This document shows, piece after piece, positions 1 to 64,000 of a stretch of DNA of 64,000 bases; position 1 is the stretch's first letter, and every line of letters starts with the position of its first letter. The notes under the pieces are model-generated. The model ran no database searches and had not been told where the DNA came from. It was given only the letters and a program-made list of their open reading frames with translations. The position numbers and the translations under genes were made by a program. Origin of the DNA: Streptomyces pactum (lineage in GTDB: Bacteria > Actinomycetota > Actinomycetes > Streptomycetales > Streptomycetaceae); assembly GCF_002005225.1 (NCBI RefSeq), contig NZ_CP019724.1:620001-684000 (forward strand), read 5' to 3'.

Positions 1-2
1 CC

Positions 3-2159
<2,157 letters not shown>

Positions 2160-2168
2160 TCCGCGCCT

Positions 2169-2208
2169 CCGCCGGGCCGGTCGCCGTCGTCGGCGGCCGG
2201 CCCGGCGG
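2169..2208. terminator. Bidirectional hairpin terminator between katE and the lipid kinase
   Basis: Arms 2169-2186 and 2191-2208 form an 18-bp stem with one mismatch and a TCGT loop, between two convergent stop codons. There is no U-tract, as is usual in Streptomyces. Confidence 0.75.
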
Positions 2209-2213
2209 CGTGT

Positions 2214-3095
2214 TCAGCACAGGACGCGCAGCGCCCCGGGCAGCACCCTCGCCGTGACGGGGACGACGGCCTCGACCTCGCCGTCCGCGCCGTAGGGTAT
2301 GGCCCGGTCGGCCTCGATGCGGACCTCCCGGCCCCGCAGGACGCGCACCTGGGGCCGGCGGACGTGGGCGCCCGAGCCGAGTTCGTTCATGAGGGCGAAG
2401 AACAGCCGCCGCGGCGCGTCGTGGATCATCACGACCTCCAGCAGGCCGTCGTCCACCCGGGCGGCGGGGGCGATGAGGCGGTTGGAGCCGTAGTAGCCGG
2501 AGTTGGCGGCCACGGTGGTGTAGCCGGTGAAGGCGTGCTCCTCGCCGTCGACGGTGACGCGGTAGCGCGTCGGGCGCCAGGTGGTGATCGCGCGCAACGC
2601 GCCGGCGTAGTAGGAGGCGGTGCCGCGCAGCAGGCGCGCGTGGTTGGCGTGGTGATTGGCGAGCGCGTCGACACCGGCGTAGACGCTGCCGAGCACGACG
2701 GTGCGGTCGTGGACGGCGGAGGTGACCTCGATGGTGTCGACGGGGCGGGGTGCGCCCCGCAGCAGCACCTCGGCGAGGGCGGCGGGCTCGGTGGGCAGTT
2801 CGAGGGCGCGGGCGAAGTCGTTGCCGCGGCCGGCCGGGACGAGGCCGAGCAGGGCGCCGGTTCCGCTGAGGGCTCCGCCGATCCCGCCGGCCATGCCGTC
2901 GCCGCCGACGGCGAGCACCACCCGGTCCCGTGCCCCGGCCTGCCGGGCGAGTTCCCGGGCGTGCGCGAGGCTGCGGCTGTACTCGGTCTCCAGCTCCGCC
3001 CCCGCCTCCCGCAGCAGCCGGGCCACCCCGAGCAGTGCGGCGGCCGAGGTGGCGCCGCCCGCGGTGGGGTTGACGACGGCGGTGAACTGTCGCAT
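2214..3095 (-). CDS. Diacylglycerol/lipid kinase family protein (YegS/DagK-like)
   Basis: Predicted 293-residue ATP-dependent lipid kinase that phosphorylates diacylglycerol or a related lipid at the membrane. The DAGK catalytic signature is complete: NPTAGG near residue 8, GGDGM near 68 and PAGRGNDFAR near 90. The C-terminal beta-sandwich half is also present. The ATG at 3095 is preceded by GGAGG eight bases upstream and is preferred to a longer frame starting at 3140. It lies directly downstream of the alkyl-DHAP-synthase-like gene in the same direction (72 bp gap). That spacing suggests an operon and a role in glycerolipid or ether-lipid turnover. The exact lipid substrate cannot be read from sequence. 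Confidence 0.88.
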   Translation of the reverse strand: MRQFTAVVNPTAGGATSAAALLGVARLLREAGAELETEYSRSLAHARELARQAGARDRVVLAVGGDGMAGGIGGALSGTGALLGLVPAGRGNDFARALELPTEPAALAEVLLRGAPRPVDTIEVTSAVHDRTVVLGSVYAGVDALANHHANHARLLRGTASYYAGALRAITTWRPTRYRVTVDGEEHAFTGYTTVAANSGYYGSNRLIAPAARVDDGLLEVVMIHDAPRRLFFALMNELGSGAHVRRPQVRVLRGREVRIEADRAIPYGADGEVEAVVPVTARVLPGALRVLC

Positions 3096-3167
3096 CGATG
3101 TGCCTCCGGGCTGACGGGTGGTGCCGGACTGTTGTCTCACGGGGTCGCAGCGGGCCGTGCCGCGGGG

Positions 3168-4766
3168 TCAGTCCTCGGGCAGCAGGACGCCCGGGCTGAG
3201 CAGTCCCGCCGGGTCCAGGCTCCGCTTGACCGCGCGCAGTGCCCCGATGCCGAGGGGGCCCGCCTCCCGGACGTACCAGTCGCGGTGGTCGGTGCCCACC
3301 CCGTGGTGGTGGGTGATGGTGCCGCCCGCCGCGAGGATCGCCTCGTTGGCCGCGTGCTTGGCCCGGGTCCAGTGCGCCACGGGGTCCTCGCCCTGGGCGC
3401 ACACGACGGTGAAGTACAGGGAGGCGCCGTTCTCGTAGACGTGCGAGATGTGGCACAGGACCAGCGGCGGGGTGCCCGCCTCGGTGAGGGTGCCGGTGAG
3501 CGCGCCGCGGACGGCGGCGTACAGCGCGGGGACGCGGGACCAGTAGGTCGCCGTCTCCAGGGTTTCGGCGAGCGCCCCGGCGTCGAGGAGGGAGTCCCGC
3601 AGGTAGGGAGCCGAGTAGCGGCCGTGGGCCCAGCGCTCCCCAGGTTCCTCGCCGGCGAGGACACCGCCGCTCGCGCGCAGTACGGCGGCGGCGCCCGCAC
3701 GGCGGTGCGCGGTGTCGTGCTCGGTGCCCTCGAAGCCGAGGACCGCCAGGCATCCGGCGTCCTGCCGCTTTGGAAAGGTGCCGATGGCGTCGGGCTGGGC
3801 GAGGCCGATCAGCGTCTCGGTCTCGTCGGACAGCCGCAGCACCGTGGGGCGCGGGCCGTCCTGGGCGAGCCGGCGCAGGGCCGCCGCGCCCTCCTCGAAG
3901 GAGGCGAAGCGCCAGCCCTCGTAGCGGCGGACCTCCGGCACGGGCCGCACCCGCACGGTGACGGACGTGATGACGCCGAAGGCGCCCTCGGAGCCCAGTA
4001 CGAGCTGGCGCAGGTCGGGGCCGGCCGCCGAGCGCGGGGCGCGGCCGGTGTCGAGGGTGCCCTCGGGGGTGGCGACGGTGAGGCCGAGGACCATCTCGTC
4101 GAAGCGGCCGTAGCCGGCGGAGGCCTGTCCGCTGGAGCGGGTCGCGGCGAAGCCGCCGATGGTGGCCCACTCGTAGGACTGGGGGAAGTGGCCGAGGGTG
4201 TAGCCGTGCTCGGCGAGGAGCGCCTCGGCCTCGGGAGCGCGCAGGCCGGGTTGCAGGGTGGCCGTGCGGGAGATCTCGTCGAGGTCGAGCAGGCGGTTCA
4301 TGCGGCGCGGGTCGAGGGCGACGAAGGTGCCGCGGCGGCCGGGTGCGAGGCCGCCGACGACGGAGGTGCCGCCGCCGAAGGGGACAAGGGCGAGACCGTG
4401 TTCGGCGCAGGCCTCCAGTACGGCGAGCACCTCGTCGTGGCCGTCCGGGAGGACGACGGCGGCCGGGGCGTCGGCGGTGTCCCCGGTCCGCATCCTCAGC
4501 AGGTCGGGGGTGGACTTGCCGCGGGTGTGGCGTATCCGGGTCTCCGCGTCCGTGCGCACCCCGTCCGCGCGGTCGCCGACGGCGGCCTCCAGCGCGCGGC
4601 GGGCGGCTTCCTCCAGCGGCGGCCCGGGCACGTCGATCTCCTCCAGCGGGACGGAGGCGGCGGCGCGGGGCTTGACGCCGAGCAGTTCCCGCAGCAGCCC
4701 GGTCACCGTGTCGGGCAGCGGCGTCGCACGGGCCGGGTCGCCCCAGCCGTTCCACAGCATGTCCAT
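3168..4766 (-). CDS. FAD-binding oxidase of the alkyl-dihydroxyacetonephosphate synthase (AGPS) family
   Basis: A 532-residue VAO/PCMH-fold flavoprotein. The N-terminal FAD-binding part carries PFGGGTSVVGG (129-139) and a Y-E-W-A-T-I-G-G-F-A-A-T-R block near 200. These match the FAD-contact blocks of alkyldihydroxyacetonephosphate synthase, which swaps the acyl group of acyl-DHAP for a fatty alcohol in ether-lipid synthesis. The C-terminal half has HHHGVG at 486-491, the His-rich active-site motif typical of AGPS and less so of lactate or glycolate oxidases. It is divergent from the TetR gene and upstream of a lipid kinase, near glpD, so the substrate pool is probably triose or glycerol phosphate. 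A D-lactate dehydrogenase-like role is the alternative. Confidence 0.85.
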   Translation of the reverse strand: MDMLWNGWGDPARATPLPDTVTGLLRELLGVKPRAAASVPLEEIDVPGPPLEEAARRALEAAVGDRADGVRTDAETRIRHTRGKSTPDLLRMRTGDTADAPAAVVLPDGHDEVLAVLEACAEHGLALVPFGGGTSVVGGLAPGRRGTFVALDPRRMNRLLDLDEISRTATLQPGLRAPEAEALLAEHGYTLGHFPQSYEWATIGGFAATRSSGQASAGYGRFDEMVLGLTVATPEGTLDTGRAPRSAAGPDLRQLVLGSEGAFGVITSVTVRVRPVPEVRRYEGWRFASFEEGAAALRRLAQDGPRPTVLRLSDETETLIGLAQPDAIGTFPKRQDAGCLAVLGFEGTEHDTAHRRAGAAAVLRASGGVLAGEEPGERWAHGRYSAPYLRDSLLDAGALAETLETATYWSRVPALYAAVRGALTGTLTEAGTPPLVLCHISHVYENGASLYFTVVCAQGEDPVAHWTRAKHAANEAILAAGGTITHHHGVGTDHRDWYVREAGPLGIGALRAVKRSLDPAGLLSPGVLLPED

Positions 4767-4862
4767 CGCCTGTCGTCCTCACGGTCGGTTCGGGAGTGCG
4801 GTCGGGAAGCCGTCGACACCGTCGGATGCCATCCGGACGCGGTCTCGCACGACCTCACTGGC

Positions 4863-4877
4863 GTTACACTGTTACAC
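4863..4877 (+). promoter_or_regulatory. GTTACAC direct repeat abutting the TetR start codon
   Basis: GTTACAC-T-GTTACAC ends one base before the ATG at 4878. The embedded TACACT could act as a -10 for a leaderless transcript, and the repeat could be an operator for the TetR protein encoded immediately downstream. Both roles are inferred from position. Confidence 0.4.
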
Positions 4878-5495
4878 ATGACGCCTAATCGTCACAACGA
4901 CTCGGCACGACAGAACACCCCGGACAACGACGCGGTACTGGACGCCGTGCGCGACTGCGTACTGGCCGTCGGGGTCCGCCGCACGACGATGACCGACGTC
5001 GCCCGCCGCGCCGGCCTCTCCCGGATGACGCTGTACCGGCGCTATCCGGACGTACGGTCCCTGGTCGGCGATCTGATGACCCGGGAATGGATCGCGGTGG
5101 CCACCGGGGCCATCCCCGGGCCCCGGCCGGGCGTGGGGACGCGTCCGCGCATCGTCGAAGGGCTGGTGACCGGGGTGGCGGCGTTCCGCGCCCACCCGCT
5201 CTTCCGCAAGATCGTCGACGTCGACCCGGAGCTGCTCCTGCCGTACGTCCTCGACCGGCGCGGGGCGAGCCAGGAGGCCCTGCTCGGGCTGCTGGCCGAC
5301 GCGCTGGCCGAGGGCCACGCCGACGGGTCGGTGCGCCCGGCCCACACCGGCCGGCAGGCGCGGTCCGTGCTGCTGATCGTCCAGTCCTTCGCCCTGTCGC
5401 TGCGGACCATGACCGACGAGGACGACGCCGAGCTGGCCCCCGCCGCCTTCCTCGCGGAGCTGCGCACCATCCTGGAGAGGACCCTCACGCCATGA
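4878..5495 (+). CDS. TetR-family transcriptional regulator
   Basis: A 205-residue one-component regulator. The N-terminal TetR helix-turn-helix (MTDVARRAGLSRMTLYRRYP, about residues 38-57) is followed by an all-helical ligand-binding domain. Its ATG follows a GTTACAC direct repeat with no Shine-Dalgarno sequence, so the message may be leaderless. The stop codon overlaps the start of glpD (ATGA), which implies translational coupling, and the gene diverges from the AGPS-like/lipid-kinase pair. By position it most likely controls both arms of this lipid or glycerol-phosphate locus. The ligand is unknown. Confidence 0.9.
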   Translation: MTPNRHNDSARQNTPDNDAVLDAVRDCVLAVGVRRTTMTDVARRAGLSRMTLYRRYPDVRSLVGDLMTREWIAVATGAIPGPRPGVGTRPRIVEGLVTGVAAFRAHPLFRKIVDVDPELLLPYVLDRRGASQEALLGLLADALAEGHADGSVRPAHTGRQARSVLLIVQSFALSLRTMTDEDDAELAPAAFLAELRTILERTLTP

Positions 5496-7078
5496 GCCCC
5501 ACCAGCAGCACCCCCGCCGCCGGGGCCTCCCTGTCCGCCGCGCGCCGTTCGCGCGAGCTGACCGACACGGTCGGCGGCCCCGTCGTGGACGTCCTGGTCG
5601 TCGGCCTCGGCGCGACCGGCGCCGGCGCCGCCCTGGACGCCGCGGCCCGTGGTCTGAGCGTCGTCGCCGTGGACGCCCACGACCTGGCCTTCGGCACCTC
5701 CCGCTGGAGCTCCAAGCTCATCCACGGCGGCCTGCGCTACCTCGCCTCCGCCCAGCTCGACGTCGCCCACGAGAGCGCGGTGGAGCGCGGGGTGCTGATG
5801 GCGCGCACCGCACCCCACCTGGTGCGCGCCCAGCCGTTCGTGCTGCCGCTGACGCCCCTGGTCTCCCGTGGTCAGGCCGCGCTGGCGTGGGCCGGGTTCC
5901 GGGCCGGCGACACCCTGCGGCTGGCGGCGCGCACCGCCCGGGCCACGCTGCCCGCGCCGCGCCGGCTGTCCGTCGTGGAGACCCGCCACCTCGCGCCGGC
6001 GCTGCGCTCCGACCGGCTGCGCGGCGGTCTGCTGTCCTGGGACGGCCGACTCACGGACGACGCCCGGCTGGTGACCGCGCTGGCCCGGACCGCCGCCGCA
6101 CGCGGGGCCCGGATCCTGACCCGGGTGAGGGCCCTGGAGCTGACCTCGTCCGGCGCCCGGGTACGCGACGAGCTCACCGGTGAGGAGGGCGTGGTCCGCG
6201 CCCGCGCGGTGCTCAACGCCTCCGGCGTGTGGGCCGGTGACCTGGTGGACGGCATCCGGGTCCGGCCCTCCCGCGGCACCCACCTCGTCCTGCGCTCCGA
6301 CCGGCTCGGCCCCCTGCCCGCGGGCCTGCACGTGCCGATCCCCGGGGAGACCAACCGCTTCGTCCTCGTCCTGCCCCAGGGCGACGGCCGGGTGTACGTC
6401 GGTCTGACCGACGAACCCGTCGACGGGGACATCCCGGACGTGCCCGAGGTGCCGGAGACCGACATCGGCTTCCTGCTCGACGTGCTCGGCTCCGTGCTGG
6501 AGGTGCCGGTCCACCGCGAGGACGTGGTGGGTGCCTTCGCGGGTCTGCGCCCCCTGCTGGACAGCACGTCCGCCGCCCGGCCGACAAACGGGCCCCGCAC
6601 GGCCGACGTCTCACGCCGGCACGCCGTGCTCACCTCGTCCCAGGGCGTGATCACCGTGGTCGGCGGCAAGCTCACCACGTACCGGCGCATGGCCGAGGAC
6701 GCCGTGGACGCCGCCGTCACGGCACGCCGCCTGGGCGCAGGCCCGTCCCCGACCGCCGCGCTGCCGCTGGTGGGCGCCGCCCCGCCGCACGCCCTGGCCG
6801 CGCTGCGGGCGCCGCGCCGTCTGGTGCGGAGCTACGGCACCGAGGCACCGGCGGTCCAGGCCCTCGCCGACCGCGATCCCCGGCTCGGGGAACGCCTCCT
6901 GCCGGACCACCCCGTCACCGGGGCCGAACTGCTCTGGGCGCTGCGTCACGAGGGTGCCCTGGACGAGACCGACCTGCTCGACCGCCGCACCCGCATCGGG
7001 CTGGTGCCCGAGGACCGGGAGGCGGCGCTGGAGACCGTACGCGCTCTCGTCGGCGAGGACGCGGCCCGGCGGGGCTGA
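5492..7078 (+). CDS. glpD: FAD-dependent glycerol-3-phosphate dehydrogenase
   Basis: A 528-residue membrane-associated flavoenzyme that oxidises sn-glycerol 3-phosphate to DHAP and passes electrons to quinone. The dinucleotide-binding motif GLGATG sits at 38-43. The GlpD block GTSRWSSKLIHGGLRYL follows at about 67-83, then the conserved VVGGKLTTYR near 390 and the C-terminal helical GlpD domain. It is translationally coupled to the upstream TetR gene by ATGA. Its product DHAP is the backbone precursor for the AGPS-like enzyme encoded divergently, which fits a shared pathway. Several Streptomyces carry more than one glpD; this looks like an accessory copy because no glpF or glpK is adjacent. 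Confidence 0.92.
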   Translation: MSPTSSTPAAGASLSAARRSRELTDTVGGPVVDVLVVGLGATGAGAALDAAARGLSVVAVDAHDLAFGTSRWSSKLIHGGLRYLASAQLDVAHESAVERGVLMARTAPHLVRAQPFVLPLTPLVSRGQAALAWAGFRAGDTLRLAARTARATLPAPRRLSVVETRHLAPALRSDRLRGGLLSWDGRLTDDARLVTALARTAAARGARILTRVRALELTSSGARVRDELTGEEGVVRARAVLNASGVWAGDLVDGIRVRPSRGTHLVLRSDRLGPLPAGLHVPIPGETNRFVLVLPQGDGRVYVGLTDEPVDGDIPDVPEVPETDIGFLLDVLGSVLEVPVHREDVVGAFAGLRPLLDSTSAARPTNGPRTADVSRRHAVLTSSQGVITVVGGKLTTYRRMAEDAVDAAVTARRLGAGPSPTAALPLVGAAPPHALAALRAPRRLVRSYGTEAPAVQALADRDPRLGERLLPDHPVTGAELLWALRHEGALDETDLLDRRTRIGLVPEDREAALETVRALVGEDAARRG

Positions 7079-7115
7079 GACCGGGCGGTCCGGTTCCGGC
7101 TCCGCCGGGGAACGG

Positions 7116-7397
7116 TCAGGTGAACTGTCCGCCGTCCTGGACGGCCTTGCGTACCTTCGCCTCCATCTTGTGCCGGGACTGACCCCCCTCCTTGACGTAC
7201 TCCGTCATCGCGGTCTGCGCGTCCCGGTCCAGGTCGCGCCAGGCCCGCACGGCGGTCTCGTAGGTGTGCGACTGCCGCGGGGTCCACTGATGCTGCGTGG
7301 GAGGCCCGTACGAAGCCCGCAGCTCCTCGACCCGGTGCCGGGCCAGGTCCGCCGCGCGACGCTTGTGCACGAGCTCTTCGAATGTGTGTACCACCAC
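7116..7397 (-). CDS. Small conserved hypothetical protein, charged and helical
   Basis: A 93-residue soluble protein of unknown function. It begins with GTG in a run of valine codons and has no signal peptide or membrane segment. The sequence is rich in Arg, Glu, Gln and Lys, with likely helices (FEELVHKRRAADLARHRVEE and AVRAWRDLDRDAQTAMTEYV). It resembles small actinobacterial proteins of unknown function. It is convergent with glpD (38 bp between stops) and divergent from the STAS gene, so it is probably monocistronic. Codon usage matches its neighbours. No function is assigned. Confidence 0.65.
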   Translation of the reverse strand: MVVHTFEELVHKRRAADLARHRVEELRASYGPPTQHQWTPRQSHTYETAVRAWRDLDRDAQTAMTEYVKEGGQSRHKMEAKVRKAVQDGGQFT

Positions 7398-7554
7398 ATC
7401 TCGACGGTAGTCAGAGGAGCGCCGTCGCGCGCGTCGAGCCGCTCACCGGCGGTCCGGGCACCACCGGTCTCGCCAAGTGGCCCACACGGACCCCCGGGAG
7501 CCATAGCATCAAGCCACCGACGACGGCCGGGCATATGCGAGAAGCGAGGGAAGC

Positions 7555-7920
7555 GTGGCGGACACCGAGGGAGCGGCGGTACCGGAGCGGCTGCTGATCA
7601 CCCGTACCACCACGGGCGACGGCGTCAGCATCGTCCTGCTCGCCGGAGAGGTCGATCTCGACGGCAGCAGTCAGCTCCGCGACGTCCTGCTGTCCTGTGT
7701 GCAGACGGCGCCGGGCACGGTGGTCGACTTCGGTGAGGTCGACTTCCTGGACTCGAGCGGCATAAACGTGCTCATCTCCGCCCACCAGGCCGCCGAGTCC
7801 CGCGGCGTCTGGTTCCGGCTCGCCGCCCCGCGGCAGGCCGTCGAGCGCGTGCTGCGGCTCGTGGGCGTCGACGCACTCATCGCCTGCTACCCGACCGTCG
7901 AGCAGGCCCTCGCGGCCTGA
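7555..7920 (+). CDS. STAS-domain anti-sigma factor antagonist
   Basis: A 121-residue single-domain STAS protein of the RsbV/SpoIIAA type. In partner switching, the unphosphorylated form binds an anti-sigma kinase and frees the sigma factor. The phosphorylation loop is intact: VDFLDSSGI at 63-70, with Ser68 the likely phospho-acceptor. The GTG start follows GAGGG at good spacing. Its stop lies only six bases from the stop of the convergent anti-sigma-kinase-like gene, a likely functional partner although transcribed from the other strand. Two PP2C phosphatases at 10-15 kb could dephosphorylate it. The cognate sigma factor is not in the window. Confidence 0.9.
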   Translation: MADTEGAAVPERLLITRTTTGDGVSIVLLAGEVDLDGSSQLRDVLLSCVQTAPGTVVDFGEVDFLDSSGINVLISAHQAAESRGVWFRLAAPRQAVERVLRLVGVDALIACYPTVEQALAA

Positions 7921-7926
7921 CGCCGG

Positions 7927-8400
7927 TCAGCGCAGCGGCAGGCGCGCGTACACCGTCTTCCCCGTCGCGTGCGGCTTGGTGATGATCTCGTCGCACAGGC
8001 GCGTCACGATCTCCAGACCGTGCCGGCCGACCCGCAGGGGGTCGCGGGGCAGGAACGTGGGGAACGCGTCCCCCGTGTCCGACACCGCGATCTCCACCGC
8101 GTCGTCCACCAGGGTCAGTTCCAGGCGGCAGGGACCGGGCGCGTGGCGGAGCGCGTTCGTCACCAGCTCGCTCGCGACCAGGCGCGCGGAGTCCAGGAAG
8201 GCGTCGTCCAGGGCCACGCCGCTCTCGCCCAGTCGCGCGACGAAGCCGTGCACGACGTCCCGGGAGGCCGGGATCATCGCCGATCCGCCCCTGAACTCCA
8301 CCACCGTGGACACGGCCGAGGCGGCCGCGGCATCGGGTCTGTGCGCCGGAGTCATACAGAGCCTCACCGTCCGGTCCGGGGCCGAGTAGGGCAAGCGCAT
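7927..8400 (-). CDS. RsbW-like ATP-binding anti-sigma regulatory kinase
   Basis: A GHKL-type HATPase_c_2 protein of 157 residues, or 142 if translation starts at the ATG at 8355. It should bind ATP and either phosphorylate a STAS antagonist or sequester a sigma factor. The N-box is visible as ASELVTNALRHAP, the G1 region as AVSDTGD and the G2 loop as VGRHGLEIV. A 14-base sequence (CGGGGCCGAGTAGG) at 8377-8390 recurs at 8480-8493 upstream. This hints that the first copy may be promoter DNA and that the ATG at 8355 (GAGG six bases ahead) may be the real start. Its neighbour is the convergent STAS gene. Confidence 0.85.
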   Translation of the reverse strand: MRLPYSAPDRTVRLCMTPAHRPDAAAASAVSTVVEFRGGSAMIPASRDVVHGFVARLGESGVALDDAFLDSARLVASELVTNALRHAPGPCRLELTLVDDAVEIAVSDTGDAFPTFLPRDPLRVGRHGLEIVTRLCDEIITKPHATGKTVYARLPLR

Positions 8401-8563
8401 GCCCCCGGTCCCTCACGATACGCACCGGAGCGGTCGGCACCGTCTCTTTGCCCCAACTTCCGCCGGACGCGCGGATTTCGAACAGGCCCGGGGCCGAGTA
8501 GGCCGGAAAGGGCGCCGTCCCGGTCGGCGACAGGCACAGCCGTGACTCGCGCTGAGGCGCGCG

Positions 8564-8600
8564 GGACCGCCCCGGACCCTCGTGGGCTCCGGGGCGGCCC
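8564..8600 (-). terminator. Hairpin terminator of the xylanase gene
   Basis: Arms 8564-8576 and 8588-8600 pair at 12 of 13 positions, with a small inner CCC-TCGT-GGG stem, 24 bases after the xylanase stop codon. Confidence 0.65.
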
Positions 8601-8623
8601 GGCGCTGCGGACGGATCAGCGGG

Positions 8624-10102
<1,479 letters not shown>

Positions 10103-10181
10103 TCACCCGTGCGGACCCACCGCGTGCGCGACCCTTGAGTCGTGGCGCATTCTTGCTGTGTCGCCCGCGTGACGGCGCACG

Positions 10182-10209
10182 GACGAGGTGAGGCCGACGA
10201 GGTGAGGCC
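10182..10209 (+). repeat. 14-bp tandem duplication at the start of the PP2C gene
   Basis: GACGAGGTGAGGCC occurs twice head-to-tail, one base before the ATG at 10211. Each copy holds a GAGGTGAGG ribosome-binding-like segment and a GTG, so the duplication doubles the possible initiation signals. Confidence 0.8.
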
Positions 10210-10210
10210 G

Positions 10211-12766
10211 ATGAGCGCAGGCGCCGAGGACGCAGACCGCGGGCCCGGGCGGCTGACGGCGCTGCTGATCGACGCCTGCGCCCAGGCCATCGGCGCGGCC
10301 GGCGGCCACGCGGGCGGGGTCTATCTGCGCTCGCGCACGCCCGGCCTGCTGCGGTTGGCCGTCCTCGCCGGACTGCCCGGGCCGCTGTTCCGGTCCTGGT
10401 GGCAGCTCCACTCCGACAGCCCGTTCCCGGTCGCCGACACCTACCGGCTGGGCGTCCGGGTGGTGCTGCCCAACGCGACGGAGACGATGCGCCGGTACCC
10501 GCAGTTCGCGGCCGGCCTGCCGTTCCCGTTCGGCTCCCTGTACGTCCCCGTCGCCGGCGCCGCGCGGACGTACGGCGTCCTGACCGTCCTGCGTCCCCCC
10601 GCCTCCGACACCGCCGAAGTGCTGGAGGGCCTGGACCGAATGGAGCGGCTGGCGCGGGAGCTGGGCGCGGCCCTGGACCAACTGGACGAGGACCGGGAGA
10701 CGCCGGTCGCCTGGGACGACGAACCCCTGTGCCTCCGGACGCCCCCGGCCGGACGGCACGCGCAGCGCGCCGGAAGTTTCGCCTGGGACCCGGGCACCGG
10801 CGCCGTCACCCTCGACGAGCCGCTGCGCGCCCTGCTCGGCGTGGCCGCGGCCGCCGGCGGACCCGCCGCCACGCGGCTCGGCGCACTCACCGGCGCCCTG
10901 GCCCCGGACGACGGACACCGGATCGCGGCCGCACTGCGTCAGACGGCCGCCGGCCGGCCTCCTGCGCTGCCCCTGTACCTGCGCGCCGCGGACGGCGCGC
11001 TGCTCCTGGCGGAGTTGTGGAAACCGCCGGGCGCACCGCCCGTCGGCGGACCGGTGCGCGGCGTCGTGCGCGACACGTCCGCCGGCGCCGTCGCCGACGC
11101 CGCGGCCGACCTGCTTCCGGACGGTGTGTTCTGCGTGGACCGGCTGGGCACGATCGTCTACGCCAATCCACGCGCCGCCGGGCTGCTGGGGCGGCCGCGG
11201 GCACGGCTGCTCGGCCACTCCCTGTGGGAGGCCGTGCCCTGGCTGGGACAGACCGCCTACGAGGACCACCTCCGCGGCGCGCTGCTCTCCCCGGAGCCGG
11301 TCCACTTCCATGTCCGGCGCCCGCCCGACGACAGCCGCCGGACCACGCCGCAGCCCTACGAGGGGGACTGGCTCGCCGTCTCCGTGCACCCCGGGCCGGA
11401 CCTCCTGACGGGCACGCTCCGCCCGGCCAACCGGGTGGCCGACGCGTCCGCCGGTCTCACGCCCGAGCACGGCGCACCGCGGACGGCGCCCGGTACCGGC
11501 GGCACCGGCCCGGCCGTCGACGCCACGACGGCACCGGTGTACCGCCCCATCGTGCTGGCCGTGGCCCTGACCGAGGCGGTCACCGCCCGCCAGGTGTCCG
11601 CCGTGGTCATGCGCGAACTGCTGCCGGCCTTCGGCGGCCGCCGGCTCGCCATCTACCTGCTCCAGGACCGGCACCTGCACCTGGCGTGGGAGACGGGCTT
11701 CCCACCGGGCTTCCTCGCGCCCTTCGAGGGAGTGGCCCTGGACGCCCGGCTTCCCGGGGTCGAGACGCTGACCAGCGGCCGGCCGCTCTTCTTCGACTCG
11801 ATGCAGGCGCTGGCCGCCGCGTACCCGGGCATCCCGCTGGACGCCACCGAGGGCGCCCGCGCCTTCCTGCCGCTGATCGCCTCCGGGCGCCCGGTCGGCT
11901 CCTGCATCCTCGGCTTCGACCGTGCCCGCGGCTTCGGCACCGAGGAACGCACGGTGCTCACCGCCCTCGCCGGGGTGATCGCCCACGCCATGGAGAAGGC
12001 CCGGCGCTACGAGACCGAGACCGCGCTCGCCCGCGGACTCCAGCGGGCCCTGCTGCCCCGGCGGCTGCCCGCGCACCCCCTGCTGGAGACCGCGGGGCGC
12101 TACCTGCCGGGGACCCAGGGCATGGACGTGGGCGGGGACTGGTACGACGTCGTCGCCTCCGGGGACGGCATGGCCCTGGTCATCGGCGATGTCCAGGGGC
12201 ACGGCGTACAGGCGGCGGCCACGATGGGGCAACTGCGCAGCGCCGTGCGCGCCTTCGCCCTCGGCGACCGCCCGCCCGACGAGGTGCTGAGCGGCGTCAA
12301 CCACCTGTTGGCCGATCTGGACCCGGGGCTCTTCGCGAGCTGCTGCTACATCCGGCTCGACCCGGCCACCGGACAGGCTCGCGCGGCCCGCGCGGGACAC
12401 CCACCGCCGCTCCTGCGCCACCCGGACGGACGCACCGAGGCTCTGGACCTGCCCGGCGGCATGGTGCTCGGCGTGGACCCGGGCACGCCGTACCCGCTGA
12501 CGGAGTTCCGGGTGGAGCCCGGTGCCGTCCTCGCCCTCTACACGGACGGGCTGGTGGAGCGGCCCGGCACCGACATCGACGACGGCATCGCCGCCCTCGG
12601 GCTGGCCCTGGCCGAGGCCGGTGCGCCCGCCGCACGGCAGGGAAGCCCGTCGCTGGCGGGCGTCGCCGACCGGATCGCCGTCGCCGCCCGCCACACCACG
12701 GACCGTCCCGACGACATCGCCCTGCTGCTCGCCACCCGCCGCCACCGACACGGAGACCCCCGGTGA
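10211..12766 (+). CDS. Multidomain PP2C (SpoIIE-type) phosphatase with PAS and GAF domains
   Basis: An 851-residue cytoplasmic Ser/Thr phosphatase expected to dephosphorylate STAS antagonists in sigma-factor partner switching. Order of parts: an N-terminal GAF-like sensor (about 10-150), a PAS region near 305-380 (LLPDGVFCVDRLGTIVYANP), a second GAF (about 455-605), then the PP2C domain. Metal-binding aspartates are present in MDVGGDWYDV, VIGDVQGHG and PDDIALLLA, so the phosphatase should be active. No membrane segment was seen. The ATG at 10211 is chosen, though the frame is open from 10142. A second PP2C gene follows 88 bp downstream in the same direction and the two may be co-transcribed. 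Confidence 0.88.
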   Translation: MSAGAEDADRGPGRLTALLIDACAQAIGAAGGHAGGVYLRSRTPGLLRLAVLAGLPGPLFRSWWQLHSDSPFPVADTYRLGVRVVLPNATETMRRYPQFAAGLPFPFGSLYVPVAGAARTYGVLTVLRPPASDTAEVLEGLDRMERLARELGAALDQLDEDRETPVAWDDEPLCLRTPPAGRHAQRAGSFAWDPGTGAVTLDEPLRALLGVAAAAGGPAATRLGALTGALAPDDGHRIAAALRQTAAGRPPALPLYLRAADGALLLAELWKPPGAPPVGGPVRGVVRDTSAGAVADAAADLLPDGVFCVDRLGTIVYANPRAAGLLGRPRARLLGHSLWEAVPWLGQTAYEDHLRGALLSPEPVHFHVRRPPDDSRRTTPQPYEGDWLAVSVHPGPDLLTGTLRPANRVADASAGLTPEHGAPRTAPGTGGTGPAVDATTAPVYRPIVLAVALTEAVTARQVSAVVMRELLPAFGGRRLAIYLLQDRHLHLAWETGFPPGFLAPFEGVALDARLPGVETLTSGRPLFFDSMQALAAAYPGIPLDATEGARAFLPLIASGRPVGSCILGFDRARGFGTEERTVLTALAGVIAHAMEKARRYETETALARGLQRALLPRRLPAHPLLETAGRYLPGTQGMDVGGDWYDVVASGDGMALVIGDVQGHGVQAAATMGQLRSAVRAFALGDRPPDEVLSGVNHLLADLDPGLFASCCYIRLDPATGQARAARAGHPPPLLRHPDGRTEALDLPGGMVLGVDPGTPYPLTEFRVEPGAVLALYTDGLVERPGTDIDDGIAALGLALAEAGAPAARQGSPSLAGVADRIAVAARHTTDRPDDIALLLATRRHRHGDPR

Positions 12767-12854
12767 CGGGGGCCGCGGGCCCGGGCCCCGGCCGCCACCC
12801 GGTCACCGGGAGTGCCTCTCGCCTCCTAAGGCCCGGCAGTGTAGACATGGGCAC

Positions 12855-15608
12855 ATGGTCCGACTGATGGGTCGATCGGGAGAGCGGTCACCCCGTCGTC
12901 CCAGCGGCCCGCTCGCCCGGCACCGGCGAGACGCGGACCGGTCACGGCGGGGGGCGGACACGGGACGGCGGCGCGGTGCCACGGCACTGCGCTCGGCCAT
13001 GTCCGGACGCAGTGTCGCCGGCCAGGTCTTCGTCATGAACGTGGTCATCGTGCTGCTGCTCGTGGTGGCCGCGGCCGTCGCGCTCGTGCTCCAGGTGCGG
13101 CACGACAGCACGGTCGAGGCCCGCAACCGGTCCGTCGCCGTGGCCGGCACGTTCGCCAACTCCCCCGGCATCCGCGAGGCCCTGCGCAGCCCCGACCCCA
13201 CCGCCGTGCTCCAGCCCCGGGCCGAGGCGGTGCGCAGGGCTACGGGCGTGGACTTCGTCGTCGTCATGAACACCGACGGCATCCGCTACACCCACCCCAA
13301 GCCCGACCGCATCGGCAAGCAGTTCGTGGGGCACATCGCCCCCGCGCTGGCCGGGGAGACGGTGACCGAGCAGATCGAGGGGACCATCGGACCGCTGGTC
13401 CAGGCGATCGTGCCCGTCGAGGCGCCCGACGGCAGGGTCGTGGGCCTGGTCTCGGCCGGCATCACGACGGAGAACGTGGGCGGCGCCGCCGAACGGCAGC
13501 TACCGCCGGTGCTGATCGTGGCGGGCGTCGGACTCGCCCTGGCGACGGCGGGCACGGCGCTCGTCAGCCGGCGGCTGCTGCGGCAGACGCACGGCCTGGG
13601 GCCGCACGAGATGACCCGGATGTACGAACACCACGACGCGGTTCTGCACAGCGTCCGGGAGGGCGTGCTCATCGTCGGCGGGGAGGGCGTACTGCTGCTC
13701 GCCAACGACGAGGCGCAGCGCCTGCTCGACCTGCCCGACGACGCCGAGGGACGGCACGTCCTCGGCCTCGGGCTCCCCGCCGACACGGCGGAGCTGCTGG
13801 CCTCCGGGCGGGTCGCCACCGACGAGGTGCACCTGGTCAAGGACCGGTTGCTGGCGGTCAACCAGCGGCCCACCGACGTACGGGGCGGCCCGGCCGGCAG
13901 CGTGGCCACGCTCCGCGACTCCACGGAGCTGCGGGCCCTGTCCGGCCGGGCCGAGTCCGCGCGGGAACGCCTGGACATCCTGTACGCCGCCGGTGTGGGC
14001 ATCGGCACCAGCCTGGACGTCACGCGCACCGCCGAGGAGCTGGCGGAGCTGGCCGTGCCCCGGTTCGCGGACTACGTCAGCGTGGACCTGTTCGACACCG
14101 TCCTGGCCGGCGGACAGCCGGAGGGCGTGACCCCGCTGCGCCGTACCGCGCTCGGCGGCATCCGCGAGGAGGTCCCGCTCTACCCGGTGGGCCGGCAGAT
14201 CCGCTTCGTCGCCTCCTCTCCGCAGGGCCGGTCCCTGGAGAGCGGCCGGCCCGTCCTGGAACCCCGTCTCGGTGAGGCCCCGGGCTGGCAGGCGCAGGAC
14301 CTCGAACGCTCCGCACAGGTGGTGGAGTACGGCGTCCACTCCCTGATCACCGCACCGCTGCGCGCGGGCACCCTGATGCTCGGGGTGGTCAGCTTCTGGC
14401 GTTCGGAGAAGCCCGAGCCCTTCGACGAGGACGAGCTGGTCCTCGCCGAGGAACTGGTCGCGCGCGCCGCGGTCTCCATCGACAACGCGCGCCGCTACAC
14501 CCGCGAACACAGCATGGCGGTGACCCTCCAGCGCAGTCTGCTGCCCCGCAGGATGCCCGAGCAGAACGCCCTGGACGTCGCCTACCGGTACCTGCCCGCG
14601 CAGGCGGGGGTCGGCGGGGACTGGTTCGACGTGCTGCCGCTGTCGGGAGCCCGGGTGGCGCTGGTGGTGGGCGACGTCGTCGGTCACGGACTGCACGCCG
14701 CGGCCACCATGGGGCGGCTGCGGACGGCGGTGCACAACTTCACCGCCCTCGACCTGCCGCCCGACGAACTGCTCGGTCTGCTGGACGAGCTGGTCGCCCG
14801 CATCGACCAGGACGAGGCGGGCGACGACGGCGCCGCCCCGGTCACCGGCGCGACCTGCCTCTACGCGATCTACGACCCGGTCTCCAGCACCTGTGTGATC
14901 GCCCGGGCGGGTCACCCGCCGCCGGCGCTGATCCGGCCCGACGGCGGCGTGGAGTTCACCGAGGTGCCCGCAGGTCCCCCGCTGGGCCTGGGCGGCCTCC
15001 CGTTCGAGCCGACCGAGCTGCGCCTGGCGGCGGGCAGCAGGCTGGTGCTGTACACCGACGGGCTCGTCGAGGACCGGGAGCACGACATCGACGTCGGCCT
15101 GGAACACCTGCGCCAGACGCTCCAGGCGGCCGGCGAGTCGCCCGAGGAGACCTGCCGGGCCGTCCTGGACGCGCGGCTCCCCAACCGGCCGGGCGACGAC
15201 ATCGCCCTGCTCGTCGCCCGTACCCGGGCGCTCGGCCCGGACCGGGTCGCCGAGTGGGAGGTGCCGAACGACCCGGCGGCGGTCGGCGAGGTGCGCGCCC
15301 GGGTCACCCGGCGGCTCGCCGAGTGGGGGCTGGACGAGCTGACGTTCACGACGGAGCTGATCCTGAGCGAGCTGGTCACCAACGCCATCCGGTACGGCGG
15401 CGAGACCGTCCACGTCCGGGTGCTGCGCGACCGCAGTCTGATCTGTGAGGTCTTCGACAGCAGCAGCACCTCGCCGCACCTGCGCTACGCCGCCATGACG
15501 GACGAGGGCGGGCGCGGACTGTTCCTGGTCGCGCAGCTCGCGGAGCGCTGGGGCACCCGCTACACGCCGGCCGGCAAGGTCATCTGGGCGGAGCAGCCGG
15601 TGCCCTGA
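12855..15608 (+). CDS. Membrane sensor phosphatase: Cache-PAS-GAF-PP2C-HATPase
   Basis: A protein of about 917 residues combining sensing, phosphatase and kinase-like modules. After a basic N-terminus come a membrane segment (VFVMNVVIVLLLVVAAAVAL), an extracytoplasmic sCache/CitA-like sensor (about 80-205) and a second membrane segment (PPVLIVAGVGLALATAGTAL). Then follow PAS (about 260-370), GAF (about 380-550), PP2C (GVGGDWFDVL, VVGDVVGHG, GDDIALLVA) and a C-terminal HATPase (ELVTNAIRYG, GGRGLFLVAQ). One polypeptide could therefore both phosphorylate and dephosphorylate a STAS partner. The start is uncertain: ATGs at 12855, 12867 and 12999 are all possible, and the last sits next to the first membrane helix. 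Confidence 0.88.
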   Translation: MVRLMGRSGERSPRRPSGPLARHRRDADRSRRGADTGRRRGATALRSAMSGRSVAGQVFVMNVVIVLLLVVAAAVALVLQVRHDSTVEARNRSVAVAGTFANSPGIREALRSPDPTAVLQPRAEAVRRATGVDFVVVMNTDGIRYTHPKPDRIGKQFVGHIAPALAGETVTEQIEGTIGPLVQAIVPVEAPDGRVVGLVSAGITTENVGGAAERQLPPVLIVAGVGLALATAGTALVSRRLLRQTHGLGPHEMTRMYEHHDAVLHSVREGVLIVGGEGVLLLANDEAQRLLDLPDDAEGRHVLGLGLPADTAELLASGRVATDEVHLVKDRLLAVNQRPTDVRGGPAGSVATLRDSTELRALSGRAESARERLDILYAAGVGIGTSLDVTRTAEELAELAVPRFADYVSVDLFDTVLAGGQPEGVTPLRRTALGGIREEVPLYPVGRQIRFVASSPQGRSLESGRPVLEPRLGEAPGWQAQDLERSAQVVEYGVHSLITAPLRAGTLMLGVVSFWRSEKPEPFDEDELVLAEELVARAAVSIDNARRYTREHSMAVTLQRSLLPRRMPEQNALDVAYRYLPAQAGVGGDWFDVLPLSGARVALVVGDVVGHGLHAAATMGRLRTAVHNFTALDLPPDELLGLLDELVARIDQDEAGDDGAAPVTGATCLYAIYDPVSSTCVIARAGHPPPALIRPDGGVEFTEVPAGPPLGLGGLPFEPTELRLAAGSRLVLYTDGLVEDREHDIDVGLEHLRQTLQAAGESPEETCRAVLDARLPNRPGDDIALLVARTRALGPDRVAEWEVPNDPAAVGEVRARVTRRLAEWGLDELTFTTELILSELVTNAIRYGGETVHVRVLRDRSLICEVFDSSSTSPHLRYAAMTDEGGRGLFLVAQLAERWGTRYTPAGKVIWAEQPVP

Positions 15609-15676
15609 CGGACTCGGGTGCCGCTCTCGGTCCGTACCGATTTCGCGCACGGTGGGTGCCCGGTGCGCCGATTTTC

Positions 15677-15697
15677 TGGTAGGAAACTTTCCTATCA
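15677..15697 (+). promoter_or_regulatory. CsnR-type operator of the chitosanase gene
   Basis: A 21-bp near-perfect palindrome centred on AGGAAACTTTCCT. The two ten-base arms differ at one position. It lies 41 bases upstream of the chitosanase GTG. The sequence and position match the operator of the ROK-family repressor CsnR described for Streptomyces chitosanase genes. The repressor gene is not in the window. Confidence 0.8.
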
Positions 15698-15737
15698 GTG
15701 CCCGGCACTCCCACCCCCCACCACACCTGGAGATCCC

Positions 15738-16580
15738 GTGAGGCACCCGTCCCCCGACCCGGCGCGCCCCGCAGGCACCTCGCGCCGTACCGTGCTCGCC
15801 ATGGCATGCGCGTCCCTGGCGACAGTTCCCCTCCTCGCCCCCTCGCGGGCCACGGCGGCGCCCGTGCGCGCGGCAGGGCTCGACGACCCGGCGAAGAAGG
15901 AGATCGCCATGCGACTGGTGTCGAGCGCGGAGAACTCCTCGCTCGACTGGAAGGCGCAGTACCGGTACATCGAGGACATCGGTGACGGTCGCGGCTACAC
16001 CGCCGGCATCATCGGCTTCTGCTCCGGCACCGGCGACATGCTCGACCTGGTGCGGCTCCACAGCGACCGCAGCCCCGGCAACGTGCTCGCGCGCTACCTG
16101 CCCGCGCTGCGCGAGGTCGACGGCACCGACTCGCACGAGGGGCTCGACCCCGGCTACCCCGGCGACTGGCGCCGGGCCGCCCGCGACCCGGAGTTCCGGC
16201 GGGCGCAGGACGACGAGCGCGACCGGGTCTACTTCGGTCCGGCCGTGCGGCGGGCGAAGGCGGACGGGCTGCGGACGCTCGGGCAGTTCGCGTACTACGA
16301 CGCGATCGTCATGCACGGCGACGGCGGTGACCCGGCCGGCTTCGGCAGCATCCGGGAACGTGCCCTGGGCCGGGCCCGGCCCCCGGCGTGGGGCGGCGAC
16401 GAGACCGCCTACCTGCACGCCTTCCTCGACGCGCGGGTGTGGGCCATGAAGCAGGAGGAGGCGCACAGCGACACCAGCCGGGTCGACACGGCACAACGCG
16501 TCTTCCTGCGCGAGGGCAACCTGGACCTCGACCCGCCGCTGCACTGGCACGTGTACGGGGACGCCTACCACATCGGCTGA
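15738..16580 (+). CDS. csnA: Tat-exported GH46 chitosanase
   Basis: A 280-residue secreted endo-chitosanase hydrolysing beta-1,4 links in chitosan. A twin-arginine signal (SRRTVLAMACASLA at 15-28) ends near ATA-AP at about 40-42. The mature part closely follows the Streptomyces N174 enzyme in my memory: catalytic Glu65 in SSAENSS and Asp83 in GDGRGYT, with the family's 18-residue spacing, and the downstream block GQFAYYDAIVMHG. The GTG start has GGAG upstream. Expression is probably repressed through the palindrome at 15677. It ends in a strong shared terminator facing the CsbD-like gene. Length is normal for the family; identification is very secure. Confidence 0.96.
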   Translation: MRHPSPDPARPAGTSRRTVLAMACASLATVPLLAPSRATAAPVRAAGLDDPAKKEIAMRLVSSAENSSLDWKAQYRYIEDIGDGRGYTAGIIGFCSGTGDMLDLVRLHSDRSPGNVLARYLPALREVDGTDSHEGLDPGYPGDWRRAARDPEFRRAQDDERDRVYFGPAVRRAKADGLRTLGQFAYYDAIVMHGDGGDPAGFGSIRERALGRARPPAWGGDETAYLHAFLDARVWAMKQEEAHSDTSRVDTAQRVFLREGNLDLDPPLHWHVYGDAYHIG

Positions 16581-16631
16581 CCCGGTCCCCGCACGCCGCC
16601 CCGCTGCCCGGGGGTCGCCCCGGGCACGGCG

Positions 16632-16671
16632 CGGGCCGCGGAACCGGCCGTACGCCTGGTTCCGCGGCCCG
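16632..16671. terminator. Bidirectional terminator between csnA and the CsbD-like gene
   Basis: Arms 16632-16645 and 16658-16671 form a perfect 14-bp stem with a 12-base loop between convergent genes. Confidence 0.8.
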
Positions 16672-16696
16672 TGTGTGCCGCCGTCCGGTTCCGGTG

Positions 16697-16873
16697 TCAG
16701 TGCCGGAACGCGTCCTTGCCCTTCTCCTTCGCCTGCCGGGCGTCGCCCTTGGACTGCTCGGCGCGGCCCTCGGCCGTCATCCTCTCGTTGCCGACGGCCC
16801 GGCCGGCCGCTTCCTTGGCCTTCCCCTCGGCCTGCTCCATCTTGGCCTTGGACTTCTGATTGCCGGCCACCAC
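16697..16873 (-). CDS. CsbD-like small stress protein
   Basis: A 58-residue protein of the CsbD family. It is highly hydrophilic and rich in Lys, Ala, Glu and Gly, with internal motifs such as KMEQAEGKAKEAAGRAVGN and AEGRAEQSKGDARQAKEK. In other bacteria members are abundant general-stress proteins under sigma-B-type control, with no known enzymatic activity. The GTG at 16873 (a second GTG at 16870 is possible) follows GAGGTGA. It is convergent with csnA across a strong hairpin and divergent from the small basic protein gene. The abundance of PP2C/STAS genes nearby fits a stress regulon, but that is inference. Confidence 0.85.
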   Translation of the reverse strand: MVAGNQKSKAKMEQAEGKAKEAAGRAVGNERMTAEGRAEQSKGDARQAKEKGKDAFRH

Positions 16874-17023
16874 TGCTCACCTCACGGCGTTCGCTTCCGA
16901 TGTCCTGCACTGCGGGTCGCCCGTGGCGGCGGACTCAAACCCGGGGCCGGCCGCCGGGGTGAGCGCGGGGCCGCGGGGTAGGAGGACGGACAAGCGGATC
17001 AGTCGTCGACTCGGAGGAACGTC

Positions 17024-17170
17024 ATGGCCGGAATGCTGGACCGGATCAAGCGCTTCGCGCGCAGCCCGCAGGGCCGCCGCGCGACCGAGCAGGTACGCCG
17101 GGCCGCCTCGGACCCCCGCCGCCGCGCGCAGGCCCAGGCGATGCTCCGGAAGTTCGGCAAGCGCCGCTGA
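17024..17170 (+). CDS. Small basic hypothetical protein (48 aa)
   Basis: A 48-residue, strongly basic peptide beginning MAGMLDRIKRFARSPQGRR and ending in KFGKRR. It has about fifteen Arg or Lys residues, few acidic residues and no signal peptide or transmembrane helix. A canonical GGAGG lies eight bases before the ATG and codon usage is typical, so it should be translated. The predicted amphipathic, cationic helix could bind nucleic acid or membrane. The function is unknown to me. It diverges from the CsbD-like stress gene and converges with the MFS gene. Confidence 0.7.
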   Translation: MAGMLDRIKRFARSPQGRRATEQVRRAASDPRRRAQAQAMLRKFGKRR

Positions 17171-17207
17171 GCACGTGGGGCCGGTACGCCGTCCCCGGAG
17201 GTTCGTC

Positions 17208-18677
17208 TCAGCCCCGACCCGCGTGGGGGTCGCTGTGGGACGTCTCCGGCGGGCAGCGCCCGGCGCGGTCGGAGCGGTCCCGCCGCCAGTCGAGGACCGC
17301 GACGGTCAGCGCGCACAGCATGGCGGCGACCCCTGCGCCGACCGACAGGGCCACGGCCCGGTGGTAGTCGCCGTGGGTCGCGTTGAGCGTCAAGTAGAAC
17401 AGCCCCGGCAGTGCCGCGGTGCCCACGGCGCCGCCGAGGCGCTGGCCCGTCTGCAGGGCTCCTCCGGCGGCGCCCGCCATCCGCACCGGGACGTCCCGCA
17501 GCGTCATCGTGATGTTCGGTGAGATCACACAGCCGCTGCCCAGTCCGCCGACGAGCAGGGCCGGCGCCGCGATCCAGGCGGCCCGGTCGGAGGGCGCGAG
17601 CCAGAGCACCAGCGCGGTGGTGCCGAGTCCCAGCATGACGGCGACGAGCCCCCAGACCGTCAGCAGCCGCCCCAGCCGGTCGACCAGTCGGCCCGCCACG
17701 GCCGCAGCGGTGGCGGAGCCCACGGCGAACGGGGTCACCGCCAGGCCGGACATGAGGGGCGAGAAGCCCAGCCCGTTCTGGAAGAAGAACGCGAACACGA
17801 GCCACACCCCGCTGAACCCGACGAAGTACAGGGCGGCCAGGCCCGCTCCCGTGACGTAACCGCGGGTCTCGGTGAGCAGGCCGGGTTCCAGCAGTGGCTG
17901 CCCGTCGCGGCGGGCGACGCGGCGCTCCCACCGTGCGAAGGCGAACAGGACCAGCAGTCCCGCCGGGAACAGCCACCACACCCTGCCCACTCCCCCGCTC
18001 TCGGCGAGCACGAGCGGCAGCATCAGGGCCAGGATCCCGGCGCCGAGGAGCACCACGCCCACCGGGTCCGGACGCCCTCGGCCGCCGGGGGACACCCGGG
18101 GCAGCAGGCGGAAGCCGAGCAGGAGGGCGAGAACGCCGACCGGGACGTTGACGTAGAAGATCCACCGCCAGCCCCCGGGGCCGGCCAGGGCCAGGATCAG
18201 ACCGCCGACGACCGGCCCCACGGCGCTGGAGACCCCCACCGTGGCACCGAACAGCCCGAACGCGCGCCCGCGTTCCGCGCCCCGGAACATCTGCTGGATC
18301 AGTGCCGAGTTCTGCGGCGCGATACTGCCCGCGGCGACTCCCTGGGCGAGCCGGGCGGCCACCAGCAGCCCGATGCCAGGCGCGGCGCCCGCCGCGGCGC
18401 TGAAGAGCACGAACGCGGCCAGCGCGACGAGGAAGACCCGGCGTCTGCCGAACGCGTCACCGATCCGGCCGGCCGTCACCAGGGTCAGGGCGAACGCGAG
18501 GGCGTAGCCGGACACGACCCACTGCACGGACGCCGCGGAGGCGTGCAGCCCCCGCTGCATGGACGGCAGGGCGACGGCGACGATGGTCACGTCCAGCAGG
18601 GTCATGAAACCGGCGACCAGGGTCACCCACAGGGCCCGCCACCGGTTCGGATCCGGGCGGTCGTCCGGACGGTGCAC
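17208..18677 (-). CDS. MFS drug/metabolite exporter, DHA2 (EmrB/QacA) type
   Basis: A 489-residue inner-membrane proton antiporter with about 14 predicted helices. The first helix carries the DHA2 motif FMTLLDVTIVAVALPSMQ. The loop motif GRIGDAFGRRRVF is present, as is the helix-5 antiporter motif region (GVSSAVGPVVGGLI). Length and motifs fit the 14-helix exporters for drugs or secondary metabolites; the substrate is not predictable. The GTG at 18677 follows GAGGGGAG. It is divergent from the ferredoxin reductase gene. The intergenic region holds an interrupted dyad and an iron box, so it could share the control of its neighbour. No local TetR or MarR gene accompanies it. Confidence 0.9.
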   Translation of the reverse strand: MHRPDDRPDPNRWRALWVTLVAGFMTLLDVTIVAVALPSMQRGLHASAASVQWVVSGYALAFALTLVTAGRIGDAFGRRRVFLVALAAFVLFSAAAGAAPGIGLLVAARLAQGVAAGSIAPQNSALIQQMFRGAERGRAFGLFGATVGVSSAVGPVVGGLILALAGPGGWRWIFYVNVPVGVLALLLGFRLLPRVSPGGRGRPDPVGVVLLGAGILALMLPLVLAESGGVGRVWWLFPAGLLVLFAFARWERRVARRDGQPLLEPGLLTETRGYVTGAGLAALYFVGFSGVWLVFAFFFQNGLGFSPLMSGLAVTPFAVGSATAAAVAGRLVDRLGRLLTVWGLVAVMLGLGTTALVLWLAPSDRAAWIAAPALLVGGLGSGCVISPNITMTLRDVPVRMAGAAGGALQTGQRLGGAVGTAALPGLFYLTLNATHGDYHRAVALSVGAGVAAMLCALTVAVLDWRRDRSDRAGRCPPETSHSDPHAGRG

Positions 18678-18777
18678 GCGGGCTCCCCTCGTGAGGCGGG
18701 CGCGGGACGCGATCGTCGCGCCTCACGCCTGCGTCACCCGCCACCGGGGGTTGAAACCCGGGGCCCAAAGCCGACCC

Positions 18778-18810
18778 ATGAGAACCCATAAGCCGCCCTT
18801 ATGTACTCAT
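18778..18810. promoter_or_regulatory. Nested interrupted dyad between MFS and ferredoxin reductase genes
   Basis: CATAAG-CCGCC-CTTATG (18787-18803) is flanked by outer arms ATGAG (18778-18782) and CTCAT (18806-18810) in a locally AT-richer stretch. This suggests a regulator-binding site in the divergent promoter region. The binding protein is unknown. Confidence 0.4.
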
Positions 18811-18831
18811 AGACCGGACCCGCGTACCGAC

Positions 18832-18850
18832 TTAGGCTTGCCTTAGCTTA
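18832..18850 (+). promoter_or_regulatory. DmdR/IdeR-type iron box
   Basis: On the minus strand this reads TAAGCTAAGGCAAGCCTAA and matches 16 of 19 positions of the IdeR/DmdR consensus TWAGGTWAGSCTWACCTWA. It lies 47 bases upstream of the ferredoxin reductase ATG, where a bound iron repressor would block transcription. Confidence 0.7.
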
Positions 18851-18896
18851 GGCTTCCCCGAGAGTCGATCTATCACCGCTCGAAGGGAACCTGAAC

Positions 18897-20261
18897 ATGC
18901 CCCGCCCTCTGCGGGTAGCCATCGTCGGATCCGGCCCGGCCGGGATCTACGCCGCCGACGCCCTGCTCAAGTCCGAGGTGGCCGCCGATCCCGGTGTGTC
19001 CATCGACATCTTCGAGCGCATGCCCGCCCCGTTCGGACTGATCCGTTACGGCGTCGCCCCCGACCACCCGCGGATCAAGGGCATCATCACCGCCCTGCAC
19101 CAGGTGCTCGACAAGCCGCAGATCCGCCTCTTCGGCAACGTCGACTACCCGACCGACGTCAGCCTGGACGATCTGCGCGCCTTCTACGACGGTGTGATCT
19201 TCGCCACGGGCGCCACGGCGGACCGGGCACTCTCCATCCCCGGCATCGAGCTCGACGGCTCGTACGGCGCGGCCGACTTCGTGTCCTGGTACGACGGCCA
19301 CCCGGACGTCCCGCGCACCTGGCCGCTGGAGGCGGAGAAGGTCGCCGTCCTCGGCGTCGGCAACGTCGCCCTCGACGTGGCCCGGATCCTGGCCAAGACG
19401 GCGGACGAACTGCTGCCGACGGAGATACCGCCGAACGTCCACGAGGGCCTCAAGGCCAACAAGGCGCTGGAGATCCACGTCTTCGGACGCCGCGGCCCGG
19501 CGCAGGCGAAGTTCAGCCCCATGGAGCTGCGGGAGCTGGACCACTCCCCCAACATCGAGGTCATCGTCGACCCCGAGGACATCGACTACGACGACGGCTC
19601 GATCACCACCCGGCGCGGTAACAAGCAGGCCGACATGGTCGCCAAGACCCTGGAGAACTGGGCGATCCGCGACGTCGGTGACCGGCCGCACAAGCTGTTC
19701 CTGCACTTCTTCGAGTCGCCCTCCGAGATCCTCGGCGAGGACGGCAAGGTCGTCGGCCTGCGCACCGAGCGCACCGCCCTGGACGGCACCGGCAACGTCA
19801 AGGGCACCGGCGAGTTCAAGGACTGGGACGTCCAGGCGGTCTACCGGGCCGTCGGCTACCTGTCCGACCAGCTCCCCAAGCTGCCCTGGGACATCGACTC
19901 GGGCACGGTCCCGGACGAGGGCGGCCGGGTCGTCCAGGAGTCCGGCGAGCACCTGACGTCCACCTACGTCACCGGCTGGGTCCGGCGCGGCCCGGTCGGC
20001 CTGATCGGCCACACCAAGGGCGACGCCAACGAGACGGTGTCCAACCTGCTGGACGACTTCGCGAACGGCCGGCTGCAGACGCCCGCCTCGCCCGCCCCGG
20101 AGGCCGTGGACGCCTTCCTCGCCGAGCGGAACGTCCGCTTCACCACCTGGGACGGGTGGTACAAGCTCGACGCCGCGGAGAAGGCGCTGGGTGAGCCGCA
20201 GGGGCGCGAGCGCGTGAAGCTGGTCGAGCGCGAGGACATGCTCCGGGAGAGCGGCGCCTGA
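18897..20261 (+). CDS. Ferredoxin-NADP+ reductase, FprA/adrenodoxin-reductase type
   Basis: A 454-residue FAD enzyme moving electrons between NADPH and a ferredoxin in the cytoplasm. The FAD-binding GSGPAG is at 11-16, followed by the family block PAPFGLIRYGVAPDHP. The NADP-binding VLGVGNVALDVAR lies near 150-165 and FGRRGPAQAKF near 200. The C-terminal GWVRRGPVGLIGHTKGDA closes the family signature. It is full length compared with mycobacterial FprA. An iron box in the promoter predicts derepression under iron starvation. No ferredoxin or P450 gene is adjacent, so the partner is encoded elsewhere. It ends in a very strong hairpin facing the roadblock cluster. Confidence 0.93.
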   Translation: MPRPLRVAIVGSGPAGIYAADALLKSEVAADPGVSIDIFERMPAPFGLIRYGVAPDHPRIKGIITALHQVLDKPQIRLFGNVDYPTDVSLDDLRAFYDGVIFATGATADRALSIPGIELDGSYGAADFVSWYDGHPDVPRTWPLEAEKVAVLGVGNVALDVARILAKTADELLPTEIPPNVHEGLKANKALEIHVFGRRGPAQAKFSPMELRELDHSPNIEVIVDPEDIDYDDGSITTRRGNKQADMVAKTLENWAIRDVGDRPHKLFLHFFESPSEILGEDGKVVGLRTERTALDGTGNVKGTGEFKDWDVQAVYRAVGYLSDQLPKLPWDIDSGTVPDEGGRVVQESGEHLTSTYVTGWVRRGPVGLIGHTKGDANETVSNLLDDFANGRLQTPASPAPEAVDAFLAERNVRFTTWDGWYKLDAAEKALGEPQGRERVKLVEREDMLRESGA

Positions 20262-20271
20262 ACCCCGGCAC

Positions 20272-20318
20272 CCGGGCGCGGGCCCGGCGGGATACTTTCC
20301 CGCCGGGCCCGCGCCCGG
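20272..20318. terminator. Bidirectional terminator between the reductase and roadblock genes
   Basis: Arms 20272-20292 and 20298-20318 form a perfect 21-bp GC-rich stem with a TACTT loop between convergent genes. Confidence 0.88.
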
Positions 20319-20336
20319 TTCGGCGGTCCGACGGGG

Positions 20337-20711
20337 TCAGACCTCCAGGTCGTTCTCGATCCGGCGCAGTTGGTGGCGGGCCATCGCCAGGTTGGCTCGG
20401 CTCGCGTCGAGCACCAGGTAGAGGAACAGCCCGTTGCCGCCACGGCCCTTGAGCAGGCGGATCATGTGGTACTGGGTGTTCAGGGTGATCAGGATGTCCT
20501 CGATCTCCTCCTTCAGACCGAGGTGCTCCATCGTGCGCAGCTTGGACCGCACGACGTCGGTGTTGCCGGCCGCGGCGACTTCCAGGTTGAAGTCCTTGCC
20601 GCCGCCCAGCGTGCCGAGGGCCATCCCGCTGGTGTAGTCGACCAGCGCGGCGGCGGTCGCTCCGTCGATGGAGCTGAGGCATTCCTTGAGCGAGGTCTCC
20701 AGGTTGGCCAT
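20337..20711 (-). CDS. Roadblock/LC7 (MglB-like) protein 1
   Basis: A 124-residue single roadblock/LC7 domain. Members of this family serve as dimeric platforms or GTPase-activating partners of small GTPases (MglB, CvnB). It begins MANLETSLKECLSSIDGATA and contains the conserved strand AALVDYTSGMALG and a second half LFLYLVLDASRANLAMARHQ. No GTPase gene is adjacent. It is the last gene of a same-strand cluster of three roadblock proteins and one PATAN-like protein (22541 to 20337), 62 bp after the previous gene. Similarity to roadblock protein 3 in the C-terminal NLALAR-type motif suggests the two arose by duplication. Confidence 0.88.
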   Translation of the reverse strand: MANLETSLKECLSSIDGATAAALVDYTSGMALGTLGGGKDFNLEVAAAGNTDVVRSKLRTMEHLGLKEEIEDILITLNTQYHMIRLLKGRGGNGLFLYLVLDASRANLAMARHQLRRIENDLEV

Positions 20712-20773
20712 GGGTGGCTTCCTTTCCGGACGCGGTCAATACGTGTCGGTAGTGGTCGGTGGCGATCGGTTGA

Positions 20774-21298
20774 TCAGGTCGGCCGGCGGTGGCCGCCGCC
20801 CTGGGGGCTCGGTCGGTAGGCGGGTCGCTGCGGCGTGCGCACCGGCAGGGTGCCGATGGGGCGGGCCGTCTCCCCGGCGGGCGCCGTGACGTGTTCGGCC
20901 GCCGGGGAACGGCCGTGTTCCCGGCCCACGTGGGCGGCGACCAGCTCCCCGATCCGGGCGCCGCCGCGCCGGCCCTCCAGGTGCAGCCGGCCCACGTTGA
21001 CCCGGCCGTCGGCGAGCAGGGTGAGCACGGCCGCCGGACCGGCCGCGTAGGTGGCGACGTAGCCGTCGGTCCCGCGCAGCAGCAGCTCCCGGAACCCGCC
21101 GCGCGCGGTGGCGTCGGCCATGCGGTGCGCGACGCCGAGGGCCGCGGCGGTGAGCGCGGCGAGGCCCTCGGGTTCGGTACCCGGCGCGTCGTGGGCCAGC
21201 ACGAGCCCGTCGACGGTGGCCGCGAGCGATCCGGTCAACTGGGGTACGCGGGTGCGCAGTCGGTGCAGTTCGTCCAGGACGTCGCTCTCGACGGCCAT
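20774..21298 (-). CDS. Roadblock/LC7 protein 2 with C-terminal extension
   Basis: A 174-residue protein. Residues 1 to about 115 form a roadblock domain: VPQLTGSLAATVDGLVLAHD, LTAAALGVAHRMADAT, then a beta-rich stretch ending in AVLTLLADGRVNVGRLHLEG. After that comes a disordered Pro/Gly/Arg/His-rich tail of about 45 residues not present in the other two copies. The ATG at 21298 follows GAAAGGAG. It is the third gene of the four-gene minus-strand cluster. The tail may be a docking segment; that is inference. No membrane helix was seen. Confidence 0.85.
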   Translation of the reverse strand: MAVESDVLDELHRLRTRVPQLTGSLAATVDGLVLAHDAPGTEPEGLAALTAAALGVAHRMADATARGGFRELLLRGTDGYVATYAAGPAAVLTLLADGRVNVGRLHLEGRRGGARIGELVAAHVGREHGRSPAAEHVTAPAGETARPIGTLPVRTPQRPAYRPSPQGGGHRRPT

Positions 21299-21336
21299 GA
21301 GCAGTCTCCTTTCGGCACGCTGTCGGCGCGCGCGGA

Positions 21337-22122
21337 TCACAGGGCCTCCAAGGCGTCTCGAAGCCGTCGCAGCAGGGCCGTGTCCGGGTCGTCCCACACG
21401 CCGCCGCCGAGGTCGGGACCCGGCGCGAGGGGCGTGGGGGCGGGCGGCGCGGCGGCGACGAGGCCGTCGGCGGCCAGGCGGCGCAGTTCGACGAGGGTGT
21501 GGTAAGTGCGGCAGGCGAGCGCCGAGGAGATCTCCGCGGCGGTGCGGACGCCGTCCACCTGTGCGAGGGTCCGGCCGCGCCGCACCGGCAGGGCAGTCGC
21601 CCTCGCGTCGGGCACTCGCGTGAGGGGGACGGTGTCGATGTCGGGGTCCGGCCATATGCGGTCCAGCAGGGCGCGTCGGCGTCCGCACTCGCGGACGACG
21701 GCGTCCACCGGTACGGACCGCACCGCGCCGAGCCAGTGCACCGCGCCGGGCCGGAAGCGGTGCGGGCGGGTGTCCTGGGCCAGGACGAAGTACGCGGCGT
21801 CGAACAGCGCGCCCAGGTGGCAGACCTCCAGCGCACCGGCGGCGAGCCGGCCGCTGTCCACGAGCCGGTGTCCGACCCGGTGCCGTGTACCACCGCTGTC
21901 GACCGCGGCCCACCAGCCGTCCGCCGCGACGGCGCCGCTGCGGGTGAGCAGCGCCCCGAGGTCCGGGGTGAAGGCGGATTCCGCGTGCACCACACGGCCC
22001 GCCGACAGGTAGACGATGCCCCGCTCGCCCGACAGGGCACCGGTCGCCCCCTCGTCCGCGAGCGCGCCGAGGGCGGCCGACGTGGTCTCGTGCGTGGTCC
22101 AGGTGGTCGTCACCCTGGTCAC
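21337..22122 (-). CDS. PATAN (DUF4388)-like protein with winged-helix C-terminus
   Basis: A 261-residue protein. The N-terminal half looks like a DUF4388/PATAN domain: a short helix, then GATGALSGERGIVYLSAGRV and VHAESAF, the pattern 'TG-L ... iyf-G-vv-A'. The C-terminal third (LAQVDGVRTAAEISSALACR, then TYHTLVELRRLAADGLV) has the shape of a winged helix for interaction with DNA or protein. Its GTG overlaps the stop of roadblock protein 3 (GTGA), so the two are translationally coupled. PATAN domains usually accompany GTPase or two-component scaffolds, making this a likely adaptor of the roadblock cluster. Domain assignment is by eye. Confidence 0.75.
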   Translation of the reverse strand: MTRVTTTWTTHETTSAALGALADEGATGALSGERGIVYLSAGRVVHAESAFTPDLGALLTRSGAVAADGWWAAVDSGGTRHRVGHRLVDSGRLAAGALEVCHLGALFDAAYFVLAQDTRPHRFRPGAVHWLGAVRSVPVDAVVRECGRRRALLDRIWPDPDIDTVPLTRVPDARATALPVRRGRTLAQVDGVRTAAEISSALACRTYHTLVELRRLAADGLVAAAPPAPTPLAPGPDLGGGVWDDPDTALLRRLRDALEAL

Positions 22123-22541
22123 CCGAGCACCAGACGATCCGCCAACTCGGCCAGCCGGATGCGGGCCAGGGCGAGGTTTCCGTCGTTGCGGTCCAGCCAC
22201 AGGTGGAGGAAGACGGTGCTGTCGAACGGGGTGCTGACGAACCTGAGCAGGTGGTAGGCGTCGGTGGTGGTGGCGATCATGTCCTCGACCGGCGGTTCCT
22301 TGTCCGGCGCGGCCGTGGGACCGGGGGCGCCGGCGGCGGGCGCGCCGACCGCCGCCAGGGAGCCGCTCTCCGCGACGTGCCGGGCCAGTTCCGCGGTCTC
22401 CGCCGCGGTCGCCTCCCAGTCGCCGCCCGGGGCCATGCCGACGGCGCCCAGGGCGAGCCCGCTGATCCAGTCGACCAGCGACGCGCCCCGTGCGCCGGGC
22501 AGCCGCATGGCTTCCAGCAGACTCTCGTCGATTCCGGGCAC
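22119..22541 (-). CDS. Roadblock/LC7-like protein 3, first gene of the cluster
   Basis: A 140-residue protein starting at a GTG with GAGGGG eight bases upstream. It shares the architecture of roadblock protein 1. The segment ARGASLVDWISGLALGAVGM matches AAALVDYTSGMALGTLGG, and TDAYHLLRFVSTPFDSTVFL with LDRNDGNLALARIRL matches the C-terminal half. An Ala/Pro-rich insert lies in the middle (about 60-85). Upstream longer frames are not supported by codon use. It heads the operon roadblock 3 - PATAN - roadblock 2 - roadblock 1. Its function is probably protein-protein signalling at the inner face of the membrane, but no partner GTPase or kinase is encoded here. Confidence 0.8.
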   Translation of the reverse strand: MPGIDESLLEAMRLPGARGASLVDWISGLALGAVGMAPGGDWEATAAETAELARHVAESGSLAAVGAPAAGAPGPTAAPDKEPPVEDMIATTTDAYHLLRFVSTPFDSTVFLHLWLDRNDGNLALARIRLAELADRLVLG

Positions 22542-22908
22542 GCCGGATCCCCTCTCCCCGCACGGCTGTACCGCGAACGTGACGCCGAGACTACGGAAAG
22601 TGCACGCATCCGGTGAGCGCTTTGGCATTTTCCAGAGGAACGTGCCCGCGCTCCGGCATACTGCGTTATTTCGACCGTGCGAGGGGCCGCGGGCGAGGGG
22701 CCGCGGGCGAGGGACTGCGGGCGAGGGGGCGCGGACAGGCCCGCCCCTGAGCGGATGGCGGGCGGCGCCTGTCCGCGCGCACCATTGTGGGGACGGCGCG
22801 CCGCCCGGGACCACGGGTGAAGGGCGCGGTCGCGGGTGGCGGCCGCACACCCGGCGCGCTTCCCGCGCACGGGGGCGTGGGTACGCCGGGACGGGCAACC
22901 CGGGGTCC
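22542..22908. other. Intergenic region between the roadblock cluster and the YihY/BrkB gene
   Basis: A divergent promoter region of about 370 bp. It holds a four-unit 14-bp tandem repeat, described separately, and an AT-richer patch around 22620-22670 that probably carries the promoter of the roadblock operon. No credible coding region was seen. Confidence 0.6.
22679..22734. repeat. Four tandem 14-bp repeats
   Basis: Units at 22679, 22693, 22707 and 22721 follow GCGAGGGGCCGCGG. Copies 1 and 2 are identical; copies 3 and 4 differ at one or two positions. The array lies between two divergent genes. Confidence 0.9.
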
Positions 22909-24015
22909 ATGGCCCGACTGCATCTCCCCCATCGCGGGAAGCACACGAAGAACGACACGAAGAACGACACGACCGACGACACGAAGAACGACGCGTCGGA
23001 CGGCACCGCGGACGAGACATCGCCCGGGGACTACGGTCCGGACGCCTCCACCGAACGCGCCGCCCCCGGCTCCCCCACCGACTTGCCCAAGCGCTCGTGG
23101 TTCGCGCTGCTGCGGCGCGTGGTCTCCGAGTTCAAGGACGACGAGCTGACCGACCGGGCCGCCGCCCTCACCTACTACGGGATCCTGTCGCTGTTCCCGG
23201 CCTTGCTGGTGCTGGTCTCCCTGCTCGGGATCGCCGGGCAGTCGGCCACCCAGGAGGTGCTCGACAACATCCAGAAGCTGGCGCCGGGCGCCGCGCGGGA
23301 CGTCATCACCAACGCGGTGGAACAGTTGCAGGCCAAGGCCGGTCTGGGTTCCGTGCTGGCGGTGGTCGGCGTGGTCGGTGCGGTCTGGTCGGCGTCCGGC
23401 TACGTCGCCGCGTTCATCCGCGCGGCGAACGCGGTGTACGACGTGCCCGAGGGACGTCCGGTGTGGAAGGTGCTGCCGCTGCGGGTGGCCCTGACCGTGG
23501 TGCTGCTGGTGCTCGCCGTGGTCAGCGCGCTGATCGTCGTGTTCACCGGCAGCCTGGCCCAGCAGGTGGGCACCGCGCTCGGCGTCGGCGACACCGCCAT
23601 GACGGTATGGTCGATCGCCAAGTGGCCGGTGCTGGTCGTGCTCGTCACGTTCATGATCGCGATCCTGTACTGGTCCACCCCGAACGCCCGGCTCAAGGGC
23701 TTCAAGTGGATCACGCCGGGCAGCGTCGTCGCCCTGCTGATCTGGCTGCTCGCCTCCGCCGGCTTCGCGTTCTACGTGGCCAACTTCGGTTCGTACAACA
23801 AGACGTACGGCACCCTGGCCGGCGTCATCATCTTCCTGGTGTGGCTGTGGGTGACGAACCTGGCCATTCTGCTCGGCCTCGAGTTCGACGCCGAACTGGC
23901 CCGGCAGCGTGTGATCGACGGCGGCTACCCGCCCGACGACGAACCGTACGTCGAGCCGCGCGACACCCGGGCCTGGGACGACGCGGACCGGCGGCGCGCG
24001 GCACCGGGAGAGTGA
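22909..24015 (+). CDS. YihY/virulence factor BrkB family membrane protein
   Basis: A 368-residue integral membrane protein with six predicted helices and the family signature DRAAALTYYGILSLFPALLV near residue 85. It also has the conserved block FVANFG-like SAGFAFYVANFGSYNKTYGT and a C-terminal LVWLWVTNLAILLGLEFDAE. The cytoplasmic N-terminus (1-60) is acidic and low-complexity, with a repeated T-K-N-D unit. The family is often annotated as transporter-like, but no substrate is established. The ATG at 22909 is chosen because upstream sequence in this frame overlaps the roadblock gene antisense. Its stop abuts the SDR stop with no gap. Confidence 0.88.
   Translation: MARLHLPHRGKHTKNDTKNDTTDDTKNDASDGTADETSPGDYGPDASTERAAPGSPTDLPKRSWFALLRRVVSEFKDDELTDRAAALTYYGILSLFPALLVLVSLLGIAGQSATQEVLDNIQKLAPGAARDVITNAVEQLQAKAGLGSVLAVVGVVGAVWSASGYVAAFIRAANAVYDVPEGRPVWKVLPLRVALTVVLLVLAVVSALIVVFTGSLAQQVGTALGVGDTAMTVWSIAKWPVLVVLVTFMIAILYWSTPNARLKGFKWITPGSVVALLIWLLASAGFAFYVANFGSYNKTYGTLAGVIIFLVWLWVTNLAILLGLEFDAELARQRVIDGGYPPDDEPYVEPRDTRAWDDADRRRAAPGE
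22941..22994 (+). repeat. In-frame repeat coding T-K-N-D units in the BrkB-type protein
   Basis: The sequence GACACGAAGAAC is repeated with variation, encoding a run of Lys-Asn-Asp-Thr units in the N-terminal cytoplasmic tail. The 12-bp period keeps the frame when copy number changes. Confidence 0.6.
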
Positions 24016-24810
24016 CTACGGGAGGATCGAGTCGACGTATCCCCCGTCGACACGGACGGCCGCGCCGGTCGTGGCGGACGCCTGGGGCGAGCTCAGGTAC
24101 ACCACGAGGTGGGCGATCTCCTCGGGCTCGATCAGCCGCTGGAGCAGCGACTGCGGGCGGTGCTCGCGCATGAAGGCGCGCTGTGCCTCGTCCCACGGCA
24201 GGTCGCGGTCGACCAACTGGTACACGAAGTCCTCGACCCCCTCGGTGTGCGTGGGCCCCGCGATGACGGAGTTCACCGTGACACCGCTGCCCGCCGCCTC
24301 CTTGGCGAAGCCACGGCTCACGGCGAGCAGCGCGGTCTTGGACACCCCGTAGTGGATCATCTCGGCCGGGATCACGACGGCGGAGTCACTCGCGACGTAG
24401 AGCACCCGGCCCCAGCCCCGTTCCCTCATCCGGGGGAGATGTGCGCGCGTCAGCCTGACGCCCGCGAGGACGTTGATCTCGAAGTAGCGGCGCCACTCGT
24501 CGTCGCTGATCTCCAGCGCGGGCACCGCGCCGAAGACGCCGAGGTTGTTCACGAGGATGTCCACGTCGGGCAGCGTCGCAAGGGCCCGCTCGGCCCCCTC
24601 GGCGGTGCCGAGATCCGACGCGACCGGCACGAACACGCCGTCCGGCACCTCGGCTTGCAGTCTCCCGACGCTCTCCTCCAGTCGGCCGGCGTCACGTCCG
24701 TTGACGCCCACCGTGGCGCCGGCCCGGGCCAGCCCGGCGGCGATCGCCGCTCCGATGCCCTGCGAGGAGCCCGTCACCAGCGCGGTCCGTCCGCCGAGGT
24801 CGAGGTTCAT
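24016..24810 (-). CDS. Short-chain dehydrogenase/reductase
   Basis: A 264-residue classical SDR with an NAD(P)-dependent Rossmann fold. The cofactor glycine motif TGSSQGIG is at 13-20 and the NNAG-equivalent reads NNLG at about 88-91. A catalytic Ser lies near 141-143 (VASDSAV), and Tyr154 and Lys158 are in YGVSK. The C-terminal GGYVDSILP resembles the usual G-G-x-x family ending. Substrate is unknown; neighbours give no pathway. The stop codon is contiguous with that of the convergent BrkB gene, so transcripts must overlap. The upstream 200-bp divergent region serves both this gene and the coiled-coil unknown. Confidence 0.9.
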   Translation of the reverse strand: MNLDLGGRTALVTGSSQGIGAAIAAGLARAGATVGVNGRDAGRLEESVGRLQAEVPDGVFVPVASDLGTAEGAERALATLPDVDILVNNLGVFGAVPALEISDDEWRRYFEINVLAGVRLTRAHLPRMRERGWGRVLYVASDSAVVIPAEMIHYGVSKTALLAVSRGFAKEAAGSGVTVNSVIAGPTHTEGVEDFVYQLVDRDLPWDEAQRAFMREHRPQSLLQRLIEPEEIAHLVVYLSSPQASATTGAAVRVDGGYVDSILP

Positions 24811-25012
24811 CGGGTCGCTCCCTTGTCGTGCCGTACGGTCGGTCGTCGTGTTCCTGTCCACCCTCGCCCATGGCGCTCCGCGGACCCCGCCGACCGCACC
24901 GCGGGCCGTGCCGCGACCCGCCCGGTCGGCGGACCCCCGGGTGCGCTCCGCTGACCTGCGGCGACGATACTTGCGTGTGTCCGTACCCCTGCTCCCGCCT
25001 CCCGATGGACTC

Positions 25013-26167
25013 ATGCCGACCTCATCCACCGCCCGCCCCACGACTCCGCCCACGGTGTGGCCCGCTCGCGGGCGCCACGTCGGTTCCACGGCGGAGGACA
25101 CCGTCCGTCACACCCTGCGGCGGCTCAAGGACAGCCGCCGCATCGACGACTTCCTGGAACTGCCCGAGAAGCGGCCGGACGACGAGACCCCCGGCGTCCG
25201 GATCTTCGAGGCGCGCTGGAAGGCCCCGGGGGAGGTCACCGTGCGGGCCAGGCTGATCCTGGAGCCCGGCTCGGCCGGCGGGCAGGAGTGGACCCTCCTC
25301 GCGGAGGCCGAGCAGGCCTGGGAGCCCGACTGGCCCTCCCCCGCCACGATGTTCTGGCCCGACGACCCGGACGTCACCTGGGACCGCGACGCCGCCACGG
25401 GGCTGCGGCTGCGGGGCATCAACACCCTGCCCGACGACGACAAGGCGCTGCGTCGGCTGCTCAAGGAGGCCGGGCGCAGCTCGTGGAACATCCACGTCGT
25501 CGTGCACGAGGCGATGACGCCCGACCACCGCGGCCGAATTCCGCTCGCCGACCGGCTGCCGTCCGGCCTGCGCCACCGCGTGGTCGAGCACCGTGCCGCC
25601 CCGCAGCAGCTACGGGTGGTGAACTGGGCCCTGGAGGACTTCGGCGTCCAGGTGCCGCGCGGCGGCGCCGTGGTGCTGCCCGGCACCCCCGCCCCGTCCG
25701 GCTACGAGGCCCGCGACTTCTCGGTCCGCACCGTCTTCCTGGACGGCTCCGAGCCCGCCGCCCTGATCGCGGCGGTGACCTCCTTCGCCGCGCTGGCAAG
25801 ACCGTTGCCACAGGGCGCGGAGGAGGCCCTCACCGCACTGCGGGAGGACTGGCGGCTGCTGACCATGGCGGAGGAACTGGAGCGCGAGCGCAGGCTGGTG
25901 GCCATGTACGCCGAGGCGCTGGAGGCCATGACGCAGTCCCGGGACCTGTACCGGGAGGCGGCCGAGCGCGCGGCCGAGGCCCTGGCCGCCTACCGGGAGT
26001 CCGCCGCGGCCGCCCCCGCCGGCCCCCCGCCCACCCAGGCGTCCCAGGCGTCGCCGCTGCGGAGTCTGACCCGCACGCTGGAACGGTTCAGGGTCCCGGG
26101 CCGGGCGCCCCGTCCCGAGGCCGACGCCCCGGGCACCGCCCGGCCGCCCGCCGCACGCGACGACTGA
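25013..26167 (+). CDS. Conserved hypothetical protein with C-terminal coiled coil
   Basis: A 384-residue soluble protein I cannot assign to a function. The first 280 residues form a mixed alpha/beta region with many Trp and Asp residues (WEPDWPSPATMFWPDDPDVTW) and no catalytic motif I recognise. Residues about 285-335 are a likely coiled coil (MAEELERERRLVAMYAEALE, then REAAERAAEALAAYRE). The tail is Pro/Ala/Arg-rich and probably disordered. No signal peptide was seen. The ATG at 25013 is chosen; an in-frame GTG at 24977 would add 12 residues. It is monocistronic, divergent from the SDR gene and ends in a short GC hairpin. Confidence 0.75.
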   Translation: MPTSSTARPTTPPTVWPARGRHVGSTAEDTVRHTLRRLKDSRRIDDFLELPEKRPDDETPGVRIFEARWKAPGEVTVRARLILEPGSAGGQEWTLLAEAEQAWEPDWPSPATMFWPDDPDVTWDRDAATGLRLRGINTLPDDDKALRRLLKEAGRSSWNIHVVVHEAMTPDHRGRIPLADRLPSGLRHRVVEHRAAPQQLRVVNWALEDFGVQVPRGGAVVLPGTPAPSGYEARDFSVRTVFLDGSEPAALIAAVTSFAALARPLPQGAEEALTALREDWRLLTMAEELERERRLVAMYAEALEAMTQSRDLYREAAERAAEALAAYRESAAAAPAGPPPTQASQASPLRSLTRTLERFRVPGRAPRPEADAPGTARPPAARDD

Positions 26168-26522
26168 CTTCCGCCGGGCCCGGTGACCGGCGCCGGCCGG
26201 GACGCCGGCCGGCCGAGGCGGCGCCTGCGGCCGAAGAACGGACCCGGTCCGTGCCGGGGCCCAGGGTGTGCCGTTCGTCCTCGGTGAGCGGTGTGCGTCC
26301 GGTGGCGGCGCGGGCGCGGGGACGACCGCCGCCAGGGCTTCGCGGGCCTCGCGCACGACGTGAGCCGGAGGTGCGCGCGCCTCGGGTCCCGTGGTCCTGG
26401 CGCCGCCTGGGGCCGGTCCGGCGGTGGCCCGCCGACTGAGGGCACCCTCACGTGTCAGCCGGCTCGAGGTGGATACGCGGACGGCACGGCAGCACGGCCC
26501 GTCCCGGAAGGTCACCGACGCC
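26168..26522. other. Intergenic region before the aldehyde oxidase operon
   Basis: About 355 bp of very GC-rich DNA with no convincing gene on either strand. It holds the hairpin at 26192-26213 and presumably the promoter for the paoABC-type operon. No regulator-binding motif was recognised. Confidence 0.6.
26192..26213 (+). terminator. Short GC hairpin after the coiled-coil protein gene
   Basis: GCCGGCCGG-GACG-CCGGCCGGC gives a perfect 9-bp stem 24 bases after the stop codon. Confidence 0.5.
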
Positions 26523-27086
26523 ATGGACAGCCAGCACGAGGGCACCGCCCCCGCTTCCCCACCTCAAACGTCCCGGTCCGAGACCACGCTCCGCGTCAAC
26601 GGCAAACCGCACACCCTCAGCGTCGACCACCGCCGGGTCCTGCTGGACCTGCTGAGGGAGGACCTCGGGCTGGGGGGCGCCAAGAAGGGCTGCGACCACG
26701 GACAGTGCGGCGCCTGTACGGTCCTGGTGGACGGGCGCCGCGTCAACAGTTGCCTGCTGTTCGCCGTCGCCCTGGACGGCTGCGAGATCACCACCGTCGA
26801 GGGCCTCGCCGGGGACGGCGAGGAACTGCATCCGCTGCAGCGGGCGTTCCTGGAGCGCGACGCCTTCCAGTGCGGGTACTGCACGCCGGGCCAGATCTGC
26901 TCGGCGCTCGGCGCGCTCGCCGAGGCCGCGGCCGGGCACCCGTCGCACGTCACCGATCCGCGGACGCCCTCCGGCGAGCCCGTGCCGCTGGGCCGGGAGG
27001 AGATCCGGGAGCGGCTGAGCGGCAACATCTGCCGGTGCGGTGCGTATCCGCGTATCGCCGACGCGGTCGAGGACGTGATCCCGTGA
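26523..27086 (+). CDS. paoA: Aldehyde oxidoreductase [2Fe-2S] subunit, PaoA/YagT type
   Basis: A 187-residue iron-sulfur subunit of a periplasmic-type xanthine oxidase-family aldehyde oxidoreductase. The plant-type [2Fe-2S] cluster is bound by Cys57, Cys62, Cys65 and Cys77 (KKGCDHGQCGACTVLVDG). The second cluster uses Cys117, Cys120, Cys170 and Cys172 (CGYCTPGQI and ICRCGAYPRI). E. coli PaoA has a Tat signal, but none is visible here, so this enzyme may stay in the cytoplasm. It is translationally coupled to the next subunit (GTGA). It should carry electrons from the molybdenum site towards FAD in PaoB. Confidence 0.93.
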   Translation: MDSQHEGTAPASPPQTSRSETTLRVNGKPHTLSVDHRRVLLDLLREDLGLGGAKKGCDHGQCGACTVLVDGRRVNSCLLFAVALDGCEITTVEGLAGDGEELHPLQRAFLERDAFQCGYCTPGQICSALGALAEAAAGHPSHVTDPRTPSGEPVPLGREEIRERLSGNICRCGAYPRIADAVEDVIP

Positions 27087-28075
27087 AGCCCTTCGCCTAC
27101 GTACGGGCCGGCAGCGTCGAGGAGGCCACCGACGCGTTCGCCGCCCACCCCGGCGCCCGCTACCTCGGCGGCGGCACCAACCTCGTCGACCTGATGAAGC
27201 TGGGCGTGGAGACGCCCGCCGCGCTCGTCGACGTCACCCGGCTCCCGCTGGACGCGGTGGCGGAACTGCCCGACGGCGCGCTGCGGGTCGGCGCGATGGT
27301 GCGCAACAGCGACCTCGCGGCCCACCCCGCCGTCCGCGACCGCTACCCCGCGCTCTCGCAGGCCCTGCTCGCGGGCGCCTCGGGGCAGTTGCGCAACGCC
27401 GCCACCACGGGCGGCAACCTGCTGCAGCGCACCCGCTGCCCCTACTTCCAGGACCTGTCCAAGCCCTGCAACAAGCGGGCGCCCGGCACCGGCTGCGGCG
27501 CACTGGAAGGCGTGCACCGCGATCACGCGGTGCTCGGCCACTCCGAGCAGTGCATCGCCACCCACCCCTCGGACATGGCGGTGGCGCTCGCCGCCCTCGA
27601 CGCCCGCGTGGAACTGCACGGGCCCGAGGGCACGCGGAGCGTTCCCGCCGCCGACTTCCACCGGCTGCCGGGGCAGCACCCGGAGCGGGACACGGAGATC
27701 CTCCCCGGCGAGCTGATCACCGGCGTGGTCCTGCCGTCCGCCACGGCCGGGCTGCCGTCGGAGTACCGCAAGGCGCGGGACCGGGCGTCGTACGCCTTCG
27801 CCCTGGCCTCCGTCGCCGCGGTGCTGCACGTGGCGGACGGAGTGGTGGAGCGGGCCGGGGTCGCCTTCGGGGCGCTGGCGCACCGGCCCTGGCGGGCCCG
27901 GCGGGCCGAGGACGCGCTGGTGGGCGCGGCGCCCACCACGGCGGCGTTCGAGCACGCCGTCGACCTGGAGCTGGCCGCCGCCGAGCCGCTGCGGGACAAC
28001 GCCTACAAGGTGCCGCTGGCCCGCCGGCTGGCGCTGGACGTACTGGGCCGGCTCGCCCCGCCGACCACGACCTGA
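27083..28075 (+). CDS. paoB: Aldehyde oxidoreductase FAD subunit with [4Fe-4S] insertion, PaoB/YagS type
   Basis: A 330-residue FAD-binding subunit. FAD-contact loops are ARYLGGGTNLVDLMK (about 25-39) and the second glycine-rich segment LRNAATTGGNLLQR. Four cysteines (119, 129, 138 and 157) lie in the extended loop RTRCPYFQDLSKPCNKRAPG onward. This loop holds an additional [4Fe-4S] cluster in E. coli PaoB and distinguishes these enzymes from ordinary xanthine dehydrogenases. The GTG overlaps the paoA stop. It is followed 28 bp later by the molybdenum subunit behind a GGAGGA site. The electron acceptor, oxygen or a ferredoxin-like protein, is not deducible. Confidence 0.92.
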   Translation: MKPFAYVRAGSVEEATDAFAAHPGARYLGGGTNLVDLMKLGVETPAALVDVTRLPLDAVAELPDGALRVGAMVRNSDLAAHPAVRDRYPALSQALLAGASGQLRNAATTGGNLLQRTRCPYFQDLSKPCNKRAPGTGCGALEGVHRDHAVLGHSEQCIATHPSDMAVALAALDARVELHGPEGTRSVPAADFHRLPGQHPERDTEILPGELITGVVLPSATAGLPSEYRKARDRASYAFALASVAAVLHVADGVVERAGVAFGALAHRPWRARRAEDALVGAAPTTAAFEHAVDLELAAAEPLRDNAYKVPLARRLALDVLGRLAPPTTT

Positions 28076-28103
28076 GAACCCCGGCGTCCACGAGGAGGAC
28101 TCC

Positions 28104-30233
28104 ATGACCGGCACCGAGACCGTCCTGGGCGCCCCAGCCGAGCGCCGGGAGGGGCGGGAGAAGGTCACCGGCACCGCCCGGTACGCCGCCGAGTACGACG
28201 CTCCCGGCCGCGCCCAGGCCTGGCCCGTGCCGGCGGCGGTCGCGCGGGGACGGGTGACCGGCGTCGACACCGCCCCGGCGCTCGCGCTGCCCGGCGTGCT
28301 CGCCGTGCTCACGCACGAGAACGCGCCCCGGCTCGGGGACCCGGACGACCCCACCCTCGCCCTGCTGCAGAGCCCGCAGGTCCCGCACCGGGGCTGGTTC
28401 GTGGGCCTGGTGGTGGCCGAGACCCTGGAGGCGGCGCGGGCCGGTGCCGCCGCCGTCCGTGTCACGTACGAGGCGGAGGGCCACGACGTGACGCTCACCG
28501 CCGCACATCCGAAGGCGTACGTCCCCGAGTCGGCCAACGGCGGGTTTCCGGCCGTCACCGAACACGGCGACCCCGACGGCGCCTTCGCGTCCTCGGCGAC
28601 GCGGCTCGACGTCGAGTACCGGGTACCGCCTCTGCACAACCATCCGATGGAGCCGCACACCAGCACGGCGCGGTGGGACGGCGGCCGGCTGACCGTGCAC
28701 TCCTCCAGCCAGGGCACCAGCGCCGTGCGCGCGGAGCTCGCCAGGATGTTCGAGGTGCCCGAGGAGCGGATCACCGTCCTGGCCGAGCACGTGGGCGGCG
28801 GCTTCGGGTCGAAGGGCACGCCCCGCCCCGACGTGGTGCTGGCCGCGATGGCGGCACGGGAGACCGGCCGGCCGGTCACCGTCGCGCTGCCGCGCCGCTA
28901 CCTGCCCGCCGTCGTCGGCCACCGTGCGCCGACCCTGCACCGGCTGCGCCTGGGGGCCGGCACGGGCGGCCGGCTCACGTCCCTCGTGCACGAGGTGACG
29001 ACGCACACCTCCCGGGTGAAGGAGTTCGTGGAACAGGCGGCGGTCCCGGCGCGCGTCATGTACGCCGCCCCCGCCCTGCGCACGCGCCACCGCGTGGTGC
29101 CGCTGGACGTGCCCACGCCGTCCTGGATGCGTGCCCCGGGCGAGTGCCCCGGCATGTACGCGCTCGAGTCCGCGATGGACGAACTGGCCGTCGAACTCGG
29201 TATGGACCCGGTCGAACTGCGGATCCGCAACGAGCCGGAGACCGAGCCCGACAGCGGCAAGCCGTTCAGCAGCAGGCATCTCGTGGAGTGCCTGCACGAG
29301 GGCGCCCGCCGCTTCGGCTGGGAGGGCCGCGATCCGCGACCGGGATCCCGCAGCGCCGGTCCCCTGCTGGTCGGCAGCGGGGTCGCCGCGGCCACGTATC
29401 CGGTCCTGGTGTCGCCGTGCGCGGCGTCCGCGCGGGCCCTGCCCGACGGCGGTTTCCTGGTGCGCGTCAACGCCACCGACATCGGCACGGGCGCCCGGAC
29501 GGTCTGTGCCCAGGTCGCGGCCGACGCCCTCGGCGTGCCGCTGGACCGGGTCCGTATCGAAGTGGCCGACAGCGACATCGGTTTCGCGCCCATGGCCGGC
29601 GGCTCCTCGGGCACCGCCTCCTGGGGGTGGGCCGTGCACGAGGCGTGCGTGCGGCTGACCGGCCGCCTGGCCGAGCACTCCGGGCCGCTGCCCGACGAGG
29701 GGATCGCGGCCGACGCCGACACCTCCGGCGCCGCCGACGCCGAGAGTCCCTTCGCACGCCACGCGTTCGGCGCGCACTTCGCCGAGGTCACCGTCGACAC
29801 GGTCAGCGGCGAGGTCAGGGTGAGGCGGCTGCTCGGCGTCTTCGCGGCGGGACGCATCCTCAACGCCCGCACGGCGCGCTCCCAGTTCATCGGGGGTATG
29901 ACGATGGGCCTGGGCATGGCGCTGACCGAGGACAGCACGGTGGACCCGGCGTTCGGCGACTTCACCGAGTCCGACCTGGCCTCGTACCACGTGCCCGCGC
30001 ACGCCGACGTCTCGGCGGTGGAGGCGCACTGGATCGACGAGGACGACGCCCACCTCAACCCGATGGGCAGCAAGGGCATCGGCGAGATCGGCATCGTCGG
30101 CTCGGCCGCGGCCGTCGGCAACGCCGTCCACCACGCCACGGGCATCCGCTTCCGTGAACTCCCCCTCACTCCGGACCGGGTGCTCACCGGTCTGCTCGAA
30201 CACGAGCATCCGGCCGGCATGTTGGGAACGTGA
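28104..30233 (+). CDS. paoC: Aldehyde oxidoreductase molybdenum-cofactor subunit, PaoC/YagR type
   Basis: A 709-residue catalytic subunit holding the molybdopterin cofactor; it oxidises aldehydes, often aromatic, to carboxylic acids. It begins with the conserved REGREKVTGTARYAAEY block. It contains GGGFGSKG near 232 and APGECPGMYALESAMDELA near 342, and ends with the catalytic base Glu661 in GSKGIGEIGIVGS. All three subunits are intact and complete an operon 26523-30233. The PaoD/XdhC-type insertion chaperone normally next to such genes is absent here and must act in trans. A very strong hairpin starts one base after its stop. Confidence 0.93.
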   Translation: MTGTETVLGAPAERREGREKVTGTARYAAEYDAPGRAQAWPVPAAVARGRVTGVDTAPALALPGVLAVLTHENAPRLGDPDDPTLALLQSPQVPHRGWFVGLVVAETLEAARAGAAAVRVTYEAEGHDVTLTAAHPKAYVPESANGGFPAVTEHGDPDGAFASSATRLDVEYRVPPLHNHPMEPHTSTARWDGGRLTVHSSSQGTSAVRAELARMFEVPEERITVLAEHVGGGFGSKGTPRPDVVLAAMAARETGRPVTVALPRRYLPAVVGHRAPTLHRLRLGAGTGGRLTSLVHEVTTHTSRVKEFVEQAAVPARVMYAAPALRTRHRVVPLDVPTPSWMRAPGECPGMYALESAMDELAVELGMDPVELRIRNEPETEPDSGKPFSSRHLVECLHEGARRFGWEGRDPRPGSRSAGPLLVGSGVAAATYPVLVSPCAASARALPDGGFLVRVNATDIGTGARTVCAQVAADALGVPLDRVRIEVADSDIGFAPMAGGSSGTASWGWAVHEACVRLTGRLAEHSGPLPDEGIAADADTSGAADAESPFARHAFGAHFAEVTVDTVSGEVRVRRLLGVFAAGRILNARTARSQFIGGMTMGLGMALTEDSTVDPAFGDFTESDLASYHVPAHADVSAVEAHWIDEDDAHLNPMGSKGIGEIGIVGSAAAVGNAVHHATGIRFRELPLTPDRVLTGLLEHEHPAGMLGT

Positions 30234-30283
30234 GCGCGGCACGTGGTCCGCGCCGGAGGTCCGGCGCGGACCACGTGCCGCGC
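30234..30283. terminator. Bidirectional terminator after the aldehyde oxidase operon
   Basis: Arms 30234-30257 and 30260-30283 are perfectly complementary over 24 bases with a minimal loop. It lies between the paoC stop and the convergent membrane protein gene. Confidence 0.88.
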
Positions 30284-30299
30284 GAGGCGGAGCGGGCGG

Positions 30300-31730
30300 T
30301 CAGTCCGCCGCGCGGCTCGCTCCCGCCGTCGGCCGGGCCTGCCGGCGCCTGGCGGGCGCCTGAGAGGCCACCCGTACGCACAGCGCCATGAGCGCGACCA
30401 GCGACGCGAGTACGGCGACCGCGACGGCGATCCAGGTGGGCGCGAGGGTGAGGTCCACGGCCGGGGACACTCGGGCCGACGGTGTCGTGCTGCCGTAGAG
30501 CCTGGCCGCGGCCAGCGCCGCCGGTCCCACGACCGCCGCGGCGAGCAGCGGTACGGCGGGTCGTACGGTCAGCAGCAGGGCCAGCACCAGGCAGAGCGCC
30601 GACAGTCCGAGGGCGGCCCCGTAGGCGCGGGCGGAGGCGTCGTTGTGGTGCAGTGGGAAGTAGGCCACGCCGCACCCGGCCAGGACGGCCGCGGTGAGCC
30701 AGACCGACCAGGCCGCACCCCGGGCGGACCGGCGCGCCGCACGGTCTCGGGGCGCGGGGTCACGGGTCGCGGGGTCGCGGTCATGTGACGCGGGGTCCCG
30801 CTCGCGCGACGCGCGGTCCTGGTTGCGGTCACGTCGCCGGCGGCCCAGGCGCGGTGTCCTGCGGCCTTCGCGGCCACGGCGGTCGGCCGCGGCGAAGGCG
30901 CCGGCCAGTCCCGCCGGACGGTGGGTGGGCTCCGGCTCGTCGTCGGCGGTTGTGTCCAGGGCCGCCCGCAGGTGCCGGGCGTCGGGGCGGTCCGGGCGTA
31001 CCCGTCCGTCCATGGCCAGTTGGCCGATCAGCTCGACCAGTTCCTCCACGGGCCGGCCGGTGGCGGCGGCCCGTACGGCCTCCTGCCCGCAGTGCGGCTC
31101 CAGGGGGGTGCGGTGCAGCAGTTCCATCAGCCGGGTGACGTCCTCGACCGAACGGCACTCCGCCGCCGCCCGGATCGCCTCGTCCGCGCTGTCCGACTGG
31201 CGCGGCGGCCGGGTCAGCAGGCCGACCAGCCGGGTGACGTCCTCGACGGAGCGGTTCACGCCGACGGCGCGCAGCGCGTCGATGGTGGCCTGCGCGTACC
31301 GGGGTGACTGCTCCAGCGTCGTGATCAGGTCGACCACCTCCTCCAGCGGCCGGTCGGCCACGGCGGCCCGCACCAGGTCGCCGACGGGATCGCCGAACTC
31401 GCGCACCACCGCGTCGTGGGGAACGGGTTCCTGGACGGAGGTCTCCTCGGGGAAGGGCTCCCGCGGGACGGGGGCGGGTTCACGGGGGACGGGCGGGGGT
31501 TTTGCGGCTGCGGGCTGGACTGCCTGGGGAGCAGGTGACTGGCGGGCGGGTGACTGGGGGGCGGGTGTAGGGGCGGCCGAGGGGTGGACGCTCGACACCT
31601 CGGCGTCGGCTCGCCCGGCCGACGGACGCACCGGGTGCGTGCCGGTGGCCGTGGTCGTCTCCCCGGTGGGCAGGTCCACGGCGGATATGGCGTACTCGGG
31701 CGAACGGGGTGCTGAAGAGCCGGTAGTCAT
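30300..31730 (-). CDS. Membrane protein with helical-repeat cytoplasmic domain
   Basis: A 476-residue protein of unknown function. Residues 1-105 are Pro/Ala-rich and probably disordered. From about 110 to 260 there are four related helical units of roughly 35-40 residues, visible as RPLEEVVDLITTLE, RSVEDVTRLVGLL, RSVEDVTRLMELL and RPVEELVELIGQL. Next comes a strongly charged low-complexity stretch (DRNQDRASRERDPASHDRDP). The C-terminus has four predicted membrane helices (about 350-460). The ATG at 31730 has GGAGAG upstream; a longer frame from 31877 adds unlikely sequence. The repeats suggest a protein-binding scaffold anchored to the membrane. Divergent from the YkvA-like gene. Confidence 0.75.
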   Translation of the reverse strand: MTTGSSAPRSPEYAISAVDLPTGETTTATGTHPVRPSAGRADAEVSSVHPSAAPTPAPQSPARQSPAPQAVQPAAAKPPPVPREPAPVPREPFPEETSVQEPVPHDAVVREFGDPVGDLVRAAVADRPLEEVVDLITTLEQSPRYAQATIDALRAVGVNRSVEDVTRLVGLLTRPPRQSDSADEAIRAAAECRSVEDVTRLMELLHRTPLEPHCGQEAVRAAATGRPVEELVELIGQLAMDGRVRPDRPDARHLRAALDTTADDEPEPTHRPAGLAGAFAAADRRGREGRRTPRLGRRRRDRNQDRASRERDPASHDRDPATRDPAPRDRAARRSARGAAWSVWLTAAVLAGCGVAYFPLHHNDASARAYGAALGLSALCLVLALLLTVRPAVPLLAAAVVGPAALAAARLYGSTTPSARVSPAVDLTLAPTWIAVAVAVLASLVALMALCVRVASQAPARRRQARPTAGASRAAD

Positions 31731-31949
31731 GATCTCTCCGTGTGGTGGGGGTGCGGCCGCCCTGCGTCCCCGACATGCGACTCGCGCTGTGTGCTGACCA
31801 TTACTAAGCACGTCCCGCGCACCGTGCCACTGGAGTAGGCCACAGGGATGAGAGACCCTTGCGTGCGGGCTTGTCACCGGCCCGAGCGGGAATCCGGGGA
31901 GTCAAGGCGCGTGCCGCGCGTCACGAGCACGCACCAGAAGGAGGGGCGG

Positions 31950-32273
31950 GTGGATACGACCACGATGGTGATCGCCGCGGTGGTGCTGCTCGCGGCAGCC
32001 GTCCTCGCGGCGGCGGTCGGCGTCCTGGTGCGGCTGGTCCGCACCCGGCGGGACCTCCGACGGGCCGGGCTGCCCACCGGTCCGAGGTGGGTCTTCTGGG
32101 GCGCCGTCCTCTACTTGGTACTGCCGGCCGACCTGGTGCCCGATCCCGTCTACCTGGACGACATCGGTGTACTGCTCCTCGCCCTGCGCTCCGCGCGCGG
32201 CTCTGTCGGCGGGCGGAGGGAGACCGCGGACCGGCGGGAAAGCACCGGCCCGCCTCATGACTACGCTGCGTAA
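31950..32273 (+). CDS. YkvA-like (DUF1232) small membrane protein
   Basis: A 107-residue protein beginning at GTG directly after GAGGGG. The first 30 residues form one membrane helix (MVIAAVVLLAAAVLAAAVGV). The DUF1232 signature follows as LYLVLPADLVPDPVYLDDIG near 60-80, with its conserved Pro, Asp and acidic residues. The C-terminal 25 residues are hydrophilic. The family is widespread and functionally uncharacterised. The graspetide precursor begins 120 bp downstream on the same strand, behind its own likely promoter, so co-transcription is possible but not required. Frames starting upstream at 31848 lack a ribosome-binding site. Confidence 0.82.
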   Translation: MDTTTMVIAAVVLLAAAVLAAAVGVLVRLVRTRRDLRRAGLPTGPRWVFWGAVLYLVLPADLVPDPVYLDDIGVLLLALRSARGSVGGRRETADRRESTGPPHDYAA

Positions 32274-32304
32274 GGAAACCAATCACCCGTTCGATTCGTA
32301 TAAG
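32274..32304 (+). promoter_or_regulatory. Possible promoter of the graspetide operon
   Basis: An AT-richer patch holds TATAAG at 32299-32304, 88 bases before the precursor ATG. GGAAAC at 32274-32279 sits at a distance compatible with an ECF-type -35 paired with CGTAT at 32297. Both readings are tentative. Confidence 0.35.
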
Positions 32305-32392
32305 TCTCTGGAAGCCGAAGGCAGTCGGCGGACCAGGCGACGGCGCAAAGGAACCATCGCCTGCTCGGCGCAGCACCGACCAGGGAGAGACG

Positions 32393-32584
32393 ATGAAACC
32401 GTTCGCGCTCAACTACGCACGCCCGGCAGTGGAGTTGGACGCCACGACTCCGTACGTCTACGACTCCGGGCTGCAGTTGAACGTGCTTTCGGACGGGCGG
32501 GTGGCCGCCTGTGACCACGCCTTGTTGAGAGACCTGGGGACCACGACCTCCACCGCGGGGTCGAAGACTCACTTCGACGACTGA
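32393..32584 (+). CDS. tgmA: Graspetide (ATP-grasp-modified RiPP) precursor peptide
   Basis: A 63-residue ribosomal precursor for an omega-ester/amide cross-linked peptide. The N-terminus MKPFALNYARPA carries the PFAL..ARP leader motif of the actinobacterial grasp-target family. The C-terminus LGTTTSTAGSKTHFDD is a plausible core. It has a run of Thr/Ser donors (50-54, 57, 59), Lys58 and two terminal acceptors Asp62 and Asp63, so at most two side-chain esters or amides to those aspartates are expected. AGGGAGAG precedes the ATG. The cognate ATP-grasp ligase starts 16 bp downstream. No protease or transporter is adjacent. The recognition is from family knowledge; the product structure is unknown. 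Confidence 0.9.
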   Translation: MKPFALNYARPAVELDATTPYVYDSGLQLNVLSDGRVAACDHALLRDLGTTTSTAGSKTHFDD

Positions 32585-32600
32585 ACACGGGCCGTCGAGA

Positions 32601-33587
32601 ATGACCGTCTTGATCCTGACCTGTGAAGAGGACGTCACCGCCGACATGGTGGTGGTGCACCTGAACGCGTCGGGTGTACCGGTGGTCCGCCTGGACCCCG
32701 CCGACCTGACCGACTCCGTCGCGCTCTCCGGCGAGTTCGTGCACGGCTCGTTCCGGGGCCATCTGTCCTCGGGGGGCCGCCTGGTGAGCATCGGCGGGCT
32801 GCGGTCCGTCTGGGTGCGCAGGCCGGGCGGCGCGGCCACGCGGGCCGCCGAGCCCTCCGCGTGGCTGACCGAGGAGTCCGGGCAGGCGCTCTACGGCATG
32901 CTCCGTGACTGCGGGGCGCGCTGGATGAACCAGCCCGACGCGGCGCACCGGGCCCGGTACAAGCCGTGGCAACTGCGTCTCGCGCAGCAGTGCGGGCTGC
33001 CCGTGCCGGCGACGCTGATCACGACGTTCCCACGCGCCGCCCGGGAGTTCGCCGAGCGCTACCCGGACCTGGTCGTCAAGCCCGTCTCGGGCGCGCATCC
33101 GCAGGACCCGCCCCTGGCGGTGCCGACCAGCAGGGTGCCGCCCGAGGCCGACTTCTCCGCCGTCGCCCACGGCCCGACGCTGCTGCAACGCCGGGTCGCC
33201 AAGCGTGCCGACATCCGTCTCACGGTCGTCGGCGACGAGTTGCTGGCCGCGCGCAAGACGACCCTCGCGGGCCTGGACCCCGACGACGTGGACGTCCGAT
33301 TCTCGGCGTCCCCCGAGCCGTGGCGGCCCGCCGAGGTGCCGCCCCGCGTCGCCGAGGCCGTCCGCGCCTACCTCCGCGCGGCGGGACTGGCCTACGGTGC
33401 CCTCGACTTCGCCGAGGACGGCGACGGAACCTGGTGGTTCCTGGAGTGCAACCAGTCGGGGCAGTTCGGCTTCGTCGAGGTGGACACCGGTCAGCCGATC
33501 GCCCGCACCATCGCCGAGTGGCTGGCCCGGCCCGGCGCCGGGGATCCGGTGGACGCCGGCGGCCCGGGCACGACGGCCGTCGGATGA
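32601..33587 (+). CDS. tgmB: ATP-grasp peptide maturase (MvdD/TgmB family)
   Basis: A 328-residue ATP-grasp ligase expected to activate acidic side chains of the precursor as acyl-phosphates and join them to Thr, Ser or Lys. The N-terminal lobe has the MvdD-like start (VLILTCEEDVTADMVVVHLN) and WVRRPG near 71. The ATP-binding Lys160 lies in LVVKPVSGA. Metal-binding residues are in LDFAEDGDG (Asp269) and FLECNQSGQFGF (Glu282, Asn284). It directly follows the precursor gene. Its stop overlaps the start of a 32-codon frame where a TgmC-type methyltransferase is expected in related clusters but is not found. The enzyme looks intact. Confidence 0.93.
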   Translation: MTVLILTCEEDVTADMVVVHLNASGVPVVRLDPADLTDSVALSGEFVHGSFRGHLSSGGRLVSIGGLRSVWVRRPGGAATRAAEPSAWLTEESGQALYGMLRDCGARWMNQPDAAHRARYKPWQLRLAQQCGLPVPATLITTFPRAAREFAERYPDLVVKPVSGAHPQDPPLAVPTSRVPPEADFSAVAHGPTLLQRRVAKRADIRLTVVGDELLAARKTTLAGLDPDDVDVRFSASPEPWRPAEVPPRVAEAVRAYLRAAGLAYGALDFAEDGDGTWWFLECNQSGQFGFVEVDTGQPIARTIAEWLARPGAGDPVDAGGPGTTAVG

Positions 33588-33682
33588 GTGCGGTGCACCG
33601 CACTGCCGCCACCGACGACGGCACCGCACACGCCTTCGCGGCAGTGAGGGAGGGCGTGGCGTACCCGGTGTCCGCGGTCTGA
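33584..33682 (+). CDS. Short frame coupled to the ATP-grasp gene, possible peptide or remnant
   Basis: A 32-codon frame starting at the ATGA overlap with the maturase stop, encoding MSAVHRTAATDDGTAHAFAA and a short VREGVAYPVSAV end. It has no leader motif like the precursor and no enzyme motif. In related clusters this position holds a methyltransferase gene, so this may be the eroded start of one, a small accessory peptide, or chance. I see no similarity strong enough to choose. Confidence 0.3.
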   Translation: MSAVHRTAATDDGTAHAFAAVREGVAYPVSAV

Positions 33683-33697
33683 TCCGCCGGGCAGGTG

Positions 33698-33913
33698 CTA
33701 GTGCGGGCGCGGGCCGGGCAGCAGGGCGGTGCGTTGCCAGCCGGCGCCCGGGGACGGCTGCCGTTCGGCGCCGGGCAGGTGGCCGGGTGAGTGCAACGGG
33801 CGCATGACAACCTCCAGCTCCCTGCTCACGCGCTCGGCATCCCGTCGCACCTGCTCGGGGACGTCACCGCGTTCGGCGACGAGTCGGTCGTAGATGGGGG
33901 AATCCTGGAACAC
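33698..33913 (-). CDS. Small conserved hypothetical protein (71 aa)
   Basis: A 71-residue soluble protein with an amphipathic helical N-terminal half (MFQDSPIYDRLVAERGDVPE, then QVRRDAERVSRELEVVM) and a Pro/Gly/Arg-rich tail. The GTG start has only a weak ribosome-binding site, but codon usage is typical. No function is known to me. It converges with the graspetide cluster and lies downstream of the four-helix membrane protein gene in the same direction (109 bp gap). Confidence 0.6.
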   Translation of the reverse strand: MFQDSPIYDRLVAERGDVPEQVRRDAERVSRELEVVMRPLHSPGHLPGAERQPSPGAGWQRTALLPGPRPH

Positions 33914-34021
33914 CCGTCAACGTGCCTTTCGTGTCGTCCGCCCCCGCACGGAGGCGCGACTGAGCAGTCTAGGCGCCCGTCCCTCCTGTGGTGTGCATTC
34001 GGTCCAGGAGGTGACGGCGGC

Positions 34022-34525
34022 TCACGCGCCGGTCGTGGAGCCGGGCCGGACGATCATGAGGACCGTGACGGTGGCCCACAGCAGGTTGAACAGTCCGGTG
34101 AACATGGCGAGCCGGGCGGTGCGGGCGTGCTCGACGGGCTCGCGGCCGGTCAGTTGCTCCAGCAGTTCCTCCTGGCGGGGCAGGACGAAGGCGATCAGGA
34201 TGCCGGCGGCGGCCGCGGTCAGGGCGATGGACGTGATGAGCCACGCGTCCCCCAGGACACCCATCGCCGCGGCGGTGGCGAAGCCGAGGACCGGCACCGC
34301 GATGCCGAGGCCGGCGTAGACCCGGCAGATGCGGTGCAGCAGCCGGACGGTGCCCACGTCCCCGGCGCCCCCGGCGGCCGCGGGGTCGGTCCCGGCCCCG
34401 GCCCCCGCGGGCACCGCCGCCACAACTCGTCGGGCGGCCGGCGGGAACATGCTGGCCGCGACGGTGACGGGCCCGACGGCGATGATGGCGGCCAGGACGT
34501 GGAGGGACAGCAGGATCTTGGTCAT
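34022..34525 (-). CDS. Small integral membrane protein, DUF2269-like
   Basis: A 167-residue protein with four predicted transmembrane helices (LLSLHVLAAIIAVGPVTVAA; AGLGIAVPVLGFATAAAMGV; ITSIALTAAAAGILIAFVL; LAMFTGLFNLLWATVTVLMI). An Ala/Gly-rich loop of about 25 residues follows helix 1. The first helix with its conserved His resembles DUF2269-type proteins of unknown function. The ATG at 34525 follows GGAGC; a frame from 34573 adds unlikely residues. It is divergent from the GlxA-type regulator, which may control it. Confidence 0.75.
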   Translation of the reverse strand: MTKILLSLHVLAAIIAVGPVTVAASMFPPAARRVVAAVPAGAGAGTDPAAAGGAGDVGTVRLLHRICRVYAGLGIAVPVLGFATAAAMGVLGDAWLITSIALTAAAAGILIAFVLPRQEELLEQLTGREPVEHARTARLAMFTGLFNLLWATVTVLMIVRPGSTTGA

Positions 34526-34731
34526 CGGTCGGAGCTCCGGTGGGCAGGTTCGGTGGAATGCGGTGGGAGCCACGCTAGGAAGCGGCCGGGTGATCGCACA
34601 GAGGCTGAAATGACAGCTTCCAACGGATTCTCGCCAACGCCCTCACCAGGGGGTGATGGACCGGAAGAAGGCGGAGCGGGCGGTGTGCGCGGGGTTCTGG
34701 CCCCGGCGGGAACCCGCCTATCGTGGCGGTC

Positions 34732-35700
34732 ATGCATTGCGTGGCGATCCTGGTCCTCGACGACGTCGTGCCGTTCGACATGGCGGCGCCCATGCAGGCG
34801 TTCGACTGGACGCGGCTGCCCGACGGGCGCCGCCCGTACCGGGTCCGGCTGTGCGCGGAGTCGCCCGAGGTGCGCACGGAGGGGCTCGCCCTGCGTATCG
34901 ACCGGGGTCTGGAGGCTCTGGAATCCGCCGACACGATCATCGTGCCGGGCCGCTCGGAGGAGCACGGCCCGCCCTCGGAGCGGGTCCTCGCGGCGCTGCG
35001 GAGGGCGGCCGGCGCCGGTACGCGGATCGCGTCGGTGTGCGTGGGCGCCTTCGTCCTCGCGGAGGCGGGGCTGCTGGACGGGCTGCGGGCGACCACCCAC
35101 TGGATCGCCGCGGCGGAGCTGGCCCGCCGCCATCCGCGCGTGGAGGTGCAGCCGGACGTGCTCTACGTCGACAACGGGCAGATCCTCACCTCGGCGGGCG
35201 CCGCCGCCGGTCTGGACATGTGCCTGCACATGATCCGCCGGGACCTGGGGTCGGCCGTCGCCGCGCACGCCGCCCGGATGTGCGTCGTACCGCTGGAACG
35301 GGAGGGCGGACAGGCCCAGTTCATCGTGCACGAGCGTCCGCCCGTGCCGCGGGGCTCGGACCTGGAGCCGCTGCTGGAGTGGATGGAGGACAACCTGGGC
35401 GGGGAGGTCACCCTCGGCGCGATGGCCGCCCGCGCGGGTATGAGCGAGCGCACCTTCAGCCGCCGGTTCCGCGAGCAGACGGGCACCACTCCGCTGCAGT
35501 GGCTGCTGCGGGCGCGGGTGCGGCGGGCCCAGTATCTGCTGGAGAACGGCGACCACTCGGTCGAGCGGATCGCGCGGCAGGCGGGATTCGGCTCCCCCAC
35601 GGCATTCCGGGAGCGGTTCCGCCGGGTGGTCGGCACGACTCCGTACGCCTATCGCGCGGCGTTCCACGGGAAGCCGGCCGCGCCCGCGGCGCGCGCGTAG
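34732..35700 (+). CDS. GlxA-family AraC-type transcriptional regulator
   Basis: A 322-residue regulator with two domains. Residues 1 to about 195 form a DJ-1/PfpI (class I amidotransferase-like) sensor, with DDVVPFDMAAPMQAF near the start and the nucleophile-elbow equivalent RIASVCVGAFVLAEAGLL, whose Cys sits near 104. The C-terminal AraC domain has two helix-turn-helix units (TLGAMAARAGMSERTFSRRF and IARQAGFGSPTAFRERFRR). The ATG at 34732 is chosen over an in-frame GTG nine bases earlier. It is divergent from the membrane protein gene and ends at a nested hairpin. Ligand and targets are unknown. Confidence 0.9.
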   Translation: MHCVAILVLDDVVPFDMAAPMQAFDWTRLPDGRRPYRVRLCAESPEVRTEGLALRIDRGLEALESADTIIVPGRSEEHGPPSERVLAALRRAAGAGTRIASVCVGAFVLAEAGLLDGLRATTHWIAAAELARRHPRVEVQPDVLYVDNGQILTSAGAAAGLDMCLHMIRRDLGSAVAAHAARMCVVPLEREGGQAQFIVHERPPVPRGSDLEPLLEWMEDNLGGEVTLGAMAARAGMSERTFSRRFREQTGTTPLQWLLRARVRRAQYLLENGDHSVERIARQAGFGSPTAFRERFRRVVGTTPYAYRAAFHGKPAAPAARA

Positions 35701-35787
35701 GGCCCGCCTTGCGGATCGGCCCGGCGGTCTGGCCGGTCGGACTGATCGGACCGGTCGGCCTGATCAGTCTGATCCCCAAGGCGGGCC
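35701..35787. terminator. Nested inverted-repeat terminator region
   Basis: Outer arms 35701-35717 and 35771-35787 pair at 16 of 17 positions. An inner perfect dyad GACTGATC/GATCAGTC (35740-35747 and 35762-35769) lies inside. It sits between convergent genes immediately after the GlxA-type stop. Confidence 0.65.
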
Positions 35788-35802
35788 CCGGGTACGGCGG
35801 TG

Positions 35803-36066
35803 TCACACGGCCAGCGACAGGCCGCTCTCCCCGTCCGGGTCCGCCGCGCGGACTGCGTCCGGTGTCCGTCCCTTGGCGAGCAGCAGCGCGTCCGCCTTGG
35901 CCACCGCGTCGTGGATGCTGGTCGTCGCCATCATCACGCACAACGTGTAGCTGACGTCCGCCAGTTCCCGCCCCGTCGTCGGCCTCTGACTCTCCGCCTG
36001 AGCGATCCGCAGTGACGCGTACCGCGTCAGCAACTCCCTGACGACCTTCGGGTCCGGTTCGAGCAC
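35803..36066 (-). CDS. DUF5133 family protein
   Basis: An 87-residue protein with the DUF5133 pattern: a start near EPDPKVVRELLTRYASLRIA, a central ADVSYTLCVMMATTSIHDAV and an ADALL motif before a short tail. The family appears confined to actinobacteria and has no known function. One Cys lies in the central helix. The GTG at 36066 follows AAAGGG and is preferred to a start at 36120. It is transcribed alone, with about 200 bp of upstream DNA to the NmrA-like gene. Confidence 0.8.
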   Translation of the reverse strand: MLEPDPKVVRELLTRYASLRIAQAESQRPTTGRELADVSYTLCVMMATTSIHDAVAKADALLLAKGRTPDAVRAADPDGESGLSLAV

Positions 36067-36265
36067 GAAGCGCCCTTTCTCTCGAGTTTCGCTGCGTATG
36101 CCCGAACCCGGCCGAAGCAATCACACCGTGCGCGTCCGTGCTCGTGATTGACGGGAATCCGTCGCTTCCTGTCCGACCACTTCCCTGCCGAGTTCGGATA
36201 GTTGAACCGAGTGCACTCAGGAGCGCCGTCGTGGTCCCTGAGGGCTCCGCCCGTTCACGCGTGAC

Positions 36266-37111
36266 TCACCGCGCACGCAGCTCCCGTTCCAGCACCTCCC
36301 GGAAGCCGTGCGGCGGGCGGCCGGTGACGCGTTGGACCGTGTCGGTGGTGCGGTCCTCGGCTCCCCCGGCGATGGCGCGGTCCATGTCGGCCAGCATCGC
36401 GGCGAAGTCCGGCGGAACCAGTGTCGCGAGGCGGGCACGCAACTGCTCGTTCGTCAGGCGCCGGTGGACCACGGTCCGGCCCCCGGCCCGCGTGAGGATC
36501 GCGGCGATGTCGTCGTAGCCGAGGGCCTCGGGACCGGTGAGGACCAGATCCGTACCGGGGGCGTGGTCGTCGGTGAGGGCGCGCACGGCGACGGCGGCGA
36601 TGTCGTCGGCGTCGACGAAGCCCACGCGGCCGCTCCCGGCGGCGGTGAATATGGCGCCCTCCTCCCGGATACTGACGGCGTGGGCGTGGGCCCCGGTGAA
36701 GTTCTGCATGAACCAGGACGGCCGCAGCACCGCCCACTGCTCGAACAGGCCGGGGAGCGCCCGGTGCACCGCGCCCACCGCCGGGCCGCCCTCGGGAACG
36801 GCCGAGGAGCTGAGCAGCACCGCACGCCGCACGCCCGCGTCGCGTGCCCTGCGCAGGAAGGGCAGCATGACCGCGGCCGGGTTCCACTCGCCCGGCGGCG
36901 GAACGAGATAGACGCGGTCGGCTCCGTCGAGGGCCGCGTCGTGCGTGTCGGTGTCGTACCAGTCGAAGCTGACCGCCTCCGCGCCCGGCAGCGGGACCGC
37001 GCGCCTGCTCCCGGCCTGCACGCGGTGGCCCGCGGCGATCAGTTGCGCGGCGGTGCGGCCGCCGGTGGTGCCGGTGGCTCCGACCACCAGTGTGGTGCCG
37101 GTGCCGGTCAT
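36266..37111 (-). CDS. NmrA-like NAD(P)-binding protein
   Basis: A 281-residue atypical SDR of the NmrA/HSCARG type. The Rossmann glycine motif is VVGATGTTGG (about 9-18), followed by AGSRRAVPLPGAEAVSFDW. The usual catalytic YxxxK is replaced by sequence around RPSWFMQNF, as in family members that act as redox sensors or isoflavone/quinone reductases. Its ATG overlaps the stop of the upstream SnoaL-like gene (ATGA), so the two are co-translated. Both should be repressed by the divergent TetR protein through twin operators. The natural substrate is unknown; quinone or aldehyde handling would be typical. Confidence 0.87.
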   Translation of the reverse strand: MTGTGTTLVVGATGTTGGRTAAQLIAAGHRVQAGSRRAVPLPGAEAVSFDWYDTDTHDAALDGADRVYLVPPPGEWNPAAVMLPFLRRARDAGVRRAVLLSSSAVPEGGPAVGAVHRALPGLFEQWAVLRPSWFMQNFTGAHAHAVSIREEGAIFTAAGSGRVGFVDADDIAAVAVRALTDDHAPGTDLVLTGPEALGYDDIAAILTRAGGRTVVHRRLTNEQLRARLATLVPPDFAAMLADMDRAIAGGAEDRTTDTVQRVTGRPPHGFREVLERELRAR

Positions 37112-37551
37112 CGGGCGCTCCCGGCGAAGTCCGTGCCGGGTTCCTGGAGAACGAGCGGATTCCAGTAGTCGCGGTAGGAGGTGAACCGCCCGTCCTGGAC
37201 GGTCACCACGGCGACGTACGTCATGTCGAAGGGCGCGCCGGTCCGCACCACCCGGCCCACGCCGCGCATCTCCACCACGACGGTCCGCGGGTCGGTGGTC
37301 TCGTGGATCCGCAGCTCGGGGAAGTCGTGCAGGTCGATGTGGTCGGGATAGTGGCGCATGTAGGCGGCGACCGCCTCCCGGCCCGCCAGCCGCCGGGGCC
37401 GGCCCTCGGGGGCGAAGGGGAACTCCATGACTCCGTCGTCGGACCACAGGCCGACCCAGGCGTCGATGTCCTTGTCCAGCAGCAGCCGCAGGCTGTGGCG
37501 GTACAGGTCCGCCGCCGGGGCGGGCACGGTGGGCGGGGTGGGCGTGGGCAT
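37108..37551 (-). CDS. SnoaL/NTF2-like domain protein
   Basis: A 147-residue protein with an NTF2-like alpha+beta cone: helix ADLYRHSLRLLLDKDIDAWV, strand VMEFPFAPEGRP, then VVVEMRGVGRVV and FTSYRDYWNPLVL. Such domains act as small-molecule isomerases, cyclases or binding proteins. It is the first gene of a two-gene operon with the NmrA-like protein, divergent from tetR. The two operator palindromes lie 30-71 bp upstream of its ATG, well placed for repression. Probably a detoxification enzyme pair; the reaction is not inferable. Confidence 0.85.
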   Translation of the reverse strand: MPTPTPPTVPAPAADLYRHSLRLLLDKDIDAWVGLWSDDGVMEFPFAPEGRPRRLAGREAVAAYMRHYPDHIDLHDFPELRIHETTDPRTVVVEMRGVGRVVRTGAPFDMTYVAVVTVQDGRFTSYRDYWNPLVLQEPGTDFAGSAR

Positions 37552-37580
37552 GGGTGGGTTTCCCTCCGTCGCATAGAATA

Positions 37581-37622
37581 CGGACCGGCGGTCCGCTTCA
37601 AACGATACGGACCAGCGGTCCG
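37581..37622. promoter_or_regulatory. Twin TetR-type operators
   Basis: CGGACCGGCGGTCCG (37581-37595) and CGGACCAGCGGTCCG (37608-37622) are near-identical palindromes, each preceded by ATA and followed by CTT. Their centres are 27 bp apart in the divergent region between tetR (37738) and the SnoaL/NmrA operon. Confidence 0.8.
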
Positions 37623-37737
37623 CTTTGCAACGCGCGCCGGTGTACGCCTGCGCACGCCGATGCTCGCCAGCGCACGCCGACGTACACCGACACGCACGCA
37701 CACCCACCGGCACCCCGCCCGCTACGGAGGAGACCCT

Positions 37738-38331
37738 GTGACCGAGCGCAAGCCACGCAAGGACGCCGCCCGCAACAGGGCGGCCGTCCTCGCGGCCGCC
37801 GACGCCCTCTTCGTCCGCCGCGAGAGCCCGGAGGACGTCACCATGGCGGACGTCGCGGCAGCGGCCGGAGTCGGCAAGGGAACGCTCTTCCGGGCCTTCG
37901 GCGACCGGACCGGGCTGATCAAGGCGCTGTACGCGGCACGGATGGAACCGATCGAGCAGGCCGTCGAGACGGGTCCGCCCCCGCTGGGCCCCGGCACTCC
38001 CCCGGCGCAGCGCGTCCCCGCCGTGCTCGACGCGCTCCTGTGCTTCAAACTCGACAACCGCCCCCTCGCGCTGGCCCTGGAGGCCTCCGGCGGCGACAGC
38101 CCGTACGGGGCGAGCCACTACGAGCGCTGGCACGCCTTGCTGCGGACCATGCTGGAGCGGGTTCCCGGCCTCACCGACGGCGACTTCGCCGCCCACGCGC
38201 TGCTCGCCGCCGTCCGGGCCGACCTGGTCGAGCACCTGGCCGGCCGGGAGGACGTGCCCCGCGAACGGATGCGGGCCCGACTGGCCGACTTCGCCGCCCG
38301 GGTACTCGGCACAACTTGGGCCGGGGCCTGA
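37738..38331 (+). CDS. TetR-family regulator of the SnoaL/NmrA operon
   Basis: A 197-residue repressor with the helix-turn-helix at about 34-53 (VTMADVAAAAGVGKGTLFRA) followed by FGDRTGLIKALY. The rest is helical, and the C-terminal domain carries conserved LFxRVPGLTDGDF-like and RMRARLADFAARVLG helices. The GTG start has GGAGGAG upstream. Two near-perfect palindromes lie between it and the divergent operon, so it probably represses both itself and its target genes. The inducer is likely the substrate of the NmrA/SnoaL pair. It converges with the ABC exporter gene. Confidence 0.9.
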   Translation: MTERKPRKDAARNRAAVLAAADALFVRRESPEDVTMADVAAAAGVGKGTLFRAFGDRTGLIKALYAARMEPIEQAVETGPPPLGPGTPPAQRVPAVLDALLCFKLDNRPLALALEASGGDSPYGASHYERWHALLRTMLERVPGLTDGDFAAHALLAAVRADLVEHLAGREDVPRERMRARLADFAARVLGTTWAGA

Positions 38332-38368
38332 CGTCCGGGACGCGGCCCGTGCGCCGCCGAGGCCGTGT

Positions 38369-40138
38369 TCAGGCGACCTGGCCGCTGTGCAGCGCCGTGT
38401 ACGCCCCTCCCCTGCCCAGCAGTTCGTCGTGGGTGCCGGCCTCCTGGATCCGGCCCTCGCCCATGACCACGATCCGGTCCGCGCCGCGCACCGTGGACAG
38501 CCGGTGGGCGACGACGAACGTGGTGCGTCCGCGCAGCAGCTTGGCCAGCGCCTGCTGGACGAGCGCCTCCGAGCGCGTGTCCAGCGCCGAGGTGGCCTCG
38601 TCGAGGATGAGCACCCTGGGGTCCCGGATGAGGGCGCGGGCGATGGCAAGACGCTGGCGCTGGCCGCCGGAGAGCCGTGCGCCGTGCTCCCCGACCAGGG
38701 TGTCGAGGCCCTGCGGCAGCCGGTCGACGAACTCCAGCGCGTTGGCGTCGCGCAGGGCAGCCCGCACCGTCTCCTCGTCGGCGTCGTCCATGCCGTAGGC
38801 GACGTTCTCCCGGACCGTGCCGTCGAAGAGGATGGACTCCTGCGGCACCACCGAGACGAAGCGCCGGTACGTGCGCAGGTCGAGGGTGTTCATGTCGGTG
38901 CCGTCGAGCAGCAGCCGGCCCGAGGTCGGCCGCAGGAAGCCGATGACCAGGTTGAGGACGGTGGACTTGCCGGCACCGGAGGCCCCCACCAGGGCGACGG
39001 TCTCGCCGGGCTGGACCGTGAGCGTGAAGTCGCTCACCGCGGGCCGCCCGTCACTCTCGTAGACGTGCCCGACGCCCTCGAAGGTGACGGCGCCGCGCAG
39101 GGCGGCGAGCTCCGCCTTGCCCTCGTTGTCCTCCAACTCGGGAGCCTGGAGCACCTCGCCGACCGAACGGACGGACTCCAGGCCCTTGGTGATGACCGGG
39201 GCCAGCCCCGCCAACGTTGTCGTGGAGCCGGTGAGGGTGGTCAGGAAGGCGCTGAGCATGACGACGTCGCCTGCGGTGACGCCCCAGACGCCGTGGTACG
39301 AGATCAGCGCGGCGCCCGTGAGGACCAGTACGCCGACCACGTTGAGCACGACCCAGGAGAGGGAGCCGAAGCGGCCGTTGACGAGGTCGAGACGCATTCC
39401 GGAGGTCAGCAGGCGGTCCAGGGTGCCGTCCATGCGGCGCAGTGCCTTGCCCTCCAGGCCGTGGGCGCGGGTGACCGGGATGAGCCGGGTCATCTCCGTG
39501 ACCCGGGACGACAGCGCCTCCACCTCGTGGCGGAAGTGCTCGTTGTGGGAGCGCAGCCGGGCGCGGAGGCGGGCCACGAGGAGGGAGGCGGCGGGCACGA
39601 CGACCAGGAAGACGGGCAGGAACTCCGGTGTGCGCACGCCGATGATGACCAGGCCGCCGGTGAGCACGGTGACCGCGCCGAGCCCCGTCTCGGCGGTCTG
39701 CTGCACCATCTGCTCCACGGTCTCCACGTCCCGGACCACCTTGGCCTGCAGGACGCCCGCGCTGACGCGCGAGTGGTAGCCGATGGAGAGCTGCTGCATG
39801 CGCGTGCACAGCGCGGACCGCAGGGCGGTGCCCATACGGCGCACGCTGCCGTACAGGAGGCGGACGTACAGCAGGTGCAGCGGGTAGTTGACCACCAGGA
39901 TGAACATGATGATCCCGGTGCTGGTCCACAGATCGCCGATCGGGCCGTGCTGCACGACCGTGTCGATGATCGACGCGGTGACGAGGGGCAGCAGCCAGAC
40001 GGGACTGTGTTTGACCGTGAAGACCGCGACCGCCCCCGCCAGACGGCGGCGGTCGGCGCGCAGGAGGTAGACGAGCGTGCGTATCGGGTGTTCGCCCCGG
40101 TAGCGGTGGTCGAGCGGCTTTTCGGGCGGCGACGCCAT
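38369..40138 (-). CDS. ABC exporter, fused permease-ATPase
   Basis: A 589-residue half-transporter with a six-helix membrane domain followed by a nucleotide-binding domain. The ATPase carries Walker A GASGAGKST, Q-loop VPQESILFDGT, signature LSGGQRQRLAIARAL, Walker B VLILDEATSALD and the H-loop VVAHRLSTV, so it should be active as a homodimer or with a second half-transporter encoded elsewhere. Substrate unknown; MsbA/lipid or peptide exporters look similar. The ATG at 40138 has AGGAGG and is chosen over a start at 40171. A tandem 13-bp repeat lies just upstream. No peptide-protease domain is present, so it is not obviously a RiPP exporter. Confidence 0.9.
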   Translation of the reverse strand: MASPPEKPLDHRYRGEHPIRTLVYLLRADRRRLAGAVAVFTVKHSPVWLLPLVTASIIDTVVQHGPIGDLWTSTGIIMFILVVNYPLHLLYVRLLYGSVRRMGTALRSALCTRMQQLSIGYHSRVSAGVLQAKVVRDVETVEQMVQQTAETGLGAVTVLTGGLVIIGVRTPEFLPVFLVVVPAASLLVARLRARLRSHNEHFRHEVEALSSRVTEMTRLIPVTRAHGLEGKALRRMDGTLDRLLTSGMRLDLVNGRFGSLSWVVLNVVGVLVLTGAALISYHGVWGVTAGDVVMLSAFLTTLTGSTTTLAGLAPVITKGLESVRSVGEVLQAPELEDNEGKAELAALRGAVTFEGVGHVYESDGRPAVSDFTLTVQPGETVALVGASGAGKSTVLNLVIGFLRPTSGRLLLDGTDMNTLDLRTYRRFVSVVPQESILFDGTVRENVAYGMDDADEETVRAALRDANALEFVDRLPQGLDTLVGEHGARLSGGQRQRLAIARALIRDPRVLILDEATSALDTRSEALVQQALAKLLRGRTTFVVAHRLSTVRGADRIVVMGEGRIQEAGTHDELLGRGGAYTALHSGQVA

Positions 40139-40171
40139 GGGCGTGGTCCTCCTGGTGACCGAGTGGGGCAA

Positions 40172-40197
40172 GCGCTTTCCTTCCGCGCTTTCCTACC
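40172..40197 (-). repeat. 13-bp tandem direct repeat upstream of the ABC exporter
   Basis: GCGCTTTCCTTCC (40172-40184) is followed directly by GCGCTTTCCTACC (40185-40197), 34-59 bases before the exporter ATG. It could be a promoter-proximal regulator site. Confidence 0.6.
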
Positions 40198-40325
40198 CCT
40201 TCGGCGAGGAGTACGCCACACCGTTCCGCGGGCCGGAACGGCGTACGAGACGGTGTGGCGGTGGGTCGGTGTGCCGGTGCGTCGTGCGGAGACCCGCGCC
40301 TTCTCCCCCGTGGAGGGCGCGGGCC

Positions 40326-40874
40326 TCAGTCTCCGAGTGTGCGGGCCAGTTCGGTCGTGGCCCGCGCGATCTCACTGTCGCCCTCGGCCAGCAGCCGCTC
40401 GAGCCCGTCCCGCCGGGCGCGGACGGCCTGCCGCGCCGCGCGCTCCCACGCCACGGGGTTCTCCCGGTGGTTGAGCAGCTTGGGGTAGGCGGCGGCGGTG
40501 GTCTCCCACTGGCGGGCGTCGGCGATGTTCTTGAGCAACTGGATGATCTGCGCCCGGCAGCTCACCTGGGGCCACTGCGCCAGTTCCCACAGGAAGGGAA
40601 CGGTCGCGGCGGTGGCCTGTTCGACGACGAAGCCGTACTGGCAGATGCGTTTGCGCAGATCGCCGAGGGCGGCACGGGCGGTCTCGGCGTCGCCCCGGGC
40701 GACTTTGCGCAGCAGCCCGGGAATCGCCGCGGCAGAGCCGCTGGAGTCCTGGATCTCACTCCACGGCACGCCGTCCAGCCCCGCGAGGGGGGCGGCGGTC
40801 CGGGGGGAGCCGGGCGGCTGCTGCTGACGGTCGGTGCGCTGGGTGCTCGGCTCGGGTGTCGGAGCGCTGCGCAT
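40326..40874 (-). CDS. Conserved hypothetical protein with HEAT-like helices
   Basis: A 182-residue soluble helical protein. After a disordered 35-residue start, it shows consecutive amphipathic helices (AAIPGLLRKVARGDAETARA, ALGDLRKRICQYG, ATVPFLWELAQWPQVSCRAQ, IIQLLKNIADARQWETTAAAYPKL split between two). This pattern is reminiscent of HEAT-like repeat proteins used as immunity or adaptor proteins. GGAAGGG precedes the ATG. It lies 28 bp downstream of the HATPase gene in the same direction, so the two are likely co-transcribed. No toxin gene is adjacent. Function unassigned. Confidence 0.7.
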   Translation of the reverse strand: MRSAPTPEPSTQRTDRQQQPPGSPRTAAPLAGLDGVPWSEIQDSSGSAAAIPGLLRKVARGDAETARAALGDLRKRICQYGFVVEQATAATVPFLWELAQWPQVSCRAQIIQLLKNIADARQWETTAAAYPKLLNHRENPVAWERAARQAVRARRDGLERLLAEGDSEIARATTELARTLGD

Positions 40875-40902
40875 GGTGTGGGGCCCTTCCGCGGCAGTCG
40901 GA

Positions 40903-41481
40903 TCAGGTGAGGGGGCGGGTCGACAACTTGGCCCAGACGGTCTTGCCGGCCGGAGGCCTCGGGGTCCAGCCCCACTCCTCCGCGAGGGCGTCGACGATGC
41001 ACAGGCCTCGTCCGTGCTCCTGGAGTGCGGAGCCGCCGGACGGGGTGAACACGGGCGCGTTGTCCCCGGGATCGGAGACGGTCAGCGTCAGACGGCCGGG
41101 GTCCAGGGCGAGTCCCAGCCTGACCTCGGGCGTGCCGGCCGCCGCCGACGGCACCGCGTGCCGCACGGCGTTGGAGACCAGCTCGGTGATCACGAGGACG
41201 GCGTCGTCGGCGTACCGGTCCAGGGACCAGCCGGTCAACGTGTCCCTCGTGAAGCCCCGGGCCCGGGCGAAGCCCCCTCCGCCGCGCGCGATGCGCAGCA
41301 CCGCGGAAGCGGGCCGGCCGCCCGGCTGGTAGTGCTTGGTGTGCGGGGCTGGGAGCGGCCACTCGTCGCGGCGGGCGGCCGGTCGCGCGGTGTGCGCAAG
41401 GTCTCCGAGCGGGCTCGCCGCGCCTGCCTCCGACGCGGGTTCGCCGGGCGACCGGAGCACGGAATGCGCAGGTGACGACAC
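40903..41481 (-). CDS. ATP-binding anti-sigma/regulatory HATPase protein
   Basis: A 192-residue GHKL-type HATPase_c_2 protein. A 60-residue variable N-terminus is followed by the ATPase fold: N-box ITELVSNAVRHAV, G1 region VSDPGDNAP and G2 loop EHGRGLCIVDALAEEWGW. In Streptomyces such proteins are numerous and are often found with DUF397 and XRE/DUF5753 genes, as here, where the DUF397 gene is divergent. It may be an anti-sigma-type kinase or act without a sigma factor. The GTG has GGAG upstream. A promoter-like pair with a palindrome lies 60-96 bp upstream. Confidence 0.85.
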   Translation of the reverse strand: MSSPAHSVLRSPGEPASEAGAASPLGDLAHTARPAARRDEWPLPAPHTKHYQPGGRPASAVLRIARGGGGFARARGFTRDTLTGWSLDRYADDAVLVITELVSNAVRHAVPSAAAGTPEVRLGLALDPGRLTLTVSDPGDNAPVFTPSGGSALQEHGRGLCIVDALAEEWGWTPRPPAGKTVWAKLSTRPLT

Positions 41482-41540
41482 GGCATCTCCCTGATGCGAC
41501 GTCAGAACAAGGCGCCGACCAGGGGGTTGACGCCACGGCT

Positions 41541-41577
41541 ATTATCCACGCTGACAGCGCTCGCGTGCAATTGCACG
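41541..41577 (-). promoter_or_regulatory. Promoter and palindrome upstream of the HATPase gene
   Basis: On the minus strand, TTGCAC and GATAAT are separated by 18 bases, a good vegetative promoter. The -35 lies in the perfect 14-bp palindrome CGTGCAATTGCACG (41564-41577), a likely operator in this divergent region. Confidence 0.5.
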
Positions 41578-41660
41578 AGAAATTGCGCGAAAAAATCGGA
41601 TGGGAGCGCACGGGGACCGACGAGGCTCGGTCCACTCCCCCGAACGGCAAGGAGACCGCG

Positions 41661-41888
41661 GTGCCACCAGTGCGCAACGGAGTGCAGGCCAGCCTGTTGG
41701 ACGCCTGCTGGAAGAAGAGTCGGCACAGCAACGCCGAGGGCAACTGCGTCGAGGTGGCCCTCGTGGACGGAGGCATCGCGATGCGCAACTCCCGCGATCC
41801 GGACGGCCCCGCGCTCGTCTACACCCCCGCCGAGGTGGCCGCCTTCCTGGCCGGGGCGAAGGAGGGCGAGTTCGACCACCTGCTGTGA
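41661..41888 (+). CDS. DUF397 domain protein
   Basis: A 75-residue DUF397 protein with the family pattern WKKSRHSNAEGNCVEVALVD, then MRNSRDPDGPALVYTPAEVA and the end FLAGAKEGEFDHLL. DUF397 proteins are typical partners of XRE/DUF5753 regulators in Streptomyces, as with WhiJ-type loci and toxin-antitoxin-like pairs. The GTG at 41661 follows AAGGAG. The longer frame from 41487 is rejected because it would run through the AT-rich promoter region. The XRE gene follows 141 bp later on the same strand. Confidence 0.88.
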   Translation: MPPVRNGVQASLLDACWKKSRHSNAEGNCVEVALVDGGIAMRNSRDPDGPALVYTPAEVAAFLAGAKEGEFDHLL

Positions 41889-42029
41889 GCGGGGGCGGGA
41901 ACGGCCGCCGACGCGGATGGCCGGCGCCAAGCGGAGGCCAACTACCCGTTTTCCACGGGCAGATGCGGCGGGCACCTGCGGGATGAGATAGTGTGGTTTC
42001 TCAAGTCTGCCGGTCTGCTGGGAGTCAGG

Positions 42030-42950
42030 ATGTCCGCCGCGTCGCATCGCCTCTCCCGTCTCGAGCCGTATCTGGAACGGGCCGAGCCGGCTCCGACTCT
42101 GCTGAAGATGCTCGTCGGCGTTCAGCTTGCGGGCTTCCGCGAGGACGCCGGCCTCTCCCAGGACCAGGCGGCGCGCGACCTCGGGTTCAGCGCGGCGAAG
42201 CTCTCGCGCATCGAGTCGGGCAAGGGCCGCAAGCCCCCGACGGAGACGGACGTCCGCGCACTGCTGGAGCGGTACGGCACCGATGCCTACGAGGCCTCGG
42301 TCCTGCTCAAGCTGTTGCGACGCGCCGGGGAACCGGGCTGGTGGCAGCGGTACGACAAACGTCTGATGCCTGAGTGGTTCGACCGCCTGGTCGGACTGCA
42401 GGAGGCCGCGGCGACCATCCGGACCTTCGAGATCCAGTACGTTCCCGGACTGCTCCAGACGCCGGCCTACACCCGGGCCGTGGTCGAGCGGGGCCTGCCG
42501 AACGCGCCTTCCGGTGAGGTCCAGCGGCGTGTCGAACTGCGCATGCGCCGTGCGGAGTTGCTGGGCCGCGCTGACGCGCCACAGTTGTGGGCGATCATCG
42601 ACGAGTCCGTGCTGCTGCGAGTACTGGGCAGCCGCGAGGTCATGCGTGAACAGCTCACGCACCTCGTCGAGATGGCCGGGCAGCCGCATGTGACGCTGCA
42701 GATCGTGCCGCTGGACGTGACGAACGCATCGGCACCCGCGATTCCGGTCACCTACCTGCGGTTCGGCGGCATCGACCTGCCCGACGTGGTCTACCTGGAG
42801 CACATCAAGAGCGCCAACTTCCTCGAGGACCGTGACGAGACCGAGGAGTACCGGGTCGCGCTGGACCGCCTGGCCGATGAGGCGCTCACTCCGCGCGATT
42901 CACTCGAGCTGCTGCGCGAGACGATGGCGCTGCGCTACCCCGACAAGTAG
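42030..42950 (+). CDS. XRE-family regulator with DUF5753 domain
   Basis: A 306-residue WhiJ-like regulator. The N-terminal XRE helix-turn-helix (LSQDQAARDLGFSAAKLSRI, about 50-69) is followed by the DUF5753 effector domain. Landmarks there are the motif FEIQYVPGLLQTPAYTRAV near 145, an LWAIIDESVLLR segment and a C-terminal YLEH block. With the preceding DUF397 gene and the divergent HATPase gene it forms the common Streptomyces triad for developmental or specialised-metabolism control. The ATG at 42030 has GGGAG; a frame from 41991 adds 13 unlikely residues. No terminator hairpin is obvious before the convergent methyltransferase gene. Confidence 0.92.
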   Translation: MSAASHRLSRLEPYLERAEPAPTLLKMLVGVQLAGFREDAGLSQDQAARDLGFSAAKLSRIESGKGRKPPTETDVRALLERYGTDAYEASVLLKLLRRAGEPGWWQRYDKRLMPEWFDRLVGLQEAAATIRTFEIQYVPGLLQTPAYTRAVVERGLPNAPSGEVQRRVELRMRRAELLGRADAPQLWAIIDESVLLRVLGSREVMREQLTHLVEMAGQPHVTLQIVPLDVTNASAPAIPVTYLRFGGIDLPDVVYLEHIKSANFLEDRDETEEYRVALDRLADEALTPRDSLELLRETMALRYPDK

Positions 42951-43003
42951 CGCAGCGCACAAGAGAGCCGCACGCGTAGTGCGAGGCCCCTCGTGCTCTT
43001 CTG

Positions 43004-43822
43004 CTAGCGGATGCGTCCCAGACCGCCGAACTCGATCCACTCGTCGGTGAGCTGGCGGGGGACCACGTCGGTGTCCGGGCGCCAGGTCGAGACCTCGACC
43101 AGGCCCGGCTCCAGGATGTCCATGCCTTCGAAGAGGGCCTCGACGTCCTTCGGCTCGCGGACCCGGCCCCAGTGCCCCTGGGTCGCCCGGTCCATGAACT
43201 CCGTGACGGACTCGCGCACCTCGGCGTCCTCGCTGACCAGTTGGCACATCACCGCGTAGCTCCCGGGCGCCAGCCGCTCGGTCACGCGGCGGACGACCGC
43301 CATCGGGCCGTCGGTCTCGCTGTCCGGGATGCAGTGGAAGACCGAGTTGAACAGGACGGCCACCGGCTGCGAGAAGTCGATCAGGCGCTGGGTGTCCGGG
43401 TGGGAGAAGATCTCCTCCGTCGAACGCATGTCGGCGTGGATGACGGCGGTGCGTTCGTTCTGGTCGAGCAGCGCGCGGCCGTGGACCAGCACCATCGGGT
43501 CGTTGTCGACGTAGACGACGCGCGAGTCGGGGGCGACGCCCTGGGCGATCTGGTGGACGTTGTCCTGCGTGGGCAGGCCGGAGCCGTGGTCCAGGAACTG
43601 GCGGATACCGTATTCCTGCGCGAGGATCCTGACGACCCGCTGCAGGAAGCGCCGGTTGTTCAGCGCGAGCCGACGGGTGCTGGGTACGACCTTGTCCAGC
43701 TCTCCGACCGCCGCCCGGTCGGCCGCGTAGTTGTCCTTGCCGCCCAGATAGTAATCGTACATACGTGCGGCCGTGGGCACGTTGGCGTCGATCTCCGTGG
43801 ACAACCGCTTGTCGGCTTGCAT
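43004..43822 (-). CDS. SAM-dependent methyltransferase of the DUF574 family
   Basis: A 272-residue protein of the large actinobacterial DUF574 (S-adenosyl methyltransferase) group. The signature start is DANVPTAARMYDYYLGGKDN, followed by FLQRVVRILAQEYGIRQFLD, the motif-I-like HGSGLPT and VVYVDNDPMVLVH. The substrate is unknown for essentially the whole family. The second of two adjacent ATGs (43825 and 43822) is chosen for its four-base spacing to GGGGGA. It stands alone, convergent with the XRE regulator. It is unlikely to serve the graspetide cluster, which uses a different methyltransferase family. Confidence 0.88.
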   Translation of the reverse strand: MQADKRLSTEIDANVPTAARMYDYYLGGKDNYAADRAAVGELDKVVPSTRRLALNNRRFLQRVVRILAQEYGIRQFLDHGSGLPTQDNVHQIAQGVAPDSRVVYVDNDPMVLVHGRALLDQNERTAVIHADMRSTEEIFSHPDTQRLIDFSQPVAVLFNSVFHCIPDSETDGPMAVVRRVTERLAPGSYAVMCQLVSEDAEVRESVTEFMDRATQGHWGRVREPKDVEALFEGMDILEPGLVEVSTWRPDTDVVPRQLTDEWIEFGGLGRIR

Positions 43823-43915
43823 CATTCCCCCAGCTCCGTACCGCGCCAACTGCTCTGGCCTGACCGAGAGTACATCCTAGAGACCCTGCGTTCGGAGGAA
43901 CCAGTGCCCCGGCGA

Positions 43916-43960
43916 AGCGGGCGCCAAGTCGACTGCCACGCAGTCGACTTGGCGCCCGCT
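43916..43960 (-). terminator. Terminator of the liv operon
   Basis: Arms 43916-43936 and 43940-43960 are perfectly complementary over 21 bases with a 3-base loop, nine bases beyond the livK stop codon. Confidence 0.9.
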
Positions 43961-43968
43961 CGGGTCGG

Positions 43969-45249
43969 TCAGCCGCGAGCGGCCAGGTACGCGTCGACGC
44001 CGGGCGCCTTGTGCGCCTCCTCCAGGCCGACCAGGCCACCGACCGCCTCGGCGTCGGGCTTCAGCACGTAGGTGGACCGGCTGGCCGGCTCGGTCACGAG
44101 GGTGAAGTTCTGCGGAGTGCCGAGGCCGGTGTCGACGTTCTTCTGCGAGCGGTGCGCCTTGACCACGTCCTGACGGGTGAGGCTGCCGCCCTCACAGGCC
44201 TTCTTCAGGTCGGAGCCCATCAGTTGGGCGGCGTTGTATCCGGAGAGCACTCCCGAGTCGACCGGCTCGCCCGGGTACTTCTTGTTGTAGGAGGCGACCA
44301 TCTTCTTGACGCCGGGCAGGTCGGAGCTGACCGCCGGTGCGGCGCTGACCACGTGGACCATGGCTTCCAGCGCCGCCGCCGCGGGCGTCTTCATCAACTG
44401 CGGGGCGTAGCCGGGAGCGCTGCTGACGATCGGCACCTTCAGGCCCCGGGCGGCGGCCACGCCGGCGAGGGAGGCGGTCTGGGCGGGGCCCGCGCTGATC
44501 AGGATCGCCTTCACCCCGGCCTTGCTCAGCGCCGAGACCTGCGCGGTGAGATCGGTGTCCGTGGCCTTGATCTTCTGGCCTACCACCTTCATCCCCGCCT
44601 GCTCGGCGGCCCACTCGGAGCCCTCCAGCGCGTTGGCGCCGTAGTCGCCCTCGAAGTAGACGTGGCCGATCGTGTCACCCTTGGCGATCTTCTTGGTGCG
44701 GGTCAGGAAGTCGACGGCGGCGATCATGTCGAGGTCGTAGGTGGTGCCGAGGACCTGGACGGAGTCCCTGCCCAGCAGCGAGGCGGCCCAGGCCTGCGGG
44801 AAGGTCAGCATGTGGTCCCGCTCGATGTCGTCGAGCAGGGCCGCGACCACCGGCGAGCCGATCACCTGGGGCAGGGCGACGACGTCCGGGGAGATGTCGG
44901 CGTAGGCGGTGACCGCCTTCTGCACGTCGTAGCCGTGGTCCTTGACGACGATCTCGACCTTGCGGCCGCAGATGCCGCCCGCGGCGTTGGTCTCGTCGGC
45001 CCACATCTGCTGGGCCTGCACGATGCTCTTGCCGAGGGTGGCGTAGGGGCCGGTAAGGTCGGTCAGCGCGCCCAGCTTGATGGCCTTGTCGCTGACTCCG
45101 GGGCCGGCCTTGACGCCGTCGGCGGCTTCGTCGGTGCTCCCGCCCTCCGCCTTCGTGCTGCACGCGGTGCCCGCGAGCAGCACGGCGGCCAGTGCCGCGG
45201 CCAGAGCGGCGGTCCGGGTGGTGCGGGGCCTGGGGTGCGTGACGTTCAC
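43969..45249 (-). CDS. livK: Branched-chain amino-acid-type ABC transporter substrate-binding lipoprotein
   Basis: A 426-residue lipoprotein of the periplasmic-binding-protein type I fold. The signal ends in the lipobox-like LLAGTAC with Cys30. The mature domain begins IKLGALTDLTGPYATLGKSI, the Leu/Ile/Val-binding family pattern, and has GDYGANALEGSEWAAEQAG in the hinge region. In actinomycetes these proteins also bind aromatic or other carboxylates, so leucine specificity is not certain. It is the last gene of the five-gene operon and its GTG overlaps the livM stop (GTGA). It should capture substrate on the outer membrane face for LivHMGF. Confidence 0.92.
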   Translation of the reverse strand: MNVTHPRPRTTRTAALAAALAAVLLAGTACSTKAEGGSTDEAADGVKAGPGVSDKAIKLGALTDLTGPYATLGKSIVQAQQMWADETNAAGGICGRKVEIVVKDHGYDVQKAVTAYADISPDVVALPQVIGSPVVAALLDDIERDHMLTFPQAWAASLLGRDSVQVLGTTYDLDMIAAVDFLTRTKKIAKGDTIGHVYFEGDYGANALEGSEWAAEQAGMKVVGQKIKATDTDLTAQVSALSKAGVKAILISAGPAQTASLAGVAAARGLKVPIVSSAPGYAPQLMKTPAAAALEAMVHVVSAAPAVSSDLPGVKKMVASYNKKYPGEPVDSGVLSGYNAAQLMGSDLKKACEGGSLTRQDVVKAHRSQKNVDTGLGTPQNFTLVTEPASRSTYVLKPDAEAVGGLVGLEEAHKAPGVDAYLAARG

Positions 45250-46472
45250 GGGGTGTGCTCCTTGGTTCGTGCGGTGTTGGCGGTGGTGCCCGGGGGCCGG
45301 GGTGTGGCACCGGCGTCCGGAGGACCGGTGACGGATGGCTTGCGGCGCAGGCGGGCGCGGGTCCGACGGGTCAGTCCGTGCAGGCCGTCGGGGGCGTAGA
45401 GCAGGATCACGACGATCGCCGCGCCGTAGAGGTAGCGGGAGGCCTCGGTCGGACCGATCGAGCCGTCGCCGGAGCCCGGGGTCGCCACCAGCGGCAACTG
45501 GTCGGCGTAGCGGGTCATCAGCAGGGGCAGCGCGGTGACGAAGACGGCGCCGGCGGTGGCTCCCGCCACCGAGCCGAGGCCGCCGATGACGATCATGGCG
45601 AGGTAGTCGACGGAAAGGAGGAGGGAGAAGTAGTCGGGCACGACTCGGCGGAAGGACAGTGCGAGCAGGACGCCGGCGAGGCCCGCGTACATCGAGGAGA
45701 CGACGAACGCGGCCGAGCGGTACCGGGCCACGTGCACGCCCATGACGGACGCCGCGGTCTCACTGTCGCGCAGCGCCACCAGGGCGCGTCCGGGGCGTCC
45801 GCGCAGCAGTCCGCGCGCGGTGAACCAGGTGAGCGCGAAGAGGGCGAGACCCAGGTACCAGAGCCGTTCCTCGGCGCCGAACGGCACGCCCAGGACGGTC
45901 AGTTCGGGGTCGGTCTCGGCGAAGGTGAACCCGCCGATCTCCAGGGGCGGCACCGAACGTCCGTTGAAGCCGCCGGTGACGGAGTCCGCGGTGAGCAGGA
46001 CGTGGTGGCCCAGGAAGACCAGGGCGAGGGTGGCCACGCCGAGGTAGATGCCCTTGACCCGGCCGGCGACGGGGCTGAACAGGCCGCCCGCGGCACCGGC
46101 GAGCAGCACCGCGAGGACGGCGGCGACGGCGGGCGGCAGCCCCGGTCCGGGCTCCCCCGCCAGCCATACGTAGCCGTAGGCGCCGACGGCGAGGAAGAAG
46201 GCGTGTCCGAGGGAGAGCTGTCCGGCGGTACCACTGAGCAGGCCCAGGCCGACGGCGCCGATGGCGGCGGCCATGGAGAACAGGCCGATGCGCAGCCAGA
46301 AGGCGTCGAGGTAGAAGGGCAGGGCGCACAGGAGGAGGGCGGGCAGCAGGAGCGCGCCCCGCTTGAGGAGGTCGCGTCTTGGGCGGAGACCGGACCCGGG
46401 GAAACCGGACTTGGAGAGACCGGACTTGGAGAGACCGGACTTGGAGAGACCGGAGTCGGGGAGTTCAGACAC
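45246..46472 (-). CDS. livM: Branched-chain amino-acid-type ABC permease LivM
   Basis: A 408-residue permease with about ten membrane helices and the family loop SVDYLAMIVIGGLGSVAGAT near 320. The N-terminus (about 1-29) has an unusual tandem repeat of five residues (SGLSK three times) encoded by 15-bp DNA repeats, absent in typical LivM proteins. The membrane domain starts at about residue 36. The GTG at 46472 follows GAAGGGAG and overlaps the livH gene by eight bases. The C-terminal 50 residues are basic and Pro-rich. It pairs with LivH to form the channel. Confidence 0.9.
   Translation of the reverse strand: MSELPDSGLSKSGLSKSGLSKSGFPGSGLRPRRDLLKRGALLLPALLLCALPFYLDAFWLRIGLFSMAAAIGAVGLGLLSGTAGQLSLGHAFFLAVGAYGYVWLAGEPGPGLPPAVAAVLAVLLAGAAGGLFSPVAGRVKGIYLGVATLALVFLGHHVLLTADSVTGGFNGRSVPPLEIGGFTFAETDPELTVLGVPFGAEERLWYLGLALFALTWFTARGLLRGRPGRALVALRDSETAASVMGVHVARYRSAAFVVSSMYAGLAGVLLALSFRRVVPDYFSLLLSVDYLAMIVIGGLGSVAGATAGAVFVTALPLLMTRYADQLPLVATPGSGDGSIGPTEASRYLYGAAIVVILLYAPDGLHGLTRRTRARLRRKPSVTGPPDAGATPRPPGTTANTARTKEHTP
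46396..46455 (-). repeat. 15-bp tandem repeat in the 5' end of livM
   Basis: Three near-identical 15-bp units of TTGGAGAGACCGGAC (46411, 46426 and 46441, the last diverging at its final base) follow a degenerate copy. They encode repeated Ser-Gly-Leu-Ser-Lys. Copy-number change would preserve the frame. Confidence 0.9.
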
Positions 46473-47361
46473 GGGCCGCTCCCTTCGCCGCGAAGAGCCC
46501 GGCGGGGCGCACCAGGAGGACCAGCACCATCACGGCGTACGGGGCGACGTCGCCGAAGCCCTCGCCGAGGACGTGCAGGTCGGACTGGTAGCCCGCGACG
46601 AAGGCCTCGGTGAGGCCGATCAGCATGCTGCCGACCAGGGCGCCGACCGGGGAGGCCATGCCGCCGAGGATGGCGGCCGGGAAGGCCTTCAGGGCGATCT
46701 GCCCGGTGGTGCGCTCCAGTCCGGGCGCCGGGAAGGCGACCAGGAAGACCGCGGCGAGCGCGGCGAGTCCGCCTGCCAGGCACCAGGCGACGGTGCGTAC
46801 GCGGGTCAGACGTACGCCCATGAGGGCGGCGGCCTCCCCGTCCTCGGCCGCCGCGCGCAGCGACAGGCCCCAGGGAGTGAACCTGAAGAGGGCGAAGGCC
46901 CCGCCGATGGCCACGGCGGACACCAGGATCGCGGCGATGCGGCTGTCGGCGACGGTCACCGGGCCCAGGTCCGTCACCGAGTTGCCCCAGGGGTCGCCGA
47001 GCGGCAGCAGGTCGCCGCCGATGCGCCGGGCCAGGTCGGTGACCAGGACGATGTCTATGCCGATGGTGACGATGGTCTGGACGTGGGCGGAGTGCGGGTC
47101 GGTCCCGACCCGTTGCAGCACCAGCCGGTCCAGGGCCCCGGCCACGGCCGCCGTCACGAGGACGGCGACGGCCAGCGCCCCGGCGAAGCCGATGTCGTCG
47201 TGCAGGACGGCGACGAGGTACCCGCCGAGCAGGAGCAGGGAACCGTGGGCGAAGCTCAGCACGCCGGACGCCTTGAAGATGGTGACGAAGCCGAGGGCGA
47301 TCAGGGCGTAGACGGACCCCAGGGCGAGGCCGTTGAGGAGGTTGTCGAGGAAGCCGGTCAT
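46465..47361 (-). CDS. livH: Branched-chain amino-acid-type ABC permease LivH
   Basis: A 298-residue permease with about eight membrane helices. The start GFLDNLLNGLALGSVYALIA and the loop AFPAAILGGMASPVGALVGS are characteristic of LivH. ATG at 47361 overlaps the livG stop (ATGA). Its C-terminus overlaps livM. The transport substrate depends on LivK; the permease pair LivH/LivM is complete and intact. Confidence 0.92.
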   Translation of the reverse strand: MTGFLDNLLNGLALGSVYALIALGFVTIFKASGVLSFAHGSLLLLGGYLVAVLHDDIGFAGALAVAVLVTAAVAGALDRLVLQRVGTDPHSAHVQTIVTIGIDIVLVTDLARRIGGDLLPLGDPWGNSVTDLGPVTVADSRIAAILVSAVAIGGAFALFRFTPWGLSLRAAAEDGEAAALMGVRLTRVRTVAWCLAGGLAALAAVFLVAFPAPGLERTTGQIALKAFPAAILGGMASPVGALVGSMLIGLTEAFVAGYQSDLHVLGEGFGDVAPYAVMVLVLLVRPAGLFAAKGAARV

Positions 47362-48158
47362 GCCGCGTCCTCCCCGGTCGTGCCGGTGCCGAGGTAGGCG
47401 CGCAGCACCTCGGGGCCGCGCCGGACCTCGGCGGGGGTGCCGTGGGCGATGGCCTTGCCGAAGTCGAGCACGGTGACCTCGTCGGCGAGCCGCATGACCA
47501 GTCCCATGTCGTGCTCGACCAGTACTACGGACAGGCCGAGTTCGGCGCGGATCTCCCGGACGACCTCGGTCATGCGGGCGCGTTCGGCGGCGTTCATGCC
47601 GGCCACGGGTTCGTCGAGCAGCAGTACACGGGGCTCCAGACAGAGGGCACGGGCGAGTTCGACGCGCTTGCGGTCGCCGTAGGACAGCAGGGCGACGGGT
47701 GCGTCGAAGTGGGCGCCCAGGCCGGTGAGTTCGGCGATCTCACGGGCCTTGGCGAGGTGTTCACGCTGCTCGCGCACGGCGCGCGGCAGACGCAGGGCGC
47801 TGGCGGCGAAGCCGGCGTGGGACAGGGCGTGGCGGCCGAGCATCAGGTTGTCGGCGACGGTGCCCTGAGTGGTGACGATGTTCTGGAAGGTGCGGGCCAC
47901 GCCGAGGGCGGCGATCCTGTGCGGGGCGAGCCGGGTCAGTTCGGCGTCGCCGAGTCGCACGGTGCCCGCGGTGGGCCGGTAGAGGCCCGACAGGACGTTG
48001 AAACAGGTGGACTTGCCCGCGCCGTTGGGGCCGATGACGGCGTGCACGGTGCCCGGGGCGACGGTGAAGGAGACGTCGTCGAGGGCGACCAGCCCGGCGA
48101 AGCGCACGGTCACGTTCCGGACCTCGAGCGCGGGGGGTGCGGCGGTTCGGGTGGTCAC
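47358..48158 (-). CDS. livG: ABC transporter ATPase LivG
   Basis: A 266-residue ATPase with Walker A GPNGAGKST, a Q-loop region at VARTFQNIV, the LivG-specific signature variant LLSYGDRKRVELARAL, Walker B RVLLLDEPVAGMN and the H-loop VLVEHDMGLVM. The LivG/BraF C-terminal extension (LDFGKAIAHGTPAEV) is present. The GTG at 48158 overlaps the livF stop (GTGA). It works as a heterodimer with LivF to power uptake. Confidence 0.93.
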   Translation of the reverse strand: MTTRTAAPPALEVRNVTVRFAGLVALDDVSFTVAPGTVHAVIGPNGAGKSTCFNVLSGLYRPTAGTVRLGDAELTRLAPHRIAALGVARTFQNIVTTQGTVADNLMLGRHALSHAGFAASALRLPRAVREQREHLAKAREIAELTGLGAHFDAPVALLSYGDRKRVELARALCLEPRVLLLDEPVAGMNAAERARMTEVVREIRAELGLSVVLVEHDMGLVMRLADEVTVLDFGKAIAHGTPAEVRRGPEVLRAYLGTGTTGEDAA

Positions 48159-48946
48159 GCGGCCCCCTTGCCGTCGGTGGCCTCGGTGGTGTCCCCCAGG
48201 TAGAGGCGGCGCACGGCGTCCGTCCGCGCGAGTTCGCCGGCGGCGCCGGCCAGCCGGATCTCGCCGACCTCCAGGACGTAGGCGTGTTCGGCGAGGGACA
48301 ACGCCATGCCGGCGTTCTGTTCCACGAGGAGTACGGCGGTGCCCTGGGTGTTGATCTCGCGGACGACCTCGGCGATGCGGTCGACCATCATCGGGGCCAG
48401 CCCGAGGGAGGGCTCGTCGAGGAGGAGCAGGCGGGGTGCGGCCATCAGGGCACGGCCGATGGCCAGCATCTGCTGCTCTCCGCCGGACAGCAGGCCGGCG
48501 GCCTGGCGGGTGCGTTCGGCGAGCCGCGGGAAGAGGGTGAAGACCCGCTCCCGGGACTCGCGGACCTGGGCCGGGGCGCGCCGGCCGAGTCCGAGCCCGC
48601 CGGCCCGCAGGTTCTCGTCGACGCTGAGTCCGGCGAACACCCGCCTGCCCTCGGGTACCTGTACGACTCCGGCGCGTACGGCGGCGACCGGGTCCCGGCC
48701 TTCGAGGGCCGTGTCGCCGTAGCGGACCCGGCCGGCCGTGATCGCGCCGCGGTGCAGGCGCAGTGTGCCCGAGACCGCCCGCAGCAGCGTCGTCTTGCCG
48801 GCGCCGTTGGCACCGAGCAGCGCGACCACGCCGCCGTAGGGGACGGTCAGGGACACGGAACGGAGGGCGGACAGTGCGCGCCCGTACGTCACGTCGAGGC
48901 CATCGACGCGCAGGGCGGGCTCGCCGTCCGGTGGTGCTGCGGGCAT
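48155..48946 (-). CDS. livF: ABC transporter ATPase LivF, first gene of the liv operon
   Basis: A 263-residue ATPase with Walker A GANGAGKTT, signature LLSGGEQQMLAIGRAL, Walker B RLLLLDEPSLGLAP and H-loop LLVEQNAGMAL, all typical of LivF/BraG. It is the first gene of the order livF-livG-livH-livM-livK; every junction overlaps, so the five proteins are translationally coupled. AAGGAG lies seven bases before the ATG. A small perfect hairpin sits in the leader just upstream and may influence initiation. A frame starting at 49339 has no support. Confidence 0.93.
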   Translation of the reverse strand: MPAAPPDGEPALRVDGLDVTYGRALSALRSVSLTVPYGGVVALLGANGAGKTTLLRAVSGTLRLHRGAITAGRVRYGDTALEGRDPVAAVRAGVVQVPEGRRVFAGLSVDENLRAGGLGLGRRAPAQVRESRERVFTLFPRLAERTRQAAGLLSGGEQQMLAIGRALMAAPRLLLLDEPSLGLAPMMVDRIAEVVREINTQGTAVLLVEQNAGMALSLAEHAYVLEVGEIRLAGAAGELARTDAVRRLYLGDTTEATDGKGAA

Positions 48947-49564
48947 CACGGCTCCTTGGGACCGTGCCGGGGTCGGCACGGTGACGGGAAGGGGGGAGCT
49001 CACGACAGCACGCGCGCCGGTGGCGGTACAGAGCCGCGGCCCGGGTCGCTGCGGCGTCCCAGTCCCGGGACGGAGAGTCTGTGCGGATGCCCAGGCTCGG
49101 GCCGCGGCGCCGCATCGGAGCCGGGCCGGGTCGACGCGGGTGCCGGATCGCCGGGGAGGCGCGAGCACCTGGCGGGCGACGCCGCCGCCGCGTTCCGGAC
49201 GTCGGTGTTCGCGGTCACGCCGGCGCGCTGCGACGGCACCCGCGCGCGGGCCAGGGCACCGGGCCCGCACCGAGAGCGGGCAGCGGTGAGGGTGGGGCCC
49301 GCCCGAGCCCGTGGAGGGGGAGCGGCCATCGCGGGACACGGCCCGAGCGCAGGCGCCGGATCTCGGTGTCCCCGAACCACACCGCGAGAGGGCGCCCGGC
49401 GCACTGCCAGCACGTCGGGCCCGTAGTCACACCCGACGCGAATCTCCTCTCCGTACCCACCCGAGCGCCGGGGTCCGCGCCGTGTCAGAGCGCCAGGGGC
49501 CTCGCATCGTGCCGCATGACGGACGGCGTGCTCGTAAGGGGGTGGCGTTCGACGGTTCGCGCCA
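48947..49564. other. Gene-free region upstream of the liv operon
   Basis: About 620 bp with no convincing gene. Frames here lack actinomycete codon bias and protein-like composition. It should hold the liv promoter and the 3' end of the FAD oxidase transcript. Apart from the leader hairpin at 48961-48982, I see no clear regulatory motif. Confidence 0.6.
48961..48982 (-). promoter_or_regulatory. Leader hairpin of the liv operon
   Basis: ACCGTGCCG-GGGT-CGGCACGGT forms a perfect 9-bp stem starting 15 bases upstream of the livF ATG, next to the ribosome-binding site. It may tune translation or be an operator. Confidence 0.4.
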
Positions 49565-50962
49565 TCAGCCCGGGACGGGCGGAATGTTCTGGTTCACGTG
49601 GAACAGGTTGTCCGGATCGTAGGCACCCTTGATCGAGGCCAGCCGATCGAAGTGCCCCCGGTAGGTGGTCCGGACCCGGTCCGCGCTCTCCTGCTCGCCG
49701 ATGAAGTTGACGTAGGAGCCGCCCATGGAGTGCGGGTGCAGAGCGGTCCAGTAGTCCACGCACCATTGCCGGATCAGGTCGGCACGGGCGGGGTCCGGGT
49801 CGATGCCACCGATCACTCCGGACCAGACGGCGTCGCGATAGGCCCAGGCCGTGTCATCGGCTCCGACCTGGTGAGCCGCACCGTCCACCGGGTACAGGTG
49901 CATGGTCGAGAGATCCGTCGGGATGTTCTCCCCGAATGTGTGGTGTACGTCGACGGCGGCGTCGGAGACCGTGTCGAAGAAGTCGCCGCGCCAGTACCAC
50001 TGCAGGCCCTTGGGGATCAGTGTGTCGAACATCGTCTGGAGCTCGGGGTAGGGCATGGGGGTCGTGAAGTGGAAGGCAGGCGGCGCCGGTTCGCCGACCA
50101 CTGCGAGCACCTGCTCCAGACGCTCGGCGGAGAGGTCCCCCGTGTAACACCACACCACCCCGCACACCTTCTGCCCGTGGATCGGCTCGGGGAAGGGCGG
50201 GCCGGGCGGCACGACCAGCACCGCGAAGAATCCGTAGAGGTCCTCGGGAGCGGCGGGCAGGAACTCCCGGTACCAGCGCAGCACCTCCGGCGTACGGTCG
50301 ACGGGCCACACCGTCACCGCGACTCCGACCGTGTGTGCCGGTCGCGGCCGGAAGGTGAACGACGTCACCACGCCGAAGTTGCCGCCGCCACCCCGCAACG
50401 CCCAGAACAGGTCCGGGTGGTTCTCGGCCGACGCGGTGACGCAGCTACCGTCGGCGAGGACCACGTCGGCCGACAGCAGACTGTCGATCGTCAGACCGTA
50501 CTTGCGCGTGAGGTAGCCGTGTCCGCCTCCCAGAGTGAGACCGCCGACGCCCGTGGTCGACATGATCCCTGCGGGCACGGCGAGTCCGAAGGCATGCGTG
50601 GCATGATCCACGTCACCGAGCTGGCTGCCGCCTCCGACCTGGACGGTGCCCGCGTCCGGATCCACCCTGACCCAGCGCATCGGCGACAGGTCGAGCATCA
50701 GCCCGTCGTCGACCAGGCACAGACCCGGCCCGCTGTGACCGCCGCCGCGCACCGCCAGCTCGGCTCCGGTGTCCTTGGCGAAGGAGATCGTCGCCTGCAC
50801 GTCCGCCACGTCCACGCACTGCGCGACAGCGGCCGGCCGCCGATCGATCATCGCGTTGTAAATGCTGCGGGCCTCGTCGTAGCCCGGATCCGGCGGGGTG
50901 ATCACCGGTCCCCGCAGCGCCTCCCGCAGACTGCCGACAGCAGTGTCGTCGATGCCGCCCAT
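49565..50962 (-). CDS. Berberine-bridge-type FAD-linked oxidase
   Basis: A 465-residue VAO-family oxidase. The FAD-attachment loop VRGGGHSGPG contains the His expected to bind FAD covalently. The second loop TTGVGGLTLGGGHGYLTRKYG lacks the Cys found in bicovalent members, so attachment is probably single. The C-terminal BBE motif is VNFIGEQESADRVRTTYRGH, then YDPDNLFHVNQNI. No signal peptide was seen, implying cytoplasmic action. The ATG at 50962 has AAAAGGGG upstream. Such enzymes oxidise sugars or secondary metabolites; the substrate is unknown and no biosynthetic genes adjoin. Confidence 0.9.
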   Translation of the reverse strand: MGGIDDTAVGSLREALRGPVITPPDPGYDEARSIYNAMIDRRPAAVAQCVDVADVQATISFAKDTGAELAVRGGGHSGPGLCLVDDGLMLDLSPMRWVRVDPDAGTVQVGGGSQLGDVDHATHAFGLAVPAGIMSTTGVGGLTLGGGHGYLTRKYGLTIDSLLSADVVLADGSCVTASAENHPDLFWALRGGGGNFGVVTSFTFRPRPAHTVGVAVTVWPVDRTPEVLRWYREFLPAAPEDLYGFFAVLVVPPGPPFPEPIHGQKVCGVVWCYTGDLSAERLEQVLAVVGEPAPPAFHFTTPMPYPELQTMFDTLIPKGLQWYWRGDFFDTVSDAAVDVHHTFGENIPTDLSTMHLYPVDGAAHQVGADDTAWAYRDAVWSGVIGGIDPDPARADLIRQWCVDYWTALHPHSMGGSYVNFIGEQESADRVRTTYRGHFDRLASIKGAYDPDNLFHVNQNIPPVPG

Positions 50963-51488
50963 GGCCGAGGACCCCTTTTCCACATGAACTTGATGAGCCC
51001 CGCACCCATGGGAGACACATCACGTCCACGCAGACGGGCGTGGGTTTGTTTGCGCCTCGGCACCGATGCGGCGAGTGCGTCCCTGCCCGCCTCCAGTCTT
51101 CACCCGTCCGCCACACTCCGCACGTCGGCGGAAAGTTGTGGATGAAGCGGGTCATGGACATCCGTGCGGACCCTGCGGGCGGGCGCGGACGTCATCGTCC
51201 GCCACCCTTCTCACGCCCCGACGCCCACGGCAACCCCCGCCCGCCGCAGACCCCCGGCGTCGAGGAGGCCGAGGAGTCCCCGCGCGTGTGCAGCCGGCCG
51301 AGACCGGTCACCTACTCGCAGAGGCCGCACTCACTGGGCGCGGCCGGTCCGCTGCGAGACGCCGTGCCTCCTCCCGAGGGCCGCCTCGGACGCCGTACCC
51401 CCGGTGTCCGCCCCGCGTCCGCGGGGACTCGCTCCGGGTCGCGGCCGGCGCACGGCCGCGACCCGCGGTGCGCGTCGTGCCCTCTCCG
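50963..51488. other. Gene-free region between two minus-strand oxidase genes
   Basis: About 525 bp without a credible gene. It contains the hairpin terminator of the upstream L-amino-acid oxidase and presumably a separate promoter for the FAD-linked oxidase. Nothing else was recognised. Confidence 0.6.
51435..51465 (-). terminator. Terminator of the L-amino-acid oxidase gene
   Basis: CGGGTCGCGGCCG-GCGCA-CGGCCGCGACCCG (arms 51435-51447 and 51453-51465) is a perfect 13-bp stem, 24 bases after the stop codon. Confidence 0.8.
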
Positions 51489-53495
51489 TCAGCCCGTGTG
51501 GACCTTCAGGGCGGAGCGGACGGCTGACTCGAGGGCGCCTTCGATCCAGGCCGGCTTGACGGAGGTGTGGTCCCCAGCGAAGTGCAGCGGGCCTTCGGAC
51601 GTGGGGATGTCGGGGAACAGTTCCGTGTGCTGGCCGGGGAAGAGCACGGACGCCTCGCCGTAGGCGTAGTGGTCACGCATCCACGACTGGGTCTGGCACC
51701 TGCCGGTGAAGAAGACCTCGCACCGGCGGCCGAACACCGCCTGCACCCCGGCGAGGGCGCGCAGACAGCGCTCCTCGTCGGCGTAGGCGTCCCACTTCAG
51801 GGCGTCGTCGGACCAACTGTAAGAGGCCAGCATGATGCCGCCGTCACTGCCGTCCATGGGCTGGGCGTGCTCGAAGTACATGAAGCGGTTGGCGTTGTCG
51901 CTGACGGAACCGCCACCACGGACGTGAGCGGCTTCGGGTTCACCGTCCGCGGCGGGCCGGAAGGCGGCGAAGCAGTGCTTGTACGCGTCGGGGATCGTCA
52001 CACCCAGGTTCTTCACGGACTTGTGTGCGCCGAGGTACCGGCCGTCTGTGACCTTGCCCGCCCGGTACTTGTCGTAGAGGCCGTCCTCAATGGTGTCGAG
52101 GGCCTGCTTCCACTGAGCCTCGGTGAATTCCCACCAGCGTCGGGAGAATTCCAGCAGCACCTTGGTCGCGGCGTCGTAGTGCAGCTCCGTGATGGCCCGG
52201 CGCTTGCCGTAGGACAGCGGGGGGTCGAAAGTGACGTGCCGCAGTCCGGAGAACGGAACGGTGATGATCGCCTCGTCACCCTCGAAGACCTGTGTGGTGC
52301 CCCCGTTGCCTGTCTGGCAGTCCTCGGAGACGGTGTGCACCCGCACCTTGCCGCCGGCGCGTTCGACGCGCACGGCACGCCGGTCGAGCCGCACCTTTCC
52401 CTTCACCGGCGCGTACAGCGCGTCGGCGAGCAGTGCGGTGCCGCCCTTGATCTCCCAGAACTTGGTCTTCGGGTCGATCAGTGCGCTGGACAGGAAGCTG
52501 TGGAGGAACGAGAGGTGCAGCCGTGAGGTCAGGTTCTGGATGGTTCCGACCAGGTCGATGGTCCTGGTGTCGAGCCCCGCGGCTTCGGTGAGGTAGCGGT
52601 ACATGGACCAGTGTCCGTACCTCTCGAGGACCTCGGCCCACCCGTCGACGAGAGCGGTTCCCTCCTTGCCCCGGACGAGCCGGTGTGCGGGTTCGAGCGC
52701 CTCCGCGAGGATGGCGGCGGCGGTCCTCTTCCGGTCGGCGCCGGTGATGTGGAAGGTGTCGTTGACCCTTTCCGGGTTCTTCTCGTAGTCGGCCCGGCGC
52801 TCACGGACGCCGTTGACGTGGATCCAGGTGCGGTTGGTCTTCTTCGCCGGGTCGTCGGGGTCGACGTCCACCAGGTAGAACTCCTGGCGGGGGAGGTCGA
52901 ACTTCTCGAGCAGTGCCATGAGGAGCGGGTGGCTGTCGGGCAGCCGCATGGCCCCGGCCTCGGCGTACTGCGCAGGGTCGGCGAACGGCTGCCGGCCCTT
53001 CTCGTGACCTCCCCTGCGGAAGGTCTTGACACGGCCGCCGACCCGGTTGCCGTTGGCCTCGATCACGACAACGTCGTGTCCCGCCCGGTTGAGCAGGTCG
53101 GCGGCCAGCAGTCCGGCCGGTCCGGCCCCGACGATCAGAACGCGCTTGGTGGCCTTCCCCCGGCTGGCCGGCAGACCGCCGTTGACGGCCTTCACATAGG
53201 CCGGGACCAGAGGCTTGTCGTGTTGGTCGTACACGGCGATGGCGCGGGCGACCGCCCGGTACGCCTGGGGAGCGGTGCCGGGCGGCACCACGGCCGGCGG
53301 GATCGCGGGCGCGGTGGCGGGGCTGAGCGCCGTCGCGGAGGCGGCGGAGGCGGCCGTGAGCCCGACGGCGAGCGCCGAAGTGCCGGTCACCGTGACCACC
53401 GAGCGCCGCGAGGGCGTGGTGAGATGCGGTGCCGGTCGCCGCAGCGACGAGTCGTGAGTGCCGGAAGCCGAGGTGTTCGCATTCTGAGTGTTCAT
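51489..53495 (-). CDS. Exported flavin L-amino-acid oxidase, L-glutamate-oxidase-like
   Basis: A 668-residue GMC-unrelated monoamine-oxidase-type flavoenzyme that deaminates an L-amino acid to a keto acid, ammonia and hydrogen peroxide. A twin-arginine-type leader ([10 protein letters not shown], Arg30-Arg31, then a hydrophobic core to about 57) points to secretion. The FAD motif GAGPAG is at 123-128, followed by the family block [14 protein letters not shown]. The C-terminal [20 protein letters not shown] is the second FAD contact. Length and layout resemble the roughly 700-residue L-glutamate oxidase precursor of Streptomyces. The actual amino-acid specificity needs checking of substrate-binding Arg/Trp positions. 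It is downstream of rsbP but separated by 184 bp. Confidence 0.85.
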
Positions 53496-53679
53496 CGCGC
53501 ATCACTCTTGTGTGCACGAGCGCCCTGGAGGTAGTGCCCTCACACGGACGAGACGCTCAAACCACTCGAACCGGGTCCGTAGCCGGTACCCGTGTTCACC
53601 TGGGGCCCGCACTTACGCCCCTGCTCCGGTGCAGGGCCGTGCCGCGCCCCGCGACGCCGGCATGATCCAGACGACAGGT

Positions 53680-54930
53680 CTACTGGTGCGGGCGCCCCAG
53701 GGCGAGGAGGGCCGTGTCGTCGTTCAGCCCGTCGCCGAAGCCGACGAGGAGACCGGCGAAGGCATCGATCACGGCGCGTGGTTGCGCGGGGGCCAGACCG
53801 GTGGCGAACGACTGCAGCGCGTCGTAGCCGTACAGGTCGTTGTCCGCCCCCGTACGCGCCTCGGTGACGCCGTCGGTGTAGAGCAGCAGCGTGTCGCCGG
53901 GCTCGAGAGCGGTGCGGACCGTGGTGAACGAGGCTTGGGGGAAGGCCCCGACCAGCATCCCGGCGGGTGTCGGCAGGTACTGCGCCACACCGTCCGCACG
54001 GAGCATCAGCGCGGGCGGGTGTCCGCCCGAGGCCAGGCGGACACCGACCGCCCGGCCTTCGGGTTCCAGGACGCCGAAGATGACGGTGCAGTAACGCGGG
54101 TCACCATCGGCGTACCGCTCGAGCAGCGCGGCGTTGAGGGTGGACAGCACGGCTTCGGGGTCGAGACCCTGGAGCGCCGCCGTGCGCAGGGTGTAGCGCG
54201 CCAGGGAGGTCACGGCCGCCGCCTTCGGGCCCTTCCCGCAGACGTCGCCGAGGAAGAAGGCGAAGCGCTCGTCGCCGAGGGGGAACAGGTCGTAGAAGTC
54301 CCCGCCCAGCCGTACAGGAGAGGCCGTGTGGTAGTGAACGGCGGTCTCCACACCGGGCACGACCGGCAGACTGGCCGGTAGCAGGCTCTGCTGCAGTACG
54401 GCCAGCGCCTCGCGTAGCTGCTCGCGGTCGGCCTCCGCCTGGCGGCGGGCCTTCTCCGCCTCGCGGCGGGCGCGAAGCAGTTCCCTCTCGTAGGAACGCC
54501 GGTCGGTGGCGTCGAAGACGGTCGTGCGGACCAGCAGGGGCCGGTCGTCCGCACCGCGTTTCACGGTCGACGTGATCAGTACCGGAAGCCGCGCCCCGTC
54601 CGCGACCTTCATTTCCAGCGCGATGCCTCCGGCCACCCCCTGCATGCGCAACATGGGCGCGTAGTGGGTCTCGTGGTAGAGCTTGCCTCCCACGGTCAGC
54701 AGATCGCTGAAGCGTCTGCGCCGCACGACCTCGTCCCGCGAGAGGCCGAGCCAGTCCAACAGCGTTTTGTTGATCTTGACGATGGTGCCGTCCATCAGAG
54801 TGGACAGGTATCCGCAGGGAGCGGACTCGTAGAGCTCCTCAGTACTGTCCTCCAGCAGGGCGACGACATCCGAGTCGATGGATGGCTGTGCCTCGCCGTC
54901 GGGTGGCAGGTCCGGGTCGGGGCGAGACAC
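53680..54930 (-). CDS. rsbP: RsbP-like PAS-PP2C phosphatase
   Basis: A 416-residue phosphatase with an N-terminal PAS domain (about 25-145; CGYLSTLMDGTIVKINKTLL), a short coiled-coil linker (RRSYERELLRARREAEKARR) and a C-terminal PP2C/SpoIIE domain. Metal-binding residues are intact in RLGGDFYDLF, LGDVCGKGP and LNDDTALLAL. The same PAS-coiled coil-PP2C layout is found in Bacillus RsbP, which dephosphorylates the anti-anti-sigma factor under energy stress. The GTG start lies one base beyond the stop codon of an RsbQ-like hydrolase, the same gene pairing as in Bacillus. The target is probably a STAS protein such as that at 7555, but this is unproven. Confidence 0.9.
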   Translation of the reverse strand: MSRPDPDLPPDGEAQPSIDSDVVALLEDSTEELYESAPCGYLSTLMDGTIVKINKTLLDWLGLSRDEVVRRRRFSDLLTVGGKLYHETHYAPMLRMQGVAGGIALEMKVADGARLPVLITSTVKRGADDRPLLVRTTVFDATDRRSYERELLRARREAEKARRQAEADREQLREALAVLQQSLLPASLPVVPGVETAVHYHTASPVRLGGDFYDLFPLGDERFAFFLGDVCGKGPKAAAVTSLARYTLRTAALQGLDPEAVLSTLNAALLERYADGDPRYCTVIFGVLEPEGRAVGVRLASGGHPPALMLRADGVAQYLPTPAGMLVGAFPQASFTTVRTALEPGDTLLLYTDGVTEARTGADNDLYGYDALQSFATGLAPAQPRAVIDAFAGLLVGFGDGLNDDTALLALGRPHQ

Positions 54931-54931
54931 A

Positions 54932-55732
54932 CTACGAGGCTTCCAAGAACGCCGTTACCGCGTCTGCAGTGGCCTGCGGAGCACTCAACTGGGGGCAGTG
55001 GCCGATGGCGGGCAACGTGACCAGACGGCTACCGGGAATGGCGGCATGGACGTAGGCCCCCACCTCGCGGGGGGCGATGGCGTCCTGCTCGCAGTCGAGG
55101 ATCAGGGTGGGGACGGTGACCGTTTTCAGGTCCTGTCGTGCGTCGGAGAGGAACGTGGTGCGCGCGAATACCCGCGCTACCTCCGGGTCGGTGGCGCAGA
55201 AGCTGGTGGTGAGTTCCTCACCCAGCTCCGGACGGTCGGGATTGCCCATGATGACCGGGGCCATGGTCGCGGACCACCCGAGGTAGTTGGCTTCCAGCGA
55301 GTCCAGCAACTCTTCGATGTCCGCTGCGCTGAAGCCGCCCCGGTAGCCCTCCTCGTCGATATAGGAGGGTGAGGGGCACACCATGACCAGCGTTCCGATG
55401 CGGCCTGGTGCCGCGGCGGCGGCGCGGACACCGACCATGGCGCTGACCGAGTGCCCCACGAGGACCGCGTCCCGCAGGTCCAGCTCCTCGCACACGTCCA
55501 ACACGTCCTGGGCGTATCCGTCCAGTGTCGTGTAGCGCTCCTCCCGCCACGCGGCCAGGTCGGAGCGGCCGGAGCCGACGTAGTCGAACAGCACGACGCG
55601 GTAGTGTTCCGCGAGACCGGGGGCCACGAGACGCCACAGGTTCTGATCACAGCCGAAGCCGTGCGCGAGGACGAGGGGCCGTCCGGTTTCGGGCCCCATC
55701 ACGCGGACGTTGTTCCTGCGGAGTATGTCCAT
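54932..55732 (-). CDS. rsbQ: RsbQ-like alpha/beta hydrolase
   Basis: A 266-residue alpha/beta hydrolase closely patterned on Bacillus RsbQ. It shares the start of the fold with AHGFGCDQNLWRLVAPGL, the stretch YVGSGRSDL, TLDGYAQDVLDVCEELDLRD and the nucleophile elbow GHSVSAM. The triad is Ser95-Asp217-His245. RsbQ binds or hydrolyses a small hydrophobic ligand and activates RsbP; the plant receptors KAI2 and D14 are related. The start ATG at 55732 aligns with RsbQ (MDILRRNNVRV). It is immediately upstream of the PAS-PP2C gene with no gap, so the two are co-expressed. The ligand is unknown. Confidence 0.92.
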   Translation of the reverse strand: MDILRRNNVRVMGPETGRPLVLAHGFGCDQNLWRLVAPGLAEHYRVVLFDYVGSGRSDLAAWREERYTTLDGYAQDVLDVCEELDLRDAVLVGHSVSAMVGVRAAAAAPGRIGTLVMVCPSPSYIDEEGYRGGFSAADIEELLDSLEANYLGWSATMAPVIMGNPDRPELGEELTTSFCATDPEVARVFARTTFLSDARQDLKTVTVPTLILDCEQDAIAPREVGAYVHAAIPGSRLVTLPAIGHCPQLSAPQATADAVTAFLEAS

Positions 55733-56183
55733 CCACCCATCGTGACACGCCACGGCCGGACTCACGTTGTGCGTTGCGCCTCAGCGGCCTCAGCGGCCCC
55801 AACCGCCTCACCCCCGCACGCGGGAGTCTTCGCGACCCCCGCACGCGGGAGTCTTCGCGCTTGCGCACATGCTCACGTGCCGGCGCCTCCCGCCGCTGTC
55901 CGGCGGTCAGCGACGGGCGGCAGCGTTCACACCCCCGGGCCGACGCCCCGCGACGGCGCTGGGCCCGCGAGGGCGGCGCCGTCGCGCGTCCTGTGCGGCC
56001 GGCCCTCCGTCGTTCGCGGAAGGTGCGGACCTCGGCGTCGACGAGAGTGCCGTCCTGCCGTTCGAGGTGGGCGAGCACGAGGCCCAGGCCGAAGAAGGTG
56101 GGTGCCCACGCGCCGACGAAGAGCTCCCGGCGGTCGGTACGGGCGACGTCGGCGCCGGGTTCCACGGCCGGCGGGGGCACCAC
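55647..56183 (-). CDS. Possible small protein gene with re-framed 3' end
   Basis: A 178-codon frame whose first 55 codons look genuine: good codon bias and a sensible amphipathic stretch (ELFVGAWAPTFFGLGLVLAH, then LERQDGTLVDAEVRTF). The remainder is Arg-rich and loses protein character. A 25-bp tandem duplication at 55811-55860 shifts the frame. With only one copy the reading frame would meet TGA right after RKREDSRVRG. The current frame runs on and overlaps the rsbQ 5' end. The original product was therefore probably about 125 residues or shorter. It lies 50 bp downstream of the PucR-type gene. Function unknown. Confidence 0.4.
   Translation of the reverse strand: MVPPPAVEPGADVARTDRRELFVGAWAPTFFGLGLVLAHLERQDGTLVDAEVRTFRERRRAGRTGRATAPPSRAQRRRGASARGCERCRPSLTAGQRREAPAREHVRKREDSRVRGSRRLPRAGVRRLGPLRPLRRNAQRESGRGVSRWVDGHTPQEQRPRDGARNRTAPRPRARLRL
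55811..55860. repeat. 25-bp tandem duplication
   Basis: Two head-to-tail 25-bp units (55811-55835 and 55836-55860) are identical except for the last base. Each contains the short dyad CCCGC-AC-GCGGG. The unit length is not a multiple of three. Confidence 0.95.
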
Positions 56184-56232
56184 CCGGAGCCGGGACGAGG
56201 TCGGATCGGCACCGGGGGGCGGAGTGTGTGCG

Positions 56233-57519
56233 TCAGTCGTGCAGTACTCGTCGGGCGGTGAGGGCCAGGCTCATCTCCACCACGTCCGCCGGGCGGGCCA
56301 GGGACCGGCCGGTCAGTTGTTCGCAGCGGCGGAGGCGGTTGAGGACCGTGTTGCGGTGGCAGTAGAGGCGTTCACCGGCCCGCTGTGCCGAGCCGTCGCA
56401 GTCGAGCCAGGTGGTGAGGGTGTCCAGCAGCACCTCACGGTCGGCGGGCTCCAGGCGCAGCAGGGGGCCGAGCACCTTCTCGGCGAGGGCACGGCCGAGT
56501 TCGGGGCTGGAGACGAGCAGGGCGGCCGGGAGATGGTCGGTGAGCCGGACCGTGCCACCGGCCTCGGGGCAGATGTCCAGGGCCGTGTCGGCGTGCCGGC
56601 GGGCGTCGCCGACGGACGCCAGTCCGTCGACCGGGCTGCCGACACCGATCCGGACCCCCGGGAACGGGGCGCGCGGCCCGGACCCGGGTTCCTCCGGCGC
56701 CGGGAGTCCGTCGTCGCCGGCGCCGACCAGGACGATGCCGTAGTCGACCTCCGCTCCGGCGTGCCAGTGGACGCGTGCGCCGGGCGCCACGGCCGCGGCC
56801 CGGGCGGCGTCGGACCGCGCGGGGCGTCCGCCGGTGACGGCGACGACCACGTACCGGCCCTGCTCCGGCAGGCCCAGCGCCTGTGCGGCCTCGGGCAGGT
56901 CGGCGATGCGGCTGGTGCCGTCGAGCAGACCGGCCGCCAGCAGCCGGGCCCGGTTCTCGCGGCGCCGGGCGAGCTGCCACTCGGCCTGCCGGTAGGCGTC
57001 CGCCACGATGGTGCAGTGCTCGTCGACGAAGTTCCACACGTCGGCGGCCACGTGCACGAGGAGGCGTACGTCCTCGGGTGCGTGGCGGGAGGTCTCCTCG
57101 ATCAGCCGCTGCCACACCAGTGAGCCGCCGAGGCGGAAGGCGTGCAGCAGCGCGTCCAGCGGCAGTCCCTGCTCGGCGCGGGTGGCTCCGATCCGCCAGG
57201 AGCAGCGGCGGGCCGCGTCCCGCGCGCCGCGCGGGTCGAGCAGCGAGGCCACGCTGTGCCGCAGCGAGCGGTGGACCTCCTGCCAGGTGGCGGTGGGGTC
57301 CTTCGTGATGGCCGCGCGGTAGGCCGGCTCCTGCTCCTGCAACAGGGCCACCAGCCGGTCGGCCAGATCGGGCAGGTCGTCGAGCAGGGCGCGGGCGGCC
57401 CGGTGCAGGACCCGCAGGGCGTCGGCGTCCATCAGTGACGCGACGCTCGGCGTCCGCGGGCGTGGTACGGGCGTCAGCCCGGTGCGGATCGCTGCTCGTG
57501 ACCGTACGGCGTGCTGCAT
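56233..57519 (-). CDS. PucR/CdaR-type transcriptional regulator
   Basis: A 428-residue regulator. An N-terminal all-helical sensor (about 30-190) contains RRENRARLLAAGLLDG at its end. A degenerate GGDEF-like middle domain follows, and a C-terminal PucR helix-turn-helix (LLDTLTTWLDCDGSAQRAGE, then RLYCHRNTVLNRLRRCEQLTG, about 365-405). Members regulate purine, sugar-acid or other catabolic genes in response to metabolites. The ATG at 57519 follows GAGGACC. It is 118 bp from the LAL regulator gene on the same strand. Target genes are not evident. Confidence 0.9.
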   Translation of the reverse strand: MQHAVRSRAAIRTGLTPVPRPRTPSVASLMDADALRVLHRAARALLDDLPDLADRLVALLQEQEPAYRAAITKDPTATWQEVHRSLRHSVASLLDPRGARDAARRCSWRIGATRAEQGLPLDALLHAFRLGGSLVWQRLIEETSRHAPEDVRLLVHVAADVWNFVDEHCTIVADAYRQAEWQLARRRENRARLLAAGLLDGTSRIADLPEAAQALGLPEQGRYVVVAVTGGRPARSDAARAAAVAPGARVHWHAGAEVDYGIVLVGAGDDGLPAPEEPGSGPRAPFPGVRIGVGSPVDGLASVGDARRHADTALDICPEAGGTVRLTDHLPAALLVSSPELGRALAEKVLGPLLRLEPADREVLLDTLTTWLDCDGSAQRAGERLYCHRNTVLNRLRRCEQLTGRSLARPADVVEMSLALTARRVLHD

Positions 57520-57636
57520 CGCGGTCCTCCCCAGGCCAGGGCTTGCGGAGGCGCCCCGCGACGGGCTGACCGCCCGCGCCGGGCCTGCCCCCTGACTCGT
57601 CCTGCCCCGAAGGATGGCATACCGTCCGGTCGGTCC

Positions 57637-60384
57637 CTAGGGTTGTGCACCGGTCTTTTCGGTTCGCCCGGCCTGTCCGCCCTGCTCGGCATGCTCGACC
57701 ATGCGGGCCAGCTCCAGGCGGGACCGTACGCCGAGTGCCGCGAAGGCCTTGCGGAGGTGGTAGTCGACGGTGCGGGTGCTCACCGCGAGGGTGAGCGCGA
57801 CCTCACGGTTGGTGGCGCCCTCGGCGACCTGCCGGGCGATGCGCAACTGCTGCGGCGTCAGGCGGGACAGTGCACCGGTGCCCCCGCCGTGCGGGGCCGC
57901 TCCGAGCGCCCGCAGCTCGCCGCGCGCCTGTGCGGCCCAGACGCCGGCACCGCAGCGGTCGAAGCCGGCCAGCGCGCTGCCGAGGCGGCCGCGGGCCTCG
58001 CGGGGCCTGCGGCGCCGGCGCAGCCACTTGCCGTACAGGAGCGCCGTACGGGCCCGTTCGAAGTCGCCGCCCGCCTCGTCGTGCCGGGCGAGCGCGCGCC
58101 GGTAGAGGTCGTCGGCCCGGTCCGGCGGGGCGAGGAGGGCGTGGCAGCGGGCCAGTTGCGCGGCGGCCTGCGGATCGGCGCCGAACGCCGCCCACCCGGC
58201 GAAATCCGTCAGGACCGCGCGGGTGTCCTCGTGGCGTCCGGCGAGGACCGCGGCCTCCACGAAGCACGGCACGGCGAGCCGCCACACCGCGAAGTGCCCG
58301 CGCCCGGGCCCGGGAAGGACCAGGAGACCGAGCCGGTCGGCGGCGTCGAAGGGGCGCCCCCGGCCGAGGTCGGCCCGGGCCGCCGCCCACTCCGCGAGGG
58401 TGGCCACCTGCGCCAGTCCGTGCCGCCGGGCGGTGGCCAGCGCGGCCGTCACATGCCGGGCGACGACGTCCGGCTCCTCCTCGATCGACGCCGCGAGGGC
58501 CAGCACCGCCCGGTGGTGGGCCGCCGTGTTGCGCTGCCCGGCCCGCAGCGCGGTGCGCAGCCCCTCCTCCGCGTGGGTGCGGGCCTGCGGGTGCCGGCCG
58601 GCGCGCAGTTCGGCGTAGGCCAGGTACTCCAGGGCCTGCGGCACCAGCGCGTCCGAGCCGAGCTGCCGAGCGGCGGCCAGGGCCCGTGCCCCGGCCCGGC
58701 GGGCGGCGTCCACGTCCCCGAGCAGCAGTGCGGCAGCCGCCGACCGCAGCAGCCCCTCGGGCCGGTCGTCGGTCCTGGCCCGCTCCACCACCTGCCCGAG
58801 CGGTACGACGGCCCGGTCGAGCCGCCCTTCGAGCAGCGCCCGCATGCCGACCCGGTGGTCGCGCACGGCGCCGGCCGCGTGCGCCGAGGGGGGTGGTGCT
58901 TCGGCGTGCGCGGCAGCCCGCGTCTTCGCCCGTGGTTCGGGCGCGAGGGTGGCCAGGCACAGCGGCAGGTCTCCCGCCGCCCAGGCCGCGTCCGCGGCGG
59001 CCAGGGCGGCGCTCGCGGCGTCGGCCGGTGCGTCCTCGGCGAGCAGGGACGCGGCCAGCAGCAACGACTGATGGGCGTCGCCGACCGGCCCGTCCCGGAG
59101 TTCCGTCAGGCCACGCACCAGCTCGGCCCGCCCCCGCACCCCGGCGGGTGCGGCGCAGCCGCGGGCGGCGGCCAGCAGCGGGCGGGCCCGGTCGGGGTGG
59201 CCGGCGAGCAGGGCCTGCTCGGCCGCGGCCGTGTACCGCTCCGCCCGGGCCGGACCGTCGGCCGTCAGCTCGGCGGCACGGGCGTACGCCGTGGCGCGCA
59301 GCCGGTACGAAGCCGGCACCGCCGCGTCGGCCGCCACCGCCGCCAGCCGGTCCGCGAGCGACGGCGCGGGCGACGGGCCGGTCAGGGACCAGGAGCGGTG
59401 CAGCAGCCCCGGGAGCCGCCGGCCGCCGGCCTCCAGCACATCGGCCAGTGCGCGGTGCGCGGCACGGCGCCGGTCCGGCGCCGCGGTGGCGTGGACCGTA
59501 CGGCGAACCAACGGGCCGTGGAAGCGGAGCCGGTCGTCGGCCAGGGCGAGGGGCGCGGGGAGCGGTCCCGGGGAGGGGGCCGGCGTGGACGCCGGCCGCA
59601 GGTGCCGTACGGCGTCGAGGACCAGGCTCGCGTCGACGTCCGGGCCGTCCGCGGCGCGTACGGCCGCCGCCACCGTCAGCAGCAGGTCGTGCGCGTCCGC
59701 GGACAGACCGGTCAGCGCCTCTCCCGCCACTTCGGTCAGGGCCGCGGCGTCGGCCAGGGGTCTGGGCGGGGGACGGTGCCCGCGCAGTTCGGCCGGTGTG
59801 AGCCGGCGGACGAGGGCGAGGAGCAGGGCCGGGTTCCCCTCCGCCTCGGCAAGCAGTTGCTCGCGCACGGCCGGGTCGGCGGCGCCGTCGGTCGCGTCGT
59901 CGAGCAGGGCTTCGGCCTGCGGCGGCGTGAGCGGGTCCAGGCGTACGACGGGCAGGTGGGCGTACTCCGGGTCGACGGCGCGGTGTCCGGCGACGGACAG
60001 GAGCACGCCGACGCGGGCCGTGCCGCCCAGGTGTTCGGCCGCGCGGCCCAGGGCGGTCCGGGCCGGGGCGTCCCACAGATGCGCGTCGTCGACGCACACG
60101 AGCAGCGGTGCCCCGCCGGCCGCCGCCCGCAGCGTGTCGAGCGGTTCCTCACCGGTGGCGCGGGCACCGCGGTCCGGGCCGGGGCCGAGGTGGAGTACGG
60201 GGCCGGCCCGGAAGGAGCGGGCGGCCCACTGGAGGAGCGTGGTCCGGCCGAGTCCGGGTTCGCCGGTCACGACGAGGTGGCCGCCGTGGGTGCCCAGCCC
60301 GTCCAACAGAGCACGCACCGCCTGCTGCTGCGCGCTCCGGCCGTGGATCCGCACGGCCGTACGTACGGTCGTCTCTCCGGTCAT
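57637..60384 (-). CDS. LuxR-family regulator with AAA domain (LAL type)
   Basis: A 915-residue large ATP-binding LuxR-type regulator. The N-terminal NTPase has a Walker A region TGEPGLGRTT (40-49), in which Arg47 stands where Lys is expected, and a Walker B LLVCVDDAHLWD near 94-105. A long Ala/Arg-rich helical region with tetratricopeptide-like character spans about 340-830. The C-terminal LuxR helix-turn-helix is IARQVAEGATNREVALTLAV, then STRTVDYHLRKAFAALGV (about 850-890). LALs often activate specialised-metabolism or sugar-catabolism genes. A perfect 20-bp palindrome lies 8 bases before the ATG. Whether ATP binding survives the Lys-to-Arg change is uncertain. Confidence 0.9.
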   Translation of the reverse strand: MTGETTVRTAVRIHGRSAQQQAVRALLDGLGTHGGHLVVTGEPGLGRTTLLQWAARSFRAGPVLHLGPGPDRGARATGEEPLDTLRAAAGGAPLLVCVDDAHLWDAPARTALGRAAEHLGGTARVGVLLSVAGHRAVDPEYAHLPVVRLDPLTPPQAEALLDDATDGAADPAVREQLLAEAEGNPALLLALVRRLTPAELRGHRPPPRPLADAAALTEVAGEALTGLSADAHDLLLTVAAAVRAADGPDVDASLVLDAVRHLRPASTPAPSPGPLPAPLALADDRLRFHGPLVRRTVHATAAPDRRRAAHRALADVLEAGGRRLPGLLHRSWSLTGPSPAPSLADRLAAVAADAAVPASYRLRATAYARAAELTADGPARAERYTAAAEQALLAGHPDRARPLLAAARGCAAPAGVRGRAELVRGLTELRDGPVGDAHQSLLLAASLLAEDAPADAASAALAAADAAWAAGDLPLCLATLAPEPRAKTRAAAHAEAPPPSAHAAGAVRDHRVGMRALLEGRLDRAVVPLGQVVERARTDDRPEGLLRSAAAALLLGDVDAARRAGARALAAARQLGSDALVPQALEYLAYAELRAGRHPQARTHAEEGLRTALRAGQRNTAAHHRAVLALAASIEEEPDVVARHVTAALATARRHGLAQVATLAEWAAARADLGRGRPFDAADRLGLLVLPGPGRGHFAVWRLAVPCFVEAAVLAGRHEDTRAVLTDFAGWAAFGADPQAAAQLARCHALLAPPDRADDLYRRALARHDEAGGDFERARTALLYGKWLRRRRRPREARGRLGSALAGFDRCGAGVWAAQARGELRALGAAPHGGGTGALSRLTPQQLRIARQVAEGATNREVALTLAVSTRTVDYHLRKAFAALGVRSRLELARMVEHAEQGGQAGRTEKTGAQP

Positions 60385-60391
60385 TCACGGG

Positions 60392-60411
60392 AGGTTACGC
60401 GCGCGTAACCT
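60392..60411. promoter_or_regulatory. Perfect 20-bp palindrome upstream of the LAL gene
   Basis: AGGTTACGCGCGCGTAACCT is fully self-complementary and ends 8 bases before the ATG at 60384, where a ribosome-binding site would lie. It is probably an operator, possibly autoregulatory, or a translation-controlling hairpin. Confidence 0.6.
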
Positions 60412-60497
60412 GACACGGAAGCCATCGGTCCGCCCTCACCCGCCGGGGGGTCCGCCCTGTCACCTGCGGTTGTGCACCGTACGGCCGGGATACGCAC

Positions 60498-60543
60498 TGT
60501 GCCGCCGCCCAGCGGTCCCGGGCCCGGGCCGTGCGGCGGCACA
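60498..60543 (-). terminator. Hairpin after the cutinase-type lipase gene
   Basis: TGTGCCGCCGC (60498-60508) pairs perfectly with GCGGCGGCACA (60533-60543), with an inner CCCGGG dyad, about 60 bases after the lipase stop. Confidence 0.65.
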
Positions 60544-60603
60544 ACACGCCGGCGGCGGCCGCGACGTGCCCGCGACCACCGCCGGTTGGTGCCGTGAGAA
60601 GTG

Positions 60604-61536
60604 TCAGGAGCCGTGCGGGCAGTTGCCCCGGTACTCCTCGATGGTCAGGCTCGGCCGGGGCAGCGGGCACAGGAACTGCTCGTAGCGGGTGTCGTTGTCG
60701 ATGAACCGCTTGAGCCAGGAAACGCTGTACTTCGCGATCGTCGTGTCCGACGTGTTCGGCGAGAAGTGGGACGCGTTGTTCAGCTCCAGGTAGGCGCGGT
60801 CCGTCCGGGACGGCAGGCTGGAGTAGAACGGTTCGGAGTGGGAGGAGACCGGGGCGATCGTGTCGCCGTCCGCTCCCACGATCAGCGTCGGGGTGGTGAC
60901 CTCGGGCCAGGTCTTGTCCGTGTTCCAGGGGGTCAGGGGGATCGCGGCCTGGAGCGACGGACGGGACTTCGCGGCCTCCAGGGTGCCGCCGCCGCCCATC
61001 GAGTGGCCCATGACGCCGAGCCGGCTGCCGTCGATCCGCCCGCGGACGGAACTGCGCTCGGTGAGGTAGTCCAGGGCCGCCAGCATCTGGCGGCCGCGGG
61101 AGGCGGGCTGGTCCAGCGTGGTGTTGGTGTCGATGGTGAACACGACGAAGCCCTGCGAGGCCAGCCGCGGACCGAGCCAGGCCATGGAGGACTGGTACGC
61201 GGTGAAGCCGGGGGCGATCACGACGGCGCCGAACGTGCCGTCGCTGGTGCTGGTCGGGTAGTAGATCGTGCCGCCGCCGAAGCCGCTGACCACGAGCGAG
61301 GAGACACTCGTGTCCGACACGGAGTACGGGCCGCGCAGCGCCTCGATGCTGGACTCGGTGGGCGCCGGGCCGCGCTCGTACGGGTTGTCGGCGGCCTGGG
61401 CGCCGGGGCTGGTGAGGGTGCTGAGCGCGACGACGGCGGCGACGGCCGCCGTGACGCCGGCGAGCCGCCGCCGCGTTCCGCGGAACGCCGGGCGTGTGGC
61501 CCGGGAGGCCGCGTGGGTGTGGGGGTTCTGCTCCAC
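60604..61536 (-). CDS. Secreted cutinase/polyester-hydrolase-type lipase
   Basis: A 310-residue secreted alpha/beta hydrolase of the actinobacterial cutinase family, which includes PET-degrading enzymes. The signal (about 1-48, ending GAQA) precedes mature [12 protein letters not shown]. The triad is Ser179 in GHSMGGGG, Asp225 in GADGDTIAP and His257 in ASHFSPN. The conserved Trp204 lies in [13 protein letters not shown], and a disulfide is likely between Cys290 and Cys306. At the aromatic-clamp position the motif is PGFTA (Phe111), where many cutinases have Tyr. The GTG at 61536 gives a proper n-region. Natural substrates are probably cutin or triglycerides; activity on synthetic polyesters is only plausible. 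Confidence 0.93.
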
Positions 61537-61767
61537 GAGGAGTCGTCCTCTCTGTCGTGGCGAGGGGCCCGGCCGGTGATCGCACACGGCCCGGAACACG
61601 TGGGGTCGCGTCCCGGGACATCCGCCGGACGGGCGTCGCCGATGTGCTGGCGGTGCCACTGTCGGCGCGCGACGCGGTCCCGGGGATCGGCAGAATCACC
61701 GGCCTCACGCGACGGGCGGGCTGCGGGCCCCGGGGGACGGACACGCCCGGGAGAGACGACCGCCTCG

Positions 61768-61806
61768 GGCCGGGCAGACCTGAGGCCGGGCAGACCTGGG
61801 GCCGGG
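61768..61806. repeat. 16-bp tandem repeat
   Basis: GGCCGGGCAGACCTG followed by A or G occurs at 61768 and 61784, with a partial third copy at 61800. Confidence 0.85.
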
Positions 61807-61903
61807 TGGGTCGGGCGGGGACGAGGGCGGCTCGCGTACGGCGTCCCGGGAGCCCAGCGGCGGCGCAGAGCGCTGCTCGGGACACCCGGGACGCACCACA
61901 CCC

Positions 61904-61931
61904 GGGAATACGGGACACCCGAAGTATTCCC
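61904..61931. promoter_or_regulatory. GGGAATAC/GTATTCCC inverted repeat
   Basis: Perfect 8-base arms (61904-61911 and 61924-61931) are separated by 12 bases in the divergent region upstream of the lipase and oxidoreductase. Its lower GC content stands out, so an operator is plausible. Confidence 0.4.
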
Positions 61932-62175
61932 CGCTCGCGCGGACACCCCGGGAGCCGGGCCGCGGCCGGAGGTGCACCCAGGGCACCTCGCAGCCCCGCC
62001 CCCGCACCGCCCCCGCCGGACAGCTCGCCCGGCCGCCGTCCCGTAGGCCGCGGTCTTGCCCGGGCACCAGGTCGGTGTGGCACGCTCGGCAGCGGCCGGG
62101 CCGGCGCGCGCCGGTCGTCAGGGATGAACATCGGCGTGCCCGGGTTCGGGTTCGGCACTGCGGAGAGGCGACGGC

Positions 62176-63060
62176 ATGCGTATCGGACTGCTCGGCACCG
62201 GGCCCTGGGCGGACACGGCGCACGCCCCCGCCCTGCGCCGGCACGACGGCCTGGACTTCGTGGGCGTGTGGGGGCGCCGCCCGGACGCCGCCGAGGAACT
62301 GGCGGACCGGCACGGCACGCGTGCCTACGACGACGTCGACGCCCTGCTGGCGGACGTGGAGGCCGTCGCGGTCGCACTGCCTCCGGCCGTGCAGGCGGAA
62401 CTGGCGGAGCGCGCGGCGCGCGCCGGGCGCCATCTGCTGCTCGACAAGCCGCTCGCGGCGACGGTGGCGCAGGGGCGGGCGGTGGCCGGGGCGGTGCGCG
62501 CGGCGGGCGTCGCCTCCGTCGTCTTCTTCACCACCCGGTTCCAGCCCGAGACCGAGGCGTGGATCACCGAACAGGCCGCCGGGGGCGACTGGTTCACGGG
62601 GCGGGCGCAGTGGCTCGGCTCGGTGTTCACCGGCGACAGCCCGTTCGCGGACTCGCCGTGGCGGCGGGAGAAGGGCGCCCTGTGGGACGTAGGACCGCAC
62701 GCCCTGTCCGTGCTGCTGCCGGTCCTCGGTGACGCCCGGCGGGTGACGGCGGCGGCGCCGGGCCCCGGGGACACCGTCCATGTCGTCCTCGACCACACCG
62801 GCGGCGCGTCGAGCACGCTCACGCTCAGTCTGACGGCGCCGCCGGCCGCCGCGGGTGCGACGGTGGAGCTGCGCGGCCGGGCGGGCGTGACGCTCCTGCC
62901 GGAGGCGACCGAGGGGCCGGTGCCCGCTCTGCTGCGGGCCGCGGACGCGCTTCTCGCCTCCGCCGAAGGCGGACGCCCCCACCCGTGCGACGCCGCGTTC
63001 GGCCTGCGGGTCACCGAGATCCTCGCCGAGGCCGAGGCTGTGCTGAGCGACTTTCGGTGA
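62176..63060 (+). CDS. Gfo/Idh/MocA family oxidoreductase
   Basis: A 294-residue NAD(P)-dependent oxidoreductase. The Rossmann motif is IGLLGTGPWADTAHAPAL (3-20), followed by VAVALPPAVQAELA and the catalytic-Lys-containing HLLLDKPLA (near 93-101), equivalent to the EKP motif with Asp replacing Glu. The C-terminal domain holds WDVGPHALSVLLPVLGD, where the His matches the conserved His of the family. GGAGAGG precedes the ATG. Probable substrates are sugars or inositols; no sugar transporter is adjacent. The downstream small gene is convergent. Confidence 0.9.
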   Translation: MRIGLLGTGPWADTAHAPALRRHDGLDFVGVWGRRPDAAEELADRHGTRAYDDVDALLADVEAVAVALPPAVQAELAERAARAGRHLLLDKPLAATVAQGRAVAGAVRAAGVASVVFFTTRFQPETEAWITEQAAGGDWFTGRAQWLGSVFTGDSPFADSPWRREKGALWDVGPHALSVLLPVLGDARRVTAAAPGPGDTVHVVLDHTGGASSTLTLSLTAPPAAAGATVELRGRAGVTLLPEATEGPVPALLRAADALLASAEGGRPHPCDAAFGLRVTEILAEAEAVLSDFR

Positions 63061-63066
63061 CCGTCG

Positions 63067-63408
63067 TCAGGTGTCGGCCCGCTCCCGCTCGAACGGCTCG
63101 TCGCTCCACCGGAACCAAGCCCTGTCGCCCTGGATGTGCAGCAGATACTCGGCGACCGGCCCGTCGGGAGTAACCAGCCGCACACGTCGTTCGATCTCGG
63201 CGTAGACCTCCTCCCACCGGTCCCAGTGCCCCTCGCCGTCCCGCTCCGCGAGGGCGAGTTCGCGGGCGCACAGGTCCTGGACGGCACCGAACGCCGGACC
63301 GGCGCGGAACCGGCCCGACAGCCATGCGTCGTGCGTGGCGCGCTCCCGCTGTCAGTCGAGGTACGCCGGGACGACGGGGAGGGAGCGCGGGAGTGAGGTG
63401 AACTGCAC
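63067..63408 (-). pseudogene. Small conserved gene interrupted by an internal TGA
   Basis: A 114-codon frame on the minus strand with a strong start (GAAGGAGGG before the GTG at 63408). It reads 18 codons (MQFTSLPRSLPVVPAYLD), then meets TGA at 63354-63352, and continues in frame for 94 further good codons. That second part starts QRERATHDAWLSGRF, continues with GHWDRWEEVYAEIERRV and ends FRWSDEPFERERADT. Composition and codon bias are normal on both sides of the stop. The parsimonious reading is a Trp TGG changed to TGA, giving a recent pseudogene. A sequencing error is the main alternative. The function of the parent family is unknown to me. Confidence 0.7.
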
Positions 63409-63633
63409 GGCTCTGCCCTCCTTCCGTCCGTCTCGGGGCGTGGCTCGACAGCACGGACACCGAGCGAGCACGGCCACCGGTGTTCCGGCGTGGATTAACC
63501 CGGGCTTAAACGGCGCTTAAGCGTGCCCTGCGCGGCGGCGGGCACCCCAAGTCCCAGCAGGGGCAACGGCCTTGAGGGGGCCCGGGGACGGTTGGCCGGG
63601 CCATCCGTTGTGCGTACCATCGGCCCACGTTGC

Positions 63634-63645
63634 GAGAGCGCTCTC
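63634..63645 (+). promoter_or_regulatory. LacI/CebR-like operator upstream of the glucanase
   Basis: GAGAGCGCTCTC is a perfect 12-bp palindrome sharing the GAGCGCTC core of the CebR box TGGGAGCGCTCCCA. It is 52 bases upstream of the GH64-type ATG, consistent with sugar-responsive repression. Confidence 0.65.
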
Positions 63646-63696
63646 AGAATTCCGCTTTCGCACTGTCATGCCCCGATCAGTATGGAGACCCCCCAC

Positions 63697-64000
63697 ATGA
63701 CTCCTCGTCACCAGCGCCCGCTCGGCCGCCGCAAGCTGCTCGTCGCCCTCGGTGGAGCGGTCGTGGCCGCGCCCGTCGCCGCCGCCGTCGCCCCGCACGC
63801 CCTCGCCGGCGTCGGCTCGGACGGCGGCACGGCCACCCCCCAGGCCGAGGCGGCGGGCGCCCTGCCGCTGACGATCGTCAACGGCACCGGCTCCTTCGGC
63901 GACGCCGACGTGCACGTCTACATCGTCGGCAACCAGGACGGCCGGCAGGTGCGCGTCACGCCCGACGGCACCGTCGCGCCCGTGGCGCTGTCGGACAACG
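63697..64000 (+). CDS. Secreted GH64-type beta-1,3-glucanase, 3'-partial
   Basis: Only the first 101 codons are in the window. A twin-arginine-type signal (GRRKLLVALGGAVVAAPVAA, to about residue 40) is followed by a short linker. The start of the catalytic domain then reads LPLTIVNGTGSFGDADVHVY and IVGNQDGRQVRVTPDGTV. This beta-rich opening matches the N-terminus of GH64 beta-1,3-glucanases as I know them, so the enzyme would degrade laminarin or fungal glucan outside the cell. Family assignment rests on this short segment. The palindrome at 63634 suggests LacI-family control. The gene runs off the right edge. Confidence 0.78.
   Translation, partial: MTPRHQRPLGRRKLLVALGGAVVAAPVAAAVAPHALAGVGSDGGTATPQAEAAGALPLTIVNGTGSFGDADVHVYIVGNQDGRQVRVTPDGTVAPVALSDN

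Follow-up and report, generated by a model that had tools for sequence, protein, structure and literature searches.

The 64,000-nucleotide stretch of Streptomyces pactum DNA analysed here (referred to as the window; positions 620001-684000 of an 8.55-Mb genome) very probably carries a self-contained graspetide cassette made up of two genes, which is of the Strep_pep (PF14404) and, most likely, the prunipeptin type and whose product is predicted to be a small bicyclic peptide. The pairing of precursor and ligase genes is not due to chance, because both have been matched by family models at very low E-values (PF14404, 2.7e-38, and TIGR04186, 1.5e-12, for the precursor; TIGR04187, 5.6e-114, for the ligase). 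As a kind of locus it is already known, being a typical member of a very common family, and the features that may be new to the specialist are the selection pattern of its core, the lysine-free cores of its relatives, and a private upstream element.

The precursor and ligase genes

The precursor gene (32393..32584, forward strand) runs from an ATG to a TGA codon and encodes the 63-residue product MKPFALNYARPAVELDATTPYVYDSGLQLNVLSDGRVAACDHALLRDLGTTTSTAGSKTHFDD, which is covered over its full length (positions 1-63 of 63) by PF14404 with 130.4 bits, exceeding the gathering score of 25, and thus belongs to the group of Strep_pep precursors and TIGR04187 ligases. The NCBIfam model TIGR04186 has given 47.5 bits at a cut-off of 25. 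A ribosome-binding site, AGGGAGAG, lies at 32382..32389 on the forward strand, and GGGAGAGAC is likewise present in several upstream regions of related loci. Per-column conservation has delineated the blocks PFALNYARP and LQLNVLxDGR of the leader (residues 1-48, 32393..32536, forward strand), in agreement with the original prediction of a 63-residue precursor with a PFAL..ARP motif; the core (residues 49-63, GTTTSTAGSKTHFDD, 32537..32581, forward strand) begins at an assumed border and not at a mapped cleavage site. The C-terminus, TTTSTAGSKTHFDD, had been read correctly as well, and from the earlier count of donors and acceptors the two terminal Asp acceptors and the Thr/Ser donors have been retained, whereas Lys58, a possible amide donor inside the core, had been left uncounted.

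After a gap of 16 bp, an unbroken frame for a 328-residue ATP-grasp ligase starts with the ATG at 32601 and extends to 33587 on the forward strand, just as had been expected of an intact ligase at this distance. TIGR04187 (GRASP_SAV_5884) has scored 380.5 bits against a cut-off of 350, which identifies the enzyme as a graspetide-type ligase, and the closest solved PDB chain, 9bou_A (9BOU), is identical at 306/328 positions, the nearest chains in the PDB being this one and those of microviridin-type ligases. A search of open-licence papers has yielded none on structure 9BOU. The other hallmark of a graspetide locus, an adjacent short precursor with a conserved leader and a core rich in donors and acceptors, is likewise present.

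This arrangement has been found to persist among relatives. In 80/80 named loci, selected as the best 80 among 285 relatives, a ligase match starts no more than 22 bp past the precursor stop, so that the proposed refutation by homologous loci devoid of a conserved precursor has not come about in this set. Among 26 varied loci, chosen so as to cover divergent types situated in other neighbourhoods, no gene family but the ligase occurs in 26/26, and the next gene clusters are present in 8 (the precursor, often dropped by the gene filter) and then in 7.

Core conservation and ring chemistry

Besides the named loci, the comparison has drawn on the 30 loci with the highest scores, on the 30 best places from 45 genomes that mostly score low, on 10 places from a phylum search, among them that of the window, and on another 16 places of divergent type. 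The resulting 165 precursor rows collapse into 151 different DNA contexts, which encode 113 unique peptides; L172 was dropped before this table was made and L171 was left out of the 111-peptide table used below, both being kept among the 153 unique upstream regions.

With the core numbered as G1-T2-T3-T4-S5-T6-A7-G8-S9-K10-T11-H12-F13-D14-D15, 10/15 positions (T3, S5, A7, G8, S9, T11, H12, F13, D14, and D15) are invariant in 111/111 unique peptides, and these include both acceptors (D14 and D15) as well as four hydroxyl residues (T3, S5, S9, and T11). Part of this invariance is produced by the search itself, because the core belongs to the sequence covered by the family model and close relatives are over-represented in the sample, and loci with very different cores would have been missed. 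Unweighted pairwise means over 139 unique 63-codon genes have given a dN/dS of 0.37 for leader codons 2-47 and of 0.04 for core codons 49-63, dS being 0.68 in both, and the mean pairwise identity amounts to 62% in the leader and 94% in the core.

Such constancy could reflect the specificity of the ligase instead of an outside target. That the core has been frozen by a ligase accepting only this sequence, in which case the product could be anything, is a credible if not a favoured explanation: the ligases of the PF14404 family do pair with nearly one core, but residues that are not obviously ring-forming (A, G, H, and F) are invariant too, and 30 TIGR04186 precursors with a PWG-type leader, taken as controls and mostly accompanied by a methyltransferase, have variable cores, with mean pairwise identities of 53% in the leader and 48% in the core.

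The ligases themselves fall into two main groups on a tree of 109 rows (quick search, close K10 ligases thinned, long outgroup branch, L114 left out). The first, with a support of 85, comprises 67 rows that all have K10 and include the window ligase, and the second (40 rows, support 85) unites the Q10, A10, and K6 forms with 13 K10 forms. This tree requires a minimum of three changes at core position 10 and of two at position 6.

Graspetide ligases phosphorylate an Asp or Glu side chain, which is then attacked by Thr/Ser or Lys. In the window locus, the ligase would recognise the leader and consume ATP in linking Asp62 and Asp63, through their side-chain carboxylates, to nucleophiles of the core, and a small bicyclic peptide would result with the loss of two waters, ring closure and ring pattern both being predicted from the sequence. 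For the lysine-bearing (K10) form, a single Thr/Ser ester would be expected next to a single amide formed by Lys58. Since the core has two acidic side chains, at most two rings of this kind should be formed, a third one through the C-terminal carboxylate being conceivable; for a different Streptomyces graspetide, PMC10787088 gives the proposal that this group serves as an acceptor. For the tryptic C-terminal fragment DLGTTTSTAGSKTHFDD, masses of 1752.780 Da (unmodified), 1734.770 Da (minus one water), and 1716.759 Da (minus two waters) have been computed.

An ester plus an amide cannot be the rule for the whole PF14404 family, because 22/111 unique precursors have no core lysine, and these lysine-free relatives would carry two esters or a single ring. 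Lys58 might even lie outside the rings, because position 10 varies among the 111 unique peptides (K, 83; Q, 19; A, 9). In the same cassette, both links might instead be esters from conserved hydroxyls (e.g., of Thr51 and Thr54), with Lys replacing Thr54 in some relatives, an arrangement that we regard as less likely than not. It would fit well with position 6, which is just T (105 peptides) or K (6 peptides), both usable nucleophiles, and with the lack of K10 in all six K6 peptides, as it would with the variation at position 10 and its repeated changes on the ligase tree; but the mutual exclusion of K6 and K10 comprises 3 independent pairs on that tree, too few changes to have any power, and the structure reported for prunipeptin includes an isopeptide bond. 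For the window locus, the bicycle of one ester and one amide has been kept as the expected product.

Distribution and relation to known graspetides

PF14404 has matched 219/392 Streptomyces genomes (215 of them above the cut-off; a few matches are weak, e.g., one inside a large frame) and 9/396 genomes of a phylum sample, all of them Streptomyces, and the cassette is therefore widespread in, and nearly confined to, this genus. One named relative (L019) has been filed as Kitasatospora aureofaciens. The core had originally been called uncharacterised and its ring pattern distinctive, which is not supported for a family of this frequency with an orthologous ligase (9bou) in the PDB; moreover, PMC8939145 counts Strep_pep among the known families of graspetide precursors that go back to an analysis of 2009. 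Searches of open-licence papers with the letters of the core and of the upstream element and with the names PF14404 and Strep_pep have returned no account of the element, and none of the core beyond that family list. Compared with other Strep_pep precursors accompanied by GRASP_SAV_5884 ligases, the full-length precursor match and the ligase score above cut-off have revealed no difference, and the window locus is typical of the K10 lineage.

Prunipeptin, reportedly described by Unno and Kodani in 2021, is said to be encoded by two genes, pruA and pruB, to have a variant 15HW, and to be a bicycle closed by an ester and an isopeptide bond; its cluster in Streptomyces prunicolor is MIBiG BGC0002725. 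With regard to these reported features, the window locus resembles prunipeptin in consisting of two genes only, in its Streptomyces host, in a core with His and Lys, and in the ester-plus-isopeptide bicycle expected of it, whereas PF14404 relatives without a core Lys cannot share this linkage pattern. The two-gene cluster reported for the prunipeptin group corresponds to what has been found here, only the ligase with its precursor being common to the 26 varied loci. The prunipeptin type is thus named as the most likely identity on the basis of these reported features and of distribution. In the survey PMC11888242, the prunipeptin cluster family counts 3,589 members, 3,572 of which (99.53%) are from Streptomyces, and this share, matching the spread of PF14404, has been counted for the prunipeptin-type reading.

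PIMT-associated graspetides, which form group 13 and include fuscimiditide and amycolimiditide (PMC13097080 and PMC10787088), share the distant precursor model TIGR04186 with the window locus. They differ from it in their PWG-type leader, their variable cores, and a methyltransferase, matched in 27/30 control loci, whereas no TIGR04188 methyltransferase has been found beside the window ligase. The original prediction of a graspetide pair without a nearby methyltransferase has been upheld, family models being over their cut-offs, but the absence represents the rule among the PF14404 loci tested: when the methyltransferase of this genome was used as a tblastn query, no match was obtained in the 80 named loci (best 80 of 285 relatives; flanks up to 5 kb) or in the further PF14404 loci tested (flanks of about 1.5-6 kb).

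Within the genome, TIGR04188 exceeds its cut-off only at G000:C1:4244282, 3.6 Mb from the window locus, and all weaker matches lie outside the window. A second graspetide locus is present there (L173, G000:C1:4243016-4245349), with a TIGR04186 precursor at 4243016 that ends in ...NTYPPTQVGKDGKVDADSGHDATQD, a TIGR04187 ligase at 4243273, and the methyltransferase at 4244282, which brings the graspetide loci recognised by these models in the genome to two. The existence of such a cluster in the same genome might suggest that the window locus is a methyltransferase cluster after the loss of its third gene; this history is very improbable and has been ruled out, as methyltransferase matches are absent from the PF14404 loci searched and the leaders (PWG..R..PY in the methyltransferase type vs. 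PFAL..ARP here) differ, as do the cores.

Microviridin ligases belong to the same ATP-grasp ligase family, and the PDB chains 5ig8 and 7m4s (AMdnB) as well as 5ig9 and 7mgv (CdnC) match the window ligase. It differs from them in scoring far below the cut-offs of the microviridin equivalog models (MvdC, 122.7 bits at a cut-off of 425; MvdD, 102.6 bits at a cut-off of 475), and the window locus has one ligase. That the enzyme is RimK-like and acts on another substrate, beside a small frame that is incidental, can be dismissed with near certainty: the one point in its favour is a weak RimK-family score of 46.8 bits at a cut-off of 143.4, to be set against 380.5 bits for TIGR04187 and a precursor conserved next to the ligase, and a grouping with RimK or other non-peptide ligases, which had been put forward as a way to refute the prediction, is ruled out by these model scores.

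The upstream element

Immediately behind the preceding DUF1232 stop codon, and 87 bp before the precursor start codon, upstream alignment and pattern counts have uncovered a private, promoter-like element of 32 bp (32274..32305, forward strand; GGAAACCAATCACCCGTTCGATTCGTATAAGT) of the form GGAAAC-N17-CGTATA. Its block GTAAGGAAACCA..CAC.CGTTCGA.TCGTATAAGT is almost invariant, the spacer included, in 94/153 unique upstream regions. At up to 3 mismatches, the genome contains a single copy of the pattern, and the looser GGAAAC-N17-CGTATAAG is also found in one copy with up to 1 mismatch. Across the genus, 138/392 genomes carry the element once each, the reversed control pattern giving 0, and it is always placed just upstream of a PF14404 precursor (138/138). 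In 130/138, the start of a listed PF14404 precursor follows the element on the same strand at a distance of 27-120 bp, with a short spacing of 27-30 bp in 28/130, and in the remaining 8 the precursor has been read directly downstream of the element.

All 138 element-bearing genomes are among the 219 with PF14404, and 0/173 genomes without PF14404 contain it. The 81/219 PF14404 genomes that lack the element at up to 3 mismatches are in line with other lineages having another upstream region. In L069, which has the short spacing and a different neighbourhood, the element is present, and it therefore travels with the cassette in that setting. GGAAAC-N17-CGTATA is reminiscent of promoters of ECF sigma factors; a scan for sigma-70 promoters has found no promoter-like site, and a promoter role of the 32-bp element is suggested by its sequence.

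A different block has been observed in 51 upstream regions, mostly of the second ligase group; it is best recognised as GGAAAGTGATGAATTCCTTACG in the Q10 forms, the remainder having degenerate versions. It is mostly located 50-76 bp before the precursor start (about 50-60 bp in GGAAAGTGATGAATTCCTTACG loci such as L120, L124-L126, L128-L130, L153, and L154). In 8 runs it has reached 14.2-17.2 bits, compared with 8.0-8.3 bits in 4 runs on shuffled sequences, values uncorrected for kinship and obtained after L171, L172, and four K10 upstream regions missing the strict element pattern (L020, L022, L117, and L152) had been left out.

Possible function

The locus is ordinary in itself and has its value as an entry point into a family that more than half of the Streptomyces genomes sampled possess. 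A fixed core beside a drifting leader, together with a putative control site unique in the genome, makes the question of purpose approachable and divides it in two, namely which protein binds the 32-bp site and what is targeted by the predicted invariant cyclic peptide. Leader removal and export, if any, would fall to general cell machinery, because no further gene is common to the loci compared. According to PMC8939145, all graspetides characterised up to that time are protease inhibitors.

Tentatively, the strong constraint on the core, the lack of a further shared gene, and the genus-wide spread would point to a conserved endogenous regulator of Streptomyces, be it a protease inhibitor or a signal, rather than to a fast-evolving weapon. 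In the K10 lineage, such a regulator might comprise a frozen 15-residue cyclic core free of any transporter, protease, or immunity gene in the cluster, and a dedicated transcription or sigma factor that reads the 32-bp site found once per genome, and the Lys-free lineages might build another type of ring system, closed by esters throughout, on the same scaffold; we put this forward as a possibility that falls short of an even chance.

Neighbouring genes and exceptional loci

A gene for a small DUF1232 protein (window 31950-32273) lies directly upstream of the precursor locus. It is found upstream in 75/80 named relatives (best 80 of 285), and a DUF6643-like gene downstream in 65/80. Considered as a part of the cluster, the DUF1232 gene has been rejected and is regarded as a neighbour, because its cluster occurs in just 5/26 varied loci; the other adjoining genes are likewise taken for neighbours. 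Among 20 genomes without PF14404, a DUF1232 match is present in 13, in none of them together with another tried window neighbour within the flanks examined.

At the other side, the locus had been drawn as far as 33682, which is 95 bp too long beyond the ligase stop and reaches into a 32-residue frame. Although a search with such a short sequence has little power, 80 related loci have given no match to this frame, which has been discarded as a third gene on that basis. Scans for terminators and Rfam families have returned nothing.

Several loci depart from the common arrangement. Directly after the precursor stop, an intact ligase frame is lacking in L073 and L074, where the ligase match begins at this point but is split in two, by disruption of the gene or by a sequencing error, and after the first of the two precursors of L171, where the second precursor follows. 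The latter locus (also L188, G303:C15:300638-301047) has two tandem precursors with diverged, acid-rich cores, GPTQSSAGSKTHDDDTD and PLSTSTAGSKVHRDDDDHEYVH, and one ligase after them. In L172 (G085:C75:18955-19104), the precursor frame is broken, with the start and the core in different frames, as in a decayed copy or a sequencing error.

Further away in the window, the minus strand encodes at 30300-31727 a large alanine/proline-rich protein with repeats and a membrane-like end, as judged by eye, and with no notable family match. At 34723-35700, a DJ-1/PfpI plus AraC-type regulator has been noted, which is FtrA-like at 328.8 bits, under the cut-off of 425.
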